Positions 1 through 64,000 of a stretch of 64,000 nt of DNA are shown here, in pieces. The position numbers were made by a program, and so were the translations under genes. The DNA is from Emticicia sp. BO119. GTDB lineage: Bacteria; Bacteroidota; Bacteroidia; Cytophagales; Spirosomataceae. Location of the stretch: the NCBI RefSeq assembly GCF_013912375.1, contig NZ_JACETV010000010.1, forward strand, positions 1 through 64,000, given 5' to 3'. Each line of letters starts with the position of its first letter. The stretch's first letter is position 1. The notes beneath the pieces were generated by a model that had not been told where the DNA came from, searched no databases, and saw only the letters and a program-made list of their open reading frames with translations.

Positions 1-38
1 CAATCAAAATCAATTAAACATAAAATCTTATAAAGCAA

Positions 39-70
39 AAGCAGTAGTAACCAATTGATTACTACTGCTT
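39..70 (-). terminator. Rho-independent terminator of the first minus-strand gene
   Basis: A perfect 12-bp inverted repeat (39-50 with 59-70, loop of 8) lies 60 bases past the stop of the gene at 130-759. Read on the minus strand, the stem is followed by a T-rich tract (TTTTGCTTT). Confidence 0.65.
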
Positions 71-129
71 AAAGTGTACCTTTAATATTAATAAATCTTG
101 TATCGTATTTTTAGGACCAGACATCCTTA

Positions 130-759
130 TTACCTTGCTTTAGTCCAGAAATCTTTGCAGGGGCATTTTTCATCAATAAAATAAAGATTATTTTTCGACC
201 ATCTATAACGACGTTTGCAAACATTGATCGTAAAATCTTTTGTGCATTGTATGTAGATTTCTGATATTACAATTTTCTTTGTGGGAACCCTTTTAGGATT
301 GGGTAATTTTACAAATTGTTTTTTTAAAAGGAGAGAGTTTTTCTGTGGAATATATAAAAACAATTGATAATGAGATATAGTATAACCATTTGATGCGCTT
401 ATTCTAATAAGAATGTCTTTATATCCATCATAGTTCCAGTCTTGAAAATCTATTGAAAAATAAAGAGTATTTCCATCAAAGTCAGGAATATGGTATTTTT
501 GAACAAGTTTATTTTTGACTATTTCAAAAAGTTCAAGATGATAATTTAATTTTTTATCTAAATAACAAATCAAAGCATGTCGTTTAGATTTTGAAATGAA
601 ACTACCAATTTTTATATATTGGTCTGGGTTATAGTTCTCGAATATTTCTTTACTTAAATTTTTATTTACAATATCTATCGCTTCTTTTCTTGTATGTGGT
701 AAATAAAGTTGTGCGCGCACACTCTGGTTAATTAGCAAAAACAGAAAAAAGAGTCGCAT
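130..759 (-). CDS. Secreted hypothetical protein with an Asp-rich FG-GAP-like motif
   Basis: 209 aa beginning with a clear signal peptide (MRLFFLFLLINQSVRAQ), so exported. The middle carries DWNYDGYKDILIRIS, a DxNxDGxxD calcium-loop-like motif of the kind found in FG-GAP/XAC2610-type secreted proteins. The C-terminal third has four cysteines (IQCTKDF, NVCKRR, EKCPC) that could form disulfides outside the cytoplasm. The ATG at 759 places the signal peptide correctly. The gene is visibly AT-richer than its neighbours. It stands alone, with a terminator on either side. I do not recognise a function; the FG-GAP resemblance rests on one motif. Confidence 0.6.
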   Translation of the reverse strand: MRLFFLFLLINQSVRAQLYLPHTRKEAIDIVNKNLSKEIFENYNPDQYIKIGSFISKSKRHALICYLDKKLNYHLELFEIVKNKLVQKYHIPDFDGNTLYFSIDFQDWNYDGYKDILIRISASNGYTISHYQLFLYIPQKNSLLLKKQFVKLPNPKRVPTKKIVISEIYIQCTKDFTINVCKRRYRWSKNNLYFIDEKCPCKDFWTKAR

Positions 760-802
760 AATTTAATGTAATTAATGGATTATTCTCACATCAAAATTTA
801 AT

Positions 803-840
803 AAAAAAACCTTGTTTCAATATTAGAAAGCAAGGTTTTC
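803..840 (-). terminator. Terminator of the GMC/isomerase operon
   Basis: Inverted repeat AAACCTTG-TTTC (807-818) with GAAAGCAAGGTTT (826-838), one bulged base. Read on the minus strand it is followed by seven T. It lies just past the stop of the isomerase gene at 865. Confidence 0.65.
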
Positions 841-864
841 TTCATGAAAAAGTTTTAATGGATA

Positions 865-1716
865 TTACTCTTTCAAATTCTTCAGATACTCAATACTTTT
901 CGGAACATTCACAAGTTCGTTATTGCTTTCATCTTCAATAAAGAAATGCTTGATACCTATTTTGTTAGCTTCTTTAAAGATATTCACCCAATCAGCCTGC
1001 CCTGTGCCCAAAACCACATCATTTTCAGCAGGTGTATGGCCTGAAAAATCTCCTGTAATACCCTTTTTCAAATCTTTCACGTGCATCAGTTTCCAGCGAT
1101 TACCATATTTTTTCATCAAGGCTACCGGGTCTCCACCACCATGAATTGTCCATAATACATCCATTTCAAAAGAAACATATTCAGGGTTGGTATTTTTGAT
1201 GATATAGTCCATCAAAGTGCCATCTTCATAAGGTCTGAACTCATATCCGTGATCATGGTAACAGAAAGTAATGCCATTTTCTTTAAAAATTTTACCCGCA
1301 TAATTGAAATCCTCCACGGCTTTTTTAGCTTCTTCAATCGTAAAATTATCACCTTTATGAGGTATCCAGGCACACATCACATAGGTTGAGCCTAGGATTT
1401 TAGCTCTTTTAACTGTTTCTTCAGGGGTTCTTAATTGTTCATATCCGATTCCTGTTGAAGGGATTTTGATACCGCGATCATCACACATTTTTTTAAATTC
1501 TTCCAGGGTAACACCTTTAGCACCGCCACCTTCTATTTCTGTAACACCTAAAGATTTAATGAGGTCTAAAGTACCTGGCACATCTTTGGGCATCACATTC
1601 CTATAGGTATAGGTCTGCACTGCAAATGGAGCTTTATACAATGGCTTTTTCTTTTGTGCATTCACTTCCTGACTAAATAACAGGCTTAATAAACTGTAAA
1701 AAAGGATTTTTTTCAT
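865..1716 (-). CDS. Exported sugar phosphate isomerase/epimerase (xylose isomerase-like TIM barrel)
   Basis: 283 aa from the ATG at 1716; an upstream TTG in frame is less likely because MKKILFYSLLSLLFSQEVNAQ is a proper signal peptide. The rest is an AP-endonuclease-2/xylose-isomerase-like TIM barrel. Candidate divalent-metal ligands lie in EIEGGG, CYHDHGYEF, FEMDVLW, HVKDL and FIEDES. It is the last gene of a three-gene operon after GMC oxidoreductase (39-bp gap). In Bacteroidota, exported members of this family accompany oxidation of sugars or glycosides at C3, so it may epimerise, isomerise or cleave a keto-sugar. The substrate cannot be read from sequence. Confidence 0.85.
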   Translation of the reverse strand: MKKILFYSLLSLLFSQEVNAQKKKPLYKAPFAVQTYTYRNVMPKDVPGTLDLIKSLGVTEIEGGGAKGVTLEEFKKMCDDRGIKIPSTGIGYEQLRTPEETVKRAKILGSTYVMCAWIPHKGDNFTIEEAKKAVEDFNYAGKIFKENGITFCYHDHGYEFRPYEDGTLMDYIIKNTNPEYVSFEMDVLWTIHGGGDPVALMKKYGNRWKLMHVKDLKKGITGDFSGHTPAENDVVLGTGQADWVNIFKEANKIGIKHFFIEDESNNELVNVPKSIEYLKNLKE

Positions 1717-1755
1717 TGTCAATGTAGCGATTTCCGCCGGGTTAATTATAGTTAT

Positions 1756-3468
1756 TTAAAGGTTTCTTTTTTTCAACTCACCAACAGCATAATTGGCAGC
1801 ACGGGCTGTTAATGCCATATAGGTCAACGATGGATTTTGTGTTCCGGTTGAAGTCATGCAAGCACCATCAGTTACAAAAACATTTTTGCAAAGATGCAAA
1901 GCATTCCACTTATTAAGCAAGGAGGTCTTGGGGTCGTATCCCATTCTGACACCACCCATTTCGTGAATATCTGAACCCGGATTTGATTTACCATCAGATG
2001 CCTTTATATTCTTAAATCCGGCTTTGGTAAACATTTCGGTAAACTGTTCGATATAATCCTGTACCATCTTCACATCATTATCTGTCCATTCGGCAGATGT
2101 AACCAATTGAGGAATACCATAAGGGTCTTTTAAAGTCTCATGTAATCTCACGTGGTTCTTTTCAATAGGTACAATTTCACCCATCATCCACGAACTTACT
2201 CCCCAGTTGCCTAATTTCGGATACAATAAATTATTCTTTAGATCTTCTCCAATCCCCTCGCGGCTTGAATAGTACCCTCTGCCAGCACCAACACCTGCGG
2301 CATAACCCCTTAAGAAATCAGTTTCCTGAGAAAATAGATTTCTGAATCTTGGCACATATCCATTGCTTGGGTTTTTCCCATCAGTCATTTTATCTAAAAA
2401 GCCCTCAACTTCGGCAGAAATCCTGCCGCGGTAATTATGCCATGCTATAAATTTCCCCAAAAGCCCACTATCATTTCCTAATCCATTAGGAAAACGGCCA
2501 GAAATGGAATTCAATAAAATTAAATTTGAATTAAGCGCTGAGCCATTTACAAAAATGATTTTCGCATAGTATTCAATCATTTCTTTCGTATTTGTGTCAA
2601 CTACCCTTACTCCACTTGCCTTATTCAGTTTTTCATCAAAAATGATTGAATGAACTGTCGAAAAAGGCCTTAATGTCATATTGCCTGTTTTGGCAGCCCA
2701 GGGCAGGGTAGAGGCATTACTGCTGAAATAGCCTCCATAAGGGCAACCACGGTTACAGAGATTACGATGCTGACATTTGGCTCTTCCCTGTTTCAGATGA
2801 ATGGCTTGTGGCTCGGTAACATGGGCGCAACGTCCTTGAATTACATGGCGTTTTTGTTCATAATGTTCAGCTAAAACCTTTTTCAGATGTTGTTCTACAC
2901 AATTGAGTTCTATTGGTGTAAGAAACTCTCCATCAGGTAATTCCTGCAAACCATCTTTATTTCCTGAAATACCCGCGAATTTCTCCACATGGCTATACCA
3001 CGGAGCAATATCAGCATAACGTATCGGCCAGTCTACAGCAAACCCATCACGCTTAGGGCCTTCAAAATCCAGGTCACTCCAGCGTTGGGTTTGTCTTGCC
3101 CACATAAGAGACTTACCCCCTACATGGTATCCACGGGTCCATGTAAAGGGTTTTTCTTCAACAAAGGGCTGAATCCCATCTTTCAGAGCAAAAGGGAGCG
3201 TTTCTTCTCTTAAAAAAGCAGATCTTCCTTTGGGATATTGGGCTCTTATATCTAAAGGTACTTGTCCACGATGTTCAAAATCCCAGGGATTTTTCATGGC
3301 AGTAGGATAATCTGCAATATGCTTAATATCTCGTCCCCGTTCTAAGACAATTGTTTTCAGACCTTTCTCACACAATTCCTTGGCTGCCCAACCCCCACTA
3401 ATACCTGAGCCAATCACGATGGCATCGTAAGTATTCTGTTTTTTAGCCTCAATATTCAGATTTGCCAT
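1756..3468 (-). CDS. GMC family FAD-dependent oxidoreductase (large dehydrogenase subunit)
   Basis: 570 aa. The N-terminal FAD-binding Rossmann motif is DAIVIGSGISGGWAAKEL (about residues 15-32), ending in an ELCEKGLKTIVLERG strand. A Cys-rich segment (CQHRNLCNRGCPYGGYF) is typical of the gluconate/glucoside dehydrogenase branch. The C-terminal GMC block has IHEMGGVRMG and TGTQNPSLTYMALTARA, giving the usual His/Asn catalytic pair. There is no signal peptide of its own; the partner encoded 27 bp upstream has an RR-containing leader, so co-export by Tat is likely. Probable role: oxidation of a sugar, sugar alcohol or glycoside in the periplasm, with electrons passed to the respiratory chain. 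Confidence 0.9.
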   Translation of the reverse strand: MANLNIEAKKQNTYDAIVIGSGISGGWAAKELCEKGLKTIVLERGRDIKHIADYPTAMKNPWDFEHRGQVPLDIRAQYPKGRSAFLREETLPFALKDGIQPFVEEKPFTWTRGYHVGGKSLMWARQTQRWSDLDFEGPKRDGFAVDWPIRYADIAPWYSHVEKFAGISGNKDGLQELPDGEFLTPIELNCVEQHLKKVLAEHYEQKRHVIQGRCAHVTEPQAIHLKQGRAKCQHRNLCNRGCPYGGYFSSNASTLPWAAKTGNMTLRPFSTVHSIIFDEKLNKASGVRVVDTNTKEMIEYYAKIIFVNGSALNSNLILLNSISGRFPNGLGNDSGLLGKFIAWHNYRGRISAEVEGFLDKMTDGKNPSNGYVPRFRNLFSQETDFLRGYAAGVGAGRGYYSSREGIGEDLKNNLLYPKLGNWGVSSWMMGEIVPIEKNHVRLHETLKDPYGIPQLVTSAEWTDNDVKMVQDYIEQFTEMFTKAGFKNIKASDGKSNPGSDIHEMGGVRMGYDPKTSLLNKWNALHLCKNVFVTDGACMTSTGTQNPSLTYMALTARAANYAVGELKKRNL

Positions 3469-3494
3469 TTATATCTTTGGTTAAGGTGAATAGC

Positions 3495-4019
3495 TTATTT
3501 TTTTACAGGTACACAGCCATAATAGTGTCCTGGTGCCATATTATAGCGCAGAAACTCAGTTTGCACATATTCCGAAGTTGTATACCCTAAAATAGTCAGG
3601 TTTTTGACAAGGCTATAGAAATCTTTTAGCTTGGTATCCTGACTTTTTTCAAAACTCAATAAAATTTGCTGTTTTTGTTGGGTATCACAATCGGCAAAGG
3701 ATTTTCCGAATTGCTTTTGTGCTGTGGTGTCAGTAGCTGCTAATCCATTCCTTATATTTTCTGAAACGGGTGCTTCGTAGCAATCCTGTAGCATTTTCTG
3801 TAAAAAAGCAGGTACACCTAAAGATTTCGCTCCTTTGGTAGTAGATTCAGGAATAATAGTCTCTACTATTACCTCAAGCATATTCTGCTCGCTTACCTTT
3901 AAAAAGCTTTGATTGAGTTGAAAAGAATGAGTGTTCCAGCCATCGGTTGCCCAGGCAGGAATAGAGACAAGCCCACCTAATGCTAAAGTCAGGTCTCTGA
4001 TAGCTATACGTCGGTTCAT
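3495..4019 (-). CDS. Gluconate 2-dehydrogenase subunit 3 family protein (small Tat-targeted subunit)
   Basis: 174 aa. The leader MNRRIAIRDLTLALGG has a twin-arginine pair followed by a hydrophobic stretch ending AWA, as usual for this family. The body contains VIVETIIPESTTKGAKSLGVPAFL, a recognisable signature of the gluconate 2-dehydrogenase gamma/subunit 3 family (PESxTPGAxxLGV). First gene of the operon with GMC oxidoreductase and isomerase. It is expected to chaperone or anchor the FAD subunit and carry it through Tat. The ATG at 4019 is the only start that keeps the RR motif near the N-terminus. Confidence 0.88.
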   Translation of the reverse strand: MNRRIAIRDLTLALGGLVSIPAWATDGWNTHSFQLNQSFLKVSEQNMLEVIVETIIPESTTKGAKSLGVPAFLQKMLQDCYEAPVSENIRNGLAATDTTAQKQFGKSFADCDTQQKQQILLSFEKSQDTKLKDFYSLVKNLTILGYTTSEYVQTEFLRYNMAPGHYYGCVPVKK

Positions 4020-4277
4020 AAGGAGAATATTTGGAAAGATAAAGTTACTTTAAAATTTAATTCTTTCGAGTTTTTATGAGACAAAATTTAGTTTTGTATA
4101 GATAAAATAGCAGGACAGAATCATAGAATAATGAACTCCTATCAGTATGATATTAATTAAAAGTTCTTAACAGTAGTAAGATTATGAGAAATGATGTATT
4201 ATTAAATAATTTTAAAGCAGTTAGTATTAGAAAAATACGACATTACTCATTTAACCATTCAAAACAGATAAACTCAG

Positions 4278-4799
4278 ATGACAAAATCATTGAACTGGAC
4301 AAGAAAAGCATTTAATAGAAATATTGAATTTAAAGATGAAAAAGGAAGTGTAGTGGGGATAATTACATTCAAACTATTTGATAGAGAAATAGAGGCTGAA
4401 CTATATGGTAAAAAATTCAGATTCGATGTTTCTGGTTTTGTGAATAAGGAAGTAAGAGTTACGGATGAAACTATTAATGAAGTAGCTAAAATAAATTTAG
4501 GTTTCAGAAGCAAGGCGGAAGCCAAGTTGACAAATGGGGAAAAGTATATCTGGAAAAGGGCAGATTTCTTTATGAAGCAATGGGAATTGATTCATGATTT
4601 GCCATTTACCGATAATGACCCTGTTGTGGTTAACTATGATAGAGATAGAAATTTTCTGAATCAGGAAGGGAAAATCAGTATTCTTGAATCAGGTCAGGAC
4701 ACAGACTTATTGACCTTAATTGGCTTTTTTATTGGCTTTTATTTTCTAAGAAGACGCAGTAAAGCAGCCATAATTGGTCTGGGTGTGGCTATCAGCTAA
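4278..4799 (+). CDS. Conserved hypothetical, tubby/LURP-one-like with C-terminal membrane segment
   Basis: 173 aa. The first 120 residues are rich in short beta-strands with a pattern such as RSKAEAKLTNGEKYIWKR and MKQWELIHD, resembling LURP-one/phospholipid-scramblase-like tubby folds; this is a visual resemblance only. The C-terminus has a single hydrophobic helix (LLTLIGFFIGFYF) followed by RRRSK, which suggests a membrane tail with a cytoplasmic basic flank. There is no signal peptide. The gene is monocistronic and converges with the LuxR regulator gene that ends at 4816. Function unknown. Confidence 0.6.
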   Translation: MTKSLNWTRKAFNRNIEFKDEKGSVVGIITFKLFDREIEAELYGKKFRFDVSGFVNKEVRVTDETINEVAKINLGFRSKAEAKLTNGEKYIWKRADFFMKQWELIHDLPFTDNDPVVVNYDRDRNFLNQEGKISILESGQDTDLLTLIGFFIGFYFLRRRSKAAIIGLGVAIS

Positions 4800-4815
4800 T
4801 TAATTCTAAAAACCG

Positions 4816-5442
4816 CTACACCAATTTATCTCTGATGGCCTTGGTAATTGCTTCGCCTTTTGAATTTACATGCAGTTTCTGGTAAATATGTAAAATGTGC
4901 TTCTCAACTGTGTTTATACTAATATCATAATGATAGGCGATGAGCTTATAGCTATCGCCTTCTACTAATCTTTGCAATACCTCAATTTCTCTGCTTGTAA
5001 GCTCGTAAGGATTGAGTTTTGGTTCTTGAAAAGTTGACAGAACTTTCAAGGCGATAGACGGGCTCATGACCCCTCCACCTTTGTAGATGTCTTTGATACC
5101 TTCAATTATTTTATCCCCCGAAGTTTTCTTCAGTAAATATCCGACTGCCCCTGCCTTGAGTGCATCAAAAATTCGATTTGGGTCCTCAAATACAGTGAGC
5201 ATAAGTATTTTAGGTATTTTACTTAGTTTTTTAGACAATAGACCAGTAGCTTCAATACCTGTCATAAATGGCATTTCAATATCCATTAGTATCACATCTG
5301 GCTGTTCAGTAGTCACATCTTCCAATATATTTACAGGATTCTGATGTGCCCCTGTTAGAATTATATCTTCACACGATTCTATCACCCAAACAAGCGTTTC
5401 ACTCAATTGAGCATTGTCTTCATAAATAGAAACTCTAATCAT
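4816..5442 (-). CDS. NarL/LuxR-type response regulator
   Basis: 208 aa. Receiver domain at residues 1-120 with acidic pair E8/D9, phospho-acceptor D54 (VILMDIEMPFMTG), Thr in MLTVF and Lys in YLLKKTSG. C-terminal GerE/LuxR helix-turn-helix at about 145-205 (LTSREIEVLQRLVEG, ISINTVEKHILHIYQKL). Lies directly downstream of the TPR histidine kinase gene (65 bp) and is surely its partner. It has its own -7 element, so it can be transcribed apart from the kinase. Target genes are not evident in the window. Confidence 0.93.
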   Translation of the reverse strand: MIRVSIYEDNAQLSETLVWVIESCEDIILTGAHQNPVNILEDVTTEQPDVILMDIEMPFMTGIEATGLLSKKLSKIPKILMLTVFEDPNRIFDALKAGAVGYLLKKTSGDKIIEGIKDIYKGGGVMSPSIALKVLSTFQEPKLNPYELTSREIEVLQRLVEGDSYKLIAYHYDISINTVEKHILHIYQKLHVNSKGEAITKAIRDKLV

Positions 5443-5468
5443 CTCCGAGAATTAAATAGTATTGTGAG

Positions 5469-5476
5469 CAAAGATA
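5469..5476 (-). promoter_or_regulatory. Putative -7 element (TATCTTTG) of the LuxR regulator gene
   Basis: The minus strand reads TATCTTTG, a perfect match to Bacteroidota TAnnTTTG, 27 bases before the ATG at 5442. No clear -33 TTTG is seen. Confidence 0.45.
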
Positions 5477-5507
5477 AAATTTTAAGTATTACTATTAAAT
5501 GGCGTAT

Positions 5508-7403
5508 TTATGTGATAGAAAAGTTGAGAGTTATGGAAGAACCTGCTGTTGAAGAAGACGAAATGTCAATTTTAGCACCAATTTCGGCAGCCCGCAATTT
5601 CATATTTTTTAAACCATTTCTTGAGGTATTCAGCAAAGTATCAAACCCCATCCCGTTATCTTTTACAGTGATTGACAGGTCTTTTTTGTTTTTTATAAAA
5701 TGTACACTCGCCTGAGTAGCATCAGAGTATTTAATCAGGTTATTAATTGCCTCTTTAATAATCAGATACAAATTTCTGCGAATTTCCATAGGCAGACTTA
5801 AACTTTCAATGCCTTCATCTATTTTAAAATCGAAAGCAATATTCTTTGATTCAGCCAAGGGGAAAGCAAACTCTCTTAACCGAAGCAGAATACCCTGCAA
5901 AGAATCATTTACGGGGTTAACAGACCAGATGATTTCATCAACCGATTCCAGCACATGCTGTGAGTCTGAGTGTATTTTAGTAAACATCTTGTTGTTTTTG
6001 TCATTTGTTACAACAGATGTCTGATTTTTAGCCATGCCACTAATCAACAAAATACTACTTAGTGTACTCCCAATTTCATCATGTAAATCTGAAGCTATTC
6101 TATTCCGCAATTTTTCAGCTTCCTGTAAGCGTCTTAACTTATTTCTGTTTAATACAAATATTGTGAAAACCCCAATGAGTAAAAGGAGCAGAAAACTGCC
6201 TATGATGATACCTTTGTTTTGAAGTGAGGCTTTGGCATTTTTTTCGTTGAGTAAAGCAATTTCTTGTTCTTTTTGTTTGGTCTCATATTTTGTCTGCAAT
6301 TCTTCTGTGTTATTTGCAGTTTCAACCTTAAAAGTTGAGTCCTTGGCTATTTCTGCGGCGAGCTTATGCTCATATGCTTTTTGATAATTTTTTGTGTCTG
6401 CATAGAAGGCAGATATGTTTTCATTGATACTGTAAAGCATATAAATATCCTTGAGCTCTTTAGCTAATTCTAAAGACTTTAAATAATATTTTTCGGCAAG
6501 TACGTTTTTATTTTGCTTTGAATACAAATCACCTAAATTATGATAAACTATTTTCAAAGATGCAGTTGCGTCTAATTCTTTAATCATTTTCTCACTTTTT
6601 TTGAGATAAGATTCAGCCTTTACAAAATCATTCTGCGAAAAATAGATTCGGCCAAGATTGGTTAAAAAATCAGTCTGTAAAAGCGCATAATCTGCTTCTT
6701 CTGCCATTTTCAATCCTCTTAAAAAGCAATTTATTGCCTCTTTTGGCTTTTTAAGCATTTCATAAAGATTTCCTATGCTGTTTTCAGCAATTGCAATATA
6801 AATCTTGTTATTATTTTCTTTTTCTATTTGAAGCGCTTTCTGGTAATACTTCATGGCTTCGTCATATTTTTTATAATGCTGCAGGTTGTTGGCAATCCGG
6901 TCATAAGGGCTGCTTTTATAGGGTCTTATATTGTTTTTCTCCTGAAAATCAATTAATTCCATAGCATATTTTGTTGCCTGTTCCCGATCGCCTAATGCGC
7001 CGTATGCTACACTGATATTATTTAAAGCATTCTGATATGTTTTTTTGGGAAGTTTATATTTTTCAATAACCTCCTTGCATTTTATAAAGTAACTGAGAGC
7101 TTCATTGTATTTTTGCTTAGAGTAGGCAAGAAATCCTCTTGAATTCATAGCTCTGTAAAAACCTGTTCCATAGTTCAGTTTTTTACTTAATGACTCCAAA
7201 GCTGTAATTCCTGAATCAGCTGTTGCGTATGCACCTTGCTGAATACTCTGGAAGGTATATTCACTAAGACCTAAAATGTAGGTAGTATCCTGAATATGCG
7301 TTTTTAGGAAAACCCTGAGGGAATCAACAGTTTTAGGGAATTGGGCAAAAGAATGTGGTGCAATAAAGCATAAAAAGAGAACGAGGTAGATGGATTTTTT
7401 CAT
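5508..7403 (-). CDS. TPR-containing sensor histidine kinase (HisKA_3 family)
   Basis: About 631 aa from the ATG at 7403. An upstream in-frame start at 7448 would bury a -7 promoter element and mask the signal peptide MKKSIYLVLFLCFIAPHSFA. The periplasmic part is a run of TPR repeats to about residue 370. It is followed by a coiled coil, a membrane helix (IIIGSFLLLLLIGVFTIFVL), the HisKA_3 box with phospho-acceptor His in ASDLHDEIGSTL, and an HATPase domain (NLYLIIKEAINNLIKYS, DNGMGFD). It senses an unknown periplasmic signal through TPRs and phosphorylates the adjacent LuxR regulator. This TPR-NarX arrangement is common in Cytophagales. Confidence 0.92.
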   Translation of the reverse strand: MKKSIYLVLFLCFIAPHSFAQFPKTVDSLRVFLKTHIQDTTYILGLSEYTFQSIQQGAYATADSGITALESLSKKLNYGTGFYRAMNSRGFLAYSKQKYNEALSYFIKCKEVIEKYKLPKKTYQNALNNISVAYGALGDREQATKYAMELIDFQEKNNIRPYKSSPYDRIANNLQHYKKYDEAMKYYQKALQIEKENNNKIYIAIAENSIGNLYEMLKKPKEAINCFLRGLKMAEEADYALLQTDFLTNLGRIYFSQNDFVKAESYLKKSEKMIKELDATASLKIVYHNLGDLYSKQNKNVLAEKYYLKSLELAKELKDIYMLYSINENISAFYADTKNYQKAYEHKLAAEIAKDSTFKVETANNTEELQTKYETKQKEQEIALLNEKNAKASLQNKGIIIGSFLLLLLIGVFTIFVLNRNKLRRLQEAEKLRNRIASDLHDEIGSTLSSILLISGMAKNQTSVVTNDKNNKMFTKIHSDSQHVLESVDEIIWSVNPVNDSLQGILLRLREFAFPLAESKNIAFDFKIDEGIESLSLPMEIRRNLYLIIKEAINNLIKYSDATQASVHFIKNKKDLSITVKDNGMGFDTLLNTSRNGLKNMKLRAAEIGAKIDISSSSTAGSSITLNFSIT

Positions 7404-7445
7404 AATAGGTATCTGGTATGAATCAGGACGAGTAGCGTACAGATA

Positions 7446-7453
7446 CAAAAATA
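7446..7453 (-). promoter_or_regulatory. Putative -7 element (TATTTTTG) of the TPR kinase gene
   Basis: The minus strand reads TATTTTTG (TAnnTTTG). Transcription would start near 7439, downstream of the ORF-extending start at 7448, which supports the ATG at 7403. Confidence 0.5.
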
Positions 7454-7517
7454 AGATTTTTTATGAAAAAACTTTCACTTAGCTATAATAAGTTGAAATC
7501 AGCAAGGGAGTAGGAAA

Positions 7518-9086
7518 TTATAACCAGATTACTTCAACTACCTCTTCTTTTGTAACTACTGTAGTGTGTTTTACCCTTGAATTACGTTTGAGTGTAATAA
7601 AGTTATGCTTTACTTTCTGTGCATCCTGAGAAAGCACCAGAAATGGTGTTTTTTTATAGAAAACCGTTACGATTTCGCCCTCCTTTACTGCAATCTCAAT
7701 TTGCTGTTCGTTTTCAGAAACATTTATTGTTCTGGTGATATTTCGGGTTTCTAATGGCTCGCGTGAAGGATTCTGAATTAAATCTAAGGCTTTAGCTGCA
7801 TTTGGAATGCCAAAACCAATATAGTTATTACCAAAAGGATACAAACTGGAAGATTTTTGAAGGTAGTTTTTGATTTCTTTATTGGTTAATTTAGGATTTG
7901 CCTGTAGCATACACGCAACAAACCCTGTAATAACAGGAGCGGCCAAAGATGTGCCATATAATGAATAACAGGCAACATTGGGTTTGAGATAATCCAAAAA
8001 ATCTGGACCGACACTACTATAACCCATTTTAAGACCGAGCTCATTAGTAGCCCCGACAGCAATGGTGCCTTCGGCATCAGCCGGAGTTGAAATAATCCGC
8101 CAATCTCGGTCGTCACCCTCATTTCCGGCCGAAACTACAACGATCATTCCCTTTTCTTCGGTGGCGATTTTGGCTGCTCGAGCAATAATACTTGTATTGC
8201 CATTCATTTGGTCTGGTTTATAATCTTCTTTTGGATTTGAGAAGCCTTTTGCATAACCTAAAGAAGTGTTAATCAGACGTACTCCTAAGCTATCCATCCA
8301 TTCCATAGCCGAGACCCAGTTATCTTCTTCTCCACGAAACTCTCGGCCACCGGTATCAGTTCGTGCCAGATAAAAGTTCGCCTGAGTTGCCAATCCGAAT
8401 AGTAATTTATCATCATGGGATTTACCTGTAATAGCTGTCAGGACTTCAGTTCCATGAAAGTCAGATGAAGTTTCACGTTCATCAAAATGATTGATTTTTT
8501 TAGGATTTACGTAATCTTTTATGCCTAAAATTCTATTTTCTGTAAATAAATGTCCTAAAGCCAGAGATTCGCTTACACCAAAATATCCGGCATCAATTAC
8601 ACCTATAGTTACCCCTTTCCCGTTTAGACCTGCCATCAGAAATCCCTCTATTCCTACTTGTTTCATTACATAGTCTACCCTTAAATCATCAACTTTCAGA
8701 TAATTTATTCCAGAATTAGTCTTTGCTAAAATCAGTTTACAATCAATAGGTATGATTTGCTGAACAAAAGGCAGGTTTTTAATGTATTGTATCTGAGAAT
8801 GAGTAAGATTTGCCGAAATACCATTTAACCATTTTGAAGCATTGATAACCGAAATACCATTTACCCTGAGTTGGCTTATATAGTTGCTATTAACAGGTAA
8901 ATCAGTGATTTGGGTTTCTAAAATGCCTAATTCCCTTCGGTTCTCTCTACATTTTTCAGAAATGGAGGCTTTTGAGTTTAATTCTTTATCTTTGAAAAGA
9001 ACCCAGTACTTTTGCTGTGAAAATACATGTAAAGAAATAAAAACAAAAAGCAAAGTAGTAATAAGAAAATGTCCGACCCTTGTCAT
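7518..9086 (-). CDS. Secreted S8 family serine peptidase (subtilase)
   Basis: 522 aa. Signal peptide MTRVGHFLITTLLFVFISLHVFSQ, then an inhibitor-I9-like propeptide (SQLRVNGISVINASKWLNGI). Catalytic triad is visible: D165 (VIDAGYFG), H211 (DFHGTEV) and S380 (GTSLAAP), with oxyanion Asn about 322 (SAGNEG). After the protease domain only a short beta-rich tail follows, ending VVEVIWL; it lacks the Gly-Cys-X-X end of the two subtilases further along. Divergent from the aminopeptidase gene at 9257. Probably an exported or surface protease; substrate unknown. Confidence 0.93.
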   Translation of the reverse strand: MTRVGHFLITTLLFVFISLHVFSQQKYWVLFKDKELNSKASISEKCRENRRELGILETQITDLPVNSNYISQLRVNGISVINASKWLNGISANLTHSQIQYIKNLPFVQQIIPIDCKLILAKTNSGINYLKVDDLRVDYVMKQVGIEGFLMAGLNGKGVTIGVIDAGYFGVSESLALGHLFTENRILGIKDYVNPKKINHFDERETSSDFHGTEVLTAITGKSHDDKLLFGLATQANFYLARTDTGGREFRGEEDNWVSAMEWMDSLGVRLINTSLGYAKGFSNPKEDYKPDQMNGNTSIIARAAKIATEEKGMIVVVSAGNEGDDRDWRIISTPADAEGTIAVGATNELGLKMGYSSVGPDFLDYLKPNVACYSLYGTSLAAPVITGFVACMLQANPKLTNKEIKNYLQKSSSLYPFGNNYIGFGIPNAAKALDLIQNPSREPLETRNITRTINVSENEQQIEIAVKEGEIVTVFYKKTPFLVLSQDAQKVKHNFITLKRNSRVKHTTVVTKEEVVEVIWL

Positions 9087-9256
9087 ACTTATTAGATAAT
9101 CTATAATTTTAGAATGCTCAATTCCTGCTATAATATAACCTACTTAGCAATCTATCAGAATAGTTTTTTTATTAAAATGAAATTTGATTGATAAATTTAA
9201 CTAAAAATATTGATAATATAACCCGAACCACAAAAGTCAACTAAAAATCACCCAAT

Positions 9257-10546
9257 ATGCGTTACGATCCAATTGACTCAACTTTGTTCTTAAGCAATCG
9301 AAAGCGTCTTAATTCATTATTAAAACCTAAATCAATGGCAATTGTTTTGTCGAACGATGTGATTCCGAGTAATGCAGACGGGACACTGGGTTTCAGACAG
9401 AATAACGATTTTTTTTATTTAACTGGTATTGACCAGGAGGAAAGTATATTGATTTTGTTTCCGGATTTTCCTGACGAAAATTTTAGAGAGATCCTATTAA
9501 TTCGTGAAACAAGTGAGCATATTAAAACCTGGGAGGGAGACAAGCTAACCAAATTACAGGCAACAAATATTTCAGATATTCCTAAGGTTGTTTGGGCAAA
9601 TAGTTTTGAGTCGATTCTCCGAAAACTTGTTTTCGAAGCGGATCAGGTTTATCTGAACATGAATGAACACGATGGCGCAGACTGGAAATTTCAGAGCCGT
9701 GAAAGAAGGTTTATAGATGAATTTTACCAAAAATTCCCATTACATCGTATGGAAAGACTTGCACCCTTGATGAGACAATTGCGTGTGATTAAACAGCCGC
9801 ATGAAATAGAATTAATGAAAAGAGCGATAGAAATCTCGGCTAAAGGGTTTAAACGAATGGCGAAGTTTTTGAAACCTAATGTACGCGAATTTGAATTGGA
9901 AGCTGAGTTGACCCATGAATTTTTAATGAATAGGTCTCGTGGCCATGCCTTTCATCCGATTATGGCGTCAGGACAAAGCGCTTGCGTATTACATTATATT
10001 ACCAATAATAATATTTGTAGAGATGGAGAAGTTATATTGATGGATTTTGGCGCGGAGTATGCCAATTATAATGCCGATATAACCCGTTGTTTACCTGTTA
10101 ATGGCAAATTTACCCCAAGGCAAAAAGAAGTTTATAATTCAGTTCTCAGGATATTGCGCATTGCACGTAATATGATCGTGAAAGGTAATACTATGGATAA
10201 ACTGCGGAAAGACGTAGGCAAAGTGGTGGAAACGGAACTTATTGAATTAGGGTTACTAAACAAAAGTGATGTCACCAGACAAGATCCCGACACCCCATTG
10301 TACAGAAAATATTTCCCACATGGTATTTCTCATCATTTGGGTCTTGATGTTCATGATATTGGCAATCGGTACGAAACTTTTAAGCCAGGAATGGTTTTTA
10401 CTTGTGAGCCTGGAATATATATCCCAGAAGAAAAATTAGGTATTCGTTTAGAAAACGATATTCTGATTACTCAACGCGGGAATATAGATTTAATGGAAGA
10501 TATTCCGATTGAGATTGATGAAGTAGAGGATTTAATGAATAATTAA
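9257..10546 (+). CDS. pepP: Xaa-Pro aminopeptidase (M24B, aminopeptidase P)
   Basis: 429 aa with an N-terminal creatinase-like domain (RQNNDFFYLTGIDQEES) and a C-terminal pita-bread domain. Metal ligands are seen in the order expected for M24B: DFGAEYANYNADITR (two Asp), HGISHHLGLDVHD (His), CEPGIYIPEE (Glu) and RLENDILIT (Glu). No signal peptide, so cytoplasmic. It removes N-terminal residues preceding proline, completing peptide breakdown. Length and motifs match the family throughout; the gene looks intact. Confidence 0.93.
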   Translation: MRYDPIDSTLFLSNRKRLNSLLKPKSMAIVLSNDVIPSNADGTLGFRQNNDFFYLTGIDQEESILILFPDFPDENFREILLIRETSEHIKTWEGDKLTKLQATNISDIPKVVWANSFESILRKLVFEADQVYLNMNEHDGADWKFQSRERRFIDEFYQKFPLHRMERLAPLMRQLRVIKQPHEIELMKRAIEISAKGFKRMAKFLKPNVREFELEAELTHEFLMNRSRGHAFHPIMASGQSACVLHYITNNNICRDGEVILMDFGAEYANYNADITRCLPVNGKFTPRQKEVYNSVLRILRIARNMIVKGNTMDKLRKDVGKVVETELIELGLLNKSDVTRQDPDTPLYRKYFPHGISHHLGLDVHDIGNRYETFKPGMVFTCEPGIYIPEEKLGIRLENDILITQRGNIDLMEDIPIEIDEVEDLMNN

Positions 10547-10623
10547 CTGCTGACTTTGTAAAAGAATATTAATCGAAGATAGTTTTATACTATCTTTACA
10601 GGTCTGATAATTTTTTTAATAAA

Positions 10624-11460
10624 ATGAAAAATATAGTGCTTTCAATAAGGTTTTTTTGTACAACTTTACTGATTTTTGCTTCAAAGTCAGTATTTGCTCA
10701 GAATGTTGATGAGATCGTTTTTCGACAAAAAATGGAGTTAAAAAAAGGAGAAACTACTGCTCAAACGGCTATTACTATTGCACAATCATTTTTAGGTCAA
10801 ACTTATAAATCCGGCACACTTGAGGCATCTCCAAAAGAACAATTAGTTTGTAATCTGAAAGAATTTGATTGCTGGACTTTTGTTGAAACGGTTTCTGCTA
10901 TGGCTGTAACCAGACATTCTTCAAAGCCGAGTTTTACATCTTTTCTGAATAATCTGAAGAAACTCAGATATAGAGATGGGCAAATAGATGGATATGCTTC
11001 ACGTTTGCATTATTTCAAAGAGTGGGCAATCAGGGCAGAAGAGAACAAGATTGTGCAGGATATGACTGAAATGATTGGAGGGAAATTATCTGAAAAACAA
11101 ATTCACTTTATGACCAGCCACCGTGACTTGTATCCCCAACTTAAGAATATCGAAACATTTTCTGCATTAGAAAATTATGAGAATCAACTTAATAAGTATG
11201 ATTTTTATTATATACCAAAAGCAGATGTAAAGAAAATTGAAAGCGAGATTCAGGATGGCGATATTATCGCTATAACTTCAATTATTGAAGGACTTGATTT
11301 TAATCATGAGGGTTTTGCCATTCGAAAAAACGGACGGATTCATTTATTGCACGCCTCACAGGAGCTGAAAAAGATAGTGATTTCGCCAGAGCCTTTAACT
11401 GATTATCTCAATAGGTTTAAGAAGCATTCAGGTATTGCGGTTGTTAGACTTCTGCAATAA
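10624..11460 (+). CDS. DUF1460 family N-acetylmuramoyl-L-alanine amidase-like protein
   Basis: 278 aa with signal peptide (FCTTLLIFASKSVFAQ). Conserved NlpC/P60-like catalytic Cys at 83 in LKEFDCWTFVE, and His in NHEGFAI near residue 230 followed by the GRIHLLHAS strand, both signatures of DUF1460. Family members with known structures are periplasmic amidases acting on muropeptides, so a role in cell-wall recycling is expected. 77 bp downstream of pepP. A TATCTTTA near-consensus -7 element lies at 10591, so it probably has its own promoter. Confidence 0.85.
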   Translation: MKNIVLSIRFFCTTLLIFASKSVFAQNVDEIVFRQKMELKKGETTAQTAITIAQSFLGQTYKSGTLEASPKEQLVCNLKEFDCWTFVETVSAMAVTRHSSKPSFTSFLNNLKKLRYRDGQIDGYASRLHYFKEWAIRAEENKIVQDMTEMIGGKLSEKQIHFMTSHRDLYPQLKNIETFSALENYENQLNKYDFYYIPKADVKKIESEIQDGDIIAITSIIEGLDFNHEGFAIRKNGRIHLLHASQELKKIVISPEPLTDYLNRFKKHSGIAVVRLLQ

Positions 11461-11504
11461 ACAAAGATGATTTCTATGAAACGGTAATATTGTTAGTTTA
11501 AGTT

Positions 11505-12773
11505 TTATTCGATGGCCTGCCCATCTTTTATCACAAGCTTAATATTTCTGATACTCTTAATATCTTTAGATGGGTCACCTTCAACCACTAAAATATCAGC
11601 CAATAACCCGTCTTTAATTCTACCGACTTGTTTTTCTATGTGGAAAGCATCCGCATTAGTACTTGTAGCCGATTTAAGTGCTTCAATTGGTTTCATACCG
11701 TATTCAACCAACATTTCTATTTCACGGGCATTATCACCATGTGGAAAAACCCCAACATCACCACCCATACAGATCCTGACACCTGAATTCAGAATTTCTT
11801 TAAATGTTTCCTTTTTCTGTTTTATTCTTTCAGGCTCCATGTCAATTCCTTTTTTCCAGCCTCCATATTGTAAAATGGCATCACCTGCGGCTAAGGTAGG
11901 GCAAAGAAATACATTTTTTTCGGCCATCAGTTTCCAAATTTCAGGGGTGCCATTATCTCCATGTTCTATTGTTTCTACTCCTCCCAGAATAGCTCTTTTC
12001 ATGCCTTCTGCTGTAGAGGCATGAGCTACTGTTGGTCTGCCCGAACTCTTAGCAGTTGAAACAATTAATTTAATTTCTTCAAGAGTGAAAGTAGGAGCAG
12101 CCTCACCTTTTAGACCCCATCGGTAATCAGCATAAATTTTTATGACATCTGCTCCTCTGCCGATCTGATTCCTCACTTTTTTTATCAGATCATCATGCCC
12201 GTCTGCCTCTTCCGCTCCTTGTGGCACATCAATATCAGAGGCAAATCCTTTGGGAGCATAGCTTCCGGTAGCAACCAAAGCTTTGGTTGCAATCAATAAT
12301 CTTGGCCCCAGGATTACATTTTCATTAATGGCCCTTTTAAGCCCTACATCATCAAATTCAGCTCCTTCAGTTCCTAAATCTCTCGCGGTTGTAAAACCTG
12401 CCTTCAGTGTTCTTTCCGCATGTTTCACTGCTCTTGCTGTTCGGTAAGAACGCGATTCTTTGAGTACCTGGTCGTTCCATGATGTTTCATTATACGGATG
12501 TAAAAATAAATGGGTATGTCCTTCAATTAAACCAGGTAATAAAGTGCAGTTTTTGAGCTCAATTATTTTTGTATCACTAGCAAGATTTTTTTCGATATCA
12601 GTGTGTAAAGCGACCTTTTCAATTTTGTTGGCTTTAAGAAGCACACCGTATTTTTCCAGAACTTTTTCTCCATCAAATATTCTTTCAGGTTTCAGGTAGG
12701 TTGATTGTTGGGCGAATAAGATGTTTGTAAAGATGAAATGTAAAGTAATTGAAAAGATTATGAGTTTCTTCAT
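11505..12773 (-). CDS. Exported amidohydrolase (imidazolonepropionase-like, metal-dependent)
   Basis: 422 aa. Signal peptide MKKLIIFSITLHFIFTNILFAQ. N-terminal beta-sandwich, then a TIM barrel with the HxH metal motif LIEGHTHLFLH, further ligands in VAHAS, IEHGDN and GGDVGVFPHGDN, and the C-terminal composite-domain motif GLLADILVVEGDP. This is the secreted prolidase/Xaa-Pro or imidazolonepropionase-like branch of the amidohydrolases common in Bacteroidota. The substrate cannot be assigned. Convergent with the DUF1460 gene (44-bp gap, no obvious terminator). Confidence 0.88.
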   Translation of the reverse strand: MKKLIIFSITLHFIFTNILFAQQSTYLKPERIFDGEKVLEKYGVLLKANKIEKVALHTDIEKNLASDTKIIELKNCTLLPGLIEGHTHLFLHPYNETSWNDQVLKESRSYRTARAVKHAERTLKAGFTTARDLGTEGAEFDDVGLKRAINENVILGPRLLIATKALVATGSYAPKGFASDIDVPQGAEEADGHDDLIKKVRNQIGRGADVIKIYADYRWGLKGEAAPTFTLEEIKLIVSTAKSSGRPTVAHASTAEGMKRAILGGVETIEHGDNGTPEIWKLMAEKNVFLCPTLAAGDAILQYGGWKKGIDMEPERIKQKKETFKEILNSGVRICMGGDVGVFPHGDNAREIEMLVEYGMKPIEALKSATSTNADAFHIEKQVGRIKDGLLADILVVEGDPSKDIKSIRNIKLVIKDGQAIE

Positions 12774-12837
12774 GAAAGTTTTGGTTGAATAATTATTAAA
12801 AGGATTTTAGTCACTGTCTGTTACATTTGTTCGGTTG

Positions 12838-13005
12838 CTATCTACGAAACCATCTCAAACCTATCATACCGACCGCTATAAATAGAAGTCCCATTAGGAT
12901 TTTGAAAGTAGTCACCTCAGGGAAAAACAGACTAAGGGTAAGAATTAATAGGCCGCAAGTAATAGCCACATAGCTGGCGTAGATTGTAAGTTTGTTTTTA
13001 TCCAT
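12838..13005 (-). CDS. Small two-helix membrane protein
   Basis: 55 aa from the ATG at 13005 (MDKNKLTIYASY). A longer reading from 13044 would start within a TATTTTTG promoter element at 13042-13049, so the shorter start is preferred. Two hydrophobic helices (VAITCGLLILTLSLFFP and ILMGLLFIAVGMIGL) with a basic C-terminus (RWFRR). It lies 64 bp upstream of the amidohydrolase gene on the same strand and may be co-transcribed with it. No family recognised. Confidence 0.6.
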   Translation of the reverse strand: MDKNKLTIYASYVAITCGLLILTLSLFFPEVTTFKILMGLLFIAVGMIGLRWFRR

Positions 13006-13041
13006 GTATATGTAGGTTAGGGTGTAAATTTGAATTTTATC

Positions 13042-13049
13042 CAAAAATA
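13042..13049 (-). promoter_or_regulatory. Putative -7 element (TATTTTTG) of the small membrane protein gene
   Basis: Exact TAnnTTTG on the minus strand, 36 bases before the ATG at 13005. It decides against the upstream start at 13044, which would precede the transcription start. Confidence 0.5.
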
Positions 13050-13107
13050 AAATTTTATTTAATTCTTTTATCTAAAATTTACATTTTTACAAAAAATCTT
13101 AAACACT

Positions 13108-13629
13108 ATGCTTATTGGAATCGGAGGTGTCAGTCGTTCAGGCAAAAGTACTTTAGCCAATCTTTTGGTAACTCATTTTCGTAAGAATGGAAAGAAAGCA
13201 ATAATTTTTCACCAGGATGATTTTGTGTTTCCTGAAACACAGATCCCGAAAATCAAAAGCAGGACAGATTGGGAATCCCCTCATTCTATTGACTTTAAAT
13301 TGTTCAAAGAGGTCTTGATTCTTTTTAATGAAAAATTTGATGTGGTGATTGCGGAGGGTTTATTTGCTTTTCATGATGAATCAATCAATACACTGCTGGA
13401 TAAAAAACTATTTGTAAAGATTTCTAAAAGGACGTTTCTGATAAGAAAATCAATGGATACACGATGGGGGTATGAACCAACATGGTTTATTGATCATATC
13501 TGGCATTCGTTTCAGAAATTTGGTAAACCATATGTCAAAATGAAAGATATTCTAACTATCAGTGGTGAAGATGAATTTGATATGGATAAGGTAATTAAGT
13601 ATTTAGATAAGAATACTGCCAAAAATTAA
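13108..13629 (+). CDS. P-loop kinase resembling nicotinamide riboside kinase / uridine kinase
   Basis: 173 aa. Walker A near the N-terminus (GGVSRSGKSTLA), then FHQDDFVFPETQIPKI, which matches the QDDFFKP segment of NRK1-type nicotinamide riboside kinases, and a Walker-B-like strand FDVVIAEGLFAFHD. The short length suits NRK better than true uridine kinases. Inferred reaction: ATP-dependent phosphorylation of a riboside, feeding NAD salvage. No salvage genes are adjacent (folD is next, transcribed separately), so the substrate stays tentative. Confidence 0.75.
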   Translation: MLIGIGGVSRSGKSTLANLLVTHFRKNGKKAIIFHQDDFVFPETQIPKIKSRTDWESPHSIDFKLFKEVLILFNEKFDVVIAEGLFAFHDESINTLLDKKLFVKISKRTFLIRKSMDTRWGYEPTWFIDHIWHSFQKFGKPYVKMKDILTISGEDEFDMDKVIKYLDKNTAKN

Positions 13630-13684
13630 GTGCTTGAAACTACTCTTTTTTTGCAATTGTTTATTCTATTTTTTAGAAGATTAA

Positions 13685-13716
13685 TTTTTGAATTTGTTTG
13701 ATTTAACAGACCTTTG
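13685..13716 (+). promoter_or_regulatory. Putative folD promoter
   Basis: TTTTTG at 13685-13690 and GACCTTTG at 13709-13716, separated by 18 bp. This fits the Bacteroidota -33/-7 arrangement with one mismatch in the -7 (GA for TA). Start of folD is 24 bases further. Confidence 0.4.
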
Positions 13717-13739
13717 CATTCTCATTAAAAATTAGCTCA

Positions 13740-14621
13740 ATGAATCTCATAGACGGAAAATTAATTTCGGCTCAGGTTAAACAAGAATTAAAATCGGAAG
13801 TAGAAAAACAAAAAGCAAGCGGAAGTAAAATTCCACATCTGGCTGCAATATTAGTTGGTAATAATGGCTCAAGCGAAACCTATGTAGCAAGTAAAATTAA
13901 ATCTTGTGAAGAAATTGGGTTTAAATCAACTTTAATTCGTAGAGATGATAGTATTACAGAGGAAGAACTTCTTCTGGTAATTAAACAATTGAATGAAGAT
14001 GATGATATTGATGGGTTTATTGTCCAATTGCCGCTTCCTGCTCAGATAAATGTAGAAAGAGTAATTGAGTCGATTGAGCCCCGGAAAGATGTTGATGGTT
14101 TCCACCCTATTAATATAGGAAGAATGGCTAAAGGATTACCAGCCTATATTTCAGCAACACCATTCGGTGTATTGGAACTGATTAAGAGATATAATATTGA
14201 AACATCAGGAAAACACTGTGTAGTTGTAGGCAGGAGCCAGATAGTTGGTTTACCCATGAGTATTCTGATGCAAAGAAACACTTACCCCGGCAATTGCACA
14301 GTTTCGCTGGTTCATAGTCGTACTCAGAATTTATCTGAAATTACTCGTCAGGCAGATATTCTGATTGCAGCATTAGGCAAACCTGAATTTATTACTGCTG
14401 ATATGGTTAAAGAGGGTGCTGTGGTAATTGATGTCGGGCTTACACGTGTGGTCGACAATACCAAGAAAAGTGGATTTGCACTGAAAGGTGATGTGAAATT
14501 TGATGAGGTTGCACCCAAATGCAGCTTTATTACGCCAGTACCGGGAGGGGTTGGACTAATGACGGTAGCTGCCTTAATGTATAACACACTACTATCGGCA
14601 AGAAGAGAGATATACAGATAA
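13740..14621 (+). CDS. folD: Bifunctional methylenetetrahydrofolate dehydrogenase / methenyl-THF cyclohydrolase
   Basis: 293 aa, normal FolD length. Catalytic Tyr/Lys in [17 protein letters not shown], substrate loop [23 protein letters not shown], Rossmann motif [13 protein letters not shown] and C-terminal [15 protein letters not shown]. The last motif is usually PGGVGPMT; the Leu for Pro is a mild variant. Interconverts 5,10-methylene-, methenyl- and 10-formyl-THF for purine, methionine and formyl-Met synthesis in the cytosol. Confidence 0.97.
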
Positions 14622-14627
14622 AACTTA

Positions 14628-14658
14628 GGGAGGCAATACTGATTTGGTAAAGCCTCCC
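14628..14658 (+). terminator. GC-rich hairpin downstream of folD
   Basis: GGGAGGC (14628-14634) pairs with GCCTCCC (14652-14658) around a 17-base loop, seven bases after the folD stop. No T-tract follows, so a terminator role is only possible. Confidence 0.35.
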
Positions 14659-14678
14659 ATGGTTATGCGGCGTATATT

Positions 14679-14864
14679 TTAATGATTAATATAGAATTGA
14701 TGCGTAATTGATTTACCTTTTGCTAATTGTAATTCTACAAAGTAAACACCATCTTTTAATTTCTCTACATCAAACTCCTGCTGGCAGCCTACCTGAAGAT
14801 TTTGTTTTTGAATAACTCTTCCTTGTGAATCTTTTAAAAATGCTGTGGTTTTCATAATCATCAT
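14679..14864 (-). CDS. Orphan type IX secretion C-terminal-domain-like mini-protein
   Basis: 61 aa. The sequence reads like an isolated T9SS sorting domain (Por_Secre_tail): an opening strand with DSQGRVIQKQNL, then DVEKLKDGVYFVELQLAKG and a final strand KSITHQFYIN. Such domains normally end proteins of several hundred residues, yet here the frame starts at MMIM with no signal peptide and nothing upstream in frame. It could be a remnant of a lost secreted protein or a genuine small protein. Flanked by folD (convergent) and the LytS operon (divergent). Confidence 0.5.
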   Translation of the reverse strand: MMIMKTTAFLKDSQGRVIQKQNLQVGCQQEFDVEKLKDGVYFVELQLAKGKSITHQFYINH

Positions 14865-15004
14865 TAATTTTATTATTTATAAAAGGAGAAGCAAAAATTT
14901 TGCCGTGCAATAGTAGAGACGAACATTAGATAAAAAAATGTTGCATGGGTTTAATCAATTGGCAAATTTTGAGTCTATGGATTGTAAATTATAACGATTA
15001 AATA

Positions 15005-15050
15005 ACCGGAATGTTTTAAACTAACCGATACATTCGTTTAAATGACCGAT
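15005..15050 (+). promoter_or_regulatory. Putative LytTR-type operator upstream of the sensor kinase
   Basis: ACCGAT at 15024-15029 and again at 15045-15050, start-to-start spacing 21 bp (two helical turns). A weaker copy, ACCGGA, lies at 15005-15010. The same ACCGAT-N15-ACCGAT arrangement recurs at 16935-16961. Paired direct repeats at this spacing are what LytTR regulators bind; autoregulation is inferred. Confidence 0.55.
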
Positions 15051-15090
15051 TCTTTTTCGAGGAATCACATTGAGGATTATATCTTTAAAT

Positions 15091-16224
15091 ATGTTTCAAT
15101 TGAAGAATGTTTCACTGATCACGCATCTGGTTGGCTGGCTCACCGTTTTCAGCCTGACAACTTTATTCCTATCAGAGAACCGAAGCATAGCAGAGGTTTT
15201 CTTAAGACCTAATCTCTGGTTCTTTTTCCTGATTTATATGGTTCTTTTCTACTTTAATACACTTTGGCTTATTCCAAAATTCTTTTTTCAAAAAAGATAT
15301 TTTATTTATTTCGGCATTATTCTCTGTTTGTTAATTGGCATAGCCATTATTAAACCATTTGATAGATTGGCTATTGAAAGAAAAAGAGAAAACCGTGTAA
15401 TGCAGGTAAACCAGCGATTTCCGGAATTTGATAGACCTCCGCCACCACGAGGAGAAGTACCTCCAAACTTTAACGAACCCAGAATAGAGCCGCCAGGAGG
15501 CTTTCAACGAGGGCAAAGGCAGGAACCTCCTAATAAAATTGATGTAATCAGTATATTTTTATTCGGTCTGATTTGGGCATTGGGAATGGCGCTAAAAATT
15601 AGTCAGCGATGGCAGGAGTCGGAACAAAGAGCTATTCAAGCAGAAGCAGATAAAGCATATGCTGAATTATCGTTTCTAAAAGCCCAAATTAACCCGCATT
15701 TTTTGTTCAATACGCTCAATAATATTTATTCGCTGGCGGTAACGAACAATAAAAATACGGCTGCGAGTATTATGAAATTATCACAGATTATGCGGTACGT
15801 AACTGATGAAGTAGCTGAAGATTTTGTTCCGCTACAAAGCGAAATAGCGTGTATCAGTAATTATATTGATTTGCAAAAATTACGACTAAGCAAAAAAACA
15901 GGTGTAATTTTTGAAGTGTCAGGCAAAACGGATTCAAAACAGATTTTACCTTTATTATTAATGACTTTTGTTGAAAATGCCTTTAAGCATGGCATTAGTA
16001 ATCATGAAAATTCTGTTATTGATATTAAAATAGCTGTCGAAAGCAATTCCATTAAGTTCGATTGTAGAAATACTTTATTTGCTACATCAAAAAAAGTAGA
16101 AAGAACCGGAATAGGATTGATAAACACTCATAAGAGATTGGCTCATTTATATAAAAATAAATATACATTATGTAGTGGTGAGGAAGCAGGGTTTTATCAT
16201 GTCGAATTAATTATTGAAGCATAA
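15091..16224 (+). CDS. LytS-type sensor histidine kinase
   Basis: 377 aa from the ATG at 15091; a TTG seven codons earlier is less likely. Membrane helices lie at about residues 10-30, 45-65, 75-95 and 160-180. Between the third and fourth is a Pro/Arg-rich loop (FDRPPPPRGEVPP ... GGFQRGQRQEPP) of about 45 residues. Then comes a coiled coil and the His_kinase domain with phospho-acceptor His in INPHFLFNTLNNIYSLA and N-box FVENAFKHGIS. One base separates its stop from the next start, so it is translationally coupled to the LytTR regulator. Confidence 0.92.
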   Translation: MFQLKNVSLITHLVGWLTVFSLTTLFLSENRSIAEVFLRPNLWFFFLIYMVLFYFNTLWLIPKFFFQKRYFIYFGIILCLLIGIAIIKPFDRLAIERKRENRVMQVNQRFPEFDRPPPPRGEVPPNFNEPRIEPPGGFQRGQRQEPPNKIDVISIFLFGLIWALGMALKISQRWQESEQRAIQAEADKAYAELSFLKAQINPHFLFNTLNNIYSLAVTNNKNTAASIMKLSQIMRYVTDEVAEDFVPLQSEIACISNYIDLQKLRLSKKTGVIFEVSGKTDSKQILPLLLMTFVENAFKHGISNHENSVIDIKIAVESNSIKFDCRNTLFATSKKVERTGIGLINTHKRLAHLYKNKYTLCSGEEAGFYHVELIIEA

Positions 16225-16225
16225 T

Positions 16226-16927
16226 ATGTTACTCAAATGTGTTGCGATTGACGATGAGCCCCTGGCTTTGGAGTTAATAAAAGAATATATTTCAAGGTTA
16301 CCTGAATTAGACCTGATTCAGGTGTTTGATGATGCCATTCAAGGCCAGGAATTTCTGAAAGAAAATGAAATTGATTTACTGTTTGTAGATATTAATATGC
16401 CAGATATTACAGGATTAGAACTGGTAAAATCTTTGAAAATCCGACCTATGATTATATTCACCACCGCTCACCGTAAATTTGCCGTAGAAGGCTTTGATTT
16501 AGAGGCGATTGATTATCTGCTAAAACCAGTTGATTTTGAGAGATTCGGCAAGGCCGTAAAAAAAGCGATTGAATACAATAATTTTAAAAACAATCTGATC
16601 ATAGAAACACCGGAATACGTCTTTGTACGTGCTGAATACCGTATAATTAAAATCGAATTGAATGCCATTGAATATATTGAGGGCCTTGAAGATTATATCA
16701 AGATTCATATAACAGGATTACCCCATCCCATACTTACCTTGATGTCGTTGAAGGGCATTTTAGAACAATTACCTGCTCATCAATTCAGTCGTATCCACCG
16801 GAGTTATATCGTTGCTAATGCCAAAGTAAAATCCGTTTTAAAGAAAAATGTTTTATTAACCTCCGGTATTGAGCTACCTGTTAGTAATACCTACCAGCAT
16901 TTTATTAAAGATTGGCAGAAAAAGTAA
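16226..16927 (+). CDS. LytTR family response regulator
   Basis: 233 aa from the ATG at 16226, one base after the kinase stop. Receiver with D9/D10 and phospho-acceptor D55 (LLFVDINMPDITG), Lys in YLLKPVDFERF. The C-terminal LytTR DNA-binding domain begins near residue 125 (VFVRAEYRIIKIELNAIEYIEG) and contains FSRIHRSYIVANAKV. Cognate partner of the LytS kinase. Probable binding sites are the ACCGAT pairs upstream of its own operon and of the dioxygenase gene immediately downstream. Confidence 0.94.
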   Translation: MLLKCVAIDDEPLALELIKEYISRLPELDLIQVFDDAIQGQEFLKENEIDLLFVDINMPDITGLELVKSLKIRPMIIFTTAHRKFAVEGFDLEAIDYLLKPVDFERFGKAVKKAIEYNNFKNNLIIETPEYVFVRAEYRIIKIELNAIEYIEGLEDYIKIHITGLPHPILTLMSLKGILEQLPAHQFSRIHRSYIVANAKVKSVLKKNVLLTSGIELPVSNTYQHFIKDWQKK

Positions 16928-16934
16928 TCAGTTT

Positions 16935-16961
16935 ACCGATACAAACTTTTCATTGACCGAT
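16935..16961 (+). promoter_or_regulatory. Second putative LytTR operator, upstream of the dioxygenase gene
   Basis: ACCGAT at 16935-16940 and 16956-16961, again exactly 21 bp start to start, in the 104-bp gap between the regulator and the dioxygenase gene. The flank matches the first site beyond the core (ACCGATACA ... TGACCGAT). Suggests the regulator controls the following operon. Confidence 0.55.
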
Positions 16962-17031
16962 AAATCTGATTTACATGCAATTAAATTTTTCTTTTCGTCG
17001 TCTATAGAGATATAAAACGAAAAAGAATACG

Positions 17032-17757
17032 ATGGACAGAAAAGATTTCTTAAGAAAGGGGTTAGGCTCATTAGCCATTATTCCGCTGTTTGCGGCTTGC
17101 AACGAAACAAATGTAGCACCTGATACCACAGGTACCGATGCAACAGGTTCTACAACAGGTTCTAATACTACTGGTTCGTGTACAACCACAGCTACCGAAA
17201 CAGAAGGACCTTTCCCAACGAAAACCCCGGGCTCTCTGGTTACAAACGATATTACTTCTGATAGAAAAGGAACTAAGCTTACGGTAAAAATCACTATTCA
17301 GAATAAAAACAATAGCTGTGCTGCCTTAGCTAATGCCTTAGTAGACATCTGGCATTGTGATGCCGAAGGAAACTATTCAGAATATGGCGGAACGGGTATG
17401 CAAAGCACCAACTACACTAATGTACACTTCCTGAGAGGCAGACAGATCACAGATGCTAATGGTCTGGTAACTTTTACAACGATTTACCCTGGTTGGTATT
17501 CTGGTAGAGCTACTCATATTCATGTTCACATTTACAATAGCAGCGGTAAATCTTTGCTTGTAACACAGATAGCCTTTCCTGAGGATATCAATAAGGTGGT
17601 TTATGCGCAAGGGGTTTATGCCAGCCATGGACAGGCAGACACAACCAATGCAAGAGACAATGTATTCAGTGATGGTACCTCAACAGAAATGTCCGCCATA
17701 ACCGGAAGTGCCGCAGCAGGTTACGTGCTTACGCATACAATTGTTGTGAATGTTTAA
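17032..17757 (+). CDS. Exported intradiol ring-cleavage dioxygenase-like lipoprotein
   Basis: 241 aa. N-terminus MDRKDFLRKGLGSLAIIP is Tat-like but with Arg-Lys instead of Arg-Arg, followed by a lipobox ending at C23 (LFAAC). A Thr/Gly-rich linker leads to a protocatechuate-3,4-dioxygenase-like beta-sandwich: VDIWHCDAEGNYSEYGG, LRGRQITDANG and TIYPGWYSGRATHIHVHIY. The Tyr and His residues in these motifs are the expected non-haem Fe(III) ligands. It cleaves a catechol-type or related aromatic between the hydroxyls; such lipoproteins are frequent in Bacteroidota, substrate unknown. Preceded by a putative LytTR site. Confidence 0.85.
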   Translation: MDRKDFLRKGLGSLAIIPLFAACNETNVAPDTTGTDATGSTTGSNTTGSCTTTATETEGPFPTKTPGSLVTNDITSDRKGTKLTVKITIQNKNNSCAALANALVDIWHCDAEGNYSEYGGTGMQSTNYTNVHFLRGRQITDANGLVTFTTIYPGWYSGRATHIHVHIYNSSGKSLLVTQIAFPEDINKVVYAQGVYASHGQADTTNARDNVFSDGTSTEMSAITGSAAAGYVLTHTIVVNV

Positions 17758-17846
17758 TTTTTATTGTGGGATTGAATTAATCGCTAATTCGCAATTCACC
17801 ATTCAAAATCAATCACTAAATCACCCAATCAATAAATAGATGAACA

Positions 17847-18362
17847 ATGGCAAAAGGAATCATTCGCTTGTGTTATAAGAAGATGATAGATGTGAATGCG
17901 CAAAAACAGTGGGAAAAGCATGTTTTTGAGGATACTTATATGGAGTTTTTTATGCAATCACAATTCTATAATCAGGAAGAAAAGTACCCTACTTTTCAGG
18001 AATTGATAGCGAATGTTCCTGCTGCCGATAAACTGCATTATCTGGTAAGTACAGCCGCCATTAACTATATTCGACAATTGAATGACCTCATTCCTGACAT
18101 TACCAATGCGCATCACCAATTGTGTTTACCATTCAAAAATTTCAGATTTGAAATTGTTCAGTCTCATAATAAAAATAAGGAAGAACATATAGTGGCTATC
18201 TATTTTTATAGCGAACCTATCATCTGGATTGATACAATTGATAATCAATTATTAATTTCTTATAGTAAACAGAAAGAGGCATTAGGTGCAGGAAATGAAA
18301 TTTCAACAGATTTAATATCCTTGCAGCTGTTATTAAGTATTTCTTCTTTTCAAACTATTTAA
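17847..18362 (+). CDS. Hypothetical protein between dioxygenase and pirin-like genes
   Basis: 171 aa, no signal peptide or membrane segment, so cytoplasmic. Composition is ordinary and there is no motif I recognise. Predicted mixed alpha/beta: helices in FQELIANVPAADKLHYLV and AINYIRQLNDLIP, then two strands ending YFYSEPIIWIDT. It lies 89 bp after the dioxygenase gene and four bases before the pirin-like gene, so it is almost certainly co-transcribed with the latter. Confidence 0.55.
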   Translation: MAKGIIRLCYKKMIDVNAQKQWEKHVFEDTYMEFFMQSQFYNQEEKYPTFQELIANVPAADKLHYLVSTAAINYIRQLNDLIPDITNAHHQLCLPFKNFRFEIVQSHNKNKEEHIVAIYFYSEPIIWIDTIDNQLLISYSKQKEALGAGNEISTDLISLQLLLSISSFQTI

Positions 18363-18366
18363 CATC

Positions 18367-19077
18367 ATGCTTACTCAAACAGAAGGGCAGATTTATCTGT
18401 CGAACCTAAGAGGTATTACTAACCGAAAAATATTCAGGAGCTTTCATACATTCAATCACGGTTCTTATTCTGACGAAAGTAAAAAACCTTTTGGAAATCT
18501 GATTGCCTGTAATGATGATACGTTGGCAGCCGGAAATGCGATTATTACTAATGTTGATAAAGCGTTAGAAATATTCATAATTCCGATTGTAGGAGGAATA
18601 GAGGTAAAGGACAATAAGGATCAAAAGTTTTTTTTAGATGCAGGAGAAACTTTGATTTTAAAGCTCAGTAAGGGAGATTATTATCAGGTTTCAAACCCTT
18701 TCAAAGATGAGTTGGTGAATTTTTTACAAATCTGGATTGAGAACGATCCAGTAAGTATTAATTTAACTAATAGGCAAATTTCATTTGATTTAGATGGCAA
18801 CAAAAATCAATTAAAGACTATCGGGGACAAGTGTTATATCGGTAAATTTTCGGGTAGGGAAGAAGGGGGTTTAACAATTAATGATAGAGATAAAGGCGTT
18901 TTTGGATTTGTAGTTGAAGGAGCATTTGAGTTTCAGAACCGATTGGTTGAAACAAGAGATGGTATAGCTTTGTGGAACGAAGATAACGAAGCACTACAAA
19001 TAGAATTTGAAGCACTGTCAAACAATGCTATTATTCTGATAGTAGAAGTAGCAATTAAGGACGGAAACTCATTTTAG
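18367..19077 (+). CDS. Pirin-like bicupin lacking all metal-binding residues
   Basis: 236 aa. Overall order matches pirin/YhhW quercetinase-like proteins: FRSFHTFNHGSYSDE near the start, FGNLIACNDDTLAAGN, first cupin with LEIFIIPIVGG, VNFLQIWIENDP, second cupin ending DGIALWNEDNEAL. In YhhW-type pirins the metal is held by two His in a THPHKDMEI motif and by His/Glu in RHSEYN. Here these read ITNVDKALEI and YYQVSN, so all four ligands are absent. It is therefore unlikely to be a metal-dependent dioxygenase; a binding or regulatory role is inferred. Its end overlaps the convergent anti-sigma gene by 23 bp. Confidence 0.75.
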   Translation: MLTQTEGQIYLSNLRGITNRKIFRSFHTFNHGSYSDESKKPFGNLIACNDDTLAAGNAIITNVDKALEIFIIPIVGGIEVKDNKDQKFFLDAGETLILKLSKGDYYQVSNPFKDELVNFLQIWIENDPVSINLTNRQISFDLDGNKNQLKTIGDKCYIGKFSGREEGGLTINDRDKGVFGFVVEGAFEFQNRLVETRDGIALWNEDNEALQIEFEALSNNAIILIVEVAIKDGNSF

Positions 19078-20257
19078 TAGTATAAAATTTACCTTTCTGA
19101 AATCTGAAATAGATTCGGCCAACCCGTATAACAGTCATTTCTTTAATATTTGCCGGATTTTCGATATCATCTTCCAAAGTATGAATACTTCCGTCTGTTT
19201 TTTTTGCGATTTGCACATAGTCAGACTGAAAGGCTAAATTTTTCTGATAGGTTTCACCACATAAAATGATATGAGTCTTTTTCTTAAGTCTGGAAAGGCT
19301 TTTTATATCTTTTACATGGCTGCTATTGTCAGCAATCATAACAATCTCATCTACCTCTGGAAAGTTCTTTTGTGCATACAGCAATGCTTCAATATTATTT
19401 TCGGCCTTATCTTTATTATTTTCAGTATTATTTATAGCCGCAAACATTGTATCCCACAATAATAATTCGTCTTTTTTCTTTACTGTAAACATTTTACCCG
19501 GCAGTTTCCCTTTGGTTTCATTGCCTAAACTATCACAGTCCGTAAAGAAAACTATACCTTTTATACTATTATTATCCACATTCTCCATCATCCAGTCAAA
19601 CACTTGTGTTGTGTACGGAAACATACTGGAAGTCATATCACAGACAATAACAACATTTTTCCATTTATCCACGTTTCTATCAAGTGCTTCGTAAGAGGTT
19701 AATTCATAAGTTTTTCCTAATTCACGTACCCTTAAAATTTTATCACTCATTGAAACAGCAGAAGCATTAAGAAAACGGATTTCTTTATCAAGAAGCTCGG
19801 AATGTTTTTCTGAAGGAGCTGCAATATTTCTTGAAACTAATTTACTTACTTTTAAATTGGTCAAAGGTTCTGAAACTACATTTTCTGATTCAATAAACGT
19901 TTTTTCTACTATGGGCAATTTAGTCGTGAGTAGAGGAGGGCTTAATTTGTTTTCTTCAGGTAGTTCTGGTTTAGTAAATGTCTTATCATTAATTGAGTCT
20001 TCTTGTTTAGGCGTTAATTTAGTGATCGGTGTTTTTTGCGAAAGAATTTCAGATTTGGTAGATAGTGGGTCATCACCTGTAAACCAGTAATAACTTAATC
20101 CTAATACCAATACAACAACACTTGGAATGGAGAAACGCAAGAGATTATCTATCATAATTTTACGTTTCATCTTCCTCCAGTCATCTGGCGAATATTCGGG
20201 CTGGAAATGTTTTAATTTCTCCCTGATAATCCGATGGAATTTTTCTTCTTCTGACAT
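19055..20257 (-). CDS. Anti-sigma-like membrane protein with periplasmic VWA-like domain
   Basis: 400 aa. Residues 1-35 are a short cytoplasmic segment with SPDDWRKMKRKI, similar to the N-termini of Bacteroidota ECF anti-sigma proteins. A membrane helix follows (IPSVVVLVLGLSYYWF), then a Lys/Pro/Thr-rich linker to about 190. The C-terminal half is von Willebrand-A-like: strand VVIVCDMTSSMFPYT (a DxTSx MIDAS-type loop), GIVFFTDCDSLG, and VDEIVMIADNSSHVKD. It starts two bases after the sigma factor gene, which supports a sigma/anti-sigma pair. The periplasmic VWA as sensor is inference. Confidence 0.7.
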   Translation of the reverse strand: MSEEEKFHRIIREKLKHFQPEYSPDDWRKMKRKIMIDNLLRFSIPSVVVLVLGLSYYWFTGDDPLSTKSEILSQKTPITKLTPKQEDSINDKTFTKPELPEENKLSPPLLTTKLPIVEKTFIESENVVSEPLTNLKVSKLVSRNIAAPSEKHSELLDKEIRFLNASAVSMSDKILRVRELGKTYELTSYEALDRNVDKWKNVVIVCDMTSSMFPYTTQVFDWMMENVDNNSIKGIVFFTDCDSLGNETKGKLPGKMFTVKKKDELLLWDTMFAAINNTENNKDKAENNIEALLYAQKNFPEVDEIVMIADNSSHVKDIKSLSRLKKKTHIILCGETYQKNLAFQSDYVQIAKKTDGSIHTLEDDIENPANIKEMTVIRVGRIYFRFQKGKFYTTKMSFRP

Positions 20258-20259
20258 GA

Positions 20260-20778
20260 CTACAATCTTTTTGTTAATTTCTGACGAAGTAAACCATTTG
20301 CTAAAGACAGATTTGCCCTTGAAGTACTTTCTGCAATGTTCAACATTTCGGCAATTTCTTTGTGAGAATACCCTTCTATGGCATATAGACTAAAAACAAC
20401 ACGATAGTTGGTGGGTAAGCTCTGAACTGCCTGCATTATGTCTTCAGAAGAGAGTTTAGCATAAACAGACTCGTCTCCATAATTTGATTCAGCAATATTA
20501 TCGTTTAGTTCTGCTGATTGTTTATGAATATTTTTTCTATAATGATCTATGGCTCCGTTTATCATAATTCTCCGAAGCCAAGGTTTAATACTTTCAATAT
20601 TATCTATTTTGCTGAGATTTTTGAAGACTTTCAAGAAACCATCATTCATTATTTCCAATGCGTCTTCTCTGTTTTCACAATAACTCATACAAGCAGACAA
20701 AGCAAACCCGTGAAAATGCTCATAAAAAATTTTCATGGCTTTTTCATTGCCTTTCAGGCAGTCTGCGACAACCTCCAT
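20260..20778 (-). CDS. ECF-type RNA polymerase sigma factor
   Basis: About 172 aa from the ATG at 20778 (MEVVADCLKGNEKAMKIF). The frame remains open to a GTG at 20850, which would add 24 residues unlike family N-termini. Region 2: YEHFHGFALSACMSYCENREDALEIMNDGFLKVF and IKPWLRRIMINGAIDHYRK. Region 4: LPTNYRVVFSLYAIEGYSHKEIAEML with helix-turn-helix NIAESTSRANLSLANGLLRQKL. Directs RNA polymerase to an unknown regulon and is probably held by the membrane protein encoded two bases downstream. Confidence 0.88.
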   Translation of the reverse strand: MEVVADCLKGNEKAMKIFYEHFHGFALSACMSYCENREDALEIMNDGFLKVFKNLSKIDNIESIKPWLRRIMINGAIDHYRKNIHKQSAELNDNIAESNYGDESVYAKLSSEDIMQAVQSLPTNYRVVFSLYAIEGYSHKEIAEMLNIAESTSRANLSLANGLLRQKLTKRL

Positions 20779-20995
20779 CAAACTATTTGAGGTCAATAGC
20801 TTTTTTCTGGTTAAGGTTTTTAAGTAAATTTCTGCTGTTTGAGTTATCACGGGAAATTTACGATTGAATAGTGAAACTATTTTTGATAAGACGTAAATAA
20901 CCTGTTAAAACGCTGTGTGAAATAATTAATTCCTTAAAAATCATTAGTAGAATCAAGGAGATTCTTAATTTGTAGAGTCTAATTATTTCAGTTTA

Positions 20996-21397
20996 TTAAG
21001 ACCGGAGTGCAGGCCTTATCATGCTTTTTCCTTTTTTAGGAAATACATAATCAAAACCATTCTGCACTTTCAGATTATAATCAAAAAACTCTAAAGCCCT
21101 TTGTAAATGAGTACGGTTAATAGCAATAAAATAAGGGTTTCTGCCATTACCTCTTCTCACAAGTCTTGCATCTAATTTGAAGATTGTTCCTTCGGGATAG
21201 TTTGCAACTAATTTAGAAGGACAACTCACTTTAATATCGCAGGGCACCTGTTGGCCATTTATAGTACTGAGCCGCATACGTTTCTTACTGTTGTCATAAT
21301 AAGACTCAGCAAAAACATCCAGAAAAAAAACTTTGTTAAGTTCAGGAACTTCATCAAGTAGCGACAATTGCATCAGCTTTAGGCGTTTATTTGTCAT
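20996..21397 (-). CDS. Hypothetical basic protein upstream of prs
   Basis: 133 aa, rich in Arg/Lys, no signal peptide or membrane segment. A middle section reads as beta-strands (KVFFLDVFAESYYD, PEGTIFKLDARLVRRG, NPYFIAINR), a pattern compatible with a small OB- or RNA-binding-like barrel, but I do not recognise a family. Two cysteines (PCDIKVSC) are seven residues apart. Divergent from prs (128 bp between starts). Confidence 0.55.
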   Translation of the reverse strand: MTNKRLKLMQLSLLDEVPELNKVFFLDVFAESYYDNSKKRMRLSTINGQQVPCDIKVSCPSKLVANYPEGTIFKLDARLVRRGNGRNPYFIAINRTHLQRALEFFDYNLKVQNGFDYVFPKKGKSMIRPALRS

Positions 21398-21490
21398 GGT
21401 TCGTTCTGGTATTATTCCATGAATATTGCAAATCTATACAAAAAGTCGAAAATATTCCAATAGGGTATATGTTTTTTTAAGCAAAAAGCG

Positions 21491-21498
21491 TACCTTTG
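21491..21498 (+). promoter_or_regulatory. prs promoter -7 element (TACCTTTG)
   Basis: Perfect TAnnTTTG, 27 bases before the prs ATG. A matching -33 TTTG is not obvious in the T-rich stretch upstream. Confidence 0.55.
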
Positions 21499-21525
21499 CG
21501 CATCTTTTTTTGAGGCATAAAAAAA

Positions 21526-22476
21526 ATGGCAGAAGTTAAGATTTTTTCAGGTACTACATCAAAGTATTTAGCCAGTCGTGTTGCTGATTATTATGGCAAA
21601 GACTTAGGCGGGGTAAGCATCAATCGCTTTGCTGATAGTGAAATTTCGGTAAGTTTTGATGAGTCTGTAAGAGGGTGTGATGTTTTTCTGGTTCAGTCGA
21701 CCTTTCCACCAAGTGATAATATCATGGAGTTGTTGATGATGATTGATGCCGCAAGACGTGCTTCAGCTCACTATGTTTGTGCTGTTATCCCTTATTTCGG
21801 ATATGCCAGACAAGACCGTAAAGATAAGCCAAGAGTAGGTATTACAGCAAAACTTATTGCTAATATGCTTACAGCCGCTGGTGCAGACCGGGTTATGACG
21901 ATGGATTTACACGCAGGGCAGATTCAGGGTTTTTTTGATATTCCTGTTGACCACCTTGAAGGTACTTCAGTTTTTGTGCCTTATCTTAAAACTCAAAAAC
22001 TGGAAAACCTTAAATTTGCTTCTCCTGATGTTGGAGGTGTATCTCGTTGTAGAAAATTTGCTTCTTATTTCGATGCGGATATTGTAATTTGTGATAAACA
22101 CCGGAAAAAAGCCAATGAGATTGCTTCAATGCAGCTTATAGGAGATGTTGAAGGCTCTGATGTGGTTTTGGTCGATGATTTAATTGATACTGGTGGTACT
22201 ATCTGTAAAGCAGCTGAGTTGATTCTATCCAAAGGAGCGAAGTCTGTGAGAGCATTCTGTACTCATGGTGTTCTTTCAGGTAAAGCGCATGAAAATATTT
22301 CTAATTCAGTATTAGAAGAATTAATAGTAACTGATACCATTCCATTAAAATACGATAACCCTAAGATTAAGGTGTTATCAGTTGCCGAATTATTTGGTAA
22401 GGCTATCGGAAGAATCAGAGATAATGGGTCTATTAGCACTTTATTTATAAATTATCAACAGAATTTAGGTTTTTAA
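21526..22476 (+). CDS. prs: Ribose-phosphate pyrophosphokinase
   Basis: 316 aa, full family length. ATP-binding start FSGTTSKYLASRVADYYG, NRFADSEISVSFDESVRGCDVFLVQST, flexible-loop region PYFGYARQDRKDKPRVGITAKL, DLHAGQIQGFFDIPVDHL and the PRPP-binding loop VVLVDDLIDTGGTI. Makes PRPP from ribose-5-phosphate and ATP for purine, pyrimidine, NAD, His and Trp synthesis. Probably one transcript with rplY, 44 bp downstream. Confidence 0.97.
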   Translation: MAEVKIFSGTTSKYLASRVADYYGKDLGGVSINRFADSEISVSFDESVRGCDVFLVQSTFPPSDNIMELLMMIDAARRASAHYVCAVIPYFGYARQDRKDKPRVGITAKLIANMLTAAGADRVMTMDLHAGQIQGFFDIPVDHLEGTSVFVPYLKTQKLENLKFASPDVGGVSRCRKFASYFDADIVICDKHRKKANEIASMQLIGDVEGSDVVLVDDLIDTGGTICKAAELILSKGAKSVRAFCTHGVLSGKAHENISNSVLEELIVTDTIPLKYDNPKIKVLSVAELFGKAIGRIRDNGSISTLFINYQQNLGF

Positions 22477-22520
22477 TCAACAAAGGTTAAGACCAAATTC
22501 ATTAATTAAAATTTAAGAAA

Positions 22521-23078
22521 ATGAAAAAAACTGAGATTGTAGGGTATAACAGAGCGAATCTCGGACGCCAGGCTTCACAGGAATTACGTGGGCAAGGAAT
22601 GGTTCCGTGTGTATTGTATGGTGGTACTGATCAGGTATCGTTTTATGCTCCGGCTTATTTATTCCGTGATTTACTTTTTACTCCTGATGTGTACGAAGTA
22701 ACTATCAACATTGAAGGAAAAATCTATACTGGTATTTTGCAGGATTCACAATTCCATCCAACAAATGACCAGATTATTCATGCGGATTTCTTAGAAATCA
22801 CACCGGATAAAGTTATTAAAGTAGCAGTTCCGATTAAATTGCACGGTCCGTCAGAAGGACAAAAGAAAGGGGGTAAACTGGTACAAAAAATGCAAAAACT
22901 ACGTTTGCAAGGGCCAGCCAAAAATATCCCTGATTACGTAAACGTTGACATCAAAGATCTGGATTTAGGTAAATCTATCAAGGTTTCAGCAATTGCGGAA
23001 ATTGAAGGTGTAAAAGTTTTAGATTCTTTGAGTAATCCCGTGGCAGTTATTACAATTCCACGTTCTTTACGTCAATAG
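22521..23078 (+). CDS. rplY: 50S ribosomal protein L25 / general stress protein Ctc
   Basis: 185 aa of the long CTC/TL5 type. N-terminal L25 domain (GQGMVPCVLYGGTD, TNDQIIHADFLEITPDK) binds 5S rRNA; the C-terminal beta domain includes GPSEGQKKGGKLVQKMQKLRL and VNVDIKDLDLGKSIKVS. It ends shortly after the second domain, without the acidic tail seen in some homologues. The prs-rplY pairing is widespread in bacteria. Confidence 0.95.
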   Translation: MKKTEIVGYNRANLGRQASQELRGQGMVPCVLYGGTDQVSFYAPAYLFRDLLFTPDVYEVTINIEGKIYTGILQDSQFHPTNDQIIHADFLEITPDKVIKVAVPIKLHGPSEGQKKGGKLVQKMQKLRLQGPAKNIPDYVNVDIKDLDLGKSIKVSAIAEIEGVKVLDSLSNPVAVITIPRSLRQ

Positions 23079-23105
23079 TAAGACCGTAAATTATCGCTAA
23101 TAGAT

Positions 23106-23136
23106 ATGGCGGGCTGGCTACAGCTCGCCATTTTTT
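23106..23136 (+). terminator. Terminator of prs-rplY
   Basis: ATGGCGGGCTG (23106-23116) pairs with CAGCTCGCCAT (23121-23131) with one G-T wobble and a four-base loop, followed by six T. It directly abuts the stop of the convergent gene at 23136. Confidence 0.8.
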
Positions 23137-24656
23137 CAATTAGTGCAACCACCCATTTTAGCTTCAAATGTAACCCCCGGTTGTGTCTGAAAACCATTCA
23201 TCAGAATAATACTTTTACTCGCCTGCATTTTTATGACAGAGGTATTGTTCAATATTTGCCCATTAAAGTTAATATTTTCCGAAGCTGAATAATCATAGTT
23301 ACCGCTTGGAATATTTTTTGTCAGATTCATTTCTGATTGACATTCATTATTTTTAAGTTTCAGTATCCAGAAATCGTCATCTCCCCGCCAACCAGATACA
23401 TCACCGTCGTTTGGTGAAGCGGTGTTGCCTATAATCAGATATCCGTTATCAAATGTATTGAGCAAACAATTAGGCTCATCATGCCCACTACCGCCATAGG
23501 TTTTTTGCCAGCGCATATCTCCGTTCATCGGATTAAGCTTAAGTAGCCAGAAGTCGGCACTTCCGTGGTTCCCGATAGGGTCTCCTTCACCATTTGCGGA
23601 ATATGATTCTCCTACTACTAAATATTCTCCATCAACCATTTGTAAAATTGAGCGGGCATATTCATTTTTTAGCCCACCATAACATCTACTCCAAAGTTTT
23701 TGCCCTAAACTATCAATTTTTACTACAAGAAAATCTCTATTACTTGGGTTATCGTAGTCTGCATGGTTTTCAGAAGCATCAAAGTCGTGAGAATAGGTTT
23801 CACCTGCAATAACAAAACTACCATCTGTGCATTGAACAACTGATTTGGCATATTCATCTAACGTACCTCCGAAGGTGTTCTGCCATTGCAAGACCCCATT
23901 TTTATCAAGTTTAACAATCCAGAAATCCAAACCGCCTTTGTTCGGGAGACCTGGTAAATCTTCCGAACTTGAATAGCCTACAAAAGCAAATCCTCCGTCA
24001 TTTGTTTTTATTACTGAATGTGCATGATCGTTTTTTAGACCTCCATAAGATTTTTGCCATAGGAAATTTCCTCCACCATCAATTTTAATCAACCAGGCAT
24101 CAAATAAACCATGATTTCCTGTTACAAGACTGTCATTAGATTCTGAATATCCGGCAATAAGGTAGCTGTCATCATCCGACCTGCAAATTGAAAAAGCATA
24201 ATCATTGCTACCACCACCTAAACTTTTCTTCCATTCTATGTCACCGTTTTCTGAAAATTTTATTAACCAGAAATCATTATGCCCGTAATTTTCAGTAATA
24301 TCATAATTTACAGAATTACTATATCCTACACATATATATTTATGGTCATTAGTTTCAATAACCGAATTAATATAGTCTTCTCCACTACCACCTATCGACC
24401 TTTTCCACTGCAATTCTCCGGTATGGTTGAGCTTTACTACCCACCCATCAAAAAAACCATAGTGATTTTCGAGGTCATAATTGTCTGATTGAGAGTGTCC
24501 ACACACAAAATAACCTCCATCATAAGTTTCTACAACAGATACGGCTTTGTCATAAAAACTCCCACCATAAGTTTTTTGCCATTCAATAATAGGTTGTTGA
24601 GCTTTACAGGAGAAATAAACTGTGAAAAAACATATAAAAGGCAAGAATATCTTCAT
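23136..24656 (-). CDS. Secreted seven-repeat propeller protein with GC-X-X C-terminal domain
   Basis: 506 aa. Signal peptide (FLPFICFFTVYFSCKAQ), then seven tandem repeats of about 55-65 residues, each opening with a W-x-x-(T/S)-(Y/F/I/L)-G-G block (WQKTYGGSFYDKAVSV, WKRSIGGSGEDYINSV, WQKSYGGLKNDHAHSV and so on) and ending in DFWxxKL, as in a seven-bladed beta-propeller. The last 50 residues form a separate domain with KSIILMNGFQTQPG and FEAKMGGCTN at the end. The same domain closes the subtilases at 31579 and 37762. Presumed surface or secreted protein; the ligand is unknown. Confidence 0.8.
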   Translation of the reverse strand: MKIFLPFICFFTVYFSCKAQQPIIEWQKTYGGSFYDKAVSVVETYDGGYFVCGHSQSDNYDLENHYGFFDGWVVKLNHTGELQWKRSIGGSGEDYINSVIETNDHKYICVGYSNSVNYDITENYGHNDFWLIKFSENGDIEWKKSLGGGSNDYAFSICRSDDDSYLIAGYSESNDSLVTGNHGLFDAWLIKIDGGGNFLWQKSYGGLKNDHAHSVIKTNDGGFAFVGYSSSEDLPGLPNKGGLDFWIVKLDKNGVLQWQNTFGGTLDEYAKSVVQCTDGSFVIAGETYSHDFDASENHADYDNPSNRDFLVVKIDSLGQKLWSRCYGGLKNEYARSILQMVDGEYLVVGESYSANGEGDPIGNHGSADFWLLKLNPMNGDMRWQKTYGGSGHDEPNCLLNTFDNGYLIIGNTASPNDGDVSGWRGDDDFWILKLKNNECQSEMNLTKNIPSGNYDYSASENINFNGQILNNTSVIKMQASKSIILMNGFQTQPGVTFEAKMGGCTN

Positions 24657-24719
24657 AGCTTATAGAGTTGGTGTTTTTAAAAGAGTACCGATCGATTTTC
24701 TCTTTATAATTAGGATAGT

Positions 24720-24727
24720 CAAAATTA
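24720..24727 (-). promoter_or_regulatory. Putative -7 element (TAATTTTG) of the propeller gene
   Basis: TAnnTTTG on the minus strand, 64 bases before the ATG at 24656. No clear -33. Confidence 0.35.
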
Positions 24728-24820
24728 GAGGTATCATTATTATAATTTAGATTAATTCTATATTATTTATTGAATGGTTGTTTCTGGTACTATTTTGCTA
24801 CTATTTACTTAATTTTGGTG

Positions 24821-24857
24821 AAAAAAAAATCTTGCCACACAAAATGGTGACAAGATT
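24821..24857 (-). terminator. Terminator of the fur-side operon
   Basis: AATCTTGCCAC (24828-24838) pairs with GTGACAAGATT (24847-24857) with one mismatch. Read on the minus strand the stem runs into nine T (24829-24821). It ends the transcript containing the gene at 24914. Confidence 0.75.
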
Positions 24858-24913
24858 GCTTACTACGACAGTTATTTACGACTTAAATATAAATTTTTTG
24901 CTGTGTGGATTTT

Positions 24914-25240
24914 TCAGTATTGTAATACTTTATTGACCTCAATCATTACGAATGTATCATCAAGCATATTTTTGAAGTACGCTAATTCTTTAGGAGTAAA
25001 TAGCAGATAAAAATTATTTATTGGTGTACGCATCCCCTTTGATCTTCCGTTACAACACAAATCTCCTGCTTCAAAAATGGTATTTTCATCTTCAAACATT
25101 CGTCTGAATTGTCTTAAATCATCTTCTGAAAAAATGAATAACTGATTGTTAAAAACCAGATTATACTTTTCACAACAGTGGCATTTACCAATATAGCCAT
25201 ACGCACTTGAAGCGAGTACTAATAGTTTGTGATTAGTCAT
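24914..25240 (-). CDS. Small Cys-containing protein downstream of fur (possible DUF6686)
   Basis: 108 aa, cytoplasmic. Cysteines cluster as KCHCCEKYN near residue 20 and DLCCNGRS near 62, which could bind a metal or an Fe-S cluster. The pattern LVFNNQLFIFSEDDLRQFRRMF followed by LLFTPKELAYFKNML is a repeated strand-helix unit. I associate this type of protein, from memory and with limited certainty, with DUF6686. Position 72 bp after fur, in the same orientation, suggests co-transcription and a link to iron status. Confidence 0.6.
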   Translation of the reverse strand: MTNHKLLVLASSAYGYIGKCHCCEKYNLVFNNQLFIFSEDDLRQFRRMFEDENTIFEAGDLCCNGRSKGMRTPINNFYLLFTPKELAYFKNMLDDTFVMIEVNKVLQY

Positions 25241-25312
25241 TTTTTGTAGTCGATTTTCTTTTTATTTATTGAGTGAATTTACAAGGGCATGGTGAGTGAT
25301 TAAAATTATTAT

Positions 25313-25780
25313 TCAATTGTTAAGTATTATTTTATTCTCACAATCAGATTTTTCACAGTGTCCATATAATAACAAATCGTGTTGTGTAATTTCGAACTTC
25401 ATCATTTCACCAATCATTTTCTGAATTTGCTGTAATCGCGGATCACAGAATTCTTTAACTTGTTGGCAATCCAGACAAATTAAATGATCATGCTGACGGA
25501 AATTGGCTGCTTTTTCGTATTTAGTTACATTATTGCCAAATTGGTTCTTGCGAATCAATCCACATTCCAACAAAACTTCAAGGTTATTATAAATAGTTGC
25601 TCTGCTAACATATTGCTTTTTGTCAACCATGGTTTTGTACAGATCTTCCGCATCAAAATGATCATGACGAGAATATATTTCTTCAAGCATCATCATGCGT
25701 TCGGTGGTTTTTCTTAATCCTTTTTCTTCTAAAAAAATCAGGAATTTAGCTACCGCTTTCTCGTAATGTATATCTTTCAT
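25313..25780 (-). CDS. fur: Fur family ferric uptake regulator
   Basis: 155 aa. Winged helix with LRKTTERMMMLEEIYSRHDHFDAEDLY and YVSRATIYNNLEVLLECGLI. Metal/dimerisation domain with RQHDHLICLDCQQVKEFCD (HDH plus first Cys pair) and a C-terminal second Cys pair (GHCEKSDCEN), the structural zinc site of Fur/Zur proteins. Divergent from a TonB receptor operon. The gap contains two matching dyads, one at each promoter, so it probably represses itself and the receptor operon when iron is bound. Zur or PerR specificity cannot be excluded from sequence. Confidence 0.92.
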   Translation of the reverse strand: MKDIHYEKAVAKFLIFLEEKGLRKTTERMMMLEEIYSRHDHFDAEDLYKTMVDKKQYVSRATIYNNLEVLLECGLIRKNQFGNNVTKYEKAANFRQHDHLICLDCQQVKEFCDPRLQQIQKMIGEMMKFEITQHDLLLYGHCEKSDCENKIILNN

Positions 25781-25868
25781 TATGCCTTCCTTACAAAAAA
25801 ATCCCTTATGGGGCTTATATATTAGTATTTATCCGGGTTTTGAACTGTCTTATTCCAGCCCTGCGATA

Positions 25869-25876
25869 CAAAGGTA
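25869..25876 (-). promoter_or_regulatory. fur promoter -7 element (TACCTTTG)
   Basis: Perfect TAnnTTTG on the minus strand, giving a leader of about 80 nt. The dyad at 25882-25904 lies five bases upstream of it. Confidence 0.6.
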
Positions 25877-25881
25877 AATGC

Positions 25882-25904
25882 TTATTTAGAATTAATCCAA
25901 ATAA
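25882..25904. promoter_or_regulatory. Putative Fur operator at the fur promoter
   Basis: 23-bp imperfect dyad TTATTT-N11-AAATAA with internal matches (TTATTTnGAnT ... AnTCnAAATAA). Covers the region between -7 and -33 of the minus-strand promoter. Assignment to Fur is inferred from position. Confidence 0.5.
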
Positions 25905-25914
25905 ATTTCCGTTT

Positions 25915-25937
25915 TTATTTTTAATTAGTCTAAATAA
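25915..25937. promoter_or_regulatory. Putative Fur operator at the TonB receptor promoter
   Basis: A second 23-bp dyad, TTATTT-N11-AAATAA, with the same outer half-sites and spacing as the first. It sits four bases upstream of the plus-strand -7 element at 25942, so a bound repressor would block the receptor operon. Confidence 0.5.
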
Positions 25938-25941
25938 GATA

Positions 25942-25949
25942 TACATTTG
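25942..25949 (+). promoter_or_regulatory. TonB receptor operon -7 element (TACATTTG)
   Basis: Perfect TAnnTTTG, 35 bases before the receptor ATG at 25985; the -33 region overlaps the second dyad. Confidence 0.6.
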
Positions 25950-25984
25950 CAGCAACAAACAACCACAGAAAATTTATTTGAATA

Positions 25985-28351
25985 ATGAGTAAACAAACAC
26001 ACAGAAAAATGAAGTCAATTTTTACAGTATTATTAGTGATGTGCAGTGGATGGGTTTTGGCACAAAATGGCACATTAAAGGGTAGGATAACAACCAATGA
26101 TGGTAAACCAGCCGAATTTGTAAATGTGATTATAAAAGGAGCAAATAAAGGAGCTTCTGCTGATACTGAAGGTAATTATGAGATCAAGAATTTGAAAGCA
26201 GGTGAGTACACTGCTCAAGCAAGTTTTGTAGGATTAAAGGCAGAAACAAAAAAATTCAGTATTAACGCGGACGAAACAATAACACTTGATTTTGAAATGG
26301 AGATTAGTGCTAATCAATTGCAAGAGGTGGTTGTACAGGCAAATCCAAGTAAGTATGTAACGGACTACCCTTCAATCTCACTTCGGTTAAAAACTCCTCT
26401 TTTAGAAGTGCCTCAAAATATTCAGGTAGTTACCAAACAATTAATACAAGACCAGCAGATTTTTGATATGCTCGAGGGTGTAACCCGTAATGTGAGTGGT
26501 GCTACGCGTGTTGAGCACTGGGATATTTATGCACAAATAAACATGAGAGGTTCCCAGATTGCTGGTTTCAGAAATGGGATGAACGTACAATCTACATGGG
26601 GTCCATTAGTTGAAGACATGAGTATGGTTGAGCGTATTGAGTTTGTAAAGGGGCCTGCGGGCTTTATGTTGGCCAATGGTGAACCAAGTGGTTTTTATAA
26701 TATCGTAACAAAAAAACCTACAGGTATTAATAAAGGTGAAGCGACTATGACCGTAGGTAGCTTCAATACTTATCGCTCAACACTTGACTTTGATGGTAAA
26801 TTATCACAAGATGGTAAACTTTTATATCGCCTCAATCTTATGGGACAAACTAAAGGATCCCACCGTGATTATGAATTCAATAACCGCATTTCGATTGCTC
26901 CTGTTTTAAAATTCCAATTCACACCAAATACTTCTTTGACTGCTGAATATACTTATCAGTTCAATCAGATGTCGGTAATTGGCTCAAACTATGCCTTTTC
27001 TAAAAAAGGTATGGGTGATTTGCCTGTAAACTTTACAACGGCAGAACCGAATATGGATCCATCAAATATCAATGATAATACTTTCTTTCTGACATTAGCG
27101 CATAGTCTTAATAATAACTGGAAATTGACAGGACAACTGGCCTACATGAAATACAGTCAGATCGGGCAATCGTTATGGCCGACTGGTTTCTCTGCTAATG
27201 GTGATACGCTGATAAGAGGAGCTTCTATATGGGATGTATTAGGAATTACTAAAGTAGGTCAGTTCTTTGCCAATGGAGATGTAAAAACAGGATTTATCAA
27301 CCACCGTATTTTAGCAGGCCTTGATATGGGGCAGAAAGACTTTTTTCATGATTGGAATCAAGGAGGCACGTATTCAGGACCGAATGGTTTTAATATCTAT
27401 AATCCAGTATATGGTACGGTTCCGGCATCTGCTTATCCTAAATATGACCGAAGCCTGAGCTTACGTCAGAGAGGTGTATATTATGCACAAAATTATGCAG
27501 CCATCTATGCTCAGGATGAACTTCGTTTCATGCAGGATAAATTAAGATTAACCATTGCCGGAAGATACACAAAGGCACAAAATAGTGACCCATACTCTGG
27601 TTTTGCCAACGCAGAGAAATTTACTCCGCGTGTTGGCCTAAGCTACTCCTTGAACCAGAACACCAGTGTTTATGCAGTATTTGATCAGGCCTTTGTTCCA
27701 CAAGCAGGTGCTGATGTTAAAGGCAAGGCGTTTGACCCTATTACCGGCGATAACAAGGAAATCGGGATTAAACGCGAATGGCTGGGAGGGCTATGGTCAA
27801 CTTCGGTTTCTGCCTATAATATTACTAAAAATAATGTCCTTACAAGTGATCCTAATAATCAGTTCTTCTCAATTCAATTAGGGCAAACCCAGGTAAAAGG
27901 TATTGAATTTGACTTGCGAGGACAAATTACTCATGGATTAGATTTAACTATAAATTATGCCTATACAGATGGCAAAGTAACTAAGGATACTGATGAAGAA
28001 AAGATAGGAATACAGATACCCGGAACCTCAAAAAATGTTGCGAATGCCTGGTTAAGCTATAAAGCAACCAATGGTAGTTTACAAGGCTTTGGTATCTCTT
28101 TAGGAGGTCAGTATCAGGCTGGCCGTTCATCCTGGTATGTATTTGATGGTACAAAACAAGGCTTGCCTAACTATTTCAGAATGGATGGTGCGATTTCTTA
28201 TCAGGCAAACAAATTTGCAGTAGCTCTAAATATAAATAATCTCACAAATGCTTATTTATATATGGGGGGATATTATGAATGGAGTCAGTTCTTTTATTAC
28301 CAGACAGAAGCAAAAAGAAATCTACGTCTATCAGTTAATTACAAATTTTAA
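25985..28351 (+). CDS. TonB-dependent siderophore-type outer-membrane receptor
   Basis: 788 aa. Signal peptide ending VLAQ (start at residue 1 or at the Met at 9). Residues 28-110 form a carboxypeptidase-regulatory-like domain (LKGRITTNDGKPAEFVNVIIKG ... EGNYEIKNLKAGEY). The plug follows (LLEVPQNIQVVTKQLIQDQQI, FVKGPAGFMLANGEPSGFYNIV) and then a 22-strand barrel ending in the aromatic strand RNLRLSVNYKF. The plug wording (VPQNIQVV, GxPSGxxNIVTKKPT) is that of ferrisiderophore receptors such as FhuE/FpvA. First gene of an operon with PepSY, DUF4198 and DUF6607 proteins; probably Fur-repressed. Confidence 0.93.
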   Translation: MSKQTHRKMKSIFTVLLVMCSGWVLAQNGTLKGRITTNDGKPAEFVNVIIKGANKGASADTEGNYEIKNLKAGEYTAQASFVGLKAETKKFSINADETITLDFEMEISANQLQEVVVQANPSKYVTDYPSISLRLKTPLLEVPQNIQVVTKQLIQDQQIFDMLEGVTRNVSGATRVEHWDIYAQINMRGSQIAGFRNGMNVQSTWGPLVEDMSMVERIEFVKGPAGFMLANGEPSGFYNIVTKKPTGINKGEATMTVGSFNTYRSTLDFDGKLSQDGKLLYRLNLMGQTKGSHRDYEFNNRISIAPVLKFQFTPNTSLTAEYTYQFNQMSVIGSNYAFSKKGMGDLPVNFTTAEPNMDPSNINDNTFFLTLAHSLNNNWKLTGQLAYMKYSQIGQSLWPTGFSANGDTLIRGASIWDVLGITKVGQFFANGDVKTGFINHRILAGLDMGQKDFFHDWNQGGTYSGPNGFNIYNPVYGTVPASAYPKYDRSLSLRQRGVYYAQNYAAIYAQDELRFMQDKLRLTIAGRYTKAQNSDPYSGFANAEKFTPRVGLSYSLNQNTSVYAVFDQAFVPQAGADVKGKAFDPITGDNKEIGIKREWLGGLWSTSVSAYNITKNNVLTSDPNNQFFSIQLGQTQVKGIEFDLRGQITHGLDLTINYAYTDGKVTKDTDEEKIGIQIPGTSKNVANAWLSYKATNGSLQGFGISLGGQYQAGRSSWYVFDGTKQGLPNYFRMDGAISYQANKFAVALNINNLTNAYLYMGGYYEWSQFFYYQTEAKRNLRLSVNYKF

Positions 28352-28356
28352 GAGGA

Positions 28357-29529
28357 ATGACTTTTAAAAAAGCAATTGGTAAAATACATCTCTGGCTCGG
28401 ACTTGTGTCCGGGCTGGTGGTGTTCATCGTAAGTATTACAGGGTGTATATACGCATTTCAGGTAGAAATTCAGGACTTAATACAATCTTACAGATATGTT
28501 GAGATTGAAAAAAAAACGATCCTGCCCCCATCGACCATCAAATCTATTGTAGAAAAAGCAGTTCCAGATAAAGTTATTCACAGTATAACGTATGAAAGAC
28601 CTGGCAGGGCTGCTATTGCTACCATTTATCACTATGAACCTACCTATTATTATTTGGTTTACGTGAATCCATATAGTGGACAAGTATTAAAAGCAGTGAA
28701 TATGGATGAGGATTTCTTCCGGTTTATTCTGGACGGTCACTTTTATCTTTGGCTTCCTGAGAAAATCGGACAGCCTGTTGTAGCTTCTGCAACCCTTATT
28801 TTTATTTTTCTTATGATTAGCGGACTGGTTCTCTGGTGGCCAAAAAATAAGTCAGCAGCTAATCAAAGATTTACTATTAAATGGAATGCAAAATGGCGTC
28901 GGGTTAATTATGATCTACACAATGTTTTAGGATTTTATATGACCTGGGTAGTAATTATTATTGCAGTTACAGGTTTAGTATGGGGTTTTCAATGGTTTTC
29001 AAAAACCTATTATTATACTATATCAGGCGGAAAAACAATCCAGGAATATTATGAGCCGGAATCTGGAGAACCTGTTGCTGCTGTTACCGACAAAACTCCG
29101 GCTATCGACAAAATCTGGAAAAAGATGAGAACCGAAACTCCTGATGCAGCAACAATTGAAGTACATCCACCTGAAACCTCCAAATCAACAATCGTTACTG
29201 CTACTACAACAGATGCAGATGTTTATTGGAAGCACGACTATCGTTATTTTGATCAATATACATTGAAAGAGGTTTCAGTTACTCACCCTTATGGACGTTT
29301 AAAGGACATTTCGATGGCAGATAAAATTATGAGGATGAATTATGATATTCATGTTGGGGCTGCATTTGGCTTTGCGGGTAAAGTATTGGCTTTCTTTGCC
29401 AGCCTCATTGCGGCCAGTTTGCCAGTTACAGGGTTCTGTATATGGTGGGGTAGAAGAAAGAAAGCAACTAAAGGAGTTGCCAGACCAGCTACATCAAAAT
29501 CGCAGATTTTTAAGCCAAGGTACTATTGA
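28357..29529 (+). CDS. PepSY-associated transmembrane protein (siderophore-iron reductase-like)
   Basis: 390 aa. Starts five bases after the receptor stop with an AGAGGA ribosome-binding site. Four membrane helices: LWLGLVSGLVVFIVSITGCIYAF, VVASATLIFIFLMISGLVLWW, VLGFYMTWVVIIIAVTGLVWGF and VLAFFASLIAASLPVTGFCIWWG. His residues near the membrane (GKIHLWLG, DGHFYLWLPE, NYDLHNVLG, YDIHVGAAFG) are at positions typical of haem or redox ligands in the FsrB/PiuB PepSY family. Probably reduces or releases iron from imported siderophore at the inner membrane. Confidence 0.88.
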   Translation: MTFKKAIGKIHLWLGLVSGLVVFIVSITGCIYAFQVEIQDLIQSYRYVEIEKKTILPPSTIKSIVEKAVPDKVIHSITYERPGRAAIATIYHYEPTYYYLVYVNPYSGQVLKAVNMDEDFFRFILDGHFYLWLPEKIGQPVVASATLIFIFLMISGLVLWWPKNKSAANQRFTIKWNAKWRRVNYDLHNVLGFYMTWVVIIIAVTGLVWGFQWFSKTYYYTISGGKTIQEYYEPESGEPVAAVTDKTPAIDKIWKKMRTETPDAATIEVHPPETSKSTIVTATTTDADVYWKHDYRYFDQYTLKEVSVTHPYGRLKDISMADKIMRMNYDIHVGAAFGFAGKVLAFFASLIAASLPVTGFCIWWGRRKKATKGVARPATSKSQIFKPRYY

Positions 29530-29580
29530 ACAGTTATTAAGTTAAATCTGATTGTACATACCTATTTAATACTAAACTTT

Positions 29581-30285
29581 ATGAAAAATAAAATTATAAT
29601 TTTCGCCTTGTTGCTTATTCCTTTTTTATCAGAGGCGCATGGCTACTGGCTTGAAGTGAAAGGCTCTGGCAAAGTAGGAGAGCCTGTTAAAATTCAGATT
29701 TTTTATGGTGAATTTGTAAACCAGGGGAGAATGAAAGGAAAATTTCTGGATAAAATGAATGAAATAAAACTTTTTGTAATTGATGAAGCCGGAGATCGCA
29801 TTAATGTGCCAACATTTCAGACTGAAACACACTGGGAGGGGAGTTTTACACCAAAAACCGAGGGGAATTATCAGATTATGGGGATTAACGAAACAAGAGA
29901 AGTTCAGGATTGGGCAAAGCATAACTTAGGAATTGTGAGACCAATGCAATACCTGAGAACTAACTACGTTGTTGGCAAATTTACTGCTGTGACTAAACCA
30001 AATAACTTTCTGGATATTATAGCTACTGAATCCGACAATGGGATTAACCTGAATGCATTCAAAAATAATTTTCCTGTAGATAAAGCAAAACTGACAATTA
30101 TCAGCCCTGATGGTTGGGAGAAAGTAAGAATAACCAGTGAAAGAGGGAGGGCTTCTTTTATACCTAATACCAAAGGTATTTACTTAATAGAAGCCGAGTG
30201 GATCGATAAAACCCCAGGTACTTATAAGGAAAAAGAGTATGAATCAATTCGTTACCATTCAGAAACCACAATTGAGGTGAGATAA
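29581..30285 (+). CDS. DUF4198 exported protein with a predicted N-terminal histidine
   Basis: 234 aa. Signal peptide MKNKIIIFALLLIPFLSEA, with predicted cleavage just before HGYWLEVKG so that the mature chain would start with His. DUF4198 members are periplasmic beta-sandwich proteins often linked to metal (nickel, cobalt, iron) uptake. Two Ig-like segments are visible (residues 20-125 and 150-234). 51 bp after the PepSY gene in the iron operon. Role as a periplasmic metal or metal-complex carrier is inferred. Confidence 0.78.
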   Translation: MKNKIIIFALLLIPFLSEAHGYWLEVKGSGKVGEPVKIQIFYGEFVNQGRMKGKFLDKMNEIKLFVIDEAGDRINVPTFQTETHWEGSFTPKTEGNYQIMGINETREVQDWAKHNLGIVRPMQYLRTNYVVGKFTAVTKPNNFLDIIATESDNGINLNAFKNNFPVDKAKLTIISPDGWEKVRITSERGRASFIPNTKGIYLIEAEWIDKTPGTYKEKEYESIRYHSETTIEVR

Positions 30286-30430
30286 AAGTACTTTGGCGAA
30301 TGATGAATTCGCGAATATAATAAGATAAAAAAGGCCTTCTAATTATATAATTATTCACTGCTCAACAATTCTCGATTTACAATTTTTCAATTTAAAACAA
30401 CCATAAATCAAAATCTAAAATTAATTAAAT

Positions 30431-31345
30431 ATGAAAAAAATAGTTATTTTTTTATTAGCGGGCTTCGGTGCATTTGCTCAGAAATCTGCTGATATTGCTG
30501 CCATCAAAGGGCAATGCGGTTGCCACGAAGTAAAATTTGATTATGCAGAGACTTTTACTCCGAATAAAGAATATAAACTGAAAGATCAGTATCATGCCAA
30601 AGGAACGGAATACGTTTTTGTGGTTGAAGAATCAAAAGACAAAATTGTTATCCAGCATTTATTAGCTATTGCAGATACTATGGTGGTGAAACACTGGCGT
30701 GAAGACTGGACTTACGAAGATCCGAACTTGTTGAGCTTTTATAAAGAAGGCGTCTGGAAGTACAGCCAGTTTGATAAAAATCATATAAAAAAGGGATGGA
30801 CTCAAAAAGTATATGAGGTTGATGATGCGCCACGTTATGAAGGATTTGCGCAATGGTCTCATGCCAATGGCAAACACCTTTGGGAAAGTAAAGTAGATGC
30901 ACCACTTCCACGCCGCGAGTACACTAAAAGAAAAGACTATAATGTCTTGAAACGCGGTAATAGAATATATGTAAATGAAACAGGTTATTTGCATGAACAG
31001 GATAATGACAAGATTCTGAGAAAAGAGGGGAACGACTTATTGATTGTTCAGGAAAAGGGTATCAATGACTATAGAAAATTAAGCGATGAAAAGGCATGTG
31101 AAGTAACCAAAAAATGGTGGGCTGAGCATTCGGCCTTCTGGGCAGATGTACGTGCTGAGTGGGCACAAGTATTTGATAAACATAAAAATATTAGCATCAA
31201 GCAATTTGTAAGAAGCAAAATGTTAAGTGAGTATTTTTCAGCAATTGAGAAAGAAAAAAATGACTCAGCGACCAATCGTAAGAAAATCAAAGACGTATTG
31301 AATCAATTTGTTATATACAATGATGAAGTAATAGGAAAGAATTAA
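30431..31345 (+). CDS. DUF6607-type exported protein with CGCH motif
   Basis: 304 aa. Signal peptide MKKIVIFLLAGFGAFAQ. Just after it is the motif KGQCGCHEVKFDYAETF. Later conserved-looking blocks are VKHWREDWTYEDP, YEVDDAPRYEGFAQWSH, WESKVDAPLPRREYTKRKDY and NETGYLHEQDNDK, and the C-terminal third is helical. I associate these blocks with DUF6607, a Bacteroidota family of unknown function found beside TonB receptors and PepSY genes. Cys/His near the N-terminus may bind metal. Last gene of the operon (145-bp gap, terminator after it). Confidence 0.75.
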   Translation: MKKIVIFLLAGFGAFAQKSADIAAIKGQCGCHEVKFDYAETFTPNKEYKLKDQYHAKGTEYVFVVEESKDKIVIQHLLAIADTMVVKHWREDWTYEDPNLLSFYKEGVWKYSQFDKNHIKKGWTQKVYEVDDAPRYEGFAQWSHANGKHLWESKVDAPLPRREYTKRKDYNVLKRGNRIYVNETGYLHEQDNDKILRKEGNDLLIVQEKGINDYRKLSDEKACEVTKKWWAEHSAFWADVRAEWAQVFDKHKNISIKQFVRSKMLSEYFSAIEKEKNDSATNRKKIKDVLNQFVIYNDEVIGKN

Positions 31346-31375
31346 TCGTTCTGTCCTGATGTATCTGAGTGTTAG

Positions 31376-31408
31376 AAAACCTCTTGTGATTTTCATGAGA
31401 GGTTTTTG
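31376..31408 (+). terminator. Terminator of the iron operon
   Basis: AAAACCTCTTGTGA (31376-31389) pairs with TCATGAGAGGTTTT (31393-31406) including two G-T wobbles, followed by a short T run. Its upper stem matches that of the hairpin at 37667. Confidence 0.75.
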
Positions 31409-31578
31409 CATAAAAAAATGCGTATGTCTACTCTTACAGCAATTATAATCACCAAATTTAATGCTATTTAATGACGATTTATGGCATGAATAATGCTTGT
31501 ATCTAAATAAAACACGATTTAGTCTTTCCTGACCCATTCTATGTAGCCACACCATAAATCTAATTAAAATCTCGTTGC

Positions 31579-34500
31579 ATGAGAACACAACTTCTATTGT
31601 TTTCAAGTGTATTACTATTTTTGTCAGGAAATTTCATTTTTGCTCAAACCATTGATAAAGATTATGTTGATGGCGAGGTATATATCAAACTTAAAGAATT
31701 TCCAAAATTTACCCTGAACCTGCCTAATGGAGCCGTTAATATGGCTCAGGAGCTTCCTTTCCTATCAAAGGCGGCCCATATCTCAGAAGTCTCGGGAGTA
31801 AAACGGGCTTTTTATTTTTCCAACGTAGTAGATTTGCAAAGGGTTTATCGTCTGAAGATTTCAAATCCAAAGCTTTTGCATCAATTTATTAAGGAAATAG
31901 AGAAAGACAAAAGGATTGAATATATTGAACGTGTTCCTTTCCATCAGATTATCTCCGTCCCCAGTGATCCAAAAATAGGGAATCAATACTACTTGAGTAA
32001 AATAAAAGCATATGAAGCATGGGATATATCTCAAGGTGGAGTTGATCTTGTTGTTGCTGTAGTTGATAATGCCATTCAAGTAAACCATATCGATCTGGCC
32101 GCGAATATTTTACCTGGAAGAGACATATCTGATAATGATAACGACCCCTCACCGCCCGACTCAACCTTTTTTCATGGTACTCATGTTGCTGGTTTAGTTG
32201 GTGCTGTTACCAATAATAATAATGGCATTGCTTCGGTAGGAATCAACAGAGTGAAGATACTCCCCATAAAAGTTACTCCTGATAGTGGCGACCCGCAAAG
32301 TGTTTATCATGGTTTTGAAGGGATAGAATGGGCAGTAGCTCACGGAGCGAATATTATCAATATATCGTGGGGTGGCAGTGGTTATTCTCTTACTGACCAG
32401 GCAGTGATTGATAACGCATATAATTCAGGGGTGATAATTATTGCAGCTGCAGGTAATAATAATCAGAATACAAGCTACTACCCGGCCTCTTATAATCATG
32501 TTATCTCTGTAGGTAGTGTAACTTCAAATGATGAGAAAAGTTATTTTTCAAATTATGGTTCTTCTGTTGATTTAGTAGCTCCCGGAAGCGGAATTTATAG
32601 CACTATTCCTACTAATAAGTATGATTATTGGAGCGGAACTTCTATGGCTGCTCCAATCGTAAGCAGTATTTTTGCCTACGTCTGGTCTGTTAAACCCAAT
32701 TTGAATCCGGCGCAATTAGAAAATCTGATTAAAAGTACCTGCGATAATATTGATATTCACAATTCAGGGTATATAGGACTATTAGGTAGCGGTAGAGTAA
32801 ATGTCCTAAAAGCCATATCTTGTATGGAGGATAACATTCAACCGGTTATTAACCCATCAGCAACAAATGTTTTGTGCAGTGGGGGTATGGTTCAACTTTC
32901 TTGTAATACTTATGAAGGAGCTTCATATCAATGGAAAAAAAATGGAGTTAATATAGGCAGCAATCAACCTGCTTATAATGCCTCTGAAACCGGTCAGTAC
33001 ACTGTAATTGTTACAAAAAATACCTGTACTATTGCTGCTTCCTCAGTAAAGGTTAGTGTTGTGCCTGATAGCGTGGTAATTAATGTTGCGTCAACGATTG
33101 CCTGTGTTGGAGATTCCATTCTGCTTTCTGTATCGAATTTAGAAGGGATTAACTACCAATGGAAAAAAGATGGATTAGATATAGGTACGGGATCATTTCA
33201 GTTGTATGCAAAACAAAATGGTTATTATACAGTAAGTTTATCAGGTAATAATTGCACAACAACGTCACCTGCTGTCAACGTTTCCTTTATTACTCTTAAT
33301 CCCAGTATAATATCTGAAAACTCAACAGTCCTTTGCTTAGGTCAAAGTACAACATTATTTGTGAATGGCATTAGTAACGCTAACTATCAGTGGAAAAAGG
33401 ATAACCAATCTGTTAATGAAGCTACAGATTTAAGTTTTACTGCATCGGAAGCAGGTGAATATTATGTAGAACAGAAATCAGGGCAATGTATTGCGAAGTC
33501 AAATCAGATCAAAATTACAATAACCACACAAAGTGCACAAAGCCCAGGAGTTGTAGGTAGAGAAATTTGTGAAGGTAAAAGCCTGAGTGCAGGCAATGGA
33601 TTACAGGCTACAGCTGATATGTGTATGGGTTCGGTTATAAATTCTTATTCTTACACCGGGGGTGTTGTTGCTTACGATGGCAATGAAAGAATTGGCGATA
33701 ATCCATCAATTAATATTACAGATTTAGGGACAAATGTGATCGGAAAAATAAAAGTATCCATAACCTTTGAGAAAAAAGATCAGGAGGGTTTAAATGCTTG
33801 CAGTTTACCACATGGTGGAGGCCAACCATATAACGATGAAATTTCCTTTAGATTAAAGTCACCTAATGGAACTATCATATCCCTTTTACAGGATAACACC
33901 TATAATTATTATTCATATGGTGGTCAGGTAGTTCTCACTTTTGAAGATGGTAAACCATCGATAACTCCTCAAACAGGCCCGGTATCTGGAATATTTGCTC
34001 CGAGTGAGGAATTAGCTTTTTTTAATGGGCAAATCGCTAATGGAACCTGGACCTTATTGCCAAATGATAATTCAAGCGGTGATCCTCTTTGCGTTTCCGC
34101 TTTTTCCATTGATATTCAGGTAGACAATGTAATCCTGCCGAATACATTTAGCTGGTGGAATTCACCCACAGATGGTAAGCGATTGGGTATTGGCAGTGAA
34201 TTCATTGCTTCAGATACTTTAGCCGGCATACATACCTACTATGTTCAAAATCAGTGTTCAGGAGTTTGTCCAAGTATAAGAGTCCCTGTTAATCTCTCAA
34301 TCAATACAGCTGCTATTACACCCCCGTCAGTTATAGCTTACACTATTAGCTCAGAGATAGCAGCCCAGATTAGTCCACTGCTTTCAAAGGCAAATATGAG
34401 TAACCAAAATCCTGTAACTATTCAGAATGGAAGCTATGTGGCTGTTATTTCAGATAGAGCACCATTAGTTAATCCAGTTACGGTTTGTAATGGCACTAAA

Positions 34501-34872
34501 GTTTTGCTATTAGGTGTCGGATGCAACGGTGATTATCAATGGCTGCCAAATAGTGATGGAGTCGGGATTATAATTTCTCCGACATTAACAAATAGCTATT
34601 CAGTCAGATGCAGAGAACAATCTTCTGGTTGCTGGACACCCTATAAAGAGCAGATTGTTCATGTAAAGCCTGTAGAAGTAATGATAAATAATCATATTCC
34701 TCAAAGGGGTTTACAGACTTTTGTTGGCAAAAGGATAACTGCAACTACCACTGTTAGCACAACTTCAGATACCTCGATTAAGGCAGATAATTCAATTGTG
34801 TTTCTTCCCGGATTTTCAGTCGATACGAATAGTGTTTTTACTGCACGTATTGAAGATGGTTGTGCCAATTAA
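31579..34872 (+). CDS. Secreted subtilase with Ig-like and P domains and GC-X-X end
   Basis: 1097 aa. Signal peptide (LFSSVLLFLSGNFIFAQ), propeptide to about 130, then S8 domain with D163 (VAVVDNAIQ), H199 (FFHGTHVAG), oxyanion N293 (AAAGNN) and S355 (GTSMAAP). Three Ig/PKD-like modules follow (about 418-650; YQWKKNG, YQWKKDG, YQWKKDN). Next is a proprotein-convertase P-like domain (VSITFEKKDQ, YNDEISFRLKSPNGT, NGTWTLLPNDNS). The chain ends in a domain with NSIVFLPGFSVDTNS and FTARIEDGCAN. Paralogue of the gene at 37762, across the pyrophosphatase gene. Probably surface or extracellular; substrate unknown. Confidence 0.92.
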   Translation: MRTQLLLFSSVLLFLSGNFIFAQTIDKDYVDGEVYIKLKEFPKFTLNLPNGAVNMAQELPFLSKAAHISEVSGVKRAFYFSNVVDLQRVYRLKISNPKLLHQFIKEIEKDKRIEYIERVPFHQIISVPSDPKIGNQYYLSKIKAYEAWDISQGGVDLVVAVVDNAIQVNHIDLAANILPGRDISDNDNDPSPPDSTFFHGTHVAGLVGAVTNNNNGIASVGINRVKILPIKVTPDSGDPQSVYHGFEGIEWAVAHGANIINISWGGSGYSLTDQAVIDNAYNSGVIIIAAAGNNNQNTSYYPASYNHVISVGSVTSNDEKSYFSNYGSSVDLVAPGSGIYSTIPTNKYDYWSGTSMAAPIVSSIFAYVWSVKPNLNPAQLENLIKSTCDNIDIHNSGYIGLLGSGRVNVLKAISCMEDNIQPVINPSATNVLCSGGMVQLSCNTYEGASYQWKKNGVNIGSNQPAYNASETGQYTVIVTKNTCTIAASSVKVSVVPDSVVINVASTIACVGDSILLSVSNLEGINYQWKKDGLDIGTGSFQLYAKQNGYYTVSLSGNNCTTTSPAVNVSFITLNPSIISENSTVLCLGQSTTLFVNGISNANYQWKKDNQSVNEATDLSFTASEAGEYYVEQKSGQCIAKSNQIKITITTQSAQSPGVVGREICEGKSLSAGNGLQATADMCMGSVINSYSYTGGVVAYDGNERIGDNPSINITDLGTNVIGKIKVSITFEKKDQEGLNACSLPHGGGQPYNDEISFRLKSPNGTIISLLQDNTYNYYSYGGQVVLTFEDGKPSITPQTGPVSGIFAPSEELAFFNGQIANGTWTLLPNDNSSGDPLCVSAFSIDIQVDNVILPNTFSWWNSPTDGKRLGIGSEFIASDTLAGIHTYYVQNQCSGVCPSIRVPVNLSINTAAITPPSVIAYTISSEIAAQISPLLSKANMSNQNPVTIQNGSYVAVISDRAPLVNPVTVCNGTKVLLLGVGCNGDYQWLPNSDGVGIIISPTLTNSYSVRCREQSSGCWTPYKEQIVHVKPVEVMINNHIPQRGLQTFVGKRITATTTVSTTSDTSIKADNSIVFLPGFSVDTNSVFTARIEDGCAN

Positions 34873-35033
34873 ATAAAACAAAGTACAAAAAAAACTTAAT
34901 TTATTAATAAAATCTCTGGGTTGTTTAAAATATAAATTCTTTAATTTATTGATAATTAGATATTTACGACACTATGTTTGTTGCAACCTTTTAATTTTCA
35001 AACGCTCACATTTTCTAATTCAACTTCTTATAT

Positions 35034-35041
35034 TAAATTTG
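35034..35041 (+). promoter_or_regulatory. Pyrophosphatase gene -7 element (TAAATTTG)
   Basis: Perfect TAnnTTTG, 44 bases before the ATG at 35086. Confidence 0.5.
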
Positions 35042-35085
35042 CAGACTTTAGATAAAAATACTTACTAAACTCAAAATAATTCATT

Positions 35086-37635
35086 ATGGATTCAATGATT
35101 GTCTATCTTGTTCCGGTGTTCGGAATAATCGGATTACTTTACACTGCTTGGCGATTTAGTTGGGTGTCTAACCAACCAACCGGAGATGCCAATATGCAAA
35201 AGCTCTCTGGCTATATAGCCGATGGAGCAATTGCATTCCTGAAAGCAGAATGGAAAATCTTAGCTTTTTTTGCCATTCCAACCGCTATTTTATTAGCTTG
35301 GTTAGGCTCAAGAGAAGGCACTCCCGAATCCCCAATACATTCTTCTCCAATTATTGCTGTGGCATTTTTGATAGGAGCGGTTTTCTCAGCAACAGCGGGC
35401 TATATTGGTATGAAAATCGCTACCAAGGCTAACGTACGCACAGCACAGGCAGCACGCACTTCATTATCAAAAGCACTTCAGGTATCTTTTACCGGAGGTT
35501 CAGTAATGGGAATGGGTGTGGCAGGATTAGCCGTTTTAGGCTTGAGTGGACTCTTTATTATTTTCTATAACTACTTTGCAAAAGGCGAATTGCTTACTTC
35601 GGATAACATGAAAAAAGCTATTGAAGTATTAGCAGGGTTTTCATTAGGAGCAGAGTCGATTGCACTATTTGCGCGTGTAGGTGGTGGTATCTATACAAAA
35701 GCTGCTGACGTGGGTGCCGACCTGGTAGGAAAAGTAGAGGCGGGTATTCCTGAAGACGACGTTCGTAACCCGGCTACTATCGCAGATAATGTGGGTGATA
35801 ACGTTGGTGATGTGGCCGGAATGGGGGCTGACTTATTTGGCTCTTATGTTGCAACTATCCTCGCTACTATGGTATTAGGACAGGAAATAAGCGTTATAGA
35901 TAATTTTGGAGGTTTCTCGCCAGTAATTCTTCCGATGATGATTGCCGGTGTGGGTTTATTAGCTTCTTTGGTTTCTACTTTTTTTGTGCGTATCAGTAAC
36001 GAAGAAGCATCTGTTCAGAATGCATTGAATTTAGGCAACTGGGCTTCTATTGTAATAACACTTATTGCTTCGTACTTTTTAGTTACTAAAATTTTACCAG
36101 AATCACTAAGCCTGCGTGGGCATGAATTTACCTCAATGGGAGTATTCTGGGCAATTGTTGTGGGTCTTGTTGTTGGTGCTTTGATGTCAATTATCACAGA
36201 ATACTATACAGCCATGGGTAAACGCCCGGTGCTTTCTATTGTTCAGAAATCAGGCACAGGGCATGCTACAAATATTATTGGTGGATTGGCCGTAGGTATG
36301 GAATCCACAGTATTACCGATCATTGTATTGGCTGCAGGTATTATTCTTTCTTACAGCTTTGCTGGTCTCTATGGTGTTTCTATTGCAGCTGCAGGTATGA
36401 TGGCAACCACTGCCATGCAATTAGCGATTGATGCTTTCGGCCCGATTGCTGACAATGCAGGTGGTATTGCTGAAATGTCTCAATTACCGTCAGAAGTTCG
36501 TGGTCGTACAGATAACCTTGATGCAGTTGGTAACACAACAGCAGCAACCGGAAAAGGTTTTGCTATTGCCTCTGCTGCTTTAACCTCATTGGCATTATTT
36601 GCTGCTTTCGTAGGTATCGCAGGCATTTCAGCTATTGATATCTATAAAGCTCCAGTACTGGCCGGCTTATTTATCGGTGGCATGATTCCATTCATTTTCA
36701 GCGCATTATGTATTTCGGCAGTTGGTAAAGCTGCTATGGAAATGGTGAATGAGGTGCGTCGACAGTTTCGTGAAATTCCGGGAATTATGGAATACAAAGC
36801 TGAACCTGAATATGAAAAATGTGTCGCAATTTCTACTCAAGCATCAATCAAACAAATGATTTTACCCGGAGCAATAGCTCTGATAGTGCCAGTATTAGTA
36901 GGTTTTGGGTTTAAAGGAGTTTTTGAGGGTACTTCCTCTGCCGAAATCCTTGGTGGTTTATTAGCTGGGGTTACAGTTTCAGGTGTGCTTATGGGGATGT
37001 TTCAGTCAAACGCTGGTGGTGCATGGGATAATGCCAAGAAATCTTTTGAAAAAGGAGTAGTAATTGATGGCGAAACCTATTACAAAAAATCGGAGCCTCA
37101 TAAAGCCTCTGTCACTGGTGATACCGTTGGAGACCCATTCAAAGATACCTCAGGCCCATCAATGAATATTTTGATAAAGTTGATGTCAATCGTTTCGTTG
37201 GTAATTGCGCCTTATATTGCTGTTAAATCAACAGAAGTAGGTTCTTCAAAAAATACTGCCCCTGTGATAGAGTCTTCACTTCCTTCAAGCATTAACAAAA
37301 CTTTATCAACTGGTGTCACATTGAATTATCTTGAAGGTGGTGTAGAAGATCAGTTGATAAATTTAATTGAAACTTCTGATTCAAAAGAAAACCTTTCATT
37401 CAATTTCAATAATTTAAACTTTGCAACCGGAAGCGCTTCAATTGAGACTACCTCAATGAATGAAATACTAAACATTGCTGAAATCCTGAAAGCGTATCCG
37501 AATGTAAGTATAAAAGCAGCAGGAATTTCTGAAAAGGGAGGCAATGACAAAGAATTAGCTGATAAACGTGCAATGGCTGTAAAAGCTGCTTTAGTTGGGT
37601 TAGGTATCAACGCTTCACGTCTGGAAGTAGCCTAA
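35086..37635 (+). CDS. hppA: K+-dependent membrane pyrophosphatase with OmpA-like C-terminal extension
   Basis: 849 aa. The core to about residue 712 is a complete multi-helix membrane pyrophosphatase: substrate site [18 protein letters not shown] and [18 protein letters not shown] (residues 208-243), and second site [18 protein letters not shown]. The motif [11 protein letters not shown] near residue 485 has Ala where K+-independent enzymes have Lys, so it should need potassium. It hydrolyses PPi while pumping Na+ or H+; which ion cannot be told here. The last 137 residues are extra: a linker and a domain with [20 protein letters not shown] and [19 protein letters not shown] resembling OmpA peptidoglycan-binding domains. 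Confidence 0.93.
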
Positions 37636-37666
37636 GCCTACTATTATCACCAATAAGGCAATACTT

Positions 37667-37700
37667 AAAAGCCTACTGTGAATTTCATGGTAGGCTTTTT
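37667..37700. terminator. Bidirectional terminator between hppA and the second GC-X-X subtilase
   Basis: AAAAGCCTACTGTGA (37667-37681) pairs with TCATGGTAGGCTTTT (37685-37699) with two wobbles, followed by T. A-tract and T-tract on either side let it serve both convergent genes. Confidence 0.75.
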
Positions 37701-37761
37701 GTTTGAATGAAATGGATACCTAAATTGAATTAAAATGTAGCTTGGCCGTAAATCCGATAAA

Positions 37762-40599
37762 TCAATCACTACATCCACCTATTTTAGCTGTAAACACACT
37801 ATTCCCACTTACACTAAACCCTGCGTTGAGCATAACAGATTTATTCGCTTTATAAGTGGTTTGGGCTGGCGTTTCGATAAAATTAGTAGCTGTAATGGTA
37901 TTGCCAGTGAAAGTCTGAATAGAATTAGCATAAACTCTATTCATAATTGTAACTGCATCAGAGGGTGAAACAAACAAAATATTATTAGAAGAGATGGGCG
38001 CGCAAGGAGACCATTCTTTATGACAATACGCATTGTAGCCGATAGGAGACGAAGGTGTAACCACTAATGATTGACCATTCTCTCCATTATTCCAGGTTAT
38101 AACATTTGTCGGGCAATCCTGAGCGATAAGCAAATAGGATTCAGTAGTAGTGCAAATTGTAACAGGGCTTGTTAATGGTGGGGTGTCCCCGATTGGTATA
38201 TATTCTGATTGGAGATTGGAGGCGTCGTAAATCTGATAAATATTATCAGTATTCTTCGTGAATCGAAGTGTCTGTTTCTGAATAAGTTCCTTAAACTCAG
38301 GAGAATTGGTTAGGGTAGAAGAAACAGGAAAAACATATACTTGTGGAATGGTCAGAACATTCAGCCTTACAGGAATTCTTGGGCTTGGGCATAAGCCTTC
38401 ACAAAGTGCCTGTACATAAAAAGTTTTTTCTCCGGTAATATTTGTTGGTGGAAAAAATTCAGAACCATTAGCTAATTGGTTGCCTCCATTTGGTGCACTC
38501 CACCATGAGATCACTGGAGGCTGGATTGGTCCATTTGTAGTAATGGTAACCGAAAACCCTTTGACACAAAGAGGATCAATGGCATTATCATCTTCTGGTA
38601 ATAATGTCCATATTCCGGTTGGATTTTCATTAAGAAATGCATTAAATGATTCTGCCGGAGCAAAAGTGCCTGAGGAAGGCAATGAACCTTGTGTTATTGG
38701 ACTTGCTTCAGTTTCAAAAACTGTTGTTACAACGCCAGAGGTTGTTGCTCCACCTGAATAGGTTCCTGAAGCTATTAATGTAATGATTTTACCCGTGGGA
38801 GACTGCAATTTGAAAGAAACTTCGTCATTATAAGGTGAGTCACCTCCGTCCGTAAATCCACATGAATTTTTATCAAACTGGTCTTTCTTTTCCCAGGTAA
38901 TTGAGACCTTTACCTTTATTATGGTTCCGGTTAAGCTGAATACATTTACATTAGGGTCATCACCACTCTTATCAAAACCATCATATCCCACCATTGGTCC
39001 ATTGTAAACGAAAGTAGTTGGTCCACCATAATTACAGTTAATGGTAGTTGCAATAAGGCCACCTGCCAGATTCAGATCTGCGCAATAGGTAACTTCTTTA
39101 TCAGAGACAATTGGGGTATCTGTAAAAGCTGTATTTAAAAGTACTTTCGTTTTGTCTGAAATTATACTACAATTACCATTTTTAATGATTACATGATAAT
39201 TGGCTCCGGGCGTTGCAGAAAAGTTAGGAGTAGTAATATTGGTTAATATGTCATTTTTAAACCATTGAAACGTATTACCATTAACAACACTCGCATTGAG
39301 AGTAACAGACTGTCCCTGACAAATGTATGTACTACCATCAGGAGTAATTGTAGCAGTTACTAAACCTAAGTTTGGGCAGGAGATTGCTTTAAGAAGATTT
39401 ACCCTTCCTGCACCTAAAAGACCCTTAAAGGCAGGATTTACAGTGTCCAGATTATCTGCTGTATGAAACAACACACTCTCTAACTGTGTCGGTGTTAAAG
39501 CAGGAAAACATGACCATACATATCCCAGTGCACTTGCAACCAAAGGTGTGGCCATCGAAGTGCCATTAAATGTAGCATAGCTATTAAAAGGAATAGTACT
39601 CAAAATACCCCGCCCTGGAGCAGCAATATCCACCCAGGTTCCAAAATTAGAAAAAGAGCTCAGTTTATCATCATTATCTAAACTTGCAACCGATATTACG
39701 TGCCTGTAGGCGGCAGGGTAGCTTTCTATAGATGTTTCTTCATTTCCGGCCGCAGCAACAATTATTATCCCTTTGTCATGAGCATAGTCAATAACCTCTT
39801 GTTCAACCTGAGAAAAACCGATTCCTCCCCAAGACAAACTGATAATATTGGCACCATTATCAGCGGCCCAAACAATACCCTCATATCCGTAATAAATTCC
39901 TCTTGGATCTGCTCCGTCAGGAGTAGCTTTGACAGGTAATACTTTTACACGATTATTACTCGCGGATGCAATTCCCAGGTTATTATTGGAGACGGCACTT
40001 ACTATCCCGGCCACGTGTGTGCCATGACTGAAACTCGTGTTTGGAGGATTTGGATTATTATCGTTATCTCCCAAATCTTTGCCCGCAAGCATATTAGCTT
40101 GTAAGTCCGGATGGTTGGTCTGAATTGCATTGTCAACTACAGCCACAACAATCGTCGCAGTTCCAGGGTTTGCATCCCATGCTTCAAAGGCTTTAATTTT
40201 GTTTAGATGCCATTGAGTTTCAGTATCGGGGTCATTTGGAGTAGAAATGGTTTGTCTAAGCCTGACCTTTTCAGCTATTGCAACTTCAGGCATTTTTATT
40301 AATTGGTTAAGCAATTCATCAGCTTTATCCGGGCTTTTGAGCTTCAACCTATAAATCTTTTGAAGGTTTTCAGAATTGGTAGTGTAAAAAGGTTTACTTG
40401 CCTGTTCTAACACAAATTCAGAAGAAAACTTTTGTAGAAATAGTAGTTCACTTGTTAAATTAACAGTGCTTGAAACTATGCCAAAAGGCTTTTGTTTTAC
40501 CTTTAAATAAATTTCTCCTTCAATAAAATCTTTATTGACTTTCTGACCTATTGATGAAAATGTGATTAGTGTGGTAACAATTAGTAGAAATATACGCAT
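37762..40599 (-). CDS. Secreted subtilase with P-like domain and GC-X-X end (paralogue)
   Basis: 945 aa. Signal peptide MRIFLLIVTTLITFSSIGQ, propeptide, S8 domain with D156 (VAVVDNAIQ), H192 (FSHGTHVAG), N286 (AAAGNEE) and S348 (GTSMATP). One Ig-like module (FQWFKND) follows, then a P-like domain (VSITWEKKDQ, YNDEVSFKLQSPTGK, TGIWTLLPEDDN) and a C-terminal domain with KSVMLNAGFSVSGNS and FTAKIGGCSD. Block by block it matches the 1097-aa subtilase at 31579 but has fewer Ig modules. Convergent with hppA. Confidence 0.92.
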   Translation of the reverse strand: MRIFLLIVTTLITFSSIGQKVNKDFIEGEIYLKVKQKPFGIVSSTVNLTSELLFLQKFSSEFVLEQASKPFYTTNSENLQKIYRLKLKSPDKADELLNQLIKMPEVAIAEKVRLRQTISTPNDPDTETQWHLNKIKAFEAWDANPGTATIVVAVVDNAIQTNHPDLQANMLAGKDLGDNDNNPNPPNTSFSHGTHVAGIVSAVSNNNLGIASASNNRVKVLPVKATPDGADPRGIYYGYEGIVWAADNGANIISLSWGGIGFSQVEQEVIDYAHDKGIIIVAAAGNEETSIESYPAAYRHVISVASLDNDDKLSSFSNFGTWVDIAAPGRGILSTIPFNSYATFNGTSMATPLVASALGYVWSCFPALTPTQLESVLFHTADNLDTVNPAFKGLLGAGRVNLLKAISCPNLGLVTATITPDGSTYICQGQSVTLNASVVNGNTFQWFKNDILTNITTPNFSATPGANYHVIIKNGNCSIISDKTKVLLNTAFTDTPIVSDKEVTYCADLNLAGGLIATTINCNYGGPTTFVYNGPMVGYDGFDKSGDDPNVNVFSLTGTIIKVKVSITWEKKDQFDKNSCGFTDGGDSPYNDEVSFKLQSPTGKIITLIASGTYSGGATTSGVVTTVFETEASPITQGSLPSSGTFAPAESFNAFLNENPTGIWTLLPEDDNAIDPLCVKGFSVTITTNGPIQPPVISWWSAPNGGNQLANGSEFFPPTNITGEKTFYVQALCEGLCPSPRIPVRLNVLTIPQVYVFPVSSTLTNSPEFKELIQKQTLRFTKNTDNIYQIYDASNLQSEYIPIGDTPPLTSPVTICTTTESYLLIAQDCPTNVITWNNGENGQSLVVTPSSPIGYNAYCHKEWSPCAPISSNNILFVSPSDAVTIMNRVYANSIQTFTGNTITATNFIETPAQTTYKANKSVMLNAGFSVSGNSVFTAKIGGCSD

Positions 40600-40905
40600 A
40601 GATTGAAATAAATTTTTATTTGCCTGGCTAGTATAAATGGGTATTTGATTTACTTTTGCAGACTTAGTTGGTTATTACGTCTACATATGTTAAAGCATCT
40701 AAAGTAATATGATATTTTTGTATAAATGTCTGTCTTAACAATGAACATTTTACTCTGAAAATATGTAATTATTGAAATCAATTTATGATTACATAAAAAG
40801 GCTTGAAATTCTTTAAGGTTACAAGCGAACTTTCTTAGTTTTTATGAGACATTTACTCAAACCAGAATGACTCAATTGATAATATTGCGCAAATTTTTGA
40901 AAACA
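40600..40905. other. 306-bp intergenic region between subtilase and PIG-L genes
   Basis: No ORF, tRNA-like fold or strong hairpin seen. A TACTTTTG at 40651-40658 fits a -7 element on the plus strand but would leave a leader of about 240 nt. A 15-base string AGTTTTTATGAGACA (40837-40851) also occurs at 4069-4083. AT-rich throughout. Confidence 0.4.
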
Positions 40906-43377
40906 ATGAAGAAAACCCTAATTTTTTTACTTCTTTTTTATTCAACGGTTAGTTTCGGACAAACCAAACAAATGAGTGCGGGAGAGATTATACAGGCTAT
41001 GAAAAGGCTGAACGTAGTAGGAAATGTATTATATGTAGCAGCCCACCCGGACGACGAAAATACACTTTTTATTACATGGCTTTCAAAAGAAAAAATGGTA
41101 CGTGCAGGCTATATTGCCATGACAAGAGGAGATGGAGGACAAAATCTGATTGGATCTGAACAAGGTGAATATGTTGGCCTTTTACGCACACATGAACTCT
41201 TAGGGGCTCGAAGTATTGATGGAGGTGAACAGTATTTTACAAGAGCTAACGATTTTGGTTTTACTAAAACAACTGATGAAGCATTAAGCACTTGGGGCAA
41301 AGAACAGATTTTGTCAGATTTGGTATGGCGAATCCGTAATTTTCAACCAGATGTAATGGTTAATCGTTTTCCACCAGATGCACGTGCTGGGCATGGACAC
41401 CATTCAGCCTCGGCTGTATTATCAGAAGAAGCCTATAAAGCCGCCGCTGACCCAACTCGTTTCCCTGAGCAGTTGGCTTACATAAAGCCATGGCAGGTAA
41501 AGCGTGTAGTCTGGAATTCATTCTCACCGAATTTTCAGAATATTACACCAGAAGGGGGGAGTTATATCAAGATTCAATTGGGTAATTTTAACCCATTATT
41601 GGGTAAATCCTATACTGAAATTGCTGCCGAAGCTCGGAGTATGCACAAAAGCCAGGGATTTGGTTCTGCTAAAACCAGAGGCCAACGTGTAGATTATGCT
41701 TTACATAAAGTTGGAGACCCAGCCCAGAACGATTTGTTTGATGGTATTGATATGACCTGGAAACGTGTGAAAGGAGGCGAAAAGGTTGAAGGCTTAGTAA
41801 ATGAAATGTTAGGCAATTTTAAAGTAGAGAATCCTTCTGCATCAGTACCGGCTTTGATTAATATTTATGATGTAATCAATAGTTTAGAGGAAAATGTTTG
41901 GACAATCTACAAAAAAAATGAGGTAAAAGATTTGATATTAGCCTGTGCGGGTTTGTGGTTTGAGGCGAATCCTACAGATTATTCTATTGCAGGCGGAGAT
42001 AAAATCAAGGTAAACCTTAATGTTGTTGAACGTTCAAATAGCGATATAGTTTTAGAAAAAGTAAGTTTCAAAGGTACAGGCAAGGACTCGGTTTTGAATC
42101 TAAAATTGGTTAATAATGTCCCAGTCAATCAGAATTTTGATTTACAGATACCTGTTAACATTCCTATTACACAACCTTATTGGCTTATGGAAGAGAAAGA
42201 AAAAGGTTTCTATAAAGTAAATGACCAACTCTTAAGAGGTTTACCAATGAAACCTTCAGACCTTGTTTGTGATTATACTTTTTCAATTGATGGTAAGCAA
42301 TTTAATTTCCAGACGCCTCTTACTTACAAATTCGTTGAACCATCAATTGGGGAGATTTATCGCTATTTTGAAGTCCGACCTGAAGTAATGGCAACAATTG
42401 ATGAAAAGGTGTATGCCTTTGCGGATAACCAGCCTAAGGATGTGCATGTTACTGTGAAAGCGGGTAGAAAAAATGTATCAGGTTCCATATCTTTAGCTGT
42501 TCCGAAAGGATGGAGAATTGAACCTGCCGCTATCAATTTTGAATTGAAAGACAAATATGAAGAGAAAAACGTTACTTTCAAAGTATTCCCGTCTACTACT
42601 GCATCAGAAATAAGCCTGAAAGCAGTTGTAAAAACAGCAAATGGCACTTATAACAGAGGTATTGCTACTATTGACTATAAGCATATTCCAACACTTACAC
42701 TTTACCCTGTTTCAGAAGCAAAGGCTATCAGAATTGATTTAAAGAAAAAGGGCACAAAGCTTGGCTATATTGCCGGAGCAGGTGATGAAGTACCAGCTGC
42801 ATTAACACAGATTGGTTATCAGGTAACTATGCTTACTCCTCTTGAATTAGGAAAAGATTTATCAGGTTATGATGCCATTATTGTAGGTGTTAGGGCTTAT
42901 AATACAGAAGATCATCTGAAATTCTTTCAGGATAAATTGATGGATTATGTAAAAAATGGTGGAACCGTTGTTACACAATACCAAACTAATGCTTTTTATG
43001 GTACTTCGAAAGTAAAAGAAATGGGTCCTTATAATTTTGGTATTGGTCGCGGTCGTGTGACTGATGAGAATGCCGAAGTTAAAATCCTGAACCCGGCACA
43101 CGTATTATTGAACGCGCCAAATAAAATTACCCAAAAAGATTTTGAGGGATGGATTCAGGAAAGAGGTTTGTATTTTGCTGATAAATGGGCAAAAGAATAT
43201 GAAACGATTTTCTCGATGCATGATGCCAATGAAAGAGAAGAGGAGGGAAGTGTGTTGTATGCCAAATACGGCAAAGGAAATTTTGTATTTACCGGCTTAG
43301 CCTTTTTCAGAGAATTACCTGCGGGTGTGCCTGGTGCCTATCGCTTATTTGCTAATATGATTTCAGTGGGGAAATGA
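40906..43377 (+). CDS. Exported PIG-L family deacetylase
   Basis: 823 aa from the ATG at 40906, which gives the signal peptide MKKTLIFLLLFYSTVSFGQ; an upstream in-frame ATG at 40867 would bury it. The LmbE/PIG-L domain (about 35-290) has the zinc motif AAHPDDEN and the later GHGHHSASA His cluster. A beta-rich region follows (about 370-600), then a C-terminal glutamine-amidotransferase-like domain (LGKDLSGYDAIIVGVRAYN, YVKNGGTVVTQYQTN, FTGLAFFRELPAG). PIG-L enzymes remove acetyl groups from GlcNAc-type sugars. The multi-domain exported form is typical of Bacteroidota; substrate unknown. Confidence 0.9.
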   Translation: MKKTLIFLLLFYSTVSFGQTKQMSAGEIIQAMKRLNVVGNVLYVAAHPDDENTLFITWLSKEKMVRAGYIAMTRGDGGQNLIGSEQGEYVGLLRTHELLGARSIDGGEQYFTRANDFGFTKTTDEALSTWGKEQILSDLVWRIRNFQPDVMVNRFPPDARAGHGHHSASAVLSEEAYKAAADPTRFPEQLAYIKPWQVKRVVWNSFSPNFQNITPEGGSYIKIQLGNFNPLLGKSYTEIAAEARSMHKSQGFGSAKTRGQRVDYALHKVGDPAQNDLFDGIDMTWKRVKGGEKVEGLVNEMLGNFKVENPSASVPALINIYDVINSLEENVWTIYKKNEVKDLILACAGLWFEANPTDYSIAGGDKIKVNLNVVERSNSDIVLEKVSFKGTGKDSVLNLKLVNNVPVNQNFDLQIPVNIPITQPYWLMEEKEKGFYKVNDQLLRGLPMKPSDLVCDYTFSIDGKQFNFQTPLTYKFVEPSIGEIYRYFEVRPEVMATIDEKVYAFADNQPKDVHVTVKAGRKNVSGSISLAVPKGWRIEPAAINFELKDKYEEKNVTFKVFPSTTASEISLKAVVKTANGTYNRGIATIDYKHIPTLTLYPVSEAKAIRIDLKKKGTKLGYIAGAGDEVPAALTQIGYQVTMLTPLELGKDLSGYDAIIVGVRAYNTEDHLKFFQDKLMDYVKNGGTVVTQYQTNAFYGTSKVKEMGPYNFGIGRGRVTDENAEVKILNPAHVLLNAPNKITQKDFEGWIQERGLYFADKWAKEYETIFSMHDANEREEEGSVLYAKYGKGNFVFTGLAFFRELPAGVPGAYRLFANMISVGK

Positions 43378-43385
43378 TATAAACA

Positions 43386-43470
43386 CCCCTAACCCCTAAA
43401 GGGGAACGAAAAAAGCTCTTCCGCAATTAAGTAGAAGAGCTTTTTTTTATTCCCCTTTAGGGGTTAGGGG
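43386..43470. repeat. Perfect 21-bp inverted repeat enclosing a terminator
   Basis: Arm 43386-43406 starts CCCCTAACCCCTAAAGGGG; its exact reverse complement lies at 43450-43470. Each arm itself contains the smaller palindrome CCCCTAAAGGGG or CCCCTTTAGGGG. From memory, this C4TAAC4TAAAG4 string recurs between genes in many Bacteroidota genomes, so it may be a mobile or REP-like element; copy number was not tested. Confidence 0.8.
43409..43448. terminator. Bidirectional terminator between PIG-L and leuS
   Basis: AAAAAAGCTCTTC (43409-43421) and GAAGAGCTTTTTT (43434-43446) form a perfect 13-bp stem with a 12-base loop, T-tract on both strands. Lies inside the larger inverted repeat and separates convergent genes. 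Confidence 0.88.
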
Positions 43471-43480
43471 CTGTGTTTTT

Positions 43481-46273
43481 TTAAATCACCACATTTACAA
43501 TCCGTTTCGGTACTACAATCAGTTTTTTCGGAGTATTGCCTTCCAACCATTTTAAAACGTTTTCATTAGATAAAACGGCTTTTTCTATGTCTTCTTTACT
43601 CATATCTGCTGGGAAAGAAATAGAGGTTCTTACCTTGCCATTTATCTGAATAGGATACTCAAATGAATCTTCAATCAAATGCTCTGCATTAAATTCAGGA
43701 TAACTTTGTTGAGTGACTGTACCATGTTCATTACCTAATATCTCCCAAAGCTCTTCCGAAATATGTGGTGTATAAGCAGATAAAACAATCACTAATTGTT
43801 CAAGGATAGCCTTTTTTGAACATTTCAAATCAGATAATTCATTCACACAAATCATGAATGTACTTACTGATGTATTGAAAGAGAAACTTTCAATATCTTC
43901 TCCTACTTTCTTGATAGTTTTGTGTAATGCTTTTAATTCTGCTTTAGTTGGTTCGGCATCTGTAACAATATATTTACCATTCTGGTCGTAGAATAAACGC
44001 CATAGTTTACGGATAAAACGGTAGGTTCCTTCAATCCCACGCGTATCCCAAGGCTTGCTTTCTGTCAATGGCCCTAAAAACATTTCGTATAATCTGAAAG
44101 TATCAGCGCCGTATTCTTCAACAATGTCATCCGGGTTAACAACGTTGTAAAGTCTCTTCGACATTTTTTCTACCTGTGAGCCGCAAACATATTTATCCTC
44201 TTCAAGAATAAATTCAGCATTAGCTACATCTGGTCTCCATGTTTTAAACTTTTCAATATTCAAAATATCATTTTTAACCAGACTTACATCCACGTGAATC
44301 GTAGTAGTTTCATACTGGTTTCTCAAATTGTAAGAAACAAAGACTGGATTTTTGTCCGCTCCTTCACTCGATTTCAAACGATAAACCAAGCTTGATTTCC
44401 CTTGAATCATACCCTGGTTAATCAACTTCAAGGCATATTCTTCTTGTGGTACATAACCCCTGTCTTTCAGGAATTTATTCCAGAAACGGCTATATAATAA
44501 GTGTCCTGTGGCATGTTCTGTTCCACCTAAGTATAAATCTACATTCTGCCAATAATCGATAGCTTCTTTAGAAGCAAATTCGTTTTCGTTATGCGCATCC
44601 ATATAGCGGTACCAATACCAGCTACTGCCTGCCCAACCTGGCATAGTACTCAATTCGTATTGCTCACCGTTATAATTCCATCCTTCGGCACGTCCTAATG
44701 GTGGTTCTCCGTCTTCGGTTGGTAAATACTTGTCAATCTCCGGCAAAATCAATGGTAAATCTTTTTCATCCATCAAATAAGGGATACCATCCTTAAAATA
44801 AACAGGAACAGGTTCACCCCAATAACGCTGACGAGCAAAAACCGCATCTCTTAAACGATAATTAACCTTACCTTTACCAATGCCTCTTTCCTCCAATTCA
44901 TCAATCAACTTTTTGGTAGCTTCCTGATAGCCTAAACCATTAATAATACCTGAATTGATATATTTACCTTCTTTTGTGGCATCAGCTTGCTGGTCAATAT
45001 CTTGCTGAGAATCTAAAATTGGTACTATTGGTAAACCAAAATGAGTTGCAAAATTCCAGTCACGTTGGTCGCCTGAGGGTACGCCCATTACTGCACCAGT
45101 ACCATAGCCTGCCAATACATAATCAGCAATCCAGATAGGTACTTTTTCACCACTGAATGGATTAATACAATAACTGCCCGTAAATGCACCTGAAACTTTT
45201 TTTACATCAGACATACGGTCTAATTCGGAGCGTTTCTGGGTTTCAGTAATATAATTATCAATACTTTCTTTTTGTTCAGGAGTTGTTAGATCTACTACCC
45301 ATTCATGTTCCGGAGCTAAAACCATAAATGATACGCCATAAATGGTATCAACACGTGTGGTAAAGACTTCAATCAAGGTATTTGGCTTATTTTCAACCTC
45401 AAATTTTACCATTGCACCAACCGAGCGGCCAATCCAGTTACGTTGTTGCTCTTTCAATGAATCAGACCAGTCAATCGTAGTTAAACCACTAATCAAACGG
45501 TCAGCGTAGGCAGTAATGCGCATCATCCATTGCTGCATTTTCTTTTGAATCACGGGGTAGCCACCACGTTCAGAAACACCATCTTTCACTTCATCATTCG
45601 ATAGCACCATACCCAAAGCAGGGCAGAAATTTACTACTGCTTCTGAAAGGTAGGTCAAACGATATTTTAATGAAATAGTATATCTTTCTGTTTCTGAAAA
45701 TTCATTCCACTCTTCCGCTGTAAAGTTCTGTACCTCTTCATCACAGACCGCATTTACGCCTTTAGTGCCATTCTGAGCAAACTTTTCATACAGGGTTTCA
45801 ACGGGTTCTGCTTTATCGGCATCCTTATTATACCAGCTTTTAAACAATTCCATGAAAATCCACTGGGTCCATTTGTAGTATTTCGGGTCAGAGGTACGTA
45901 CTTCACGGCTCCAGTCATAGCAGAAACCAATCTTTTTTAACTGGCTGATATAAGTACTGATATTGGCTTCTGTTGTGATGGCCGGGTGTTGACCTGTCTG
46001 AATAGCATATTGCTCGGCAGGTAAGCCAAATGAGTCAAAGCCCATCGGGTGCAAGACATTAAAACCTTTTAGTTTTTTGTATCTTGAGTAGATATCACTG
46101 GCAATATAACCCAGTGGATGACCTACATGCAAGCCAGCCCCGGATGGATACGGGAACATATCTAATACATAAAACTTAGGTTTTGAATGGTCAATCTTTA
46201 CTTCATAGGTTTTATTTTCTTCCCAGAATTGTTGCCATTTCTTATCAATCTCACGATGGTTATACTCCGACAT
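43481..46273 (-). CDS. leuS: Leucyl-tRNA synthetase
   Basis: 930 aa. Class I signatures: the HIGH-type motif in [17 protein letters not shown] and [16 protein letters not shown] (KMSKR variant, which I recall as common in Bacteroidota). CP1 editing domain ([34 protein letters not shown]), then [13 protein letters not shown] and the anticodon-binding C-terminus. Charges tRNA-Leu and edits mischarged products in the cytosol. Slightly longer than the E. coli enzyme; no defects seen. Confidence 0.97.
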
Positions 46274-46329
46274 ATAGTTTTTTTATTGTGTAAATGAGCC
46301 CCAGTTGCCCGTGTTTGTTAAAATTTCTG

Positions 46330-46337
46330 CAAAAATA
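46330..46337 (-). promoter_or_regulatory. Putative leuS -7 element (TATTTTTG)
   Basis: TAnnTTTG on the minus strand in the divergent leuS / SAM-hydrolase gap; leader of about 50 nt. Confidence 0.45.
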
Positions 46338-46413
46338 GCATTTTAAGGCTTTAAATTGTTATTTTGTCAAATATTATCCCTAAAACTTATCTTAAATCTA
46401 AACTTCCTCAGCT

Positions 46414-47328
46414 ATGATACGCAAAATTCTATTAACTGTTCTCTTATTGATAGTACTTGGTGTCTTAGGTATTTTTTATGTTTTCTCTGATAAATCAGAA
46501 TCGACTTTGGTATTAATGACTGATTTTGGAATGAAAGACGGGGCTGTGGCAGCTATGAAAGGGGTAGCTTTGAAACTATCTCCTGAACTAACCATTCATG
46601 ATTTAACACACGAAATACCTACGTATAATATCTGGGAGGGTGCTTATCGTTTGCAACAAACTGCTCCTTACTGGGCCGAAGGAACAGTATTTGTTTGCGT
46701 AGTTGACCCCGGGGTAGGAACAGAAAGGAAATCAATCATGCTGAAAACAAAGGCTAATCATTATTATGTAGGGCCAGATAATGGACTCTTTACCTTAGTG
46801 GCAGAAAGTGAAGGAGTAGAAGAGGTAAGAGAAATTTCAGCAGCTAATAGACTGCCAAACTCGCAAGGCTCATATACTTTTCATGGGAGAGACGTTTTTG
46901 CTTATTCAGGCGCTAAATTAGCATCTGGTAAGATTAGTTTTGTTGAAGTAGGAAACGCTATCCCTGATAATCAGCTGGTTATGTTGAATTATCCAAAGCC
47001 CGGGTTTGAAAACAGTATTGTATCAGGCGGTATTCCTATTTTAGATATTCAATATGGTAATGTGTGGACGAATATTGATAAGAATACTTTTGATAAATTA
47101 GGAGTAAAATCAGGAGATATGCTGAATGTGAAGGTTCTAACCAGGGATAGTCTTGTATTTCAAGGCTTGATGCCTTATGTACATACTTTTGGAGATGTGA
47201 AAGAGGGGGAGAATCTCCTTTACTTGAACAGCCTGATGAACCTTTCTATCGGAATCAATATGGATAGTTTTGCCAATAAATACGGCGTTTCAAGCGGGAA
47301 TGACTGGCGGGTAGAGGTTACCAAATAA
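46414..47328 (+). CDS. SAM hydroxide adenosyltransferase family protein with N-terminal membrane anchor
   Basis: 304 aa. The N-terminus has a single hydrophobic helix (ILLTVLLLIVLGVLGIFYVF) followed directly by the enzyme domain. Family motifs (DUF62, chlorinase/fluorinase-like): LVLMTDFGMKDGAVAAMKG, VCVVDPGVGTERK, YVGPDNGLFT and YTFHGRDVFAYSGAKLASG. Cytoplasmic members hydrolyse S-adenosylmethionine to adenosine and methionine with water as nucleophile. Here the anchor would place the domain outside the cytoplasm, where SAM is not expected. Either the topology is reversed or the substrate differs. Divergent from leuS. Confidence 0.85.
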   Translation: MIRKILLTVLLLIVLGVLGIFYVFSDKSESTLVLMTDFGMKDGAVAAMKGVALKLSPELTIHDLTHEIPTYNIWEGAYRLQQTAPYWAEGTVFVCVVDPGVGTERKSIMLKTKANHYYVGPDNGLFTLVAESEGVEEVREISAANRLPNSQGSYTFHGRDVFAYSGAKLASGKISFVEVGNAIPDNQLVMLNYPKPGFENSIVSGGIPILDIQYGNVWTNIDKNTFDKLGVKSGDMLNVKVLTRDSLVFQGLMPYVHTFGDVKEGENLLYLNSLMNLSIGINMDSFANKYGVSSGNDWRVEVTK

Positions 47329-47341
47329 CTTTATAATAGCA

Positions 47342-47374
47342 AAAAGATGTATCAATCAAATCGATACATCTTTT
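47342..47374. terminator. Bidirectional terminator between SAM-hydrolase-like gene and infC
   Basis: Perfect 12-bp stem AAAAGATGTATC (47342-47353) with GATACATCTTTT (47363-47374), loop of nine. Serves two convergent genes. Confidence 0.82.
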
Positions 47375-47397
47375 GTTTATGAATTATATAATCTGAA

Positions 47398-47958
47398 TTA
47401 TTTCTTCTGCGCTTTAGGAGCAATGAAAACAATCATACGTTTGCCTTCTAATTTTAGTTCTCCTTCAGGTTTACCATACTCATCTAATCCTGCAATGAAA
47501 CGCTTCAGTAACTCAGCTCCCTGGTCTTTAAATACAATTTGTCGGCCGACAAAGTGTACATAAGCCTTTACTTTAGCATTTTCTTTCAGGAAACTGATGG
47601 CATGTTTCAATTTAAAATTAAAGTCATGGTCATCGGTTTGCGGACCGAAACGAATTTCTTTAATGACCGTCTTAGCAGCTTTAGCTTTTATTTCTTTCTG
47701 CTTTTTCTTTTGGTCATACTTAAATTTAGAATAATCAACAATTCTACAAACTGGTGGATTGGCCGTAGGAACTATCTCAACTAAATCAAGACTCTGGGCT
47801 TTTGCCATAGCTAACGCCTGCTCGACGTCAAAAATTCCTTGCTCAACATTGTCGCCGACTAATCGGACTTGAGGTACTCGTATTCTCTGGTTAATACGAT
47901 GTTCGTCTTCTTTCTGTACTGGTCTTCTGAAATTACGATTGAATGGTTGTTGTGCCAT
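47398..47958 (-). CDS. infC: Translation initiation factor IF-3
   Basis: 186 aa. N-terminal domain with INQRIRVPQVRLVGDNVEQG and DLVEIVPTANPPVCRIVDYSKFKYDQKKK. C-terminal domain with KEIRFGPQTDDHDFNFKLKHAISFL and VHFVGRQIVFKDQGAELL. A Lys-rich tail ends the protein. ATG start, not the rare AUU used for autoregulation in E. coli. Downstream of thrS as usual, but rpmI and rplT do not follow: the next gene is on the other strand. Confidence 0.97.
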   Translation of the reverse strand: MAQQPFNRNFRRPVQKEDEHRINQRIRVPQVRLVGDNVEQGIFDVEQALAMAKAQSLDLVEIVPTANPPVCRIVDYSKFKYDQKKKQKEIKAKAAKTVIKEIRFGPQTDDHDFNFKLKHAISFLKENAKVKAYVHFVGRQIVFKDQGAELLKRFIAGLDEYGKPEGELKLEGKRMIVFIAPKAQKK

Positions 47959-48012
47959 TTAACGATTTTAAGGTTGCTAATAATTGAATTTTACGAAATT
48001 ATAAATAAAAAT

Positions 48013-48074
48013 CATAAAAACAAACAATACTATCGTTTTAAACGATTTTTTAGTAGGGATTGTTTGTTTTTATG
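48013..48074 (-). terminator. Large hairpin between thrS and infC
   Basis: A perfect 16-bp stem CATAAAAACAAACAAT (48013-48028) with ATTGTTTGTTTTTATG (48059-48074). A second small palindrome, ATCGTTTTAAACGAT, lies in the loop. On the minus strand it lies between thrS and infC: a terminator for thrS, or a leader structure for infC. Confidence 0.6.
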
Positions 48075-48092
48075 ACTGGAATATTCTAAAAA

Positions 48093-50042
48093 TTATTTCT
48101 GTCCAAACTGTGGGATATTCTTGTTAATCTCCGCTTTGGCATAAGTAATAAACTCTTCGATACTCATTGACCCTAAGTCTCCCTCACCTTTTCTGCGGAC
48201 AGATACTTTACCCTCTTCGGCTTCTTTTTCTCCGACAATCAACATCAAAGGTAATTTATTCACCTCCGCATCACGTATTTTACGGCCAATTTTCTCATCT
48301 CTATGATCCACATAACCTCTGATGTCATTTTCCTGTAATGTCAGAAATACATCATTGGCATAATCCTCATATTTTTCTGAAATCGGTAAGATTGCAATTT
48401 GGTCTGGTGATAACCACAATGGGAAATTGCCGGCAGTATTCTCAATCAAAATAGCAATGAAACGCTCTAATGAGCCAAATGGTGCACGGTGAATCATTAC
48501 CGGACGGTGTTTCTGGTTATCAGAACCTACATATTCAAGATCGAATCTTTGTGGTAACTGATAATCAACCTGAATAGTTCCTAACTGCCACTTTCTGCCT
48601 AACGCATCTTTTACCATGAAGTCGAGCTTAGGGCCATAAAAAGCAGCTTCACCTAATTCTTCAACAGTATCCAGACCTTTTTCTGCGGCTGCTTTACGAA
48701 TGGCATTCTCTGCGCTATCCCATGCTTCATCAGTTCCAAAGTATTTGGTTTTGTTTTCCGGGTCTCTCAGCGAAACCTGAGCTGAGAAATTCTCAAATCC
48801 TAAGGCTCTGAAAACATATAATACGAGGTCAATTACTTTTTTGAATTCATCTTCTACCTGGTCTTCACGACAGAAAATATGCGCGTCGTCCTGAGTAAAT
48901 CCACGTACACGTGTTAAACCATGTAGTTCTCCACTTTGTTCGTAGCGATACACAGTTCCAAATTCAGCTAAACGCAAAGGTAATTCACGATAACTTCTTG
49001 GACGCGCCCGATAAATTTCGCAGTGGTGAGGGCAGTTCATTGGTTTCAGCATAAACTCTTCACCTTCTTCCGGTGTGGTAATCGGTTGAAACGAATCTTT
49101 ACCATATTTTTCCCAGTGACCAGAAGTGATATAGAGTTGTTTTCCACCAATATGTGGTGTAACTACCTGTTGATATCCGGCTTTTACCTGTGCTCTACGT
49201 AAGAAATTCTCTAATCGCTCTCTCAACATGGCACCTTTTGGCAACCATAAAGGAAGACCCTTACCAACTTTTTCAGAGAATGTAAATAACTCTAATTCCT
49301 GCCCTAATTTACGATGGTCACGGCGTTTAGCCTCTTCTAAAAATTGCAGATAATCGTCCAACTCCTTTTGTTTTGGGAAAGTAACCCCATAAATACGAGT
49401 CAGCATTTTATTATTCTGATCGCCTTTAAAGTAAGCTCCGGCTACATTCATAATTTTGGCTGCTTTGATAAAGCCAGTATTAGGAATGTGAGGCCCGCGA
49501 CATAAATCAGTGAAATTACCCTGAGTATAGAAGGTGATAGAACCATCTTCCAGGCCAGATAATAAATCTAATTTATACTCATCGCCTTTTTCTTCAAAAT
49601 ATTTAATGGCATCAGCCTTTGACATTGGAATACGTTGGTAATCGTTTTTCTGACGAGCCAACTCCAACATCTTATCTTCTATTTTCTTGAAATCATCATT
49701 CGAAATAATAACGCCATTTGTATCAACATCATAATAGAAACCATTTTCCAAAGGAGGGCCCACCCAGAATTTAACTCCCGGATACAATGCTTCCAATGCC
49801 TCTGCCATTAAGTGTGCCGAAGAGTGCCAGAATGTCGATTTACCGTCCGTATCATTCCACGTCAAAAGTTGCAAGGTTGAGTCTTCTTCAATAGGTAGAT
49901 TGGTGTCCTGAACTTTTCCGTTCACCTTGGCGGCCAATACATTTCTTGCCAACCCTTCACTAATTGAAAGGGCAACATCATAACTCGAGCTTCCTTTTGG
50001 ATATTCTCTTACGCTTCCATCCGGTAATGTAATTTTAATCAT
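48093..50042 (-). CDS. thrS: Threonyl-tRNA synthetase
   Basis: 649 aa, full length. TGS domain (residues 1-60), editing domain with [18 protein letters not shown], class II core with motif 2 in [20 protein letters not shown] and [11 protein letters not shown], zinc ligands in [10 protein letters not shown] and later His residues ([14 protein letters not shown]), and the anticodon-binding domain at the end ([19 protein letters not shown]). Followed by infC after a strong hairpin. Confidence 0.97.
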
Positions 50043-50098
50043 AACACTTGGTTGTACTATATATATAAATAATCAATAATGGCTATTCGATGGTTCAT

Positions 50099-51319
50099 TT
50101 AGAACCCGATTCTTTTTGTAGAATCTGTTTTGACATTCACTTTTGCTTTGGGCTTGATGGTATTGATTCTCAAACGCGAAGTATCTAAAAGTTTTTTTGG
50201 TTCTTCTACAACTACTGGTTTAGGTGCAGCAGCTACTGGTTTCCTAACATTAACGGGAGGAGAATAGTTGCCTAATCCGGCATTTACGCGACCTGACACC
50301 CGATTTAAAGCAATAATGGCCTGCTCATCATTCGGGTTTTTTTCAACGGCTTCTTTCAGTGCATTTTCTGCTTCATCAATATTGCCCAACTGTTCCTGAG
50401 TGAGTCCTATTAAATAGTTCACCTTTGGAGTATCTTCATTTATATCAAGTACTTTCTCATAGTTTTCAAGAGCCTTGGTGTAGTTTTTCCAACGGTAATA
50501 AATGGCCGCAGAATATAATAATACATCAGTTCTTTTACTATCTATGATAGCAGCTTTTTCATAATTTACCAATGCACTATCTAAGCGTCCTGATTTAAAG
50601 AATACAAGCCCCCTTTCAACCAATAAATCCGTGTTATCAGGAAACTGTATCAAAGCTGATTTATTCACCACCAGAGCTGAGTCATACATTCTGTAATTCT
50701 GCAAAACTTCTGTTAACTTAGAGTATCCCTCTCTAAAAGAGGGCTTCAATTCTATCGCTTTATTAATCAGAGAGATAGCTTTTAGGGTATCGCCTTTTCT
50801 TGCAGCTAACGTTCCTCTATAAAAATGTGTTTCACCGTCATAAGGGGCAATTTGTAAAGATTTTGCCAGATACTTTTCTGCAGACGCATTGTCATTTTTT
50901 TGCTGTGATAAATCGCCCAGCAATGTATATAATTCAGGGGTATCGACATTCAGGATTTCGGCGCTCTGTGCAAATGAAAAAGCCTCATTATACTTTTTCA
51001 TTTTTCTTAAAATCAAGGCTTTTATAAACAGATATTTTCCTGTATTCTGTTTTAATTGGTCTGCCCGGTTAATATCTTCCAGAGCTCTTTCAGTATTACC
51101 TATTTTAAGAAAGACTGAGGCTCTTTTAAAATAATTTTCTGCCACGCTTGGGTTGCTCCTGATAGCATCGGTTAAAGCATCAACAGCAGCAGTATTCATT
51201 ACACTCTCTACCTGAAAAGGTGAGGGGGGAATCTTCGAGCGGTCACGGTTGCCTTGCCCACAAGCAGCAAGTAATACGGTTATACTCAGTAAAAAATATA
51301 TATTTACGCTTTTTTGCAT
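50099..51319 (-). CDS. TPR-repeat lipoprotein
   Basis: 406 aa. Lipoprotein signal MQKSVNIYFLLSITVLLAAC with lipobox LLAAC-G. About eight tandem TPR units follow from residue 45 to 340 (for example SAEKYLAKSLQIAPYDGETHF, DEAENALKEAVEKNPNDEQA), then a Pro/Ala/Lys-rich basic tail. Envelope-located scaffold; partners unknown. Last gene before thrS (56-bp gap) and possibly co-transcribed with it. Confidence 0.88.
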   Translation of the reverse strand: MQKSVNIYFLLSITVLLAACGQGNRDRSKIPPSPFQVESVMNTAAVDALTDAIRSNPSVAENYFKRASVFLKIGNTERALEDINRADQLKQNTGKYLFIKALILRKMKKYNEAFSFAQSAEILNVDTPELYTLLGDLSQQKNDNASAEKYLAKSLQIAPYDGETHFYRGTLAARKGDTLKAISLINKAIELKPSFREGYSKLTEVLQNYRMYDSALVVNKSALIQFPDNTDLLVERGLVFFKSGRLDSALVNYEKAAIIDSKRTDVLLYSAAIYYRWKNYTKALENYEKVLDINEDTPKVNYLIGLTQEQLGNIDEAENALKEAVEKNPNDEQAIIALNRVSGRVNAGLGNYSPPVNVRKPVAAAPKPVVVEEPKKLLDTSRLRINTIKPKAKVNVKTDSTKRIGF

Positions 51320-51474
51320 CTGTTAAATGGTTTGCCAGTCGGCATAATCCAATAATTCCCACAAAAATCCGAAAATTTTCTAACAATAAAAACCTTTGCA
51401 GAGAATATGGGTATATATTTAATAAGTATAAGGTTGAATGAAAGGAGATTTCGCTCACTTTTTTATAAAGCGTA

Positions 51475-52371
51475 TTAAATAGATGCAAACCGATAAAATA
51501 CACCCAATGGCAAACGTTTCTGAAAGGAATCCTGTAAAATCAATTCTCCCATTTCAGCATTTGAGATAGTTGCGTAATTTTGTTTGATAATAGTTTCGGC
51601 AATCACAACCGAAAAACCCATTGAGTAGAGATTTAATATAAAAAAGAAATTTTTATCATCAATTAACTGGAGACAGCTTTTAATTAATTCATTAATTCCC
51701 TCTTCTAAAATCCACTTTTCACCATCCGGGCCTCGTCCATAAGCGGGAGGGTCAAGAATGATCCCATTATATTTTTTGCCTCTTTTTACTTCTCTTTTTA
51801 CAAATTTTAAGGCATCTTCTACCACCCATCGAATATCACTCAAATGGCTTATTTCCATGTTCTCTTTTGCCCACGAAATCGTTTGTTTAATAGAGTCTAC
51901 ATGCGTTACGTCCGCACCATTACCTTTGGCAACAATTGAAGCACCACCCGTATAAGCAAAAAGATTTAATACTTTTGGGTCTTGGATACCCATTTTTTGG
52001 AGTTTGTCTTCAATATATTGCCAGTTTTCGGCTTGCTCAGGAAAGATACCTACATGTTTGAATGCAGAGAGAGAGAGTTTGAATTTATATTTCCGGCCAC
52101 CTTGCCCATAGTGCAAGTACCATTTTTCAGGCATTTTTTTTAGATTATGCCATTCGCCTCTTTCATCAGGGCTTAACTGGTCTTTGCCTTTGGCTTTTCT
52201 GAAAATAGCCGATGCTCGTTTTTGCCAGTCCTCTTCGCTCAAAGATTTATCCCACACAGCCTGTGGCTCTGGACGTGCCAGAATGTAATCGCCGAAACGT
52301 TCTAATTTTTCAAAATTACCCGAATCTATTAATTCGTAGTCAGTTATTTTTGGTTGTAGAAGGAGATACAA
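51475..52371 (-). CDS. Class I SAM-dependent rRNA methyltransferase (RlmI-like)
   Basis: 298 aa starting at TTG (52371); there is no in-frame ATG before about residue 80, a stop lies five codons upstream, and LLQPKITDYELIDSGNFEKLERFG is the expected family start. SAM site VLNLFAYTGGASIVAKGNG, acidic loop THVDSIKQTISWAKENM and catalytic-type motif IILDPPAYGRGPDGEKW. It belongs to the RlmI/RlmK-like 23S rRNA cytosine methyltransferases but lacks the N-terminal PUA domain. The RNA target is not certain. Confidence 0.87.
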   Translation of the reverse strand: MYLLLQPKITDYELIDSGNFEKLERFGDYILARPEPQAVWDKSLSEEDWQKRASAIFRKAKGKDQLSPDERGEWHNLKKMPEKWYLHYGQGGRKYKFKLSLSAFKHVGIFPEQAENWQYIEDKLQKMGIQDPKVLNLFAYTGGASIVAKGNGADVTHVDSIKQTISWAKENMEISHLSDIRWVVEDALKFVKREVKRGKKYNGIILDPPAYGRGPDGEKWILEEGINELIKSCLQLIDDKNFFFILNLYSMGFSVVIAETIIKQNYATISNAEMGELILQDSFQKRLPLGVFYRFASI

Positions 52372-52398
52372 GGTTAATATGTTTTAATGAGACCAATT

Positions 52399-53937
52399 TT
52401 ACTGCACTTTACTCAAATAAATGATTTTCTTGATATTTGTCTGAGGAAGTTGCTGCTGCCCTTTTTTTCGCCTATTAGGCTTTTCTTTTGGGGCATCTAA
52501 ATCTTTTATGGCTTCAAATTTAATACGACTTCCATCAGCAATAAAATAATTTCCATACCAATTTCGTACACCGTGATAACTCGGCACAAACTGAATGTTT
52601 TTTACATCAATAGGTTCTTCCGAAAGTTTGAATACCACAGGTCGAGCAAATTCGGCTAAATTATTGACTGTCAGTGCTCCCTTGATACAAACTGCTGTTG
52701 ATTTATCTTCTGAAACTGCCAAAGCCTCTTCCACCTGAGGTGAAATGAGGTTCATATCAATTCTATGTTGGAAAATTAAATTTCCATTAAGATCAAAATT
52801 AGCCACAAAGCCATTCAGGTAATTGTATCCCTTAAAAACCTGTTTAGACTGGGAACGAGGAAAGTTATAGTTTGAATTACTGTATCTGCCGTAACTTGGA
52901 TACGGGTCATATCCATTATAATATGGGGTACTGGTAGTAACAGTCTGGAAATTTGCCTGAAAGAAAGTGCCACCTATCGTTAGCGAGTTTTGTCCAAATA
53001 CTGGTTTGACTGGAAGCAATACAAAATTATCAATTATTTTTTTTAATGTTGTGTCATCAATAGGAGGGACACCTTTTAATAATTGACGATAATCGTAGAA
53101 TTTAGTAATTGTAGTTTTGCCATCTTCCACCTTGGAAATAAACATACCTTTAGCACCTGAATTCGATTGATAAGTCCCTGAAATAAACTTAGTGGTAGAA
53201 CTAATCTCAGTTAAAGTGGCTGTTAGTGGAAAATTTCCTGCATTTGAGGCGATGGTATTTTTAATAATTAGCTTTCCAGTTGTATCATATTTAGCATAAA
53301 CCACATAAGCATCTTTTATAAACTCTCCCTTTTTCTTTTTTTCATTAGAATAGGCTGATTCTTTAATAGCCCAAAGACTTTCTATAGTATTCTTTTGCGC
53401 ATCATAATTAAAGTATTGCACCTGGGCTTTACCTATGAGTTCGGCAGTTATGAATTCACCTAAATCGGCATCAAAATTATAATTATAGAAAGTTGCCCCT
53501 TTTTCATTCACTCCTGCCATTAGAATCCTATTCTTGAAAAAGACATAATCCTGGTCCTGAAAAAATTCTCTTAGCTCAAAACCATTATTATTAAATTTGC
53601 CATCTTCCAGTGAAATACTGAATACCTGATAATACATACCTTGATTTTCGCTGAACATAAAGCTAATTTGGTCTTTATCAATGGTATAAGAAGAGGGTTT
53701 TTTTTCTACGTCAAGAAATATCTCCGATTCCCACACTTTCTTTAAATCAGTATCAAACTTAACGATAACAGCTTTCGTAATGTCTTTTTTGGCAAACAGG
53801 ATGATGCCATCTTTACCTAAGGGAATTAACTGTTGCCAGGTTGGCCGGCCATTAATTTCAAATTCTACTGTTTTTAAAATCTGTGCAGAAACATCAAACC
53901 AACTGATTAAAAAAATAATAAAGAATGCTTTTCTCAT
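52399..53937 (-). CDS. Secreted hypothetical protein, paralogue of the next gene upstream
   Basis: 512 aa from the ATG at 53937 (a TTG one codon earlier is ignored). Signal peptide ending SWFDVSAQ. Long beta-rich chain with WQQLIPLGKDGIILFAKKD, VIVKFDTDLKKVWES and repeated 'F(D)LNGNL' strands, like a propeller. An aromatic/Gly/Asn-rich insert lies near residues 333-363 (PYYNGYDPYPSYGRYSNSNY). Aligns along its length with the protein encoded at 54073, so the two arose by tandem duplication. Function unknown. Confidence 0.75.
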   Translation of the reverse strand: MRKAFFIIFLISWFDVSAQILKTVEFEINGRPTWQQLIPLGKDGIILFAKKDITKAVIVKFDTDLKKVWESEIFLDVEKKPSSYTIDKDQISFMFSENQGMYYQVFSISLEDGKFNNNGFELREFFQDQDYVFFKNRILMAGVNEKGATFYNYNFDADLGEFITAELIGKAQVQYFNYDAQKNTIESLWAIKESAYSNEKKKKGEFIKDAYVVYAKYDTTGKLIIKNTIASNAGNFPLTATLTEISSTTKFISGTYQSNSGAKGMFISKVEDGKTTITKFYDYRQLLKGVPPIDDTTLKKIIDNFVLLPVKPVFGQNSLTIGGTFFQANFQTVTTSTPYYNGYDPYPSYGRYSNSNYNFPRSQSKQVFKGYNYLNGFVANFDLNGNLIFQHRIDMNLISPQVEEALAVSEDKSTAVCIKGALTVNNLAEFARPVVFKLSEEPIDVKNIQFVPSYHGVRNWYGNYFIADGSRIKFEAIKDLDAPKEKPNRRKKGQQQLPQTNIKKIIYLSKVQ

Positions 53938-54002
53938 CAATAATCTAATTTACTGACTATTTGATTGAGTAATCGAACGATTCAGAATGTGAAAGTTGAA
54001 AT

Positions 54003-54010
54003 CAAATCTA
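54003..54010 (-). promoter_or_regulatory. Possible -7 element (TAGATTTG)
   Basis: TAnnTTTG on the minus strand, about 65 bases before the ATG at 53937, in the 135-bp gap between the two paralogues. Confidence 0.35.
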
Positions 54011-54072
54011 TTATTTTCAAACTCTATGGGTTAATACGTTCAATTACTCAAGTCTATATTTGAAAATGAATT

Positions 54073-55701
54073 TTAAAATGAAATTTTATTAAGATAAAAA
54101 ACTCTTCTCGAACCGCCAGTTTTATTGGCTATTTTTTGGTAGCCCCAGGCTAAATAATAGTTCTGATACCAATATTCAAGATCATCAGTAGCAGTATCTC
54201 TCACCCTGTCACCTTCCATATTAGTACTAACTTCAATTACTTTATTACCCTCAATTACTTCATTTCCTCGCACAATTTTGCTCGATAACTTCCCTTTATT
54301 ACTATAGACAAGAGTAATGTCATTGTTATCTAATTTTATTTTAACCTTCTCTTTCAATTCCTGACTTTTTACGTTATCGAAACTAAAACTATTATCCCAT
54401 ATCAGGTTACCATTCTGGTCAAATGCTGCCACTACAGCATGAGTATATTTAAAACCATCAAATTGCTGATTATTAAAGCCTCTGTTGCCAGCCCAAAGCC
54501 ATGGATTCCATGCCCATGAATTCATGCCATAATATCTGTAATAACTCATGGAATTAAATCCATATGGGCTATAAAATGGACTTCCGTACATTCCTGATCC
54601 ATAAAAATTATTGTTATTTCTGAATTCAGGATAAAATACCTCTGCTACTAAAATGTACTGATTGTCTTTTTGAATAATATCATGAACTAATACACGATAA
54701 TTCAATCTCAAATCTCCACCCTTATCTTTCTTTTTTGTAATCTGTTTTTCAATTCTATCCTGTTGTCGCTGAGACATAAATTTGAAAAAGTTTTTAAATT
54801 CAGTAAAACTATGGAGCTTTACATATTCAGGATTTTCTTCGTCAACTTTACTGATATACAAGCCTTGCGACATAAGTACACCATTAGATTGATAACCTTT
54901 GTATCCAAAATTTCCAATCATTAGTTGAGTCCCATCTTTGAGTGAAAACAATTTACCGGTAAGAAGTCCATAGTCATCCTCGGGTTCAACACTTAGTTGC
55001 TCAACAATTTTACCGTTCTGGTTAATTCTCTTAACTACCATGTAGCTTGAGCGACCTTTCTTAACTGAATATGAAACTACCAAAAGATCGTTTTCATCGT
55101 CAAAATCTATTGATGAAATGCTTGCAGTGCCTTTAAGCCCCCCTGCTAAAATACGAGGCTGTAGTTTATGCAGATTCACACTCATCAATACTGGCTCGTC
55201 TTTTACCATTCCTGCCAGATAGGCAAAATCATTATGTACTTTAAATTCTGATACTTCAAACCGGGAGATATTCTCAAAAAAGAATTTCTGCATGATCCCT
55301 ATTCCCGTTGATACCTTAATAATCTGGTAGAGATCACTATTGAATTTGCTGAAAAGAAAATACACATCGCGGCCATCACGGTAATAGTCAACATAAGACT
55401 GGTTTTCCTCCAGATCTCCGTTTACAGACCAAGATTGCTGCAGTTCACTATCAAATTTGGTGATATTAAAGGATTTTTTTGAGGTTTTTGATAAAATCAG
55501 TAAACCTTCATCTTTCAAGGTAATAACCTGATATTTATTGTCCTCACCGCTGGTTTGTATTTCAATACGCTTAACACTTTGTGCCTGTGCAGTTAATGTT
55601 AAAAAAAGCGTAACGCCTGCCAATATACATAGCCTTAATAAGGGTAGGGTAGCATATGTAAGATTGGGCTTTTGATGCTCATATTTTTGGTTACCGTTCA
55701 T
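54073..55701 (-). CDS. Secreted hypothetical protein with Tyr/Gly/Asn-rich insert
   Basis: About 542 aa from the ATG at 55701, which overlaps the end of the EVE gene by 11 bp (ATGAACGGTAA shares both codons). A longer start at 55725 is TTG. Signal segment LPLLRLCILAGVTLFLTLTAQAQ. Strand patterns YQVITLKDEGLLILSKTSKK and FNITKFDSELQQSW match the downstream paralogue. Residues of about 375-425 form a low-complexity stretch full of Tyr, Gly, Asn and Trp (NNNNFYGSGMYGSPFYSPYG). Translationally coupled to the EVE gene. Function unknown. Confidence 0.75.
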   Translation of the reverse strand: MNGNQKYEHQKPNLTYATLPLLRLCILAGVTLFLTLTAQAQSVKRIEIQTSGEDNKYQVITLKDEGLLILSKTSKKSFNITKFDSELQQSWSVNGDLEENQSYVDYYRDGRDVYFLFSKFNSDLYQIIKVSTGIGIMQKFFFENISRFEVSEFKVHNDFAYLAGMVKDEPVLMSVNLHKLQPRILAGGLKGTASISSIDFDDENDLLVVSYSVKKGRSSYMVVKRINQNGKIVEQLSVEPEDDYGLLTGKLFSLKDGTQLMIGNFGYKGYQSNGVLMSQGLYISKVDEENPEYVKLHSFTEFKNFFKFMSQRQQDRIEKQITKKKDKGGDLRLNYRVLVHDIIQKDNQYILVAEVFYPEFRNNNNFYGSGMYGSPFYSPYGFNSMSYYRYYGMNSWAWNPWLWAGNRGFNNQQFDGFKYTHAVVAAFDQNGNLIWDNSFSFDNVKSQELKEKVKIKLDNNDITLVYSNKGKLSSKIVRGNEVIEGNKVIEVSTNMEGDRVRDTATDDLEYWYQNYYLAWGYQKIANKTGGSRRVFYLNKISF

Positions 55702-56101
55702 AACTTTTAGCGACAATAATGTCAAACTCCTCTTTTTTTACTGGTTGTACTGAAAGCCGGGATAGACGTATCAGGGCCATGTCCTGTAATCTCTCATCGG
55801 CTTTAATGGCTTGTAATGTAACTCCTTTAGGCAATTTTTCGACTGGCGACAAATCTACAACTACCCAGCGTGGATCTTCAGTTGTAGGGTCAGGATAAGA
55901 TTCTCTGACAACCTTGGCAATTCCAACTACGTCTAATCCTTCGTTTGAATGGTAAAAAAGCACAAGATCATCAAGTTTCATGGCAGCTAAATTATTACGG
56001 GCAGCATAATTTCGTACACCATCCCACATCCCTACGCCTTGATTAACGAAATCGTCCCAAGAATATTTGAAAGGTTCTGATTTTACAAGCCAATAGTTCA
56101 T
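55691..56101 (-). CDS. EVE domain-containing protein
   Basis: 136 aa, a single EVE (PUA-like) domain: NYWLVKSEPFKYSWDDFV at the start, WDGVRNYAARNNLAAMKLDDLVLFYHS and GIAKVVRESYPDPT. EVE domains are related to PUA/YTH folds and bind modified bases in nucleic acid; in bacteria they are linked to modified cytosine recognition or RNA binding. It has the standard stand-alone size. Its stop overlaps the following gene. Confidence 0.92.
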   Translation of the reverse strand: MNYWLVKSEPFKYSWDDFVNQGVGMWDGVRNYAARNNLAAMKLDDLVLFYHSNEGLDVVGIAKVVRESYPDPTTEDPRWVVVDLSPVEKLPKGVTLQAIKADERLQDMALIRLSRLSVQPVKKEEFDIIVAKSYER

Positions 56102-56133
56102 TTTGATCGATAGTTTTAAGTGATAATGTAAAT

Positions 56134-56160
56134 ATAAAAAAAGCCCCAGTAAAGGGGCTG
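56134..56160 (-). terminator. Terminator of menB
   Basis: AGCCCC (56142-56147) with GGGGCT (56154-56159), six-base loop. On the minus strand it is followed by seven T. Lies 18 bases past the menB stop. Confidence 0.75.
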
Positions 56161-56177
56161 ATTATCCAGAAATATTA

Positions 56178-56990
56178 TCAAGGAAATTTGGGGAATTTTT
56201 TGAAATCAGGTTTGCGCTTTTCTAAGAATGACCTGAACCCTTCTTTTGCTTCATCTGATAGATAATAAAGCAAAGTTGCATTACCAGCCAATTCCTGAAT
56301 CCCGGCCTGACCATCTAATTCAGCATTGAATGAAGACTTCAGCATTCTGACAGCCAATGGGGACTTTTCCTGTATTTTTTTACACCATTCTACTGTTACC
56401 TCTTCCAACTGCTCCAATGGAACAACCTTGTTCACTAATCCCATATCCAGAGCTTCTTGAGCATTGTATTGGTCACATAAATACCAGATTTCACGGGCTT
56501 TTTTCTGACCTACAATGCGGGCTAAATAACTTGCGCCGAATCCACCGTCAAAGCTACCGACTTTGGGGCCTGTCTGTCCAAAACGTGCATTTTCGGCAGC
56601 AATAGTCAAATCACAAACCACATGTAAAACATGTCCACCACCAATAGCCCAGCCAGCTACTGAAGCAATGACAACTTTAGGAATTGAACGAATCATTTTT
56701 TGCAAGTCAAGTACATTCAAGCGTGGAATATGGTCGTCACCAATGTATCCGCCGTGTCCGCGAACAGATTGGTCTCCACCACTGCAAAAAGCTTTGCCTC
56801 CTTCGCCAGTCAGAATAATTACCTCAATCGATGGTTCTTCACGGCAAAATGCCATGGCATCTATCATTTCTTTTACGGTCTGAGGACGAAAAGCATTATG
56901 TTTTTCCGGACGGTTAATACTGATTTTTGCAATCCCCTCGAAGAAACTAAATTTTATATCTTCGTACTCTTTAATTGTTTCCCAAGTCAT
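56178..56990 (-). CDS. menB: 1,4-dihydroxy-2-naphthoyl-CoA synthase
   Basis: 270 aa crotonase-fold enzyme. MenB-specific features: [14 protein letters not shown], the oxyanion region [60 protein letters not shown] and C-terminal [13 protein letters not shown]. Cyclises o-succinylbenzoyl-CoA in menaquinone synthesis. menE is about 1.4 kb away on the other strand, so the two steps are close but not in one operon. Confidence 0.96.
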
Positions 56991-57061
56991 AATTTATCTG
57001 AAGAAATATAATTAATAAAAATATTCATTACTGGCATATTATACTTTAATTGATTTCTGAC

Positions 57062-57532
57062 TTAATCCAGTTCATCTAAACCAATAGTATCAGAACGGTC
57101 GTCATCCTGAAAAAACTCTACTTTCCAGGTATGATCGGCTAATAAAAAAACTCTTGCTAAAAACTGGTTAAAAGGGAAGGAACGACCCCATTCTGCCGGA
57201 GCTATCATGGATAGAATATCTGAACCATCTTTTTTCTCATATAAAAAATAGACATGATTAATGATAGGCTCAAAGCCAATGGCAGCATCATAAATCCGTT
57301 CTGAAATATCAATTCTGTTTTTGATTTCTTTGGCCTGCTGAGCCAGCAATTCCATTTGCCGGTAAATCTTGTTTAATTGCTCACCGGTTTGCTGACGCAT
57401 GGCTAATTGTGCTTTGCCTTTAACCTTTCCGACATCTTCAGGCCGAATTACTGCACCGCCTGCTGTATGAGCATATTCCATTAGGCCCGGGTTATCCGCT
57501 ACCTTAATTTTGTCTATCGGATTCTGTTCCAT
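57062..57532 (-). CDS. DUF2452 domain-containing protein
   Basis: 156 aa, cytoplasmic. Typical DUF2452 order: NPIDKIKVADNPGLMEYAHTAG near the start, GKAQLAMRQQTGEQLNKIYRQMELLAQQA, ISERIYDAAIGFEPIINHVYFLYE and APAEWGRSFPFNQFLARVFLLADHTW. Function of the family is unknown. 71 bp upstream of menB on the same strand, so possibly co-transcribed. A TAAATTTG at 57537-57544 sits right before the ATG, which suggests a very short or absent leader. Confidence 0.85.
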   Translation of the reverse strand: MEQNPIDKIKVADNPGLMEYAHTAGGAVIRPEDVGKVKGKAQLAMRQQTGEQLNKIYRQMELLAQQAKEIKNRIDISERIYDAAIGFEPIINHVYFLYEKKDGSDILSMIAPAEWGRSFPFNQFLARVFLLADHTWKVEFFQDDDRSDTIGLDELD

Positions 57533-57889
57533 CTTGCAAATTTATTTTGAAAACTTTGTTTCCACGCTAAATATCAAAAAAATAATAACCCTTACGATTT
57601 ATTTTTTAAAACTCCACACTAACATTAAAACCCAAATGCTATCTTTTGAGTTTTAGTAATAATAATAAGTAAAATTTATAGAATCCTGTAAATGTAGGAA
57701 TATTTAGATAATAAACAAAGTGAATATTTATAATTTTAGATTAATTATCTTTTTTTTGTTATTTTTTTAGATTTAATAACTTTTAGAGTGATTATTTGCG
57801 ACTTTCCATCTTATTATGTCGTCTTAAGTGTAAAACAACACCAAGAAAGAACTATACATTCGTTAATTTTAACCTTAGAAAATAATACT
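57533..57889. other. 357-bp intergenic region between DUF2452 and Rieske genes
   Basis: Very AT-rich, no tRNA-like fold and no gene I can support. The in-frame extension of the Rieske ORF to 57788 looks non-coding. A small dyad GTTATT ... AATAAC lies near 57757-57781. TAAATTTG on the minus strand (57537-57544) is a possible promoter for the DUF2452 gene. A plus-strand promoter for the Rieske gene must lie here, but I find no exact TAnnTTTG. Confidence 0.4.
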
Positions 57890-58357
57890 ATGAATCCGGC
57901 TACAGAGAGAAATACAATTGACAGAAAGGAATTTATGAAACAAGTAGGTATTAGTTTTGGGGCAATTATGCTTATGAACTGTCTTCAATCCTGTGGAGGG
58001 GGAGAAATACCTGACCCGGATCCAGATGGAAGTTCGGGTAAAGTAGATTTTACCTTGGACATGAATAATACTTCTTATACAATATTAAAAAATAAAGGAG
58101 GATATGTTGTAGTAAAACCTCAGAACATAATTATTGCACACACAAATGCTGATGCTTTTATCGCAGTAAGTGCAATTTGTACACATGAGTCAACAATTAT
58201 TAACTATAGAGCTGCCACCAACGATTTTTTATGCCCTAATCATCAGTCTGAATTTAAAGCAGATGGTAGTGTGCAAAAAGGACCTGCAACTACTGACTTG
58301 AAGAAATATTCGGTTTCTTCTGATTTAACCAATAATACTATCCGTATTTTTGAATAA
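57890..58357 (+). CDS. Exported Rieske [2Fe-2S] protein
   Basis: 155 aa from the ATG at 57890. The leader (TIDRKEFMKQVGISFGAIM) is Tat-like with Arg-Lys, followed by a possible lipobox at LQSC (C35) and a Gly/Asp/Pro linker. Rieske motifs AICTHES and FLCPNHQSEF give the two Cys and two His cluster ligands, 17 residues apart between the boxes. Small single-domain Rieske proteins of this kind pass electrons at the periplasmic face of the inner membrane. Donor and acceptor unknown; no cytochrome b gene is nearby. Confidence 0.85.
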   Translation: MNPATERNTIDRKEFMKQVGISFGAIMLMNCLQSCGGGEIPDPDPDGSSGKVDFTLDMNNTSYTILKNKGGYVVVKPQNIIIAHTNADAFIAVSAICTHESTIINYRAATNDFLCPNHQSEFKADGSVQKGPATTDLKKYSVSSDLTNNTIRIFE

Positions 58358-58362
58358 ATTTG
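58355..58362 (+). promoter_or_regulatory. Possible menE promoter -7 element (TAAATTTG)
   Basis: Perfect TAnnTTTG overlapping the Rieske stop codon, 59 bases before the menE ATG. The hairpin at 58383 would then lie in the menE leader. Confidence 0.35.
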
Positions 58363-58382
58363 CGTTATAATCTTAACTCGAC

Positions 58383-58412
58383 CCTTCTTAATTCGGTTAA
58401 GAAGGTTTTTTT
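58383..58412 (+). terminator. Terminator between the Rieske gene and menE
   Basis: CCTTCTTAA (58383-58391) with TTAAGAAGG (58397-58405), tight five-base loop, followed by seven T. menE starts only 10 bases after the T-tract. Confidence 0.8.
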
Positions 58413-58421
58413 ATAGTTACC

Positions 58422-59522
58422 ATGATATTTTTAGAAAAAGATGGAACGCTCATCAATACTGCACCAGATAACATTTATTATGATAAAGTATTGAAATTCA
58501 AGGATGCGTGGGATTCAGGTCAGCAAAATTTCACTATTCATACCTCTGGATCAACAGGTATTCCTAAACCAGTTACTTTTACACGTCTTCAGTTAATCGA
58601 ATCGGCATATTTAACGGCTAAAACCTTTAACTTAAAAGAAGGAGATACAGCATTTTGTTGCTTAAGCGTGGATTATATTGCCGGATTGATGATGTTGGTA
58701 CGAGCCTTTGAAATAGGTATGGATTTAATGATTGTAGAGCCTGGTTCAAGCCCCTTCTCAGGTATAGAAAAACATTTATATTTACTTAATTCGAATAGAG
58801 GTAAAAATTTCTTCGCATTTGTGCCTTTACAAATTCAGACGATTTTAGCTGAATCCGATAGATTTTTAGAAACCTTAAATTCCGCAAAAAATATTATTAT
58901 TGGCGGTGCAGGAGTAAGCGAGGCGGTTCAAACAGAAATACAAAAAATTCAAAAACCTGTTTATGCAACTTATGGTATGACTGAAACACTCACACATATT
59001 GCCATTAAAAGACTAAATGGGACTCATAGAGAAGATGCCTTTTCAGTTTTAGAAGGTATTGAAATTGCACAAGATGAAAGGGGATGTCTTAAAATTAAAG
59101 CCAATTCAACAGATAATACATGGATCGTGACTAATGATATTATTGAAATAACTGATGAAAATAAATTTAAATTGATTGGCCGGTTTGATAATGTTATTAA
59201 CAGCGGAGGTGTAAAAATTCAGTTAGAGAAAATAGAAAAAATCGGAGAGGCAGTGCTAAGTAATCTCGATTTTAGCGGAAGGTTCTTCGCCTATGGTGTA
59301 CCAGACAATAAATTGGGTCAGAAATTGATTTTAGTAGTAGAAAGCAAAAAACCTCTCTCAAATGGCAACGAGTTAGGATTAAGTTTCTCAGAAAAATTAT
59401 CTAAATTTGAGATTCCTAAAGAAGTATTTTTTGTAGAAAAAATGATTGAAACCCCAACTGGTAAAATCGATAAAATTAAAACTGTCAATGCCTACGTTCT
59501 CTCTCAAATACCAAACCTCTGA
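58422..59522 (+). CDS. menE: o-Succinylbenzoate-CoA ligase (AMP-forming)
   Basis: 366 aa, a short ANL-family enzyme. AMP-binding P-loop HTSGSTGIPKPVTFTR, then YATYGMTETLTHIA, IGRFDNVINSGGVKIQLEKIE and the C-terminal catalytic Lys in ETPTGKIDKIKTV. The compact size is usual for MenE of Bacteroidota. Activates o-succinylbenzoate, the step before MenB in menaquinone synthesis. The next gene overlaps its end by 35 bp. Confidence 0.9.
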   Translation: MIFLEKDGTLINTAPDNIYYDKVLKFKDAWDSGQQNFTIHTSGSTGIPKPVTFTRLQLIESAYLTAKTFNLKEGDTAFCCLSVDYIAGLMMLVRAFEIGMDLMIVEPGSSPFSGIEKHLYLLNSNRGKNFFAFVPLQIQTILAESDRFLETLNSAKNIIIGGAGVSEAVQTEIQKIQKPVYATYGMTETLTHIAIKRLNGTHREDAFSVLEGIEIAQDERGCLKIKANSTDNTWIVTNDIIEITDENKFKLIGRFDNVINSGGVKIQLEKIEKIGEAVLSNLDFSGRFFAYGVPDNKLGQKLILVVESKKPLSNGNELGLSFSEKLSKFEIPKEVFFVEKMIETPTGKIDKIKTVNAYVLSQIPNL

Positions 59523-60213
59523 AAACATTCCCCCACCTTTTGCGCAAGCAATTGAACTCTCAGGGGAAATTGCACAGAACAAAGAATTAACGCTTTCGTT
59601 TGAACTGACATATCTGGATAGAGACCTTCTTACCGAAGAAGAGATTCTGGATGAAGGATTCTCAAAGAATGATGATTTCAGCTGGCAGGGAACACTGCCG
59701 GATGTATGGAAAGATATTTTGTATGGTAATATTAAATCTGCGAAACCCTTAAAGATTAAAGGTCTGGAACCGCATCAATCCTTTTGGCAGCTTGATATTG
59801 ATGGGCAGTCTTTTTATCCTTCTAATGCCGAAAAACTCTCTTATCTTTTGGAAGAGTTACAACAGGCAGTTTTTGAAAAGGCTGAAAAAGAACTGCCGCT
59901 TCATCTGATTTTCTATAAAAGTCAGTCAGCAGAAACCAGAGAAGTTGATATTAGAGCCTCTTTTATAGATAGAAAAGTCGAGATTACCAGAAAAGAAAAC
60001 GACCACGTTGGAAAAACTTCAATCTTACCTTGGGAGGAACTCAATTTTATTTTAAAAAATACCTACTCAGGCGATTTCATCATTGATTCAGCATTTATAC
60101 AAAGACCGGTGCATAAAGGAACTTTTGTTAATATTGGTGATGGTCATTGGTATGAAGTTGGTAAATCATTATTAATCGAACCTTATAAAATTCAGAAGTT
60201 GTTTAAGTTGTAA
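59488..60213 (+). CDS. Hypothetical protein overlapping menE
   Basis: 241 aa from the ATG at 59488 (MPTFSLKYQTSENIPPPF), inside the end of menE in another frame. An earlier in-frame ATG at 59446 is less likely. No signal peptide or membrane helix. Mixed alpha/beta with ELTLSFELTYLDRDLLTEEEIL, PLKIKGLEPHQSFWQLDIDG and RPVHKGTFVNIGDGHWYEVG; acidic overall. I do not recognise a family. Translational coupling suggests the same transcript as menE, though a menaquinone role is only inferred. Confidence 0.6.
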   Translation: MPTFSLKYQTSENIPPPFAQAIELSGEIAQNKELTLSFELTYLDRDLLTEEEILDEGFSKNDDFSWQGTLPDVWKDILYGNIKSAKPLKIKGLEPHQSFWQLDIDGQSFYPSNAEKLSYLLEELQQAVFEKAEKELPLHLIFYKSQSAETREVDIRASFIDRKVEITRKENDHVGKTSILPWEELNFILKNTYSGDFIIDSAFIQRPVHKGTFVNIGDGHWYEVGKSLLIEPYKIQKLFKL

Positions 60214-60229
60214 GGGTATGTTTAAATAA

Positions 60230-60259
60230 AAACTCATCTCTAAAATCTGAGATGAGTTT
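60230..60259. terminator. Bidirectional terminator
   Basis: Perfect 11-bp stem AAACTCATCTC (60230-60240) with GAGATGAGTTT (60249-60259), eight-base loop, between convergent genes; T-rich on the minus side. Confidence 0.8.
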
Positions 60260-60286
60260 ATGCATTATCTATTCAACCTATGATTA

Positions 60287-60760
60287 TTAATTCGATCCTT
60301 GAATACGGGTGTATTTCGTAAATTTTACTTCTTTATAAGTGCCCGTCCAACTTAATAGCAGAGTAGTTCCAGCTTTGGGTGCTGTTATCCCCAAATCGGC
60401 CCATGGTTTTGTTAAAGTAGCCACCCCTTTTTCATTTGTTGTTAAATCACCAATTTTAGCTCCACCTCTTATTGATAAGGCAATTGGAAGAGACTTTACT
60501 GCAATAGAATCGATACCTTTAGTATTGTCTAAAATATTGGTCTTATCTAACTCAACCAATTTGATTGAGAAAGTAATATCTTTTGTAATCTTGCTGCTGA
60601 CAGTTGGTTCAGTTGTCAGCCCGGAAGATGCTACCCCGTTTTCATCTAATACGAGAAAAAGCAATGGCGAGACTACTCTGTCGACAAATGGGTCTTTTTT
60701 TTCGCAGGCCGATGACAATACAATAAGCCCCAGAAACAATATATACGCGGTCTTTCTCAT
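60287..60760 (-). CDS. Small lipoprotein of the SusCD locus
   Basis: 157 aa. Lipoprotein signal MRKTAYILFLGLIVLSSAC (C19). The rest is one Ig/beta-sandwich-like domain (GVASSGLTTEPTVSSKITK, GAKIGDLTTNEKGVATLTKPW, GTTLLLSWTGTYKEVKF). It lies 42 bp after the susD gene on the same strand, so it is probably a surface accessory lipoprotein of that uptake system. No named family recognised. Confidence 0.7.
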   Translation of the reverse strand: MRKTAYILFLGLIVLSSACEKKDPFVDRVVSPLLFLVLDENGVASSGLTTEPTVSSKITKDITFSIKLVELDKTNILDNTKGIDSIAVKSLPIALSIRGGAKIGDLTTNEKGVATLTKPWADLGITAPKAGTTLLLSWTGTYKEVKFTKYTRIQGSN

Positions 60761-60802
60761 GTTATTAAAATTTTGAAGTGATAAAAATTAGGCTCACTGA
60801 AA

Positions 60803-62272
60803 TTATTTTTCAGCCCACCAGAGTTTAGTTCTCATGTTGTCTGCCCCACCATTCAAGGTAATTCCTTTATCCAGACTGGCTTTATTCAACGAATATTCTG
60901 TAGTTGGATAAGGCAAACGTGTAGGTAAAACGCCCTCATTTTCAAAAACAGCTCTTGGATCCTTAGCTGGTAAAACAGGAAACCCAGTTCGCCGATATTC
61001 TGTCCATGCCTCCACAGCATTGCCAAATAAGGTAATCCATTTCTGATCTAAGATTTTTTCTCTGGTTGCTATTCCAAAGTTTTCAAAATAATTAGCTGGG
61101 ATACTCACTTTATATTGATCATAAGATGCCTGAATACCTTTTTTCATATAACTGTCAGCATCGCCTGAAATATCACCGTCAATAGCCGCTTCAGCCAATA
61201 TCAATTGCAATTCGCTATAAGTCATGATTACACTTGGCGTATTGGCTTGCATAAAATAACTACCTAATGTTGAAGCCGAGCTAAGATAAGTAGTCGCTAT
61301 GGCATCAGGTAGCCCGTTAGGAATACCTTCGTATTTACCTGCACCATTGGTATTTGCAAATACTGATAGCCGTGTATCGCCTAAGCTGGTAAGTTTATCT
61401 ACAAAAGATTTACTCATACTCCAGTCAGTACGACTTCCCATTACCATTACTTCGTGCCATTCGTTATTACTTGGGCGGGTGGCAGTATTTTTCAGAAGAG
61501 CATTGTCATCGTTACTGGTGAAGATCGGAAATTTGCTTGCGTCGCTTAATATTTCAGCCATTATTGCTTTTGACTCGGCAGGTTTTTTAGCTGCCTGACG
61601 GTTAGCCAGACGAAGTCTTAATGAATTGGCAAATTTTTTCCATTTCAGAATATTTCCTTCATATAAAATATCACCAGAAATCGCAGGGCCACTTATATTT
61701 AGTTTTTCGTTTGCCACTTTTAAATCAGCTAACAATCCAGCGTAGACCTTATCCATAGAGTCATATTCAGGTATATAAATTGGAGTTCCGTCTGTTCCTT
61801 TTAGTGCTTGCGAATATGGGATGGCTCCATAAAGATCAGTTAGTACTGAAAAAATCCAACTGCGCATTACCATAGCAGCACCCTCATAATTGGTATTAGG
61901 TGTTTTGCTTTCGGGGCCGGCTTGTTTAATAATACTCTGAAAGTTCACCAGACCATCATTGAAGAAAGATTTCCAGGTATTATTATAAAAAGTGGGTGTA
62001 ATACCATAGTTATCACCTTCATTTGAATAAATGTTTCTTGACAAGTATTGCACCCATAGCATGGCACCATCAAGATTCAAACGTTCAAATCTGATATTAC
62101 TTCCCCAATATCTGTCTACTGATTTTTCAATAGCATAAGGCAAGAGGTATTGAGGGCTTATGCTTGTCGGGTTATTGGGGTCTGTATTCATTTCATCGAA
62201 CTCTTCAGTGCAGGAGTTTAAAGAAATGCTCAATAAAATCAGTATTGAGGCTAATATTTTATATGATTTCAT
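60803..62272 (-). CDS. SusD/RagB family nutrient-binding lipoprotein
   Basis: 489 aa. Lipoprotein signal ending SLNSC (C21), then TEEFDEMNTDPNNPTSISPQYLL, the standard opening of the SusD-like_2 group. Helical TPR-like body (GAAMVMRSWIFSVLTDLYGAIPYSQAL, MTYSELQLILAEAA) and C-terminal GNAVEAWTEYRRTGFPVL, also typical. It forms the lid over the SusC transporter encoded 40 bp upstream and binds the substrate at the cell surface. No enzyme genes in view show the substrate; this group is often peptide- or glycan-linked. Confidence 0.93.
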   Translation of the reverse strand: MKSYKILASILILLSISLNSCTEEFDEMNTDPNNPTSISPQYLLPYAIEKSVDRYWGSNIRFERLNLDGAMLWVQYLSRNIYSNEGDNYGITPTFYNNTWKSFFNDGLVNFQSIIKQAGPESKTPNTNYEGAAMVMRSWIFSVLTDLYGAIPYSQALKGTDGTPIYIPEYDSMDKVYAGLLADLKVANEKLNISGPAISGDILYEGNILKWKKFANSLRLRLANRQAAKKPAESKAIMAEILSDASKFPIFTSNDDNALLKNTATRPSNNEWHEVMVMGSRTDWSMSKSFVDKLTSLGDTRLSVFANTNGAGKYEGIPNGLPDAIATTYLSSASTLGSYFMQANTPSVIMTYSELQLILAEAAIDGDISGDADSYMKKGIQASYDQYKVSIPANYFENFGIATREKILDQKWITLFGNAVEAWTEYRRTGFPVLPAKDPRAVFENEGVLPTRLPYPTTEYSLNKASLDKGITLNGGADNMRTKLWWAEK

Positions 62273-62312
62273 AAGATTTCAATTTAATTAATGAAAAACA
62301 ATTTTCCCAGTA

Positions 62313-64000
62313 TTAGAAACCTAAATTCAGATTGACTCCAAGACTTCTTGATGATGGTAATTCACCATAGGCAAATCCTTGCGAATTGCCTCCGAATCGG
62401 TCAACTTCGGGGTCAATATGAGGTGAATTTTTAAATAAAATAGCCAGATTTCTGCCTACTAAAGAAAGTTTAGCATTCTGGATCCCGACTTTTCTCAAGA
62501 TTGATTCCGGTAATTTAATCCCAAATGAAACCTCACGAAGTTTTACATAACTTCCATCAAAAATCGCGGCTTCATGGTATCGTCTCGGATTATTATATCC
62601 ATAGAATTGGTTGGCAGCTACCATCACATCATTAGGTACATATTGAGGGTTGTCCGCAGTTCCTACGTTTTTAACACCTTTACCAATCACACCCTCTTCA
62701 CGACCAATAGCGGTTTCAGCATACTGGCCAGTCCAACGTGCCGTTCCAGTTCCCTCATCAAAGAAATCACCACCTTTTTTCACATCAATCAGAAATGTCA
62801 GACTCAATCGCTTATAAGATATTGTGTTCGACATACCACCTGTCCAATCTGGTTGGATATTACCTAATACTCTTGGAGATGTTTCAACAACCGGTAAACC
62901 ATCCACATATACCAGTTGTCCATCTGGGGCATGTTTAAAACCGATACCATATAAGGAACCATACGGCTGACCTACCTGTGCTATTGAAATCAATCCTCTC
63001 CGTTCTTGCAATGTGTACGTTGTAAGACCCTCGGCCAGTTCAACCACAAGGTTTCTATTTCGGGCAAAGTTCAGGGCTACGTCCCACTTAAAGCCGCTAA
63101 TAGTTTCGAATGGAGTTCCCGATAGAGTTATCTCAATTCCTTTATTGTTGATTCTACCCGCGTTCAGGATTCGTTTGTCGTAACCACTTGCTTTAGATAT
63201 CTCTACACCTAAAATCTGATTTTTGGTGGCCTGATCATAATATGTAAAATCTAAGCCTACTTTGTTTTTAAAGAAACGAAGGTCGAGTCCTAATTCAATT
63301 CCGGTAGTAATTTCAGGTTTTAGGGTTGAGTTAGAGATGGTTATGTTTTCATAATATTCCGGAATTGAGCCATTCCATGAGCCACTTGCACGGAAAGTTT
63401 GTGCCAACTGATAAGGGTCAGCATCATTTCCTACTTGTGCCCAACTTGCTCTTACTTTTCCAAACGATAAAATATTTTTTGGAATATTTATCAAATCAGT
63501 AACAACAGCACTTGCTGAAACTGATGGATAGAAATATGAACGGGCATTGGCTGGCAAGGTACTCGACCAATCGTTTCTTGCTGTAATATCTAAAAATAGG
63601 GCGTTCAGATACCCTAATTGAACAGACCCATATAAACTTTGTACGTTAGTTTTTTCAATTCGGCTTGCTACTGAATTCTGACTTGGGTTTGAATTAGATA
63701 GATTATAAACCCCGTCAACTACTAATTCGCCAACGTTTGTAAAGTTTCTTTTGTAGTAATTAGTTCTTAATGCTCCTCCTGCTTGTGCCACTAACGAAAA
63801 GTTTTTCCCAAAATTTTTGTCAAAACTTAACAAGAAATCATGGTTACTTTCCTGGCGGCGGAGTACCTCCTCCGAGTAGGTGCCTGGTGTTCTGTTACCA
63901 TTACGGACCCTTTCAAAATTGGCAATATTAATTCGTGTGTCTGTCCACAAATCTGTACCAGTTCTTAGCATTAATTTCAGATACGGAAGGATTTTCGCAT
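62313..64000 (-). CDS. SusC/RagA TonB-dependent receptor, C-terminal part (cut by window end)
   Basis: The frame runs open to the window edge, so the start, signal peptide and plug lie beyond 64000; about 562 residues are present. Barrel repeats typical of SusC are seen: ALFLDITARNDWSSTLPANARSYFYPSVSASAV, SFGKVRASWAQVGNDADPYQL, LKPEITTGIELGLDLRF, GIEITLSGTPFETISGFKWDVALNFARN and YVKLREVSFGIKLPES. The end is a terminal strand (SLGVNLNLGF). Pairs with the SusD gene 40 bp downstream to form an outer-membrane import complex. Confidence 0.93.
   Translation of the reverse strand, partial: AKILPYLKLMLRTGTDLWTDTRINIANFERVRNGNRTPGTYSEEVLRRQESNHDFLLSFDKNFGKNFSLVAQAGGALRTNYYKRNFTNVGELVVDGVYNLSNSNPSQNSVASRIEKTNVQSLYGSVQLGYLNALFLDITARNDWSSTLPANARSYFYPSVSASAVVTDLINIPKNILSFGKVRASWAQVGNDADPYQLAQTFRASGSWNGSIPEYYENITISNSTLKPEITTGIELGLDLRFFKNKVGLDFTYYDQATKNQILGVEISKASGYDKRILNAGRINNKGIEITLSGTPFETISGFKWDVALNFARNRNLVVELAEGLTTYTLQERRGLISIAQVGQPYGSLYGIGFKHAPDGQLVYVDGLPVVETSPRVLGNIQPDWTGGMSNTISYKRLSLTFLIDVKKGGDFFDEGTGTARWTGQYAETAIGREEGVIGKGVKNVGTADNPQYVPNDVMVAANQFYGYNNPRRYHEAAIFDGSYVKLREVSFGIKLPESILRKVGIQNAKLSLVGRNLAILFKNSPHIDPEVDRFGGNSQGFAYGELPSSRSLGVNLNLGF

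Follow-up and report, generated by a model that had tools for sequence, protein, structure and literature searches.

The DNA analyzed here, which we call the window, is a stretch of 64,000 nucleotides from Emticicia sp. BO119 (contig NZ_JACETV010000010.1, positions 1 to 64,000). Genes for a LytS-type histidine kinase and a LytTR response regulator are followed on the same strand by genes for a predicted exported dioxygenase, a protein of unknown family that we refer to as U171, and a pirin-like protein, with repeated ACCGAT sites in front of both the kinase gene and the dioxygenase gene (Table 1). Since the next gene is convergent, we take the target operon to consist of the dioxygenase, U171, and pirin-like genes. 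The convergent neighborhood (window positions 19055 to 20850, minus strand) holds a gene for an ECF-type sigma factor (Sigma70_r2, r4_2) and one for a 400-amino-acid protein that has no Pfam match and, by eye, one apparent membrane segment; a relative of the latter lies beside the cluster in E. agri (locus L034), and none turned up in the remaining 79 fetched stretches (up to ~8 kb).

Table 1. Predicted genes and sequence elements at the locus, in window coordinates.
Feature	Position	Strand	Remark
Possible third, degenerate half-site, ACCGG	15005..15009	+	19 bp to next half-site; weak
Half-site 1 of predicted kinase-operon operator, ACCGAT	15024..15029	+	67 bases 5' of kinase ATG
Half-site 2 of predicted kinase-operon operator, ACCGAT	15045..15050	+	21 bp 3' of half-site 1
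TAnnTT element, TATCTTTA	15080..15087	+	35 nt after start of half-site 2
LytS-type membrane histidine kinase, 377 aa	15091..16224	+	PF06580
Response regulator with receiver and LytTR domains, 233 aa	16226..16927	+	Pfam; presumed binding protein
Half-site 1 of predicted dioxygenase-operon operator, ACCGAT	16935..16940	+	within TTTACCGATACA
Half-site 2 of predicted dioxygenase-operon operator, ACCGAT	16956..16961	+	within TTGACCGATAAA
CAAT, upstream promoter-like element	16978..16981	+	offset 22 from half-site 2; many relatives have CAAC
CGTCTAT, downstream promoter-like element	16999..17005	+	offset 43 from half-site 2
Predicted exported lipoprotein, intradiol-type dioxygenase, 241 aa	17032..17757	+	PF00775
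U171, conserved protein of unknown family, 171 aa	17847..18362	+	no Pfam match
Pirin-like protein, 236 aa	18367..19077	+	Pirin_C_2 (PF17954)

The LytTR domain of the regulator is clearly recognized (PF04397, 62.7 bits; cut-off, 22.6). Its best-scoring NCBIfam model is that of BtsR (NF008677), at 119.4 bits versus a cut-off of 246, and its matches among solved structures were mainly to receiver domains (best, 60 of 97). The dioxygenase matches Dioxygenase_C (PF00775) with 57.2 bits (cut-off, 27.3), and its residues C23, Y115, Y118, Y156, H162, and H164 are invariant in all 81 sequences compared. We take Y115/Y118, Y156, H162, and H164 to provide the two tyrosine and two histidine iron ligands, and C23 occupies the lipobox position, a lipobox-like pattern being present in 67 of the 81 proteins. 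These features make a surface-linked, iron-dependent, ring-cleaving enzyme plausible. U171 has a confidently predicted alpha/beta fold (mean pLDDT, 93.2; pTM, 0.86) that had no match in the PDB at an E value of ≤0.001, and a search of 241 genomes of the order detected its family in 23. The pirin-like protein reaches the cut-off for PF17954 (28.6 versus 22.9 bits) and stays below that for the Pirin domain PF02678 (19.8 versus 26.1 bits). The metal motif of pirins is HxH, and it occurs within residues 31 to 110 of only 1 of 65 pirin-like cluster members; its absence from the other 64 is in line with the description of this protein as a metal-free pirin in the initial annotation.

That annotation had placed two ACCGAT pairs at 15024/15045 and 16935/16956, with further likeness around the core, and both observations are accurate. 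The two pairs lie on the plus strand, with 21 bp from start to start. Forty bases separate the end of the kinase-side pair from the kinase ATG, and the dioxygenase-side pair lies inside the 104-base gap between the regulator and dioxygenase genes. Beyond the hexamer, TTAAACTAACCGATACATT and TTTAAATGACCGATTCTTT agree at 14 of 19 letters and TTTACCGATA and TTGACCGATA at 9 of 10. The weaker third half-site that had also been suggested, at 15005, is present as ACCGG, and the 14 letters leading up to it match those leading up to the 15045 site at 12 positions. However, it lies 19 rather than 21 bp from the next half-site, and its counterpart in the sister species E. agri (GCCGATATG) is 43 bp away from the next one; for these reasons we treat it as unproven.

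Within the window, ACCGAT-N15-ACCGAT occurs twice, versus 0.00 occurrences expected from 100 dinucleotide shuffles. Genome-wide, a scan of 6,570,506 bases returned three matches, as many as the reversed-pattern control, and the third (C1:664286) falls within a 285-amino-acid reading frame (L001, 1081 to 1938). The broader TTnACC pairs were likewise not enriched in the genome (34 versus 48 in the control). The exact hexamer pair is thus at chance frequency genome-wide, and what is notable is that two of its three copies stand in adjacent promoters. As both patterns are at chance, additional regulon members cannot be called from either; apart from the window's own match, one TTnACC array (L197, below) precedes a LytTR operon. 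The regulon visible in this Emticicia genome comprises two promoters. For the same reason, the weight of the argument rests on the comparison with relatives.

A relative of the dioxygenase is encoded in 113 of 150 genomes of the family. We compared 81 upstream regions, namely, those of the window and of 80 fetched family loci (all with E values of 2.3e-58 or better, chosen among places of like score). The positions of the remaining cluster genes were determined in the fetched loci. The closest named genome at the locus is that of Emticicia agri, with 89% dioxygenase identity. TTnACC pairs spaced by 21 bp were found upstream of the dioxygenase gene in 46 of the 81 loci, and no other distance from 8 to 59 occurred in more than 5. 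A motif-free scan for 9-letter repeats gave the same preference, with a mean best score of 7.56 at 21 bp and at most 6.78 elsewhere, 21 bp being the single best repeat distance of an individual locus in only 21 of the 81. The same scan in 11 loci of the order from outside the family (14 fetched, with L296 dropped for a misplaced start and L294 and L306 for want of a dioxygenase match) yielded 7.95 at 21 bp and no more than 7.37 at other distances, with 21 bp ranking first in 3 of the 11 individual loci. Half-sites in these more distant loci are often altered, for example, to GTCGA/GCCGAT or, in L305, to CATCGCA twice.

A scan of named genomes yielded 80 loci, of which 46 did not match the first set in a 200-base comparison; at least two of these (from Spirosoma endophyticum and Fibrivirga algicola) come from genomes also used elsewhere in the analysis, and for one (L404) the matched start lies inside the gene. 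TTnACC pairs at 21 bp were present in 21 of these 46 loci, including ones from Dyadobacter, Spirosoma, and one Flavobacterium, and any other distance was represented at most once. Chitinophaga and Ohtaekwangia loci carry ACC pairs at 21 bp, and two Hymenobacter loci carry GTCG pairs at that distance. In L404 (a MAG labeled Williamsia) and L362 (Cellulophaga), the cluster looks like one from Cytophagales, and these labels are possibly mistaken. Because the loci are related by descent, their counts do not represent independent events. Searching the 150 family genomes with more specific patterns concentrated the matches at the dioxygenase gene: a longer pair pattern gave 24 matches versus 3 in the control, 20 of them upstream of a dioxygenase gene, and a pattern specific for one regulator class (class B, below) gave 15 versus 0, with 14 in that position. 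The control totals for these two patterns, and for the one extended with CAAC described below, were summed manually. Taken together, these comparisons indicate that the letters of the half-sites drift across lineages and that the 21-bp step persists.

Regulators encoded beside the dioxygenase fall into two groups in a tree of 75 regulators: class A, with 12 members including that of the window (support, 100/96), and class B, with 27 members (99/98). The two classes and one paralog from the Emticicia genome, which joins class B, form a single branch (96/90) apart from 34 other paralogs of that genome. In the 400 bp preceding the dioxygenase gene, an ACC pair at 21 bp is present in 11 of the 12 class A loci and 26 of the 27 class B loci, so the pair is conserved next to related regulators, as the initial annotation required. 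ACCTCA is the second half-site in 22 of 27 class B loci and in none of the 12 of class A. A relaxed core, [AG][CT]CG[AGT], recovers a pair in 12 of 13 class A loci (the 12 of the tree plus L108, whose regulator is not in the tree). This core was picked after the sequences had been viewed and partly matches its own reverse complement, and at a distance of 21 it is found on the forward versus the reverse strand in 12 versus 8 of the 13 class A loci and in 7 versus 4 of the 11 loci outside the family; for the stricter [AG][CT]CGA, the corresponding numbers are 6 versus 0 and 4 versus 1.

When 49 regions were aligned on the pair, two further conserved blocks appeared downstream, giving a frame of half-site, 21, half-site, 22, CAA[C/T], 21, CG[T/A]. 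CAA[C/T] stands most often at offset 22 from the second ACC, with 31 occurrences in 50 site-bearing loci, and CGT follows CAAC most often at 21 (20 of the 50). By the definition used for this count, the pair is absent from 31 of the 81 family loci, 13 of which keep the CAAC-CGT spacing. ECF sigma factor promoters have a general AAC/CGT layout, which the CAAC ... CG[T/A] found here, with 21 to 22 nt from C to C, resembles in layout only. Were the repeats a repressor operator, with the regulator shutting the promoters, they would have precedents, as some LytTR proteins do repress and the three direct repeats bound by CoxC overlap the -35 box (PMC11347149). Here, however, the promoter-like elements come downstream of the pair, 22 nt separating half-site 2 from CAAC, and for this reason we consider repression unlikely and activation the probable mode.

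Extending the pair by CAAC at offset 22 gave 72 matches in the 150 family genomes versus 33 for the reversed-pattern control. The window promoter is not among them because it carries CAAT instead of CAAC. Thirty-nine matches lie within 500 bp upstream of a dioxygenase gene. When these and the eight described below are set apart, a background of 25 matches is left, similar in size to the control. Eleven of the 33 other matches were opened, picked for motif-like letters or as examples. One of them (L237) precedes a U171-pirin gene pair and directly follows kinase and regulator genes, with no dioxygenase gene there; the dioxygenase of that genome is encoded on another contig and likewise has the pair. 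Five matches, in five family genomes (L319, L320, L321, L273, and L274), precede a gene for a lipoprotein with a Cthe_2159 domain; the Cthe_2159 genes of the Emticicia genome and its sister species have no such site in their 1.5-kb flanks. Because the site recurs at unlinked genes, a protein acting in trans is favored, with the caution that letters guided the choice of matches to open.

Two more of the opened matches (L322 and L324) fall between a LytTR regulator gene and downstream DUF3500 and HupE/UreJ genes, an arrangement that is perhaps a parallel system. Both have the ACC pair at 21 and CAAC at 22, and the CG element at 43 is found in L324 only. The matches at L323, L325, and L326 had nothing comparable alongside. 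Another site, at L238, whose neighbor looked by eye like a zinc alcohol dehydrogenase gene, was set aside as it does not have CAA[C/T] at offset 22.

The Emticicia genome encodes 72 LytTR domains. We fetched 60 of its LytTR regions (L144 to L203), excluding the window's own; the places C27:269131, C4:68644, and C10:920 were left out of the fetch. In the noncoding parts of these regions, L197 (~315 to 370; G000:C1:223019-223066) is the sole place with T[T/A/G]nACC pairs at 21 bp; there, three TTnACC half-sites at 21-bp steps, seen as two overlapping matches in the genome scan, stand upstream of an operon for an ABC transporter, a LytS protein, and a LytTR protein. Before the LytTR operon of the sister paralog of L197 (L184), TTTGCAGATT occurs twice, 21 bp apart, and is perhaps a private site of that paralog. 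Exact 7-mer repeats in the noncoding parts of the 60 regions peak at a distance of 21 (20 pairs); a distance of 33 is also high (17 pairs), and the others from 9 to 49 gave 0 to 12. In 35 upstream regions from the same genome, the mean best repeat score is 6.95 at 21 bp versus 6.67 at the next distance. As 21 bp is the best distance in 5 of the 35, a weak trend only, we make no claim of a private 21-bp repeat for every LytTR paralog.

These numbers bear on the idea that the repeats belong to another transcription factor, either a different LytTR protein or an unrelated protein that binds tandem sites, and that the two-component system is a passenger. The abundance of LytTR domains and the triple array at L197 lend it some credit, as does the pair in 14 of the 42 family loci that have no same-strand kinase gene alongside; for these 14, judged on the fetched stretch, we assume that the regulator is encoded elsewhere. 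Against it, pairs are commoner beside a same-strand kinase gene (36 of 39 such loci), and the letters track the regulator clade, ACCTCA separating class B from class A as described above. Moreover, the L237 pair sits between kinase-regulator genes and U171-pirin genes with no dioxygenase involved, and L197 is the sole place of its kind among the 60 own-genome regions. On balance, we consider such a passenger role unlikely. Pure chance, or a repeat with no regulatory role, is highly improbable: the hexamer pair is indeed at chance frequency genome-wide, but 46 of 81 and 21 of 46 loci favor the 21-bp step while the letters drift, and both window pairs are intergenic provided that the kinase starts at ATG 15091.

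That start was preferred over TTG 15070 because the operator is 66 or 67 bases from a comparable ATG in four genomes. These are the four class A loci, of 12, that have a pair before the kinase gene (the window, L034, L099, and L104); of the other eight, L086 has almost no upstream DNA. The distance from the start of half-site 2 to the TAnnTT element, which we take to resemble the consensus of the Bacteroidota -7 element, is 35 nt in the window and 34 nt in the other three. Since the kinase-gene pair was found in four of the 12 class A loci, autoregulation appears to be a trait of some lineages, Emticicia included.

The best explanation of the paired sites is therefore, in our estimate with a probability of roughly 85%, that the adjacent LytTR response regulator uses them as its operators. 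The sites, their spacing, their conservation, the register, and the recurrence at unlinked genes can be read directly from the DNA. The LytTR domain, the 21-bp step, its conservation, and the unlinked copies all favor the initial proposal of a LytTR regulon that ties the two-component system to the dioxygenase, U171, and the pirin-like protein. We propose that the membrane LytS-type kinase senses a cue and phosphorylates the 233-amino-acid regulator, which, presumably in this phosphorylated form, would contact one face of the DNA by binding the two half-sites (core ACCGA, flanks TTn...yACA), which are spaced by exactly two helical turns. In front of the dioxygenase gene, the regulator would sit just upstream of the putative promoter, whose CAAC or CAAT and then CGT would continue the two-turn register, and would help RNA polymerase, most likely activating expression of the exported lipoprotein dioxygenase, U171, and the pirin-like protein. 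In Emticicia, the second operator copy before the kinase gene would subject the two-component system to autoregulation, probably as positive feedback. The best reading is thus of a BtsR-like LytTR regulator that would activate a few targets, namely, genes for exported proteins and their associates and, in some lineages including this one, its own operon.

More broadly, we hypothesize, at slightly less than even odds, that this represents a Bacteroidota-wide module in which a LytTR regulator works within a rigid composite promoter (21-22-21), possibly of the ECF sigma type, with letters that follow the lineage and a register that is fixed, and controls a surface-linked system. If this is true, the module would comprise an exported intradiol dioxygenase, U171, whose fold is possibly new, and a pirin-like protein without metal, joined in some genera by a Cthe_2159 lipoprotein. 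The analysis predicts, for a single LytTR lineage and over many genera at once, the site, its spacing, the promoter frame, and a limited set of targets, which would make the regulator directly testable and offer a way to the missing partner genes. The graded half-site variants may also serve as material for studying how LytTR domains choose their DNA.

The closest known system is BtsS/BtsR (YehU/YehT) with its btsT/yjiY operator, which likewise pairs a LytS-type kinase with a LytTR regulator. The BtsR-type half-site is ACCrCTyA, and the window half-sites share with it the ACC core and the 21-bp step and differ in the letters that follow. The E. coli YehT (BtsR) site oligonucleotide printed in PMC4847170 contains TGACCGCTTACA and TAACCACTCA, direct half-sites that start with ACC, are 21 bp apart from ACC to ACC, and have letters close to those here, with a third ACC 12 bp further upstream. 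Unlike BtsR, the window regulator falls outside the BtsR equivalog family by its NF008677 score, and in the tree BtsR sits on a long branch among the other Emticicia paralogs and not with class A or B. The targets also differ, being exported and associated proteins here rather than a pyruvate transporter. YpdB, HdrR, and other LytTR sites consist of two repeats of 9 to 11 nt with 11 to 13 nt between them, and in HdrR-type systems direct repeats that serve autoregulation lie immediately 5' of the promoter (PMC4847170 and PMC6193735); repeats about two turns apart are thus common to them and the window, whereas their half-site letters are unlike those described here. The RcoM and CoxC operators also have LytTR direct repeats at intervals of about two turns (PMC11347149) but differ in having three repeats with TTC/TTn...GC-type letters, and CoxC differs further in being a membrane one-component repressor. 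No description of this operator or gene cluster was found, judging from search listings; nothing was found that treats LytTR together with an intradiol dioxygenase, nor, by titles and the beginnings of abstracts in a full-text search, anything on LytTR operators in Bacteroidetes. The composite promoter is unusually rigid, and its target set is undescribed in the literature found. According to PMC4847170, LytTR sites share no single consensus, and their orientation can be direct or inverse. A spacing of 21 bp is one of those seen in known LytTR operators (PMC4847170 and PMC11347149), and the arrangement itself is that of known LytTR operators (PMC4847170, PMC11347149, and PMC6193735).
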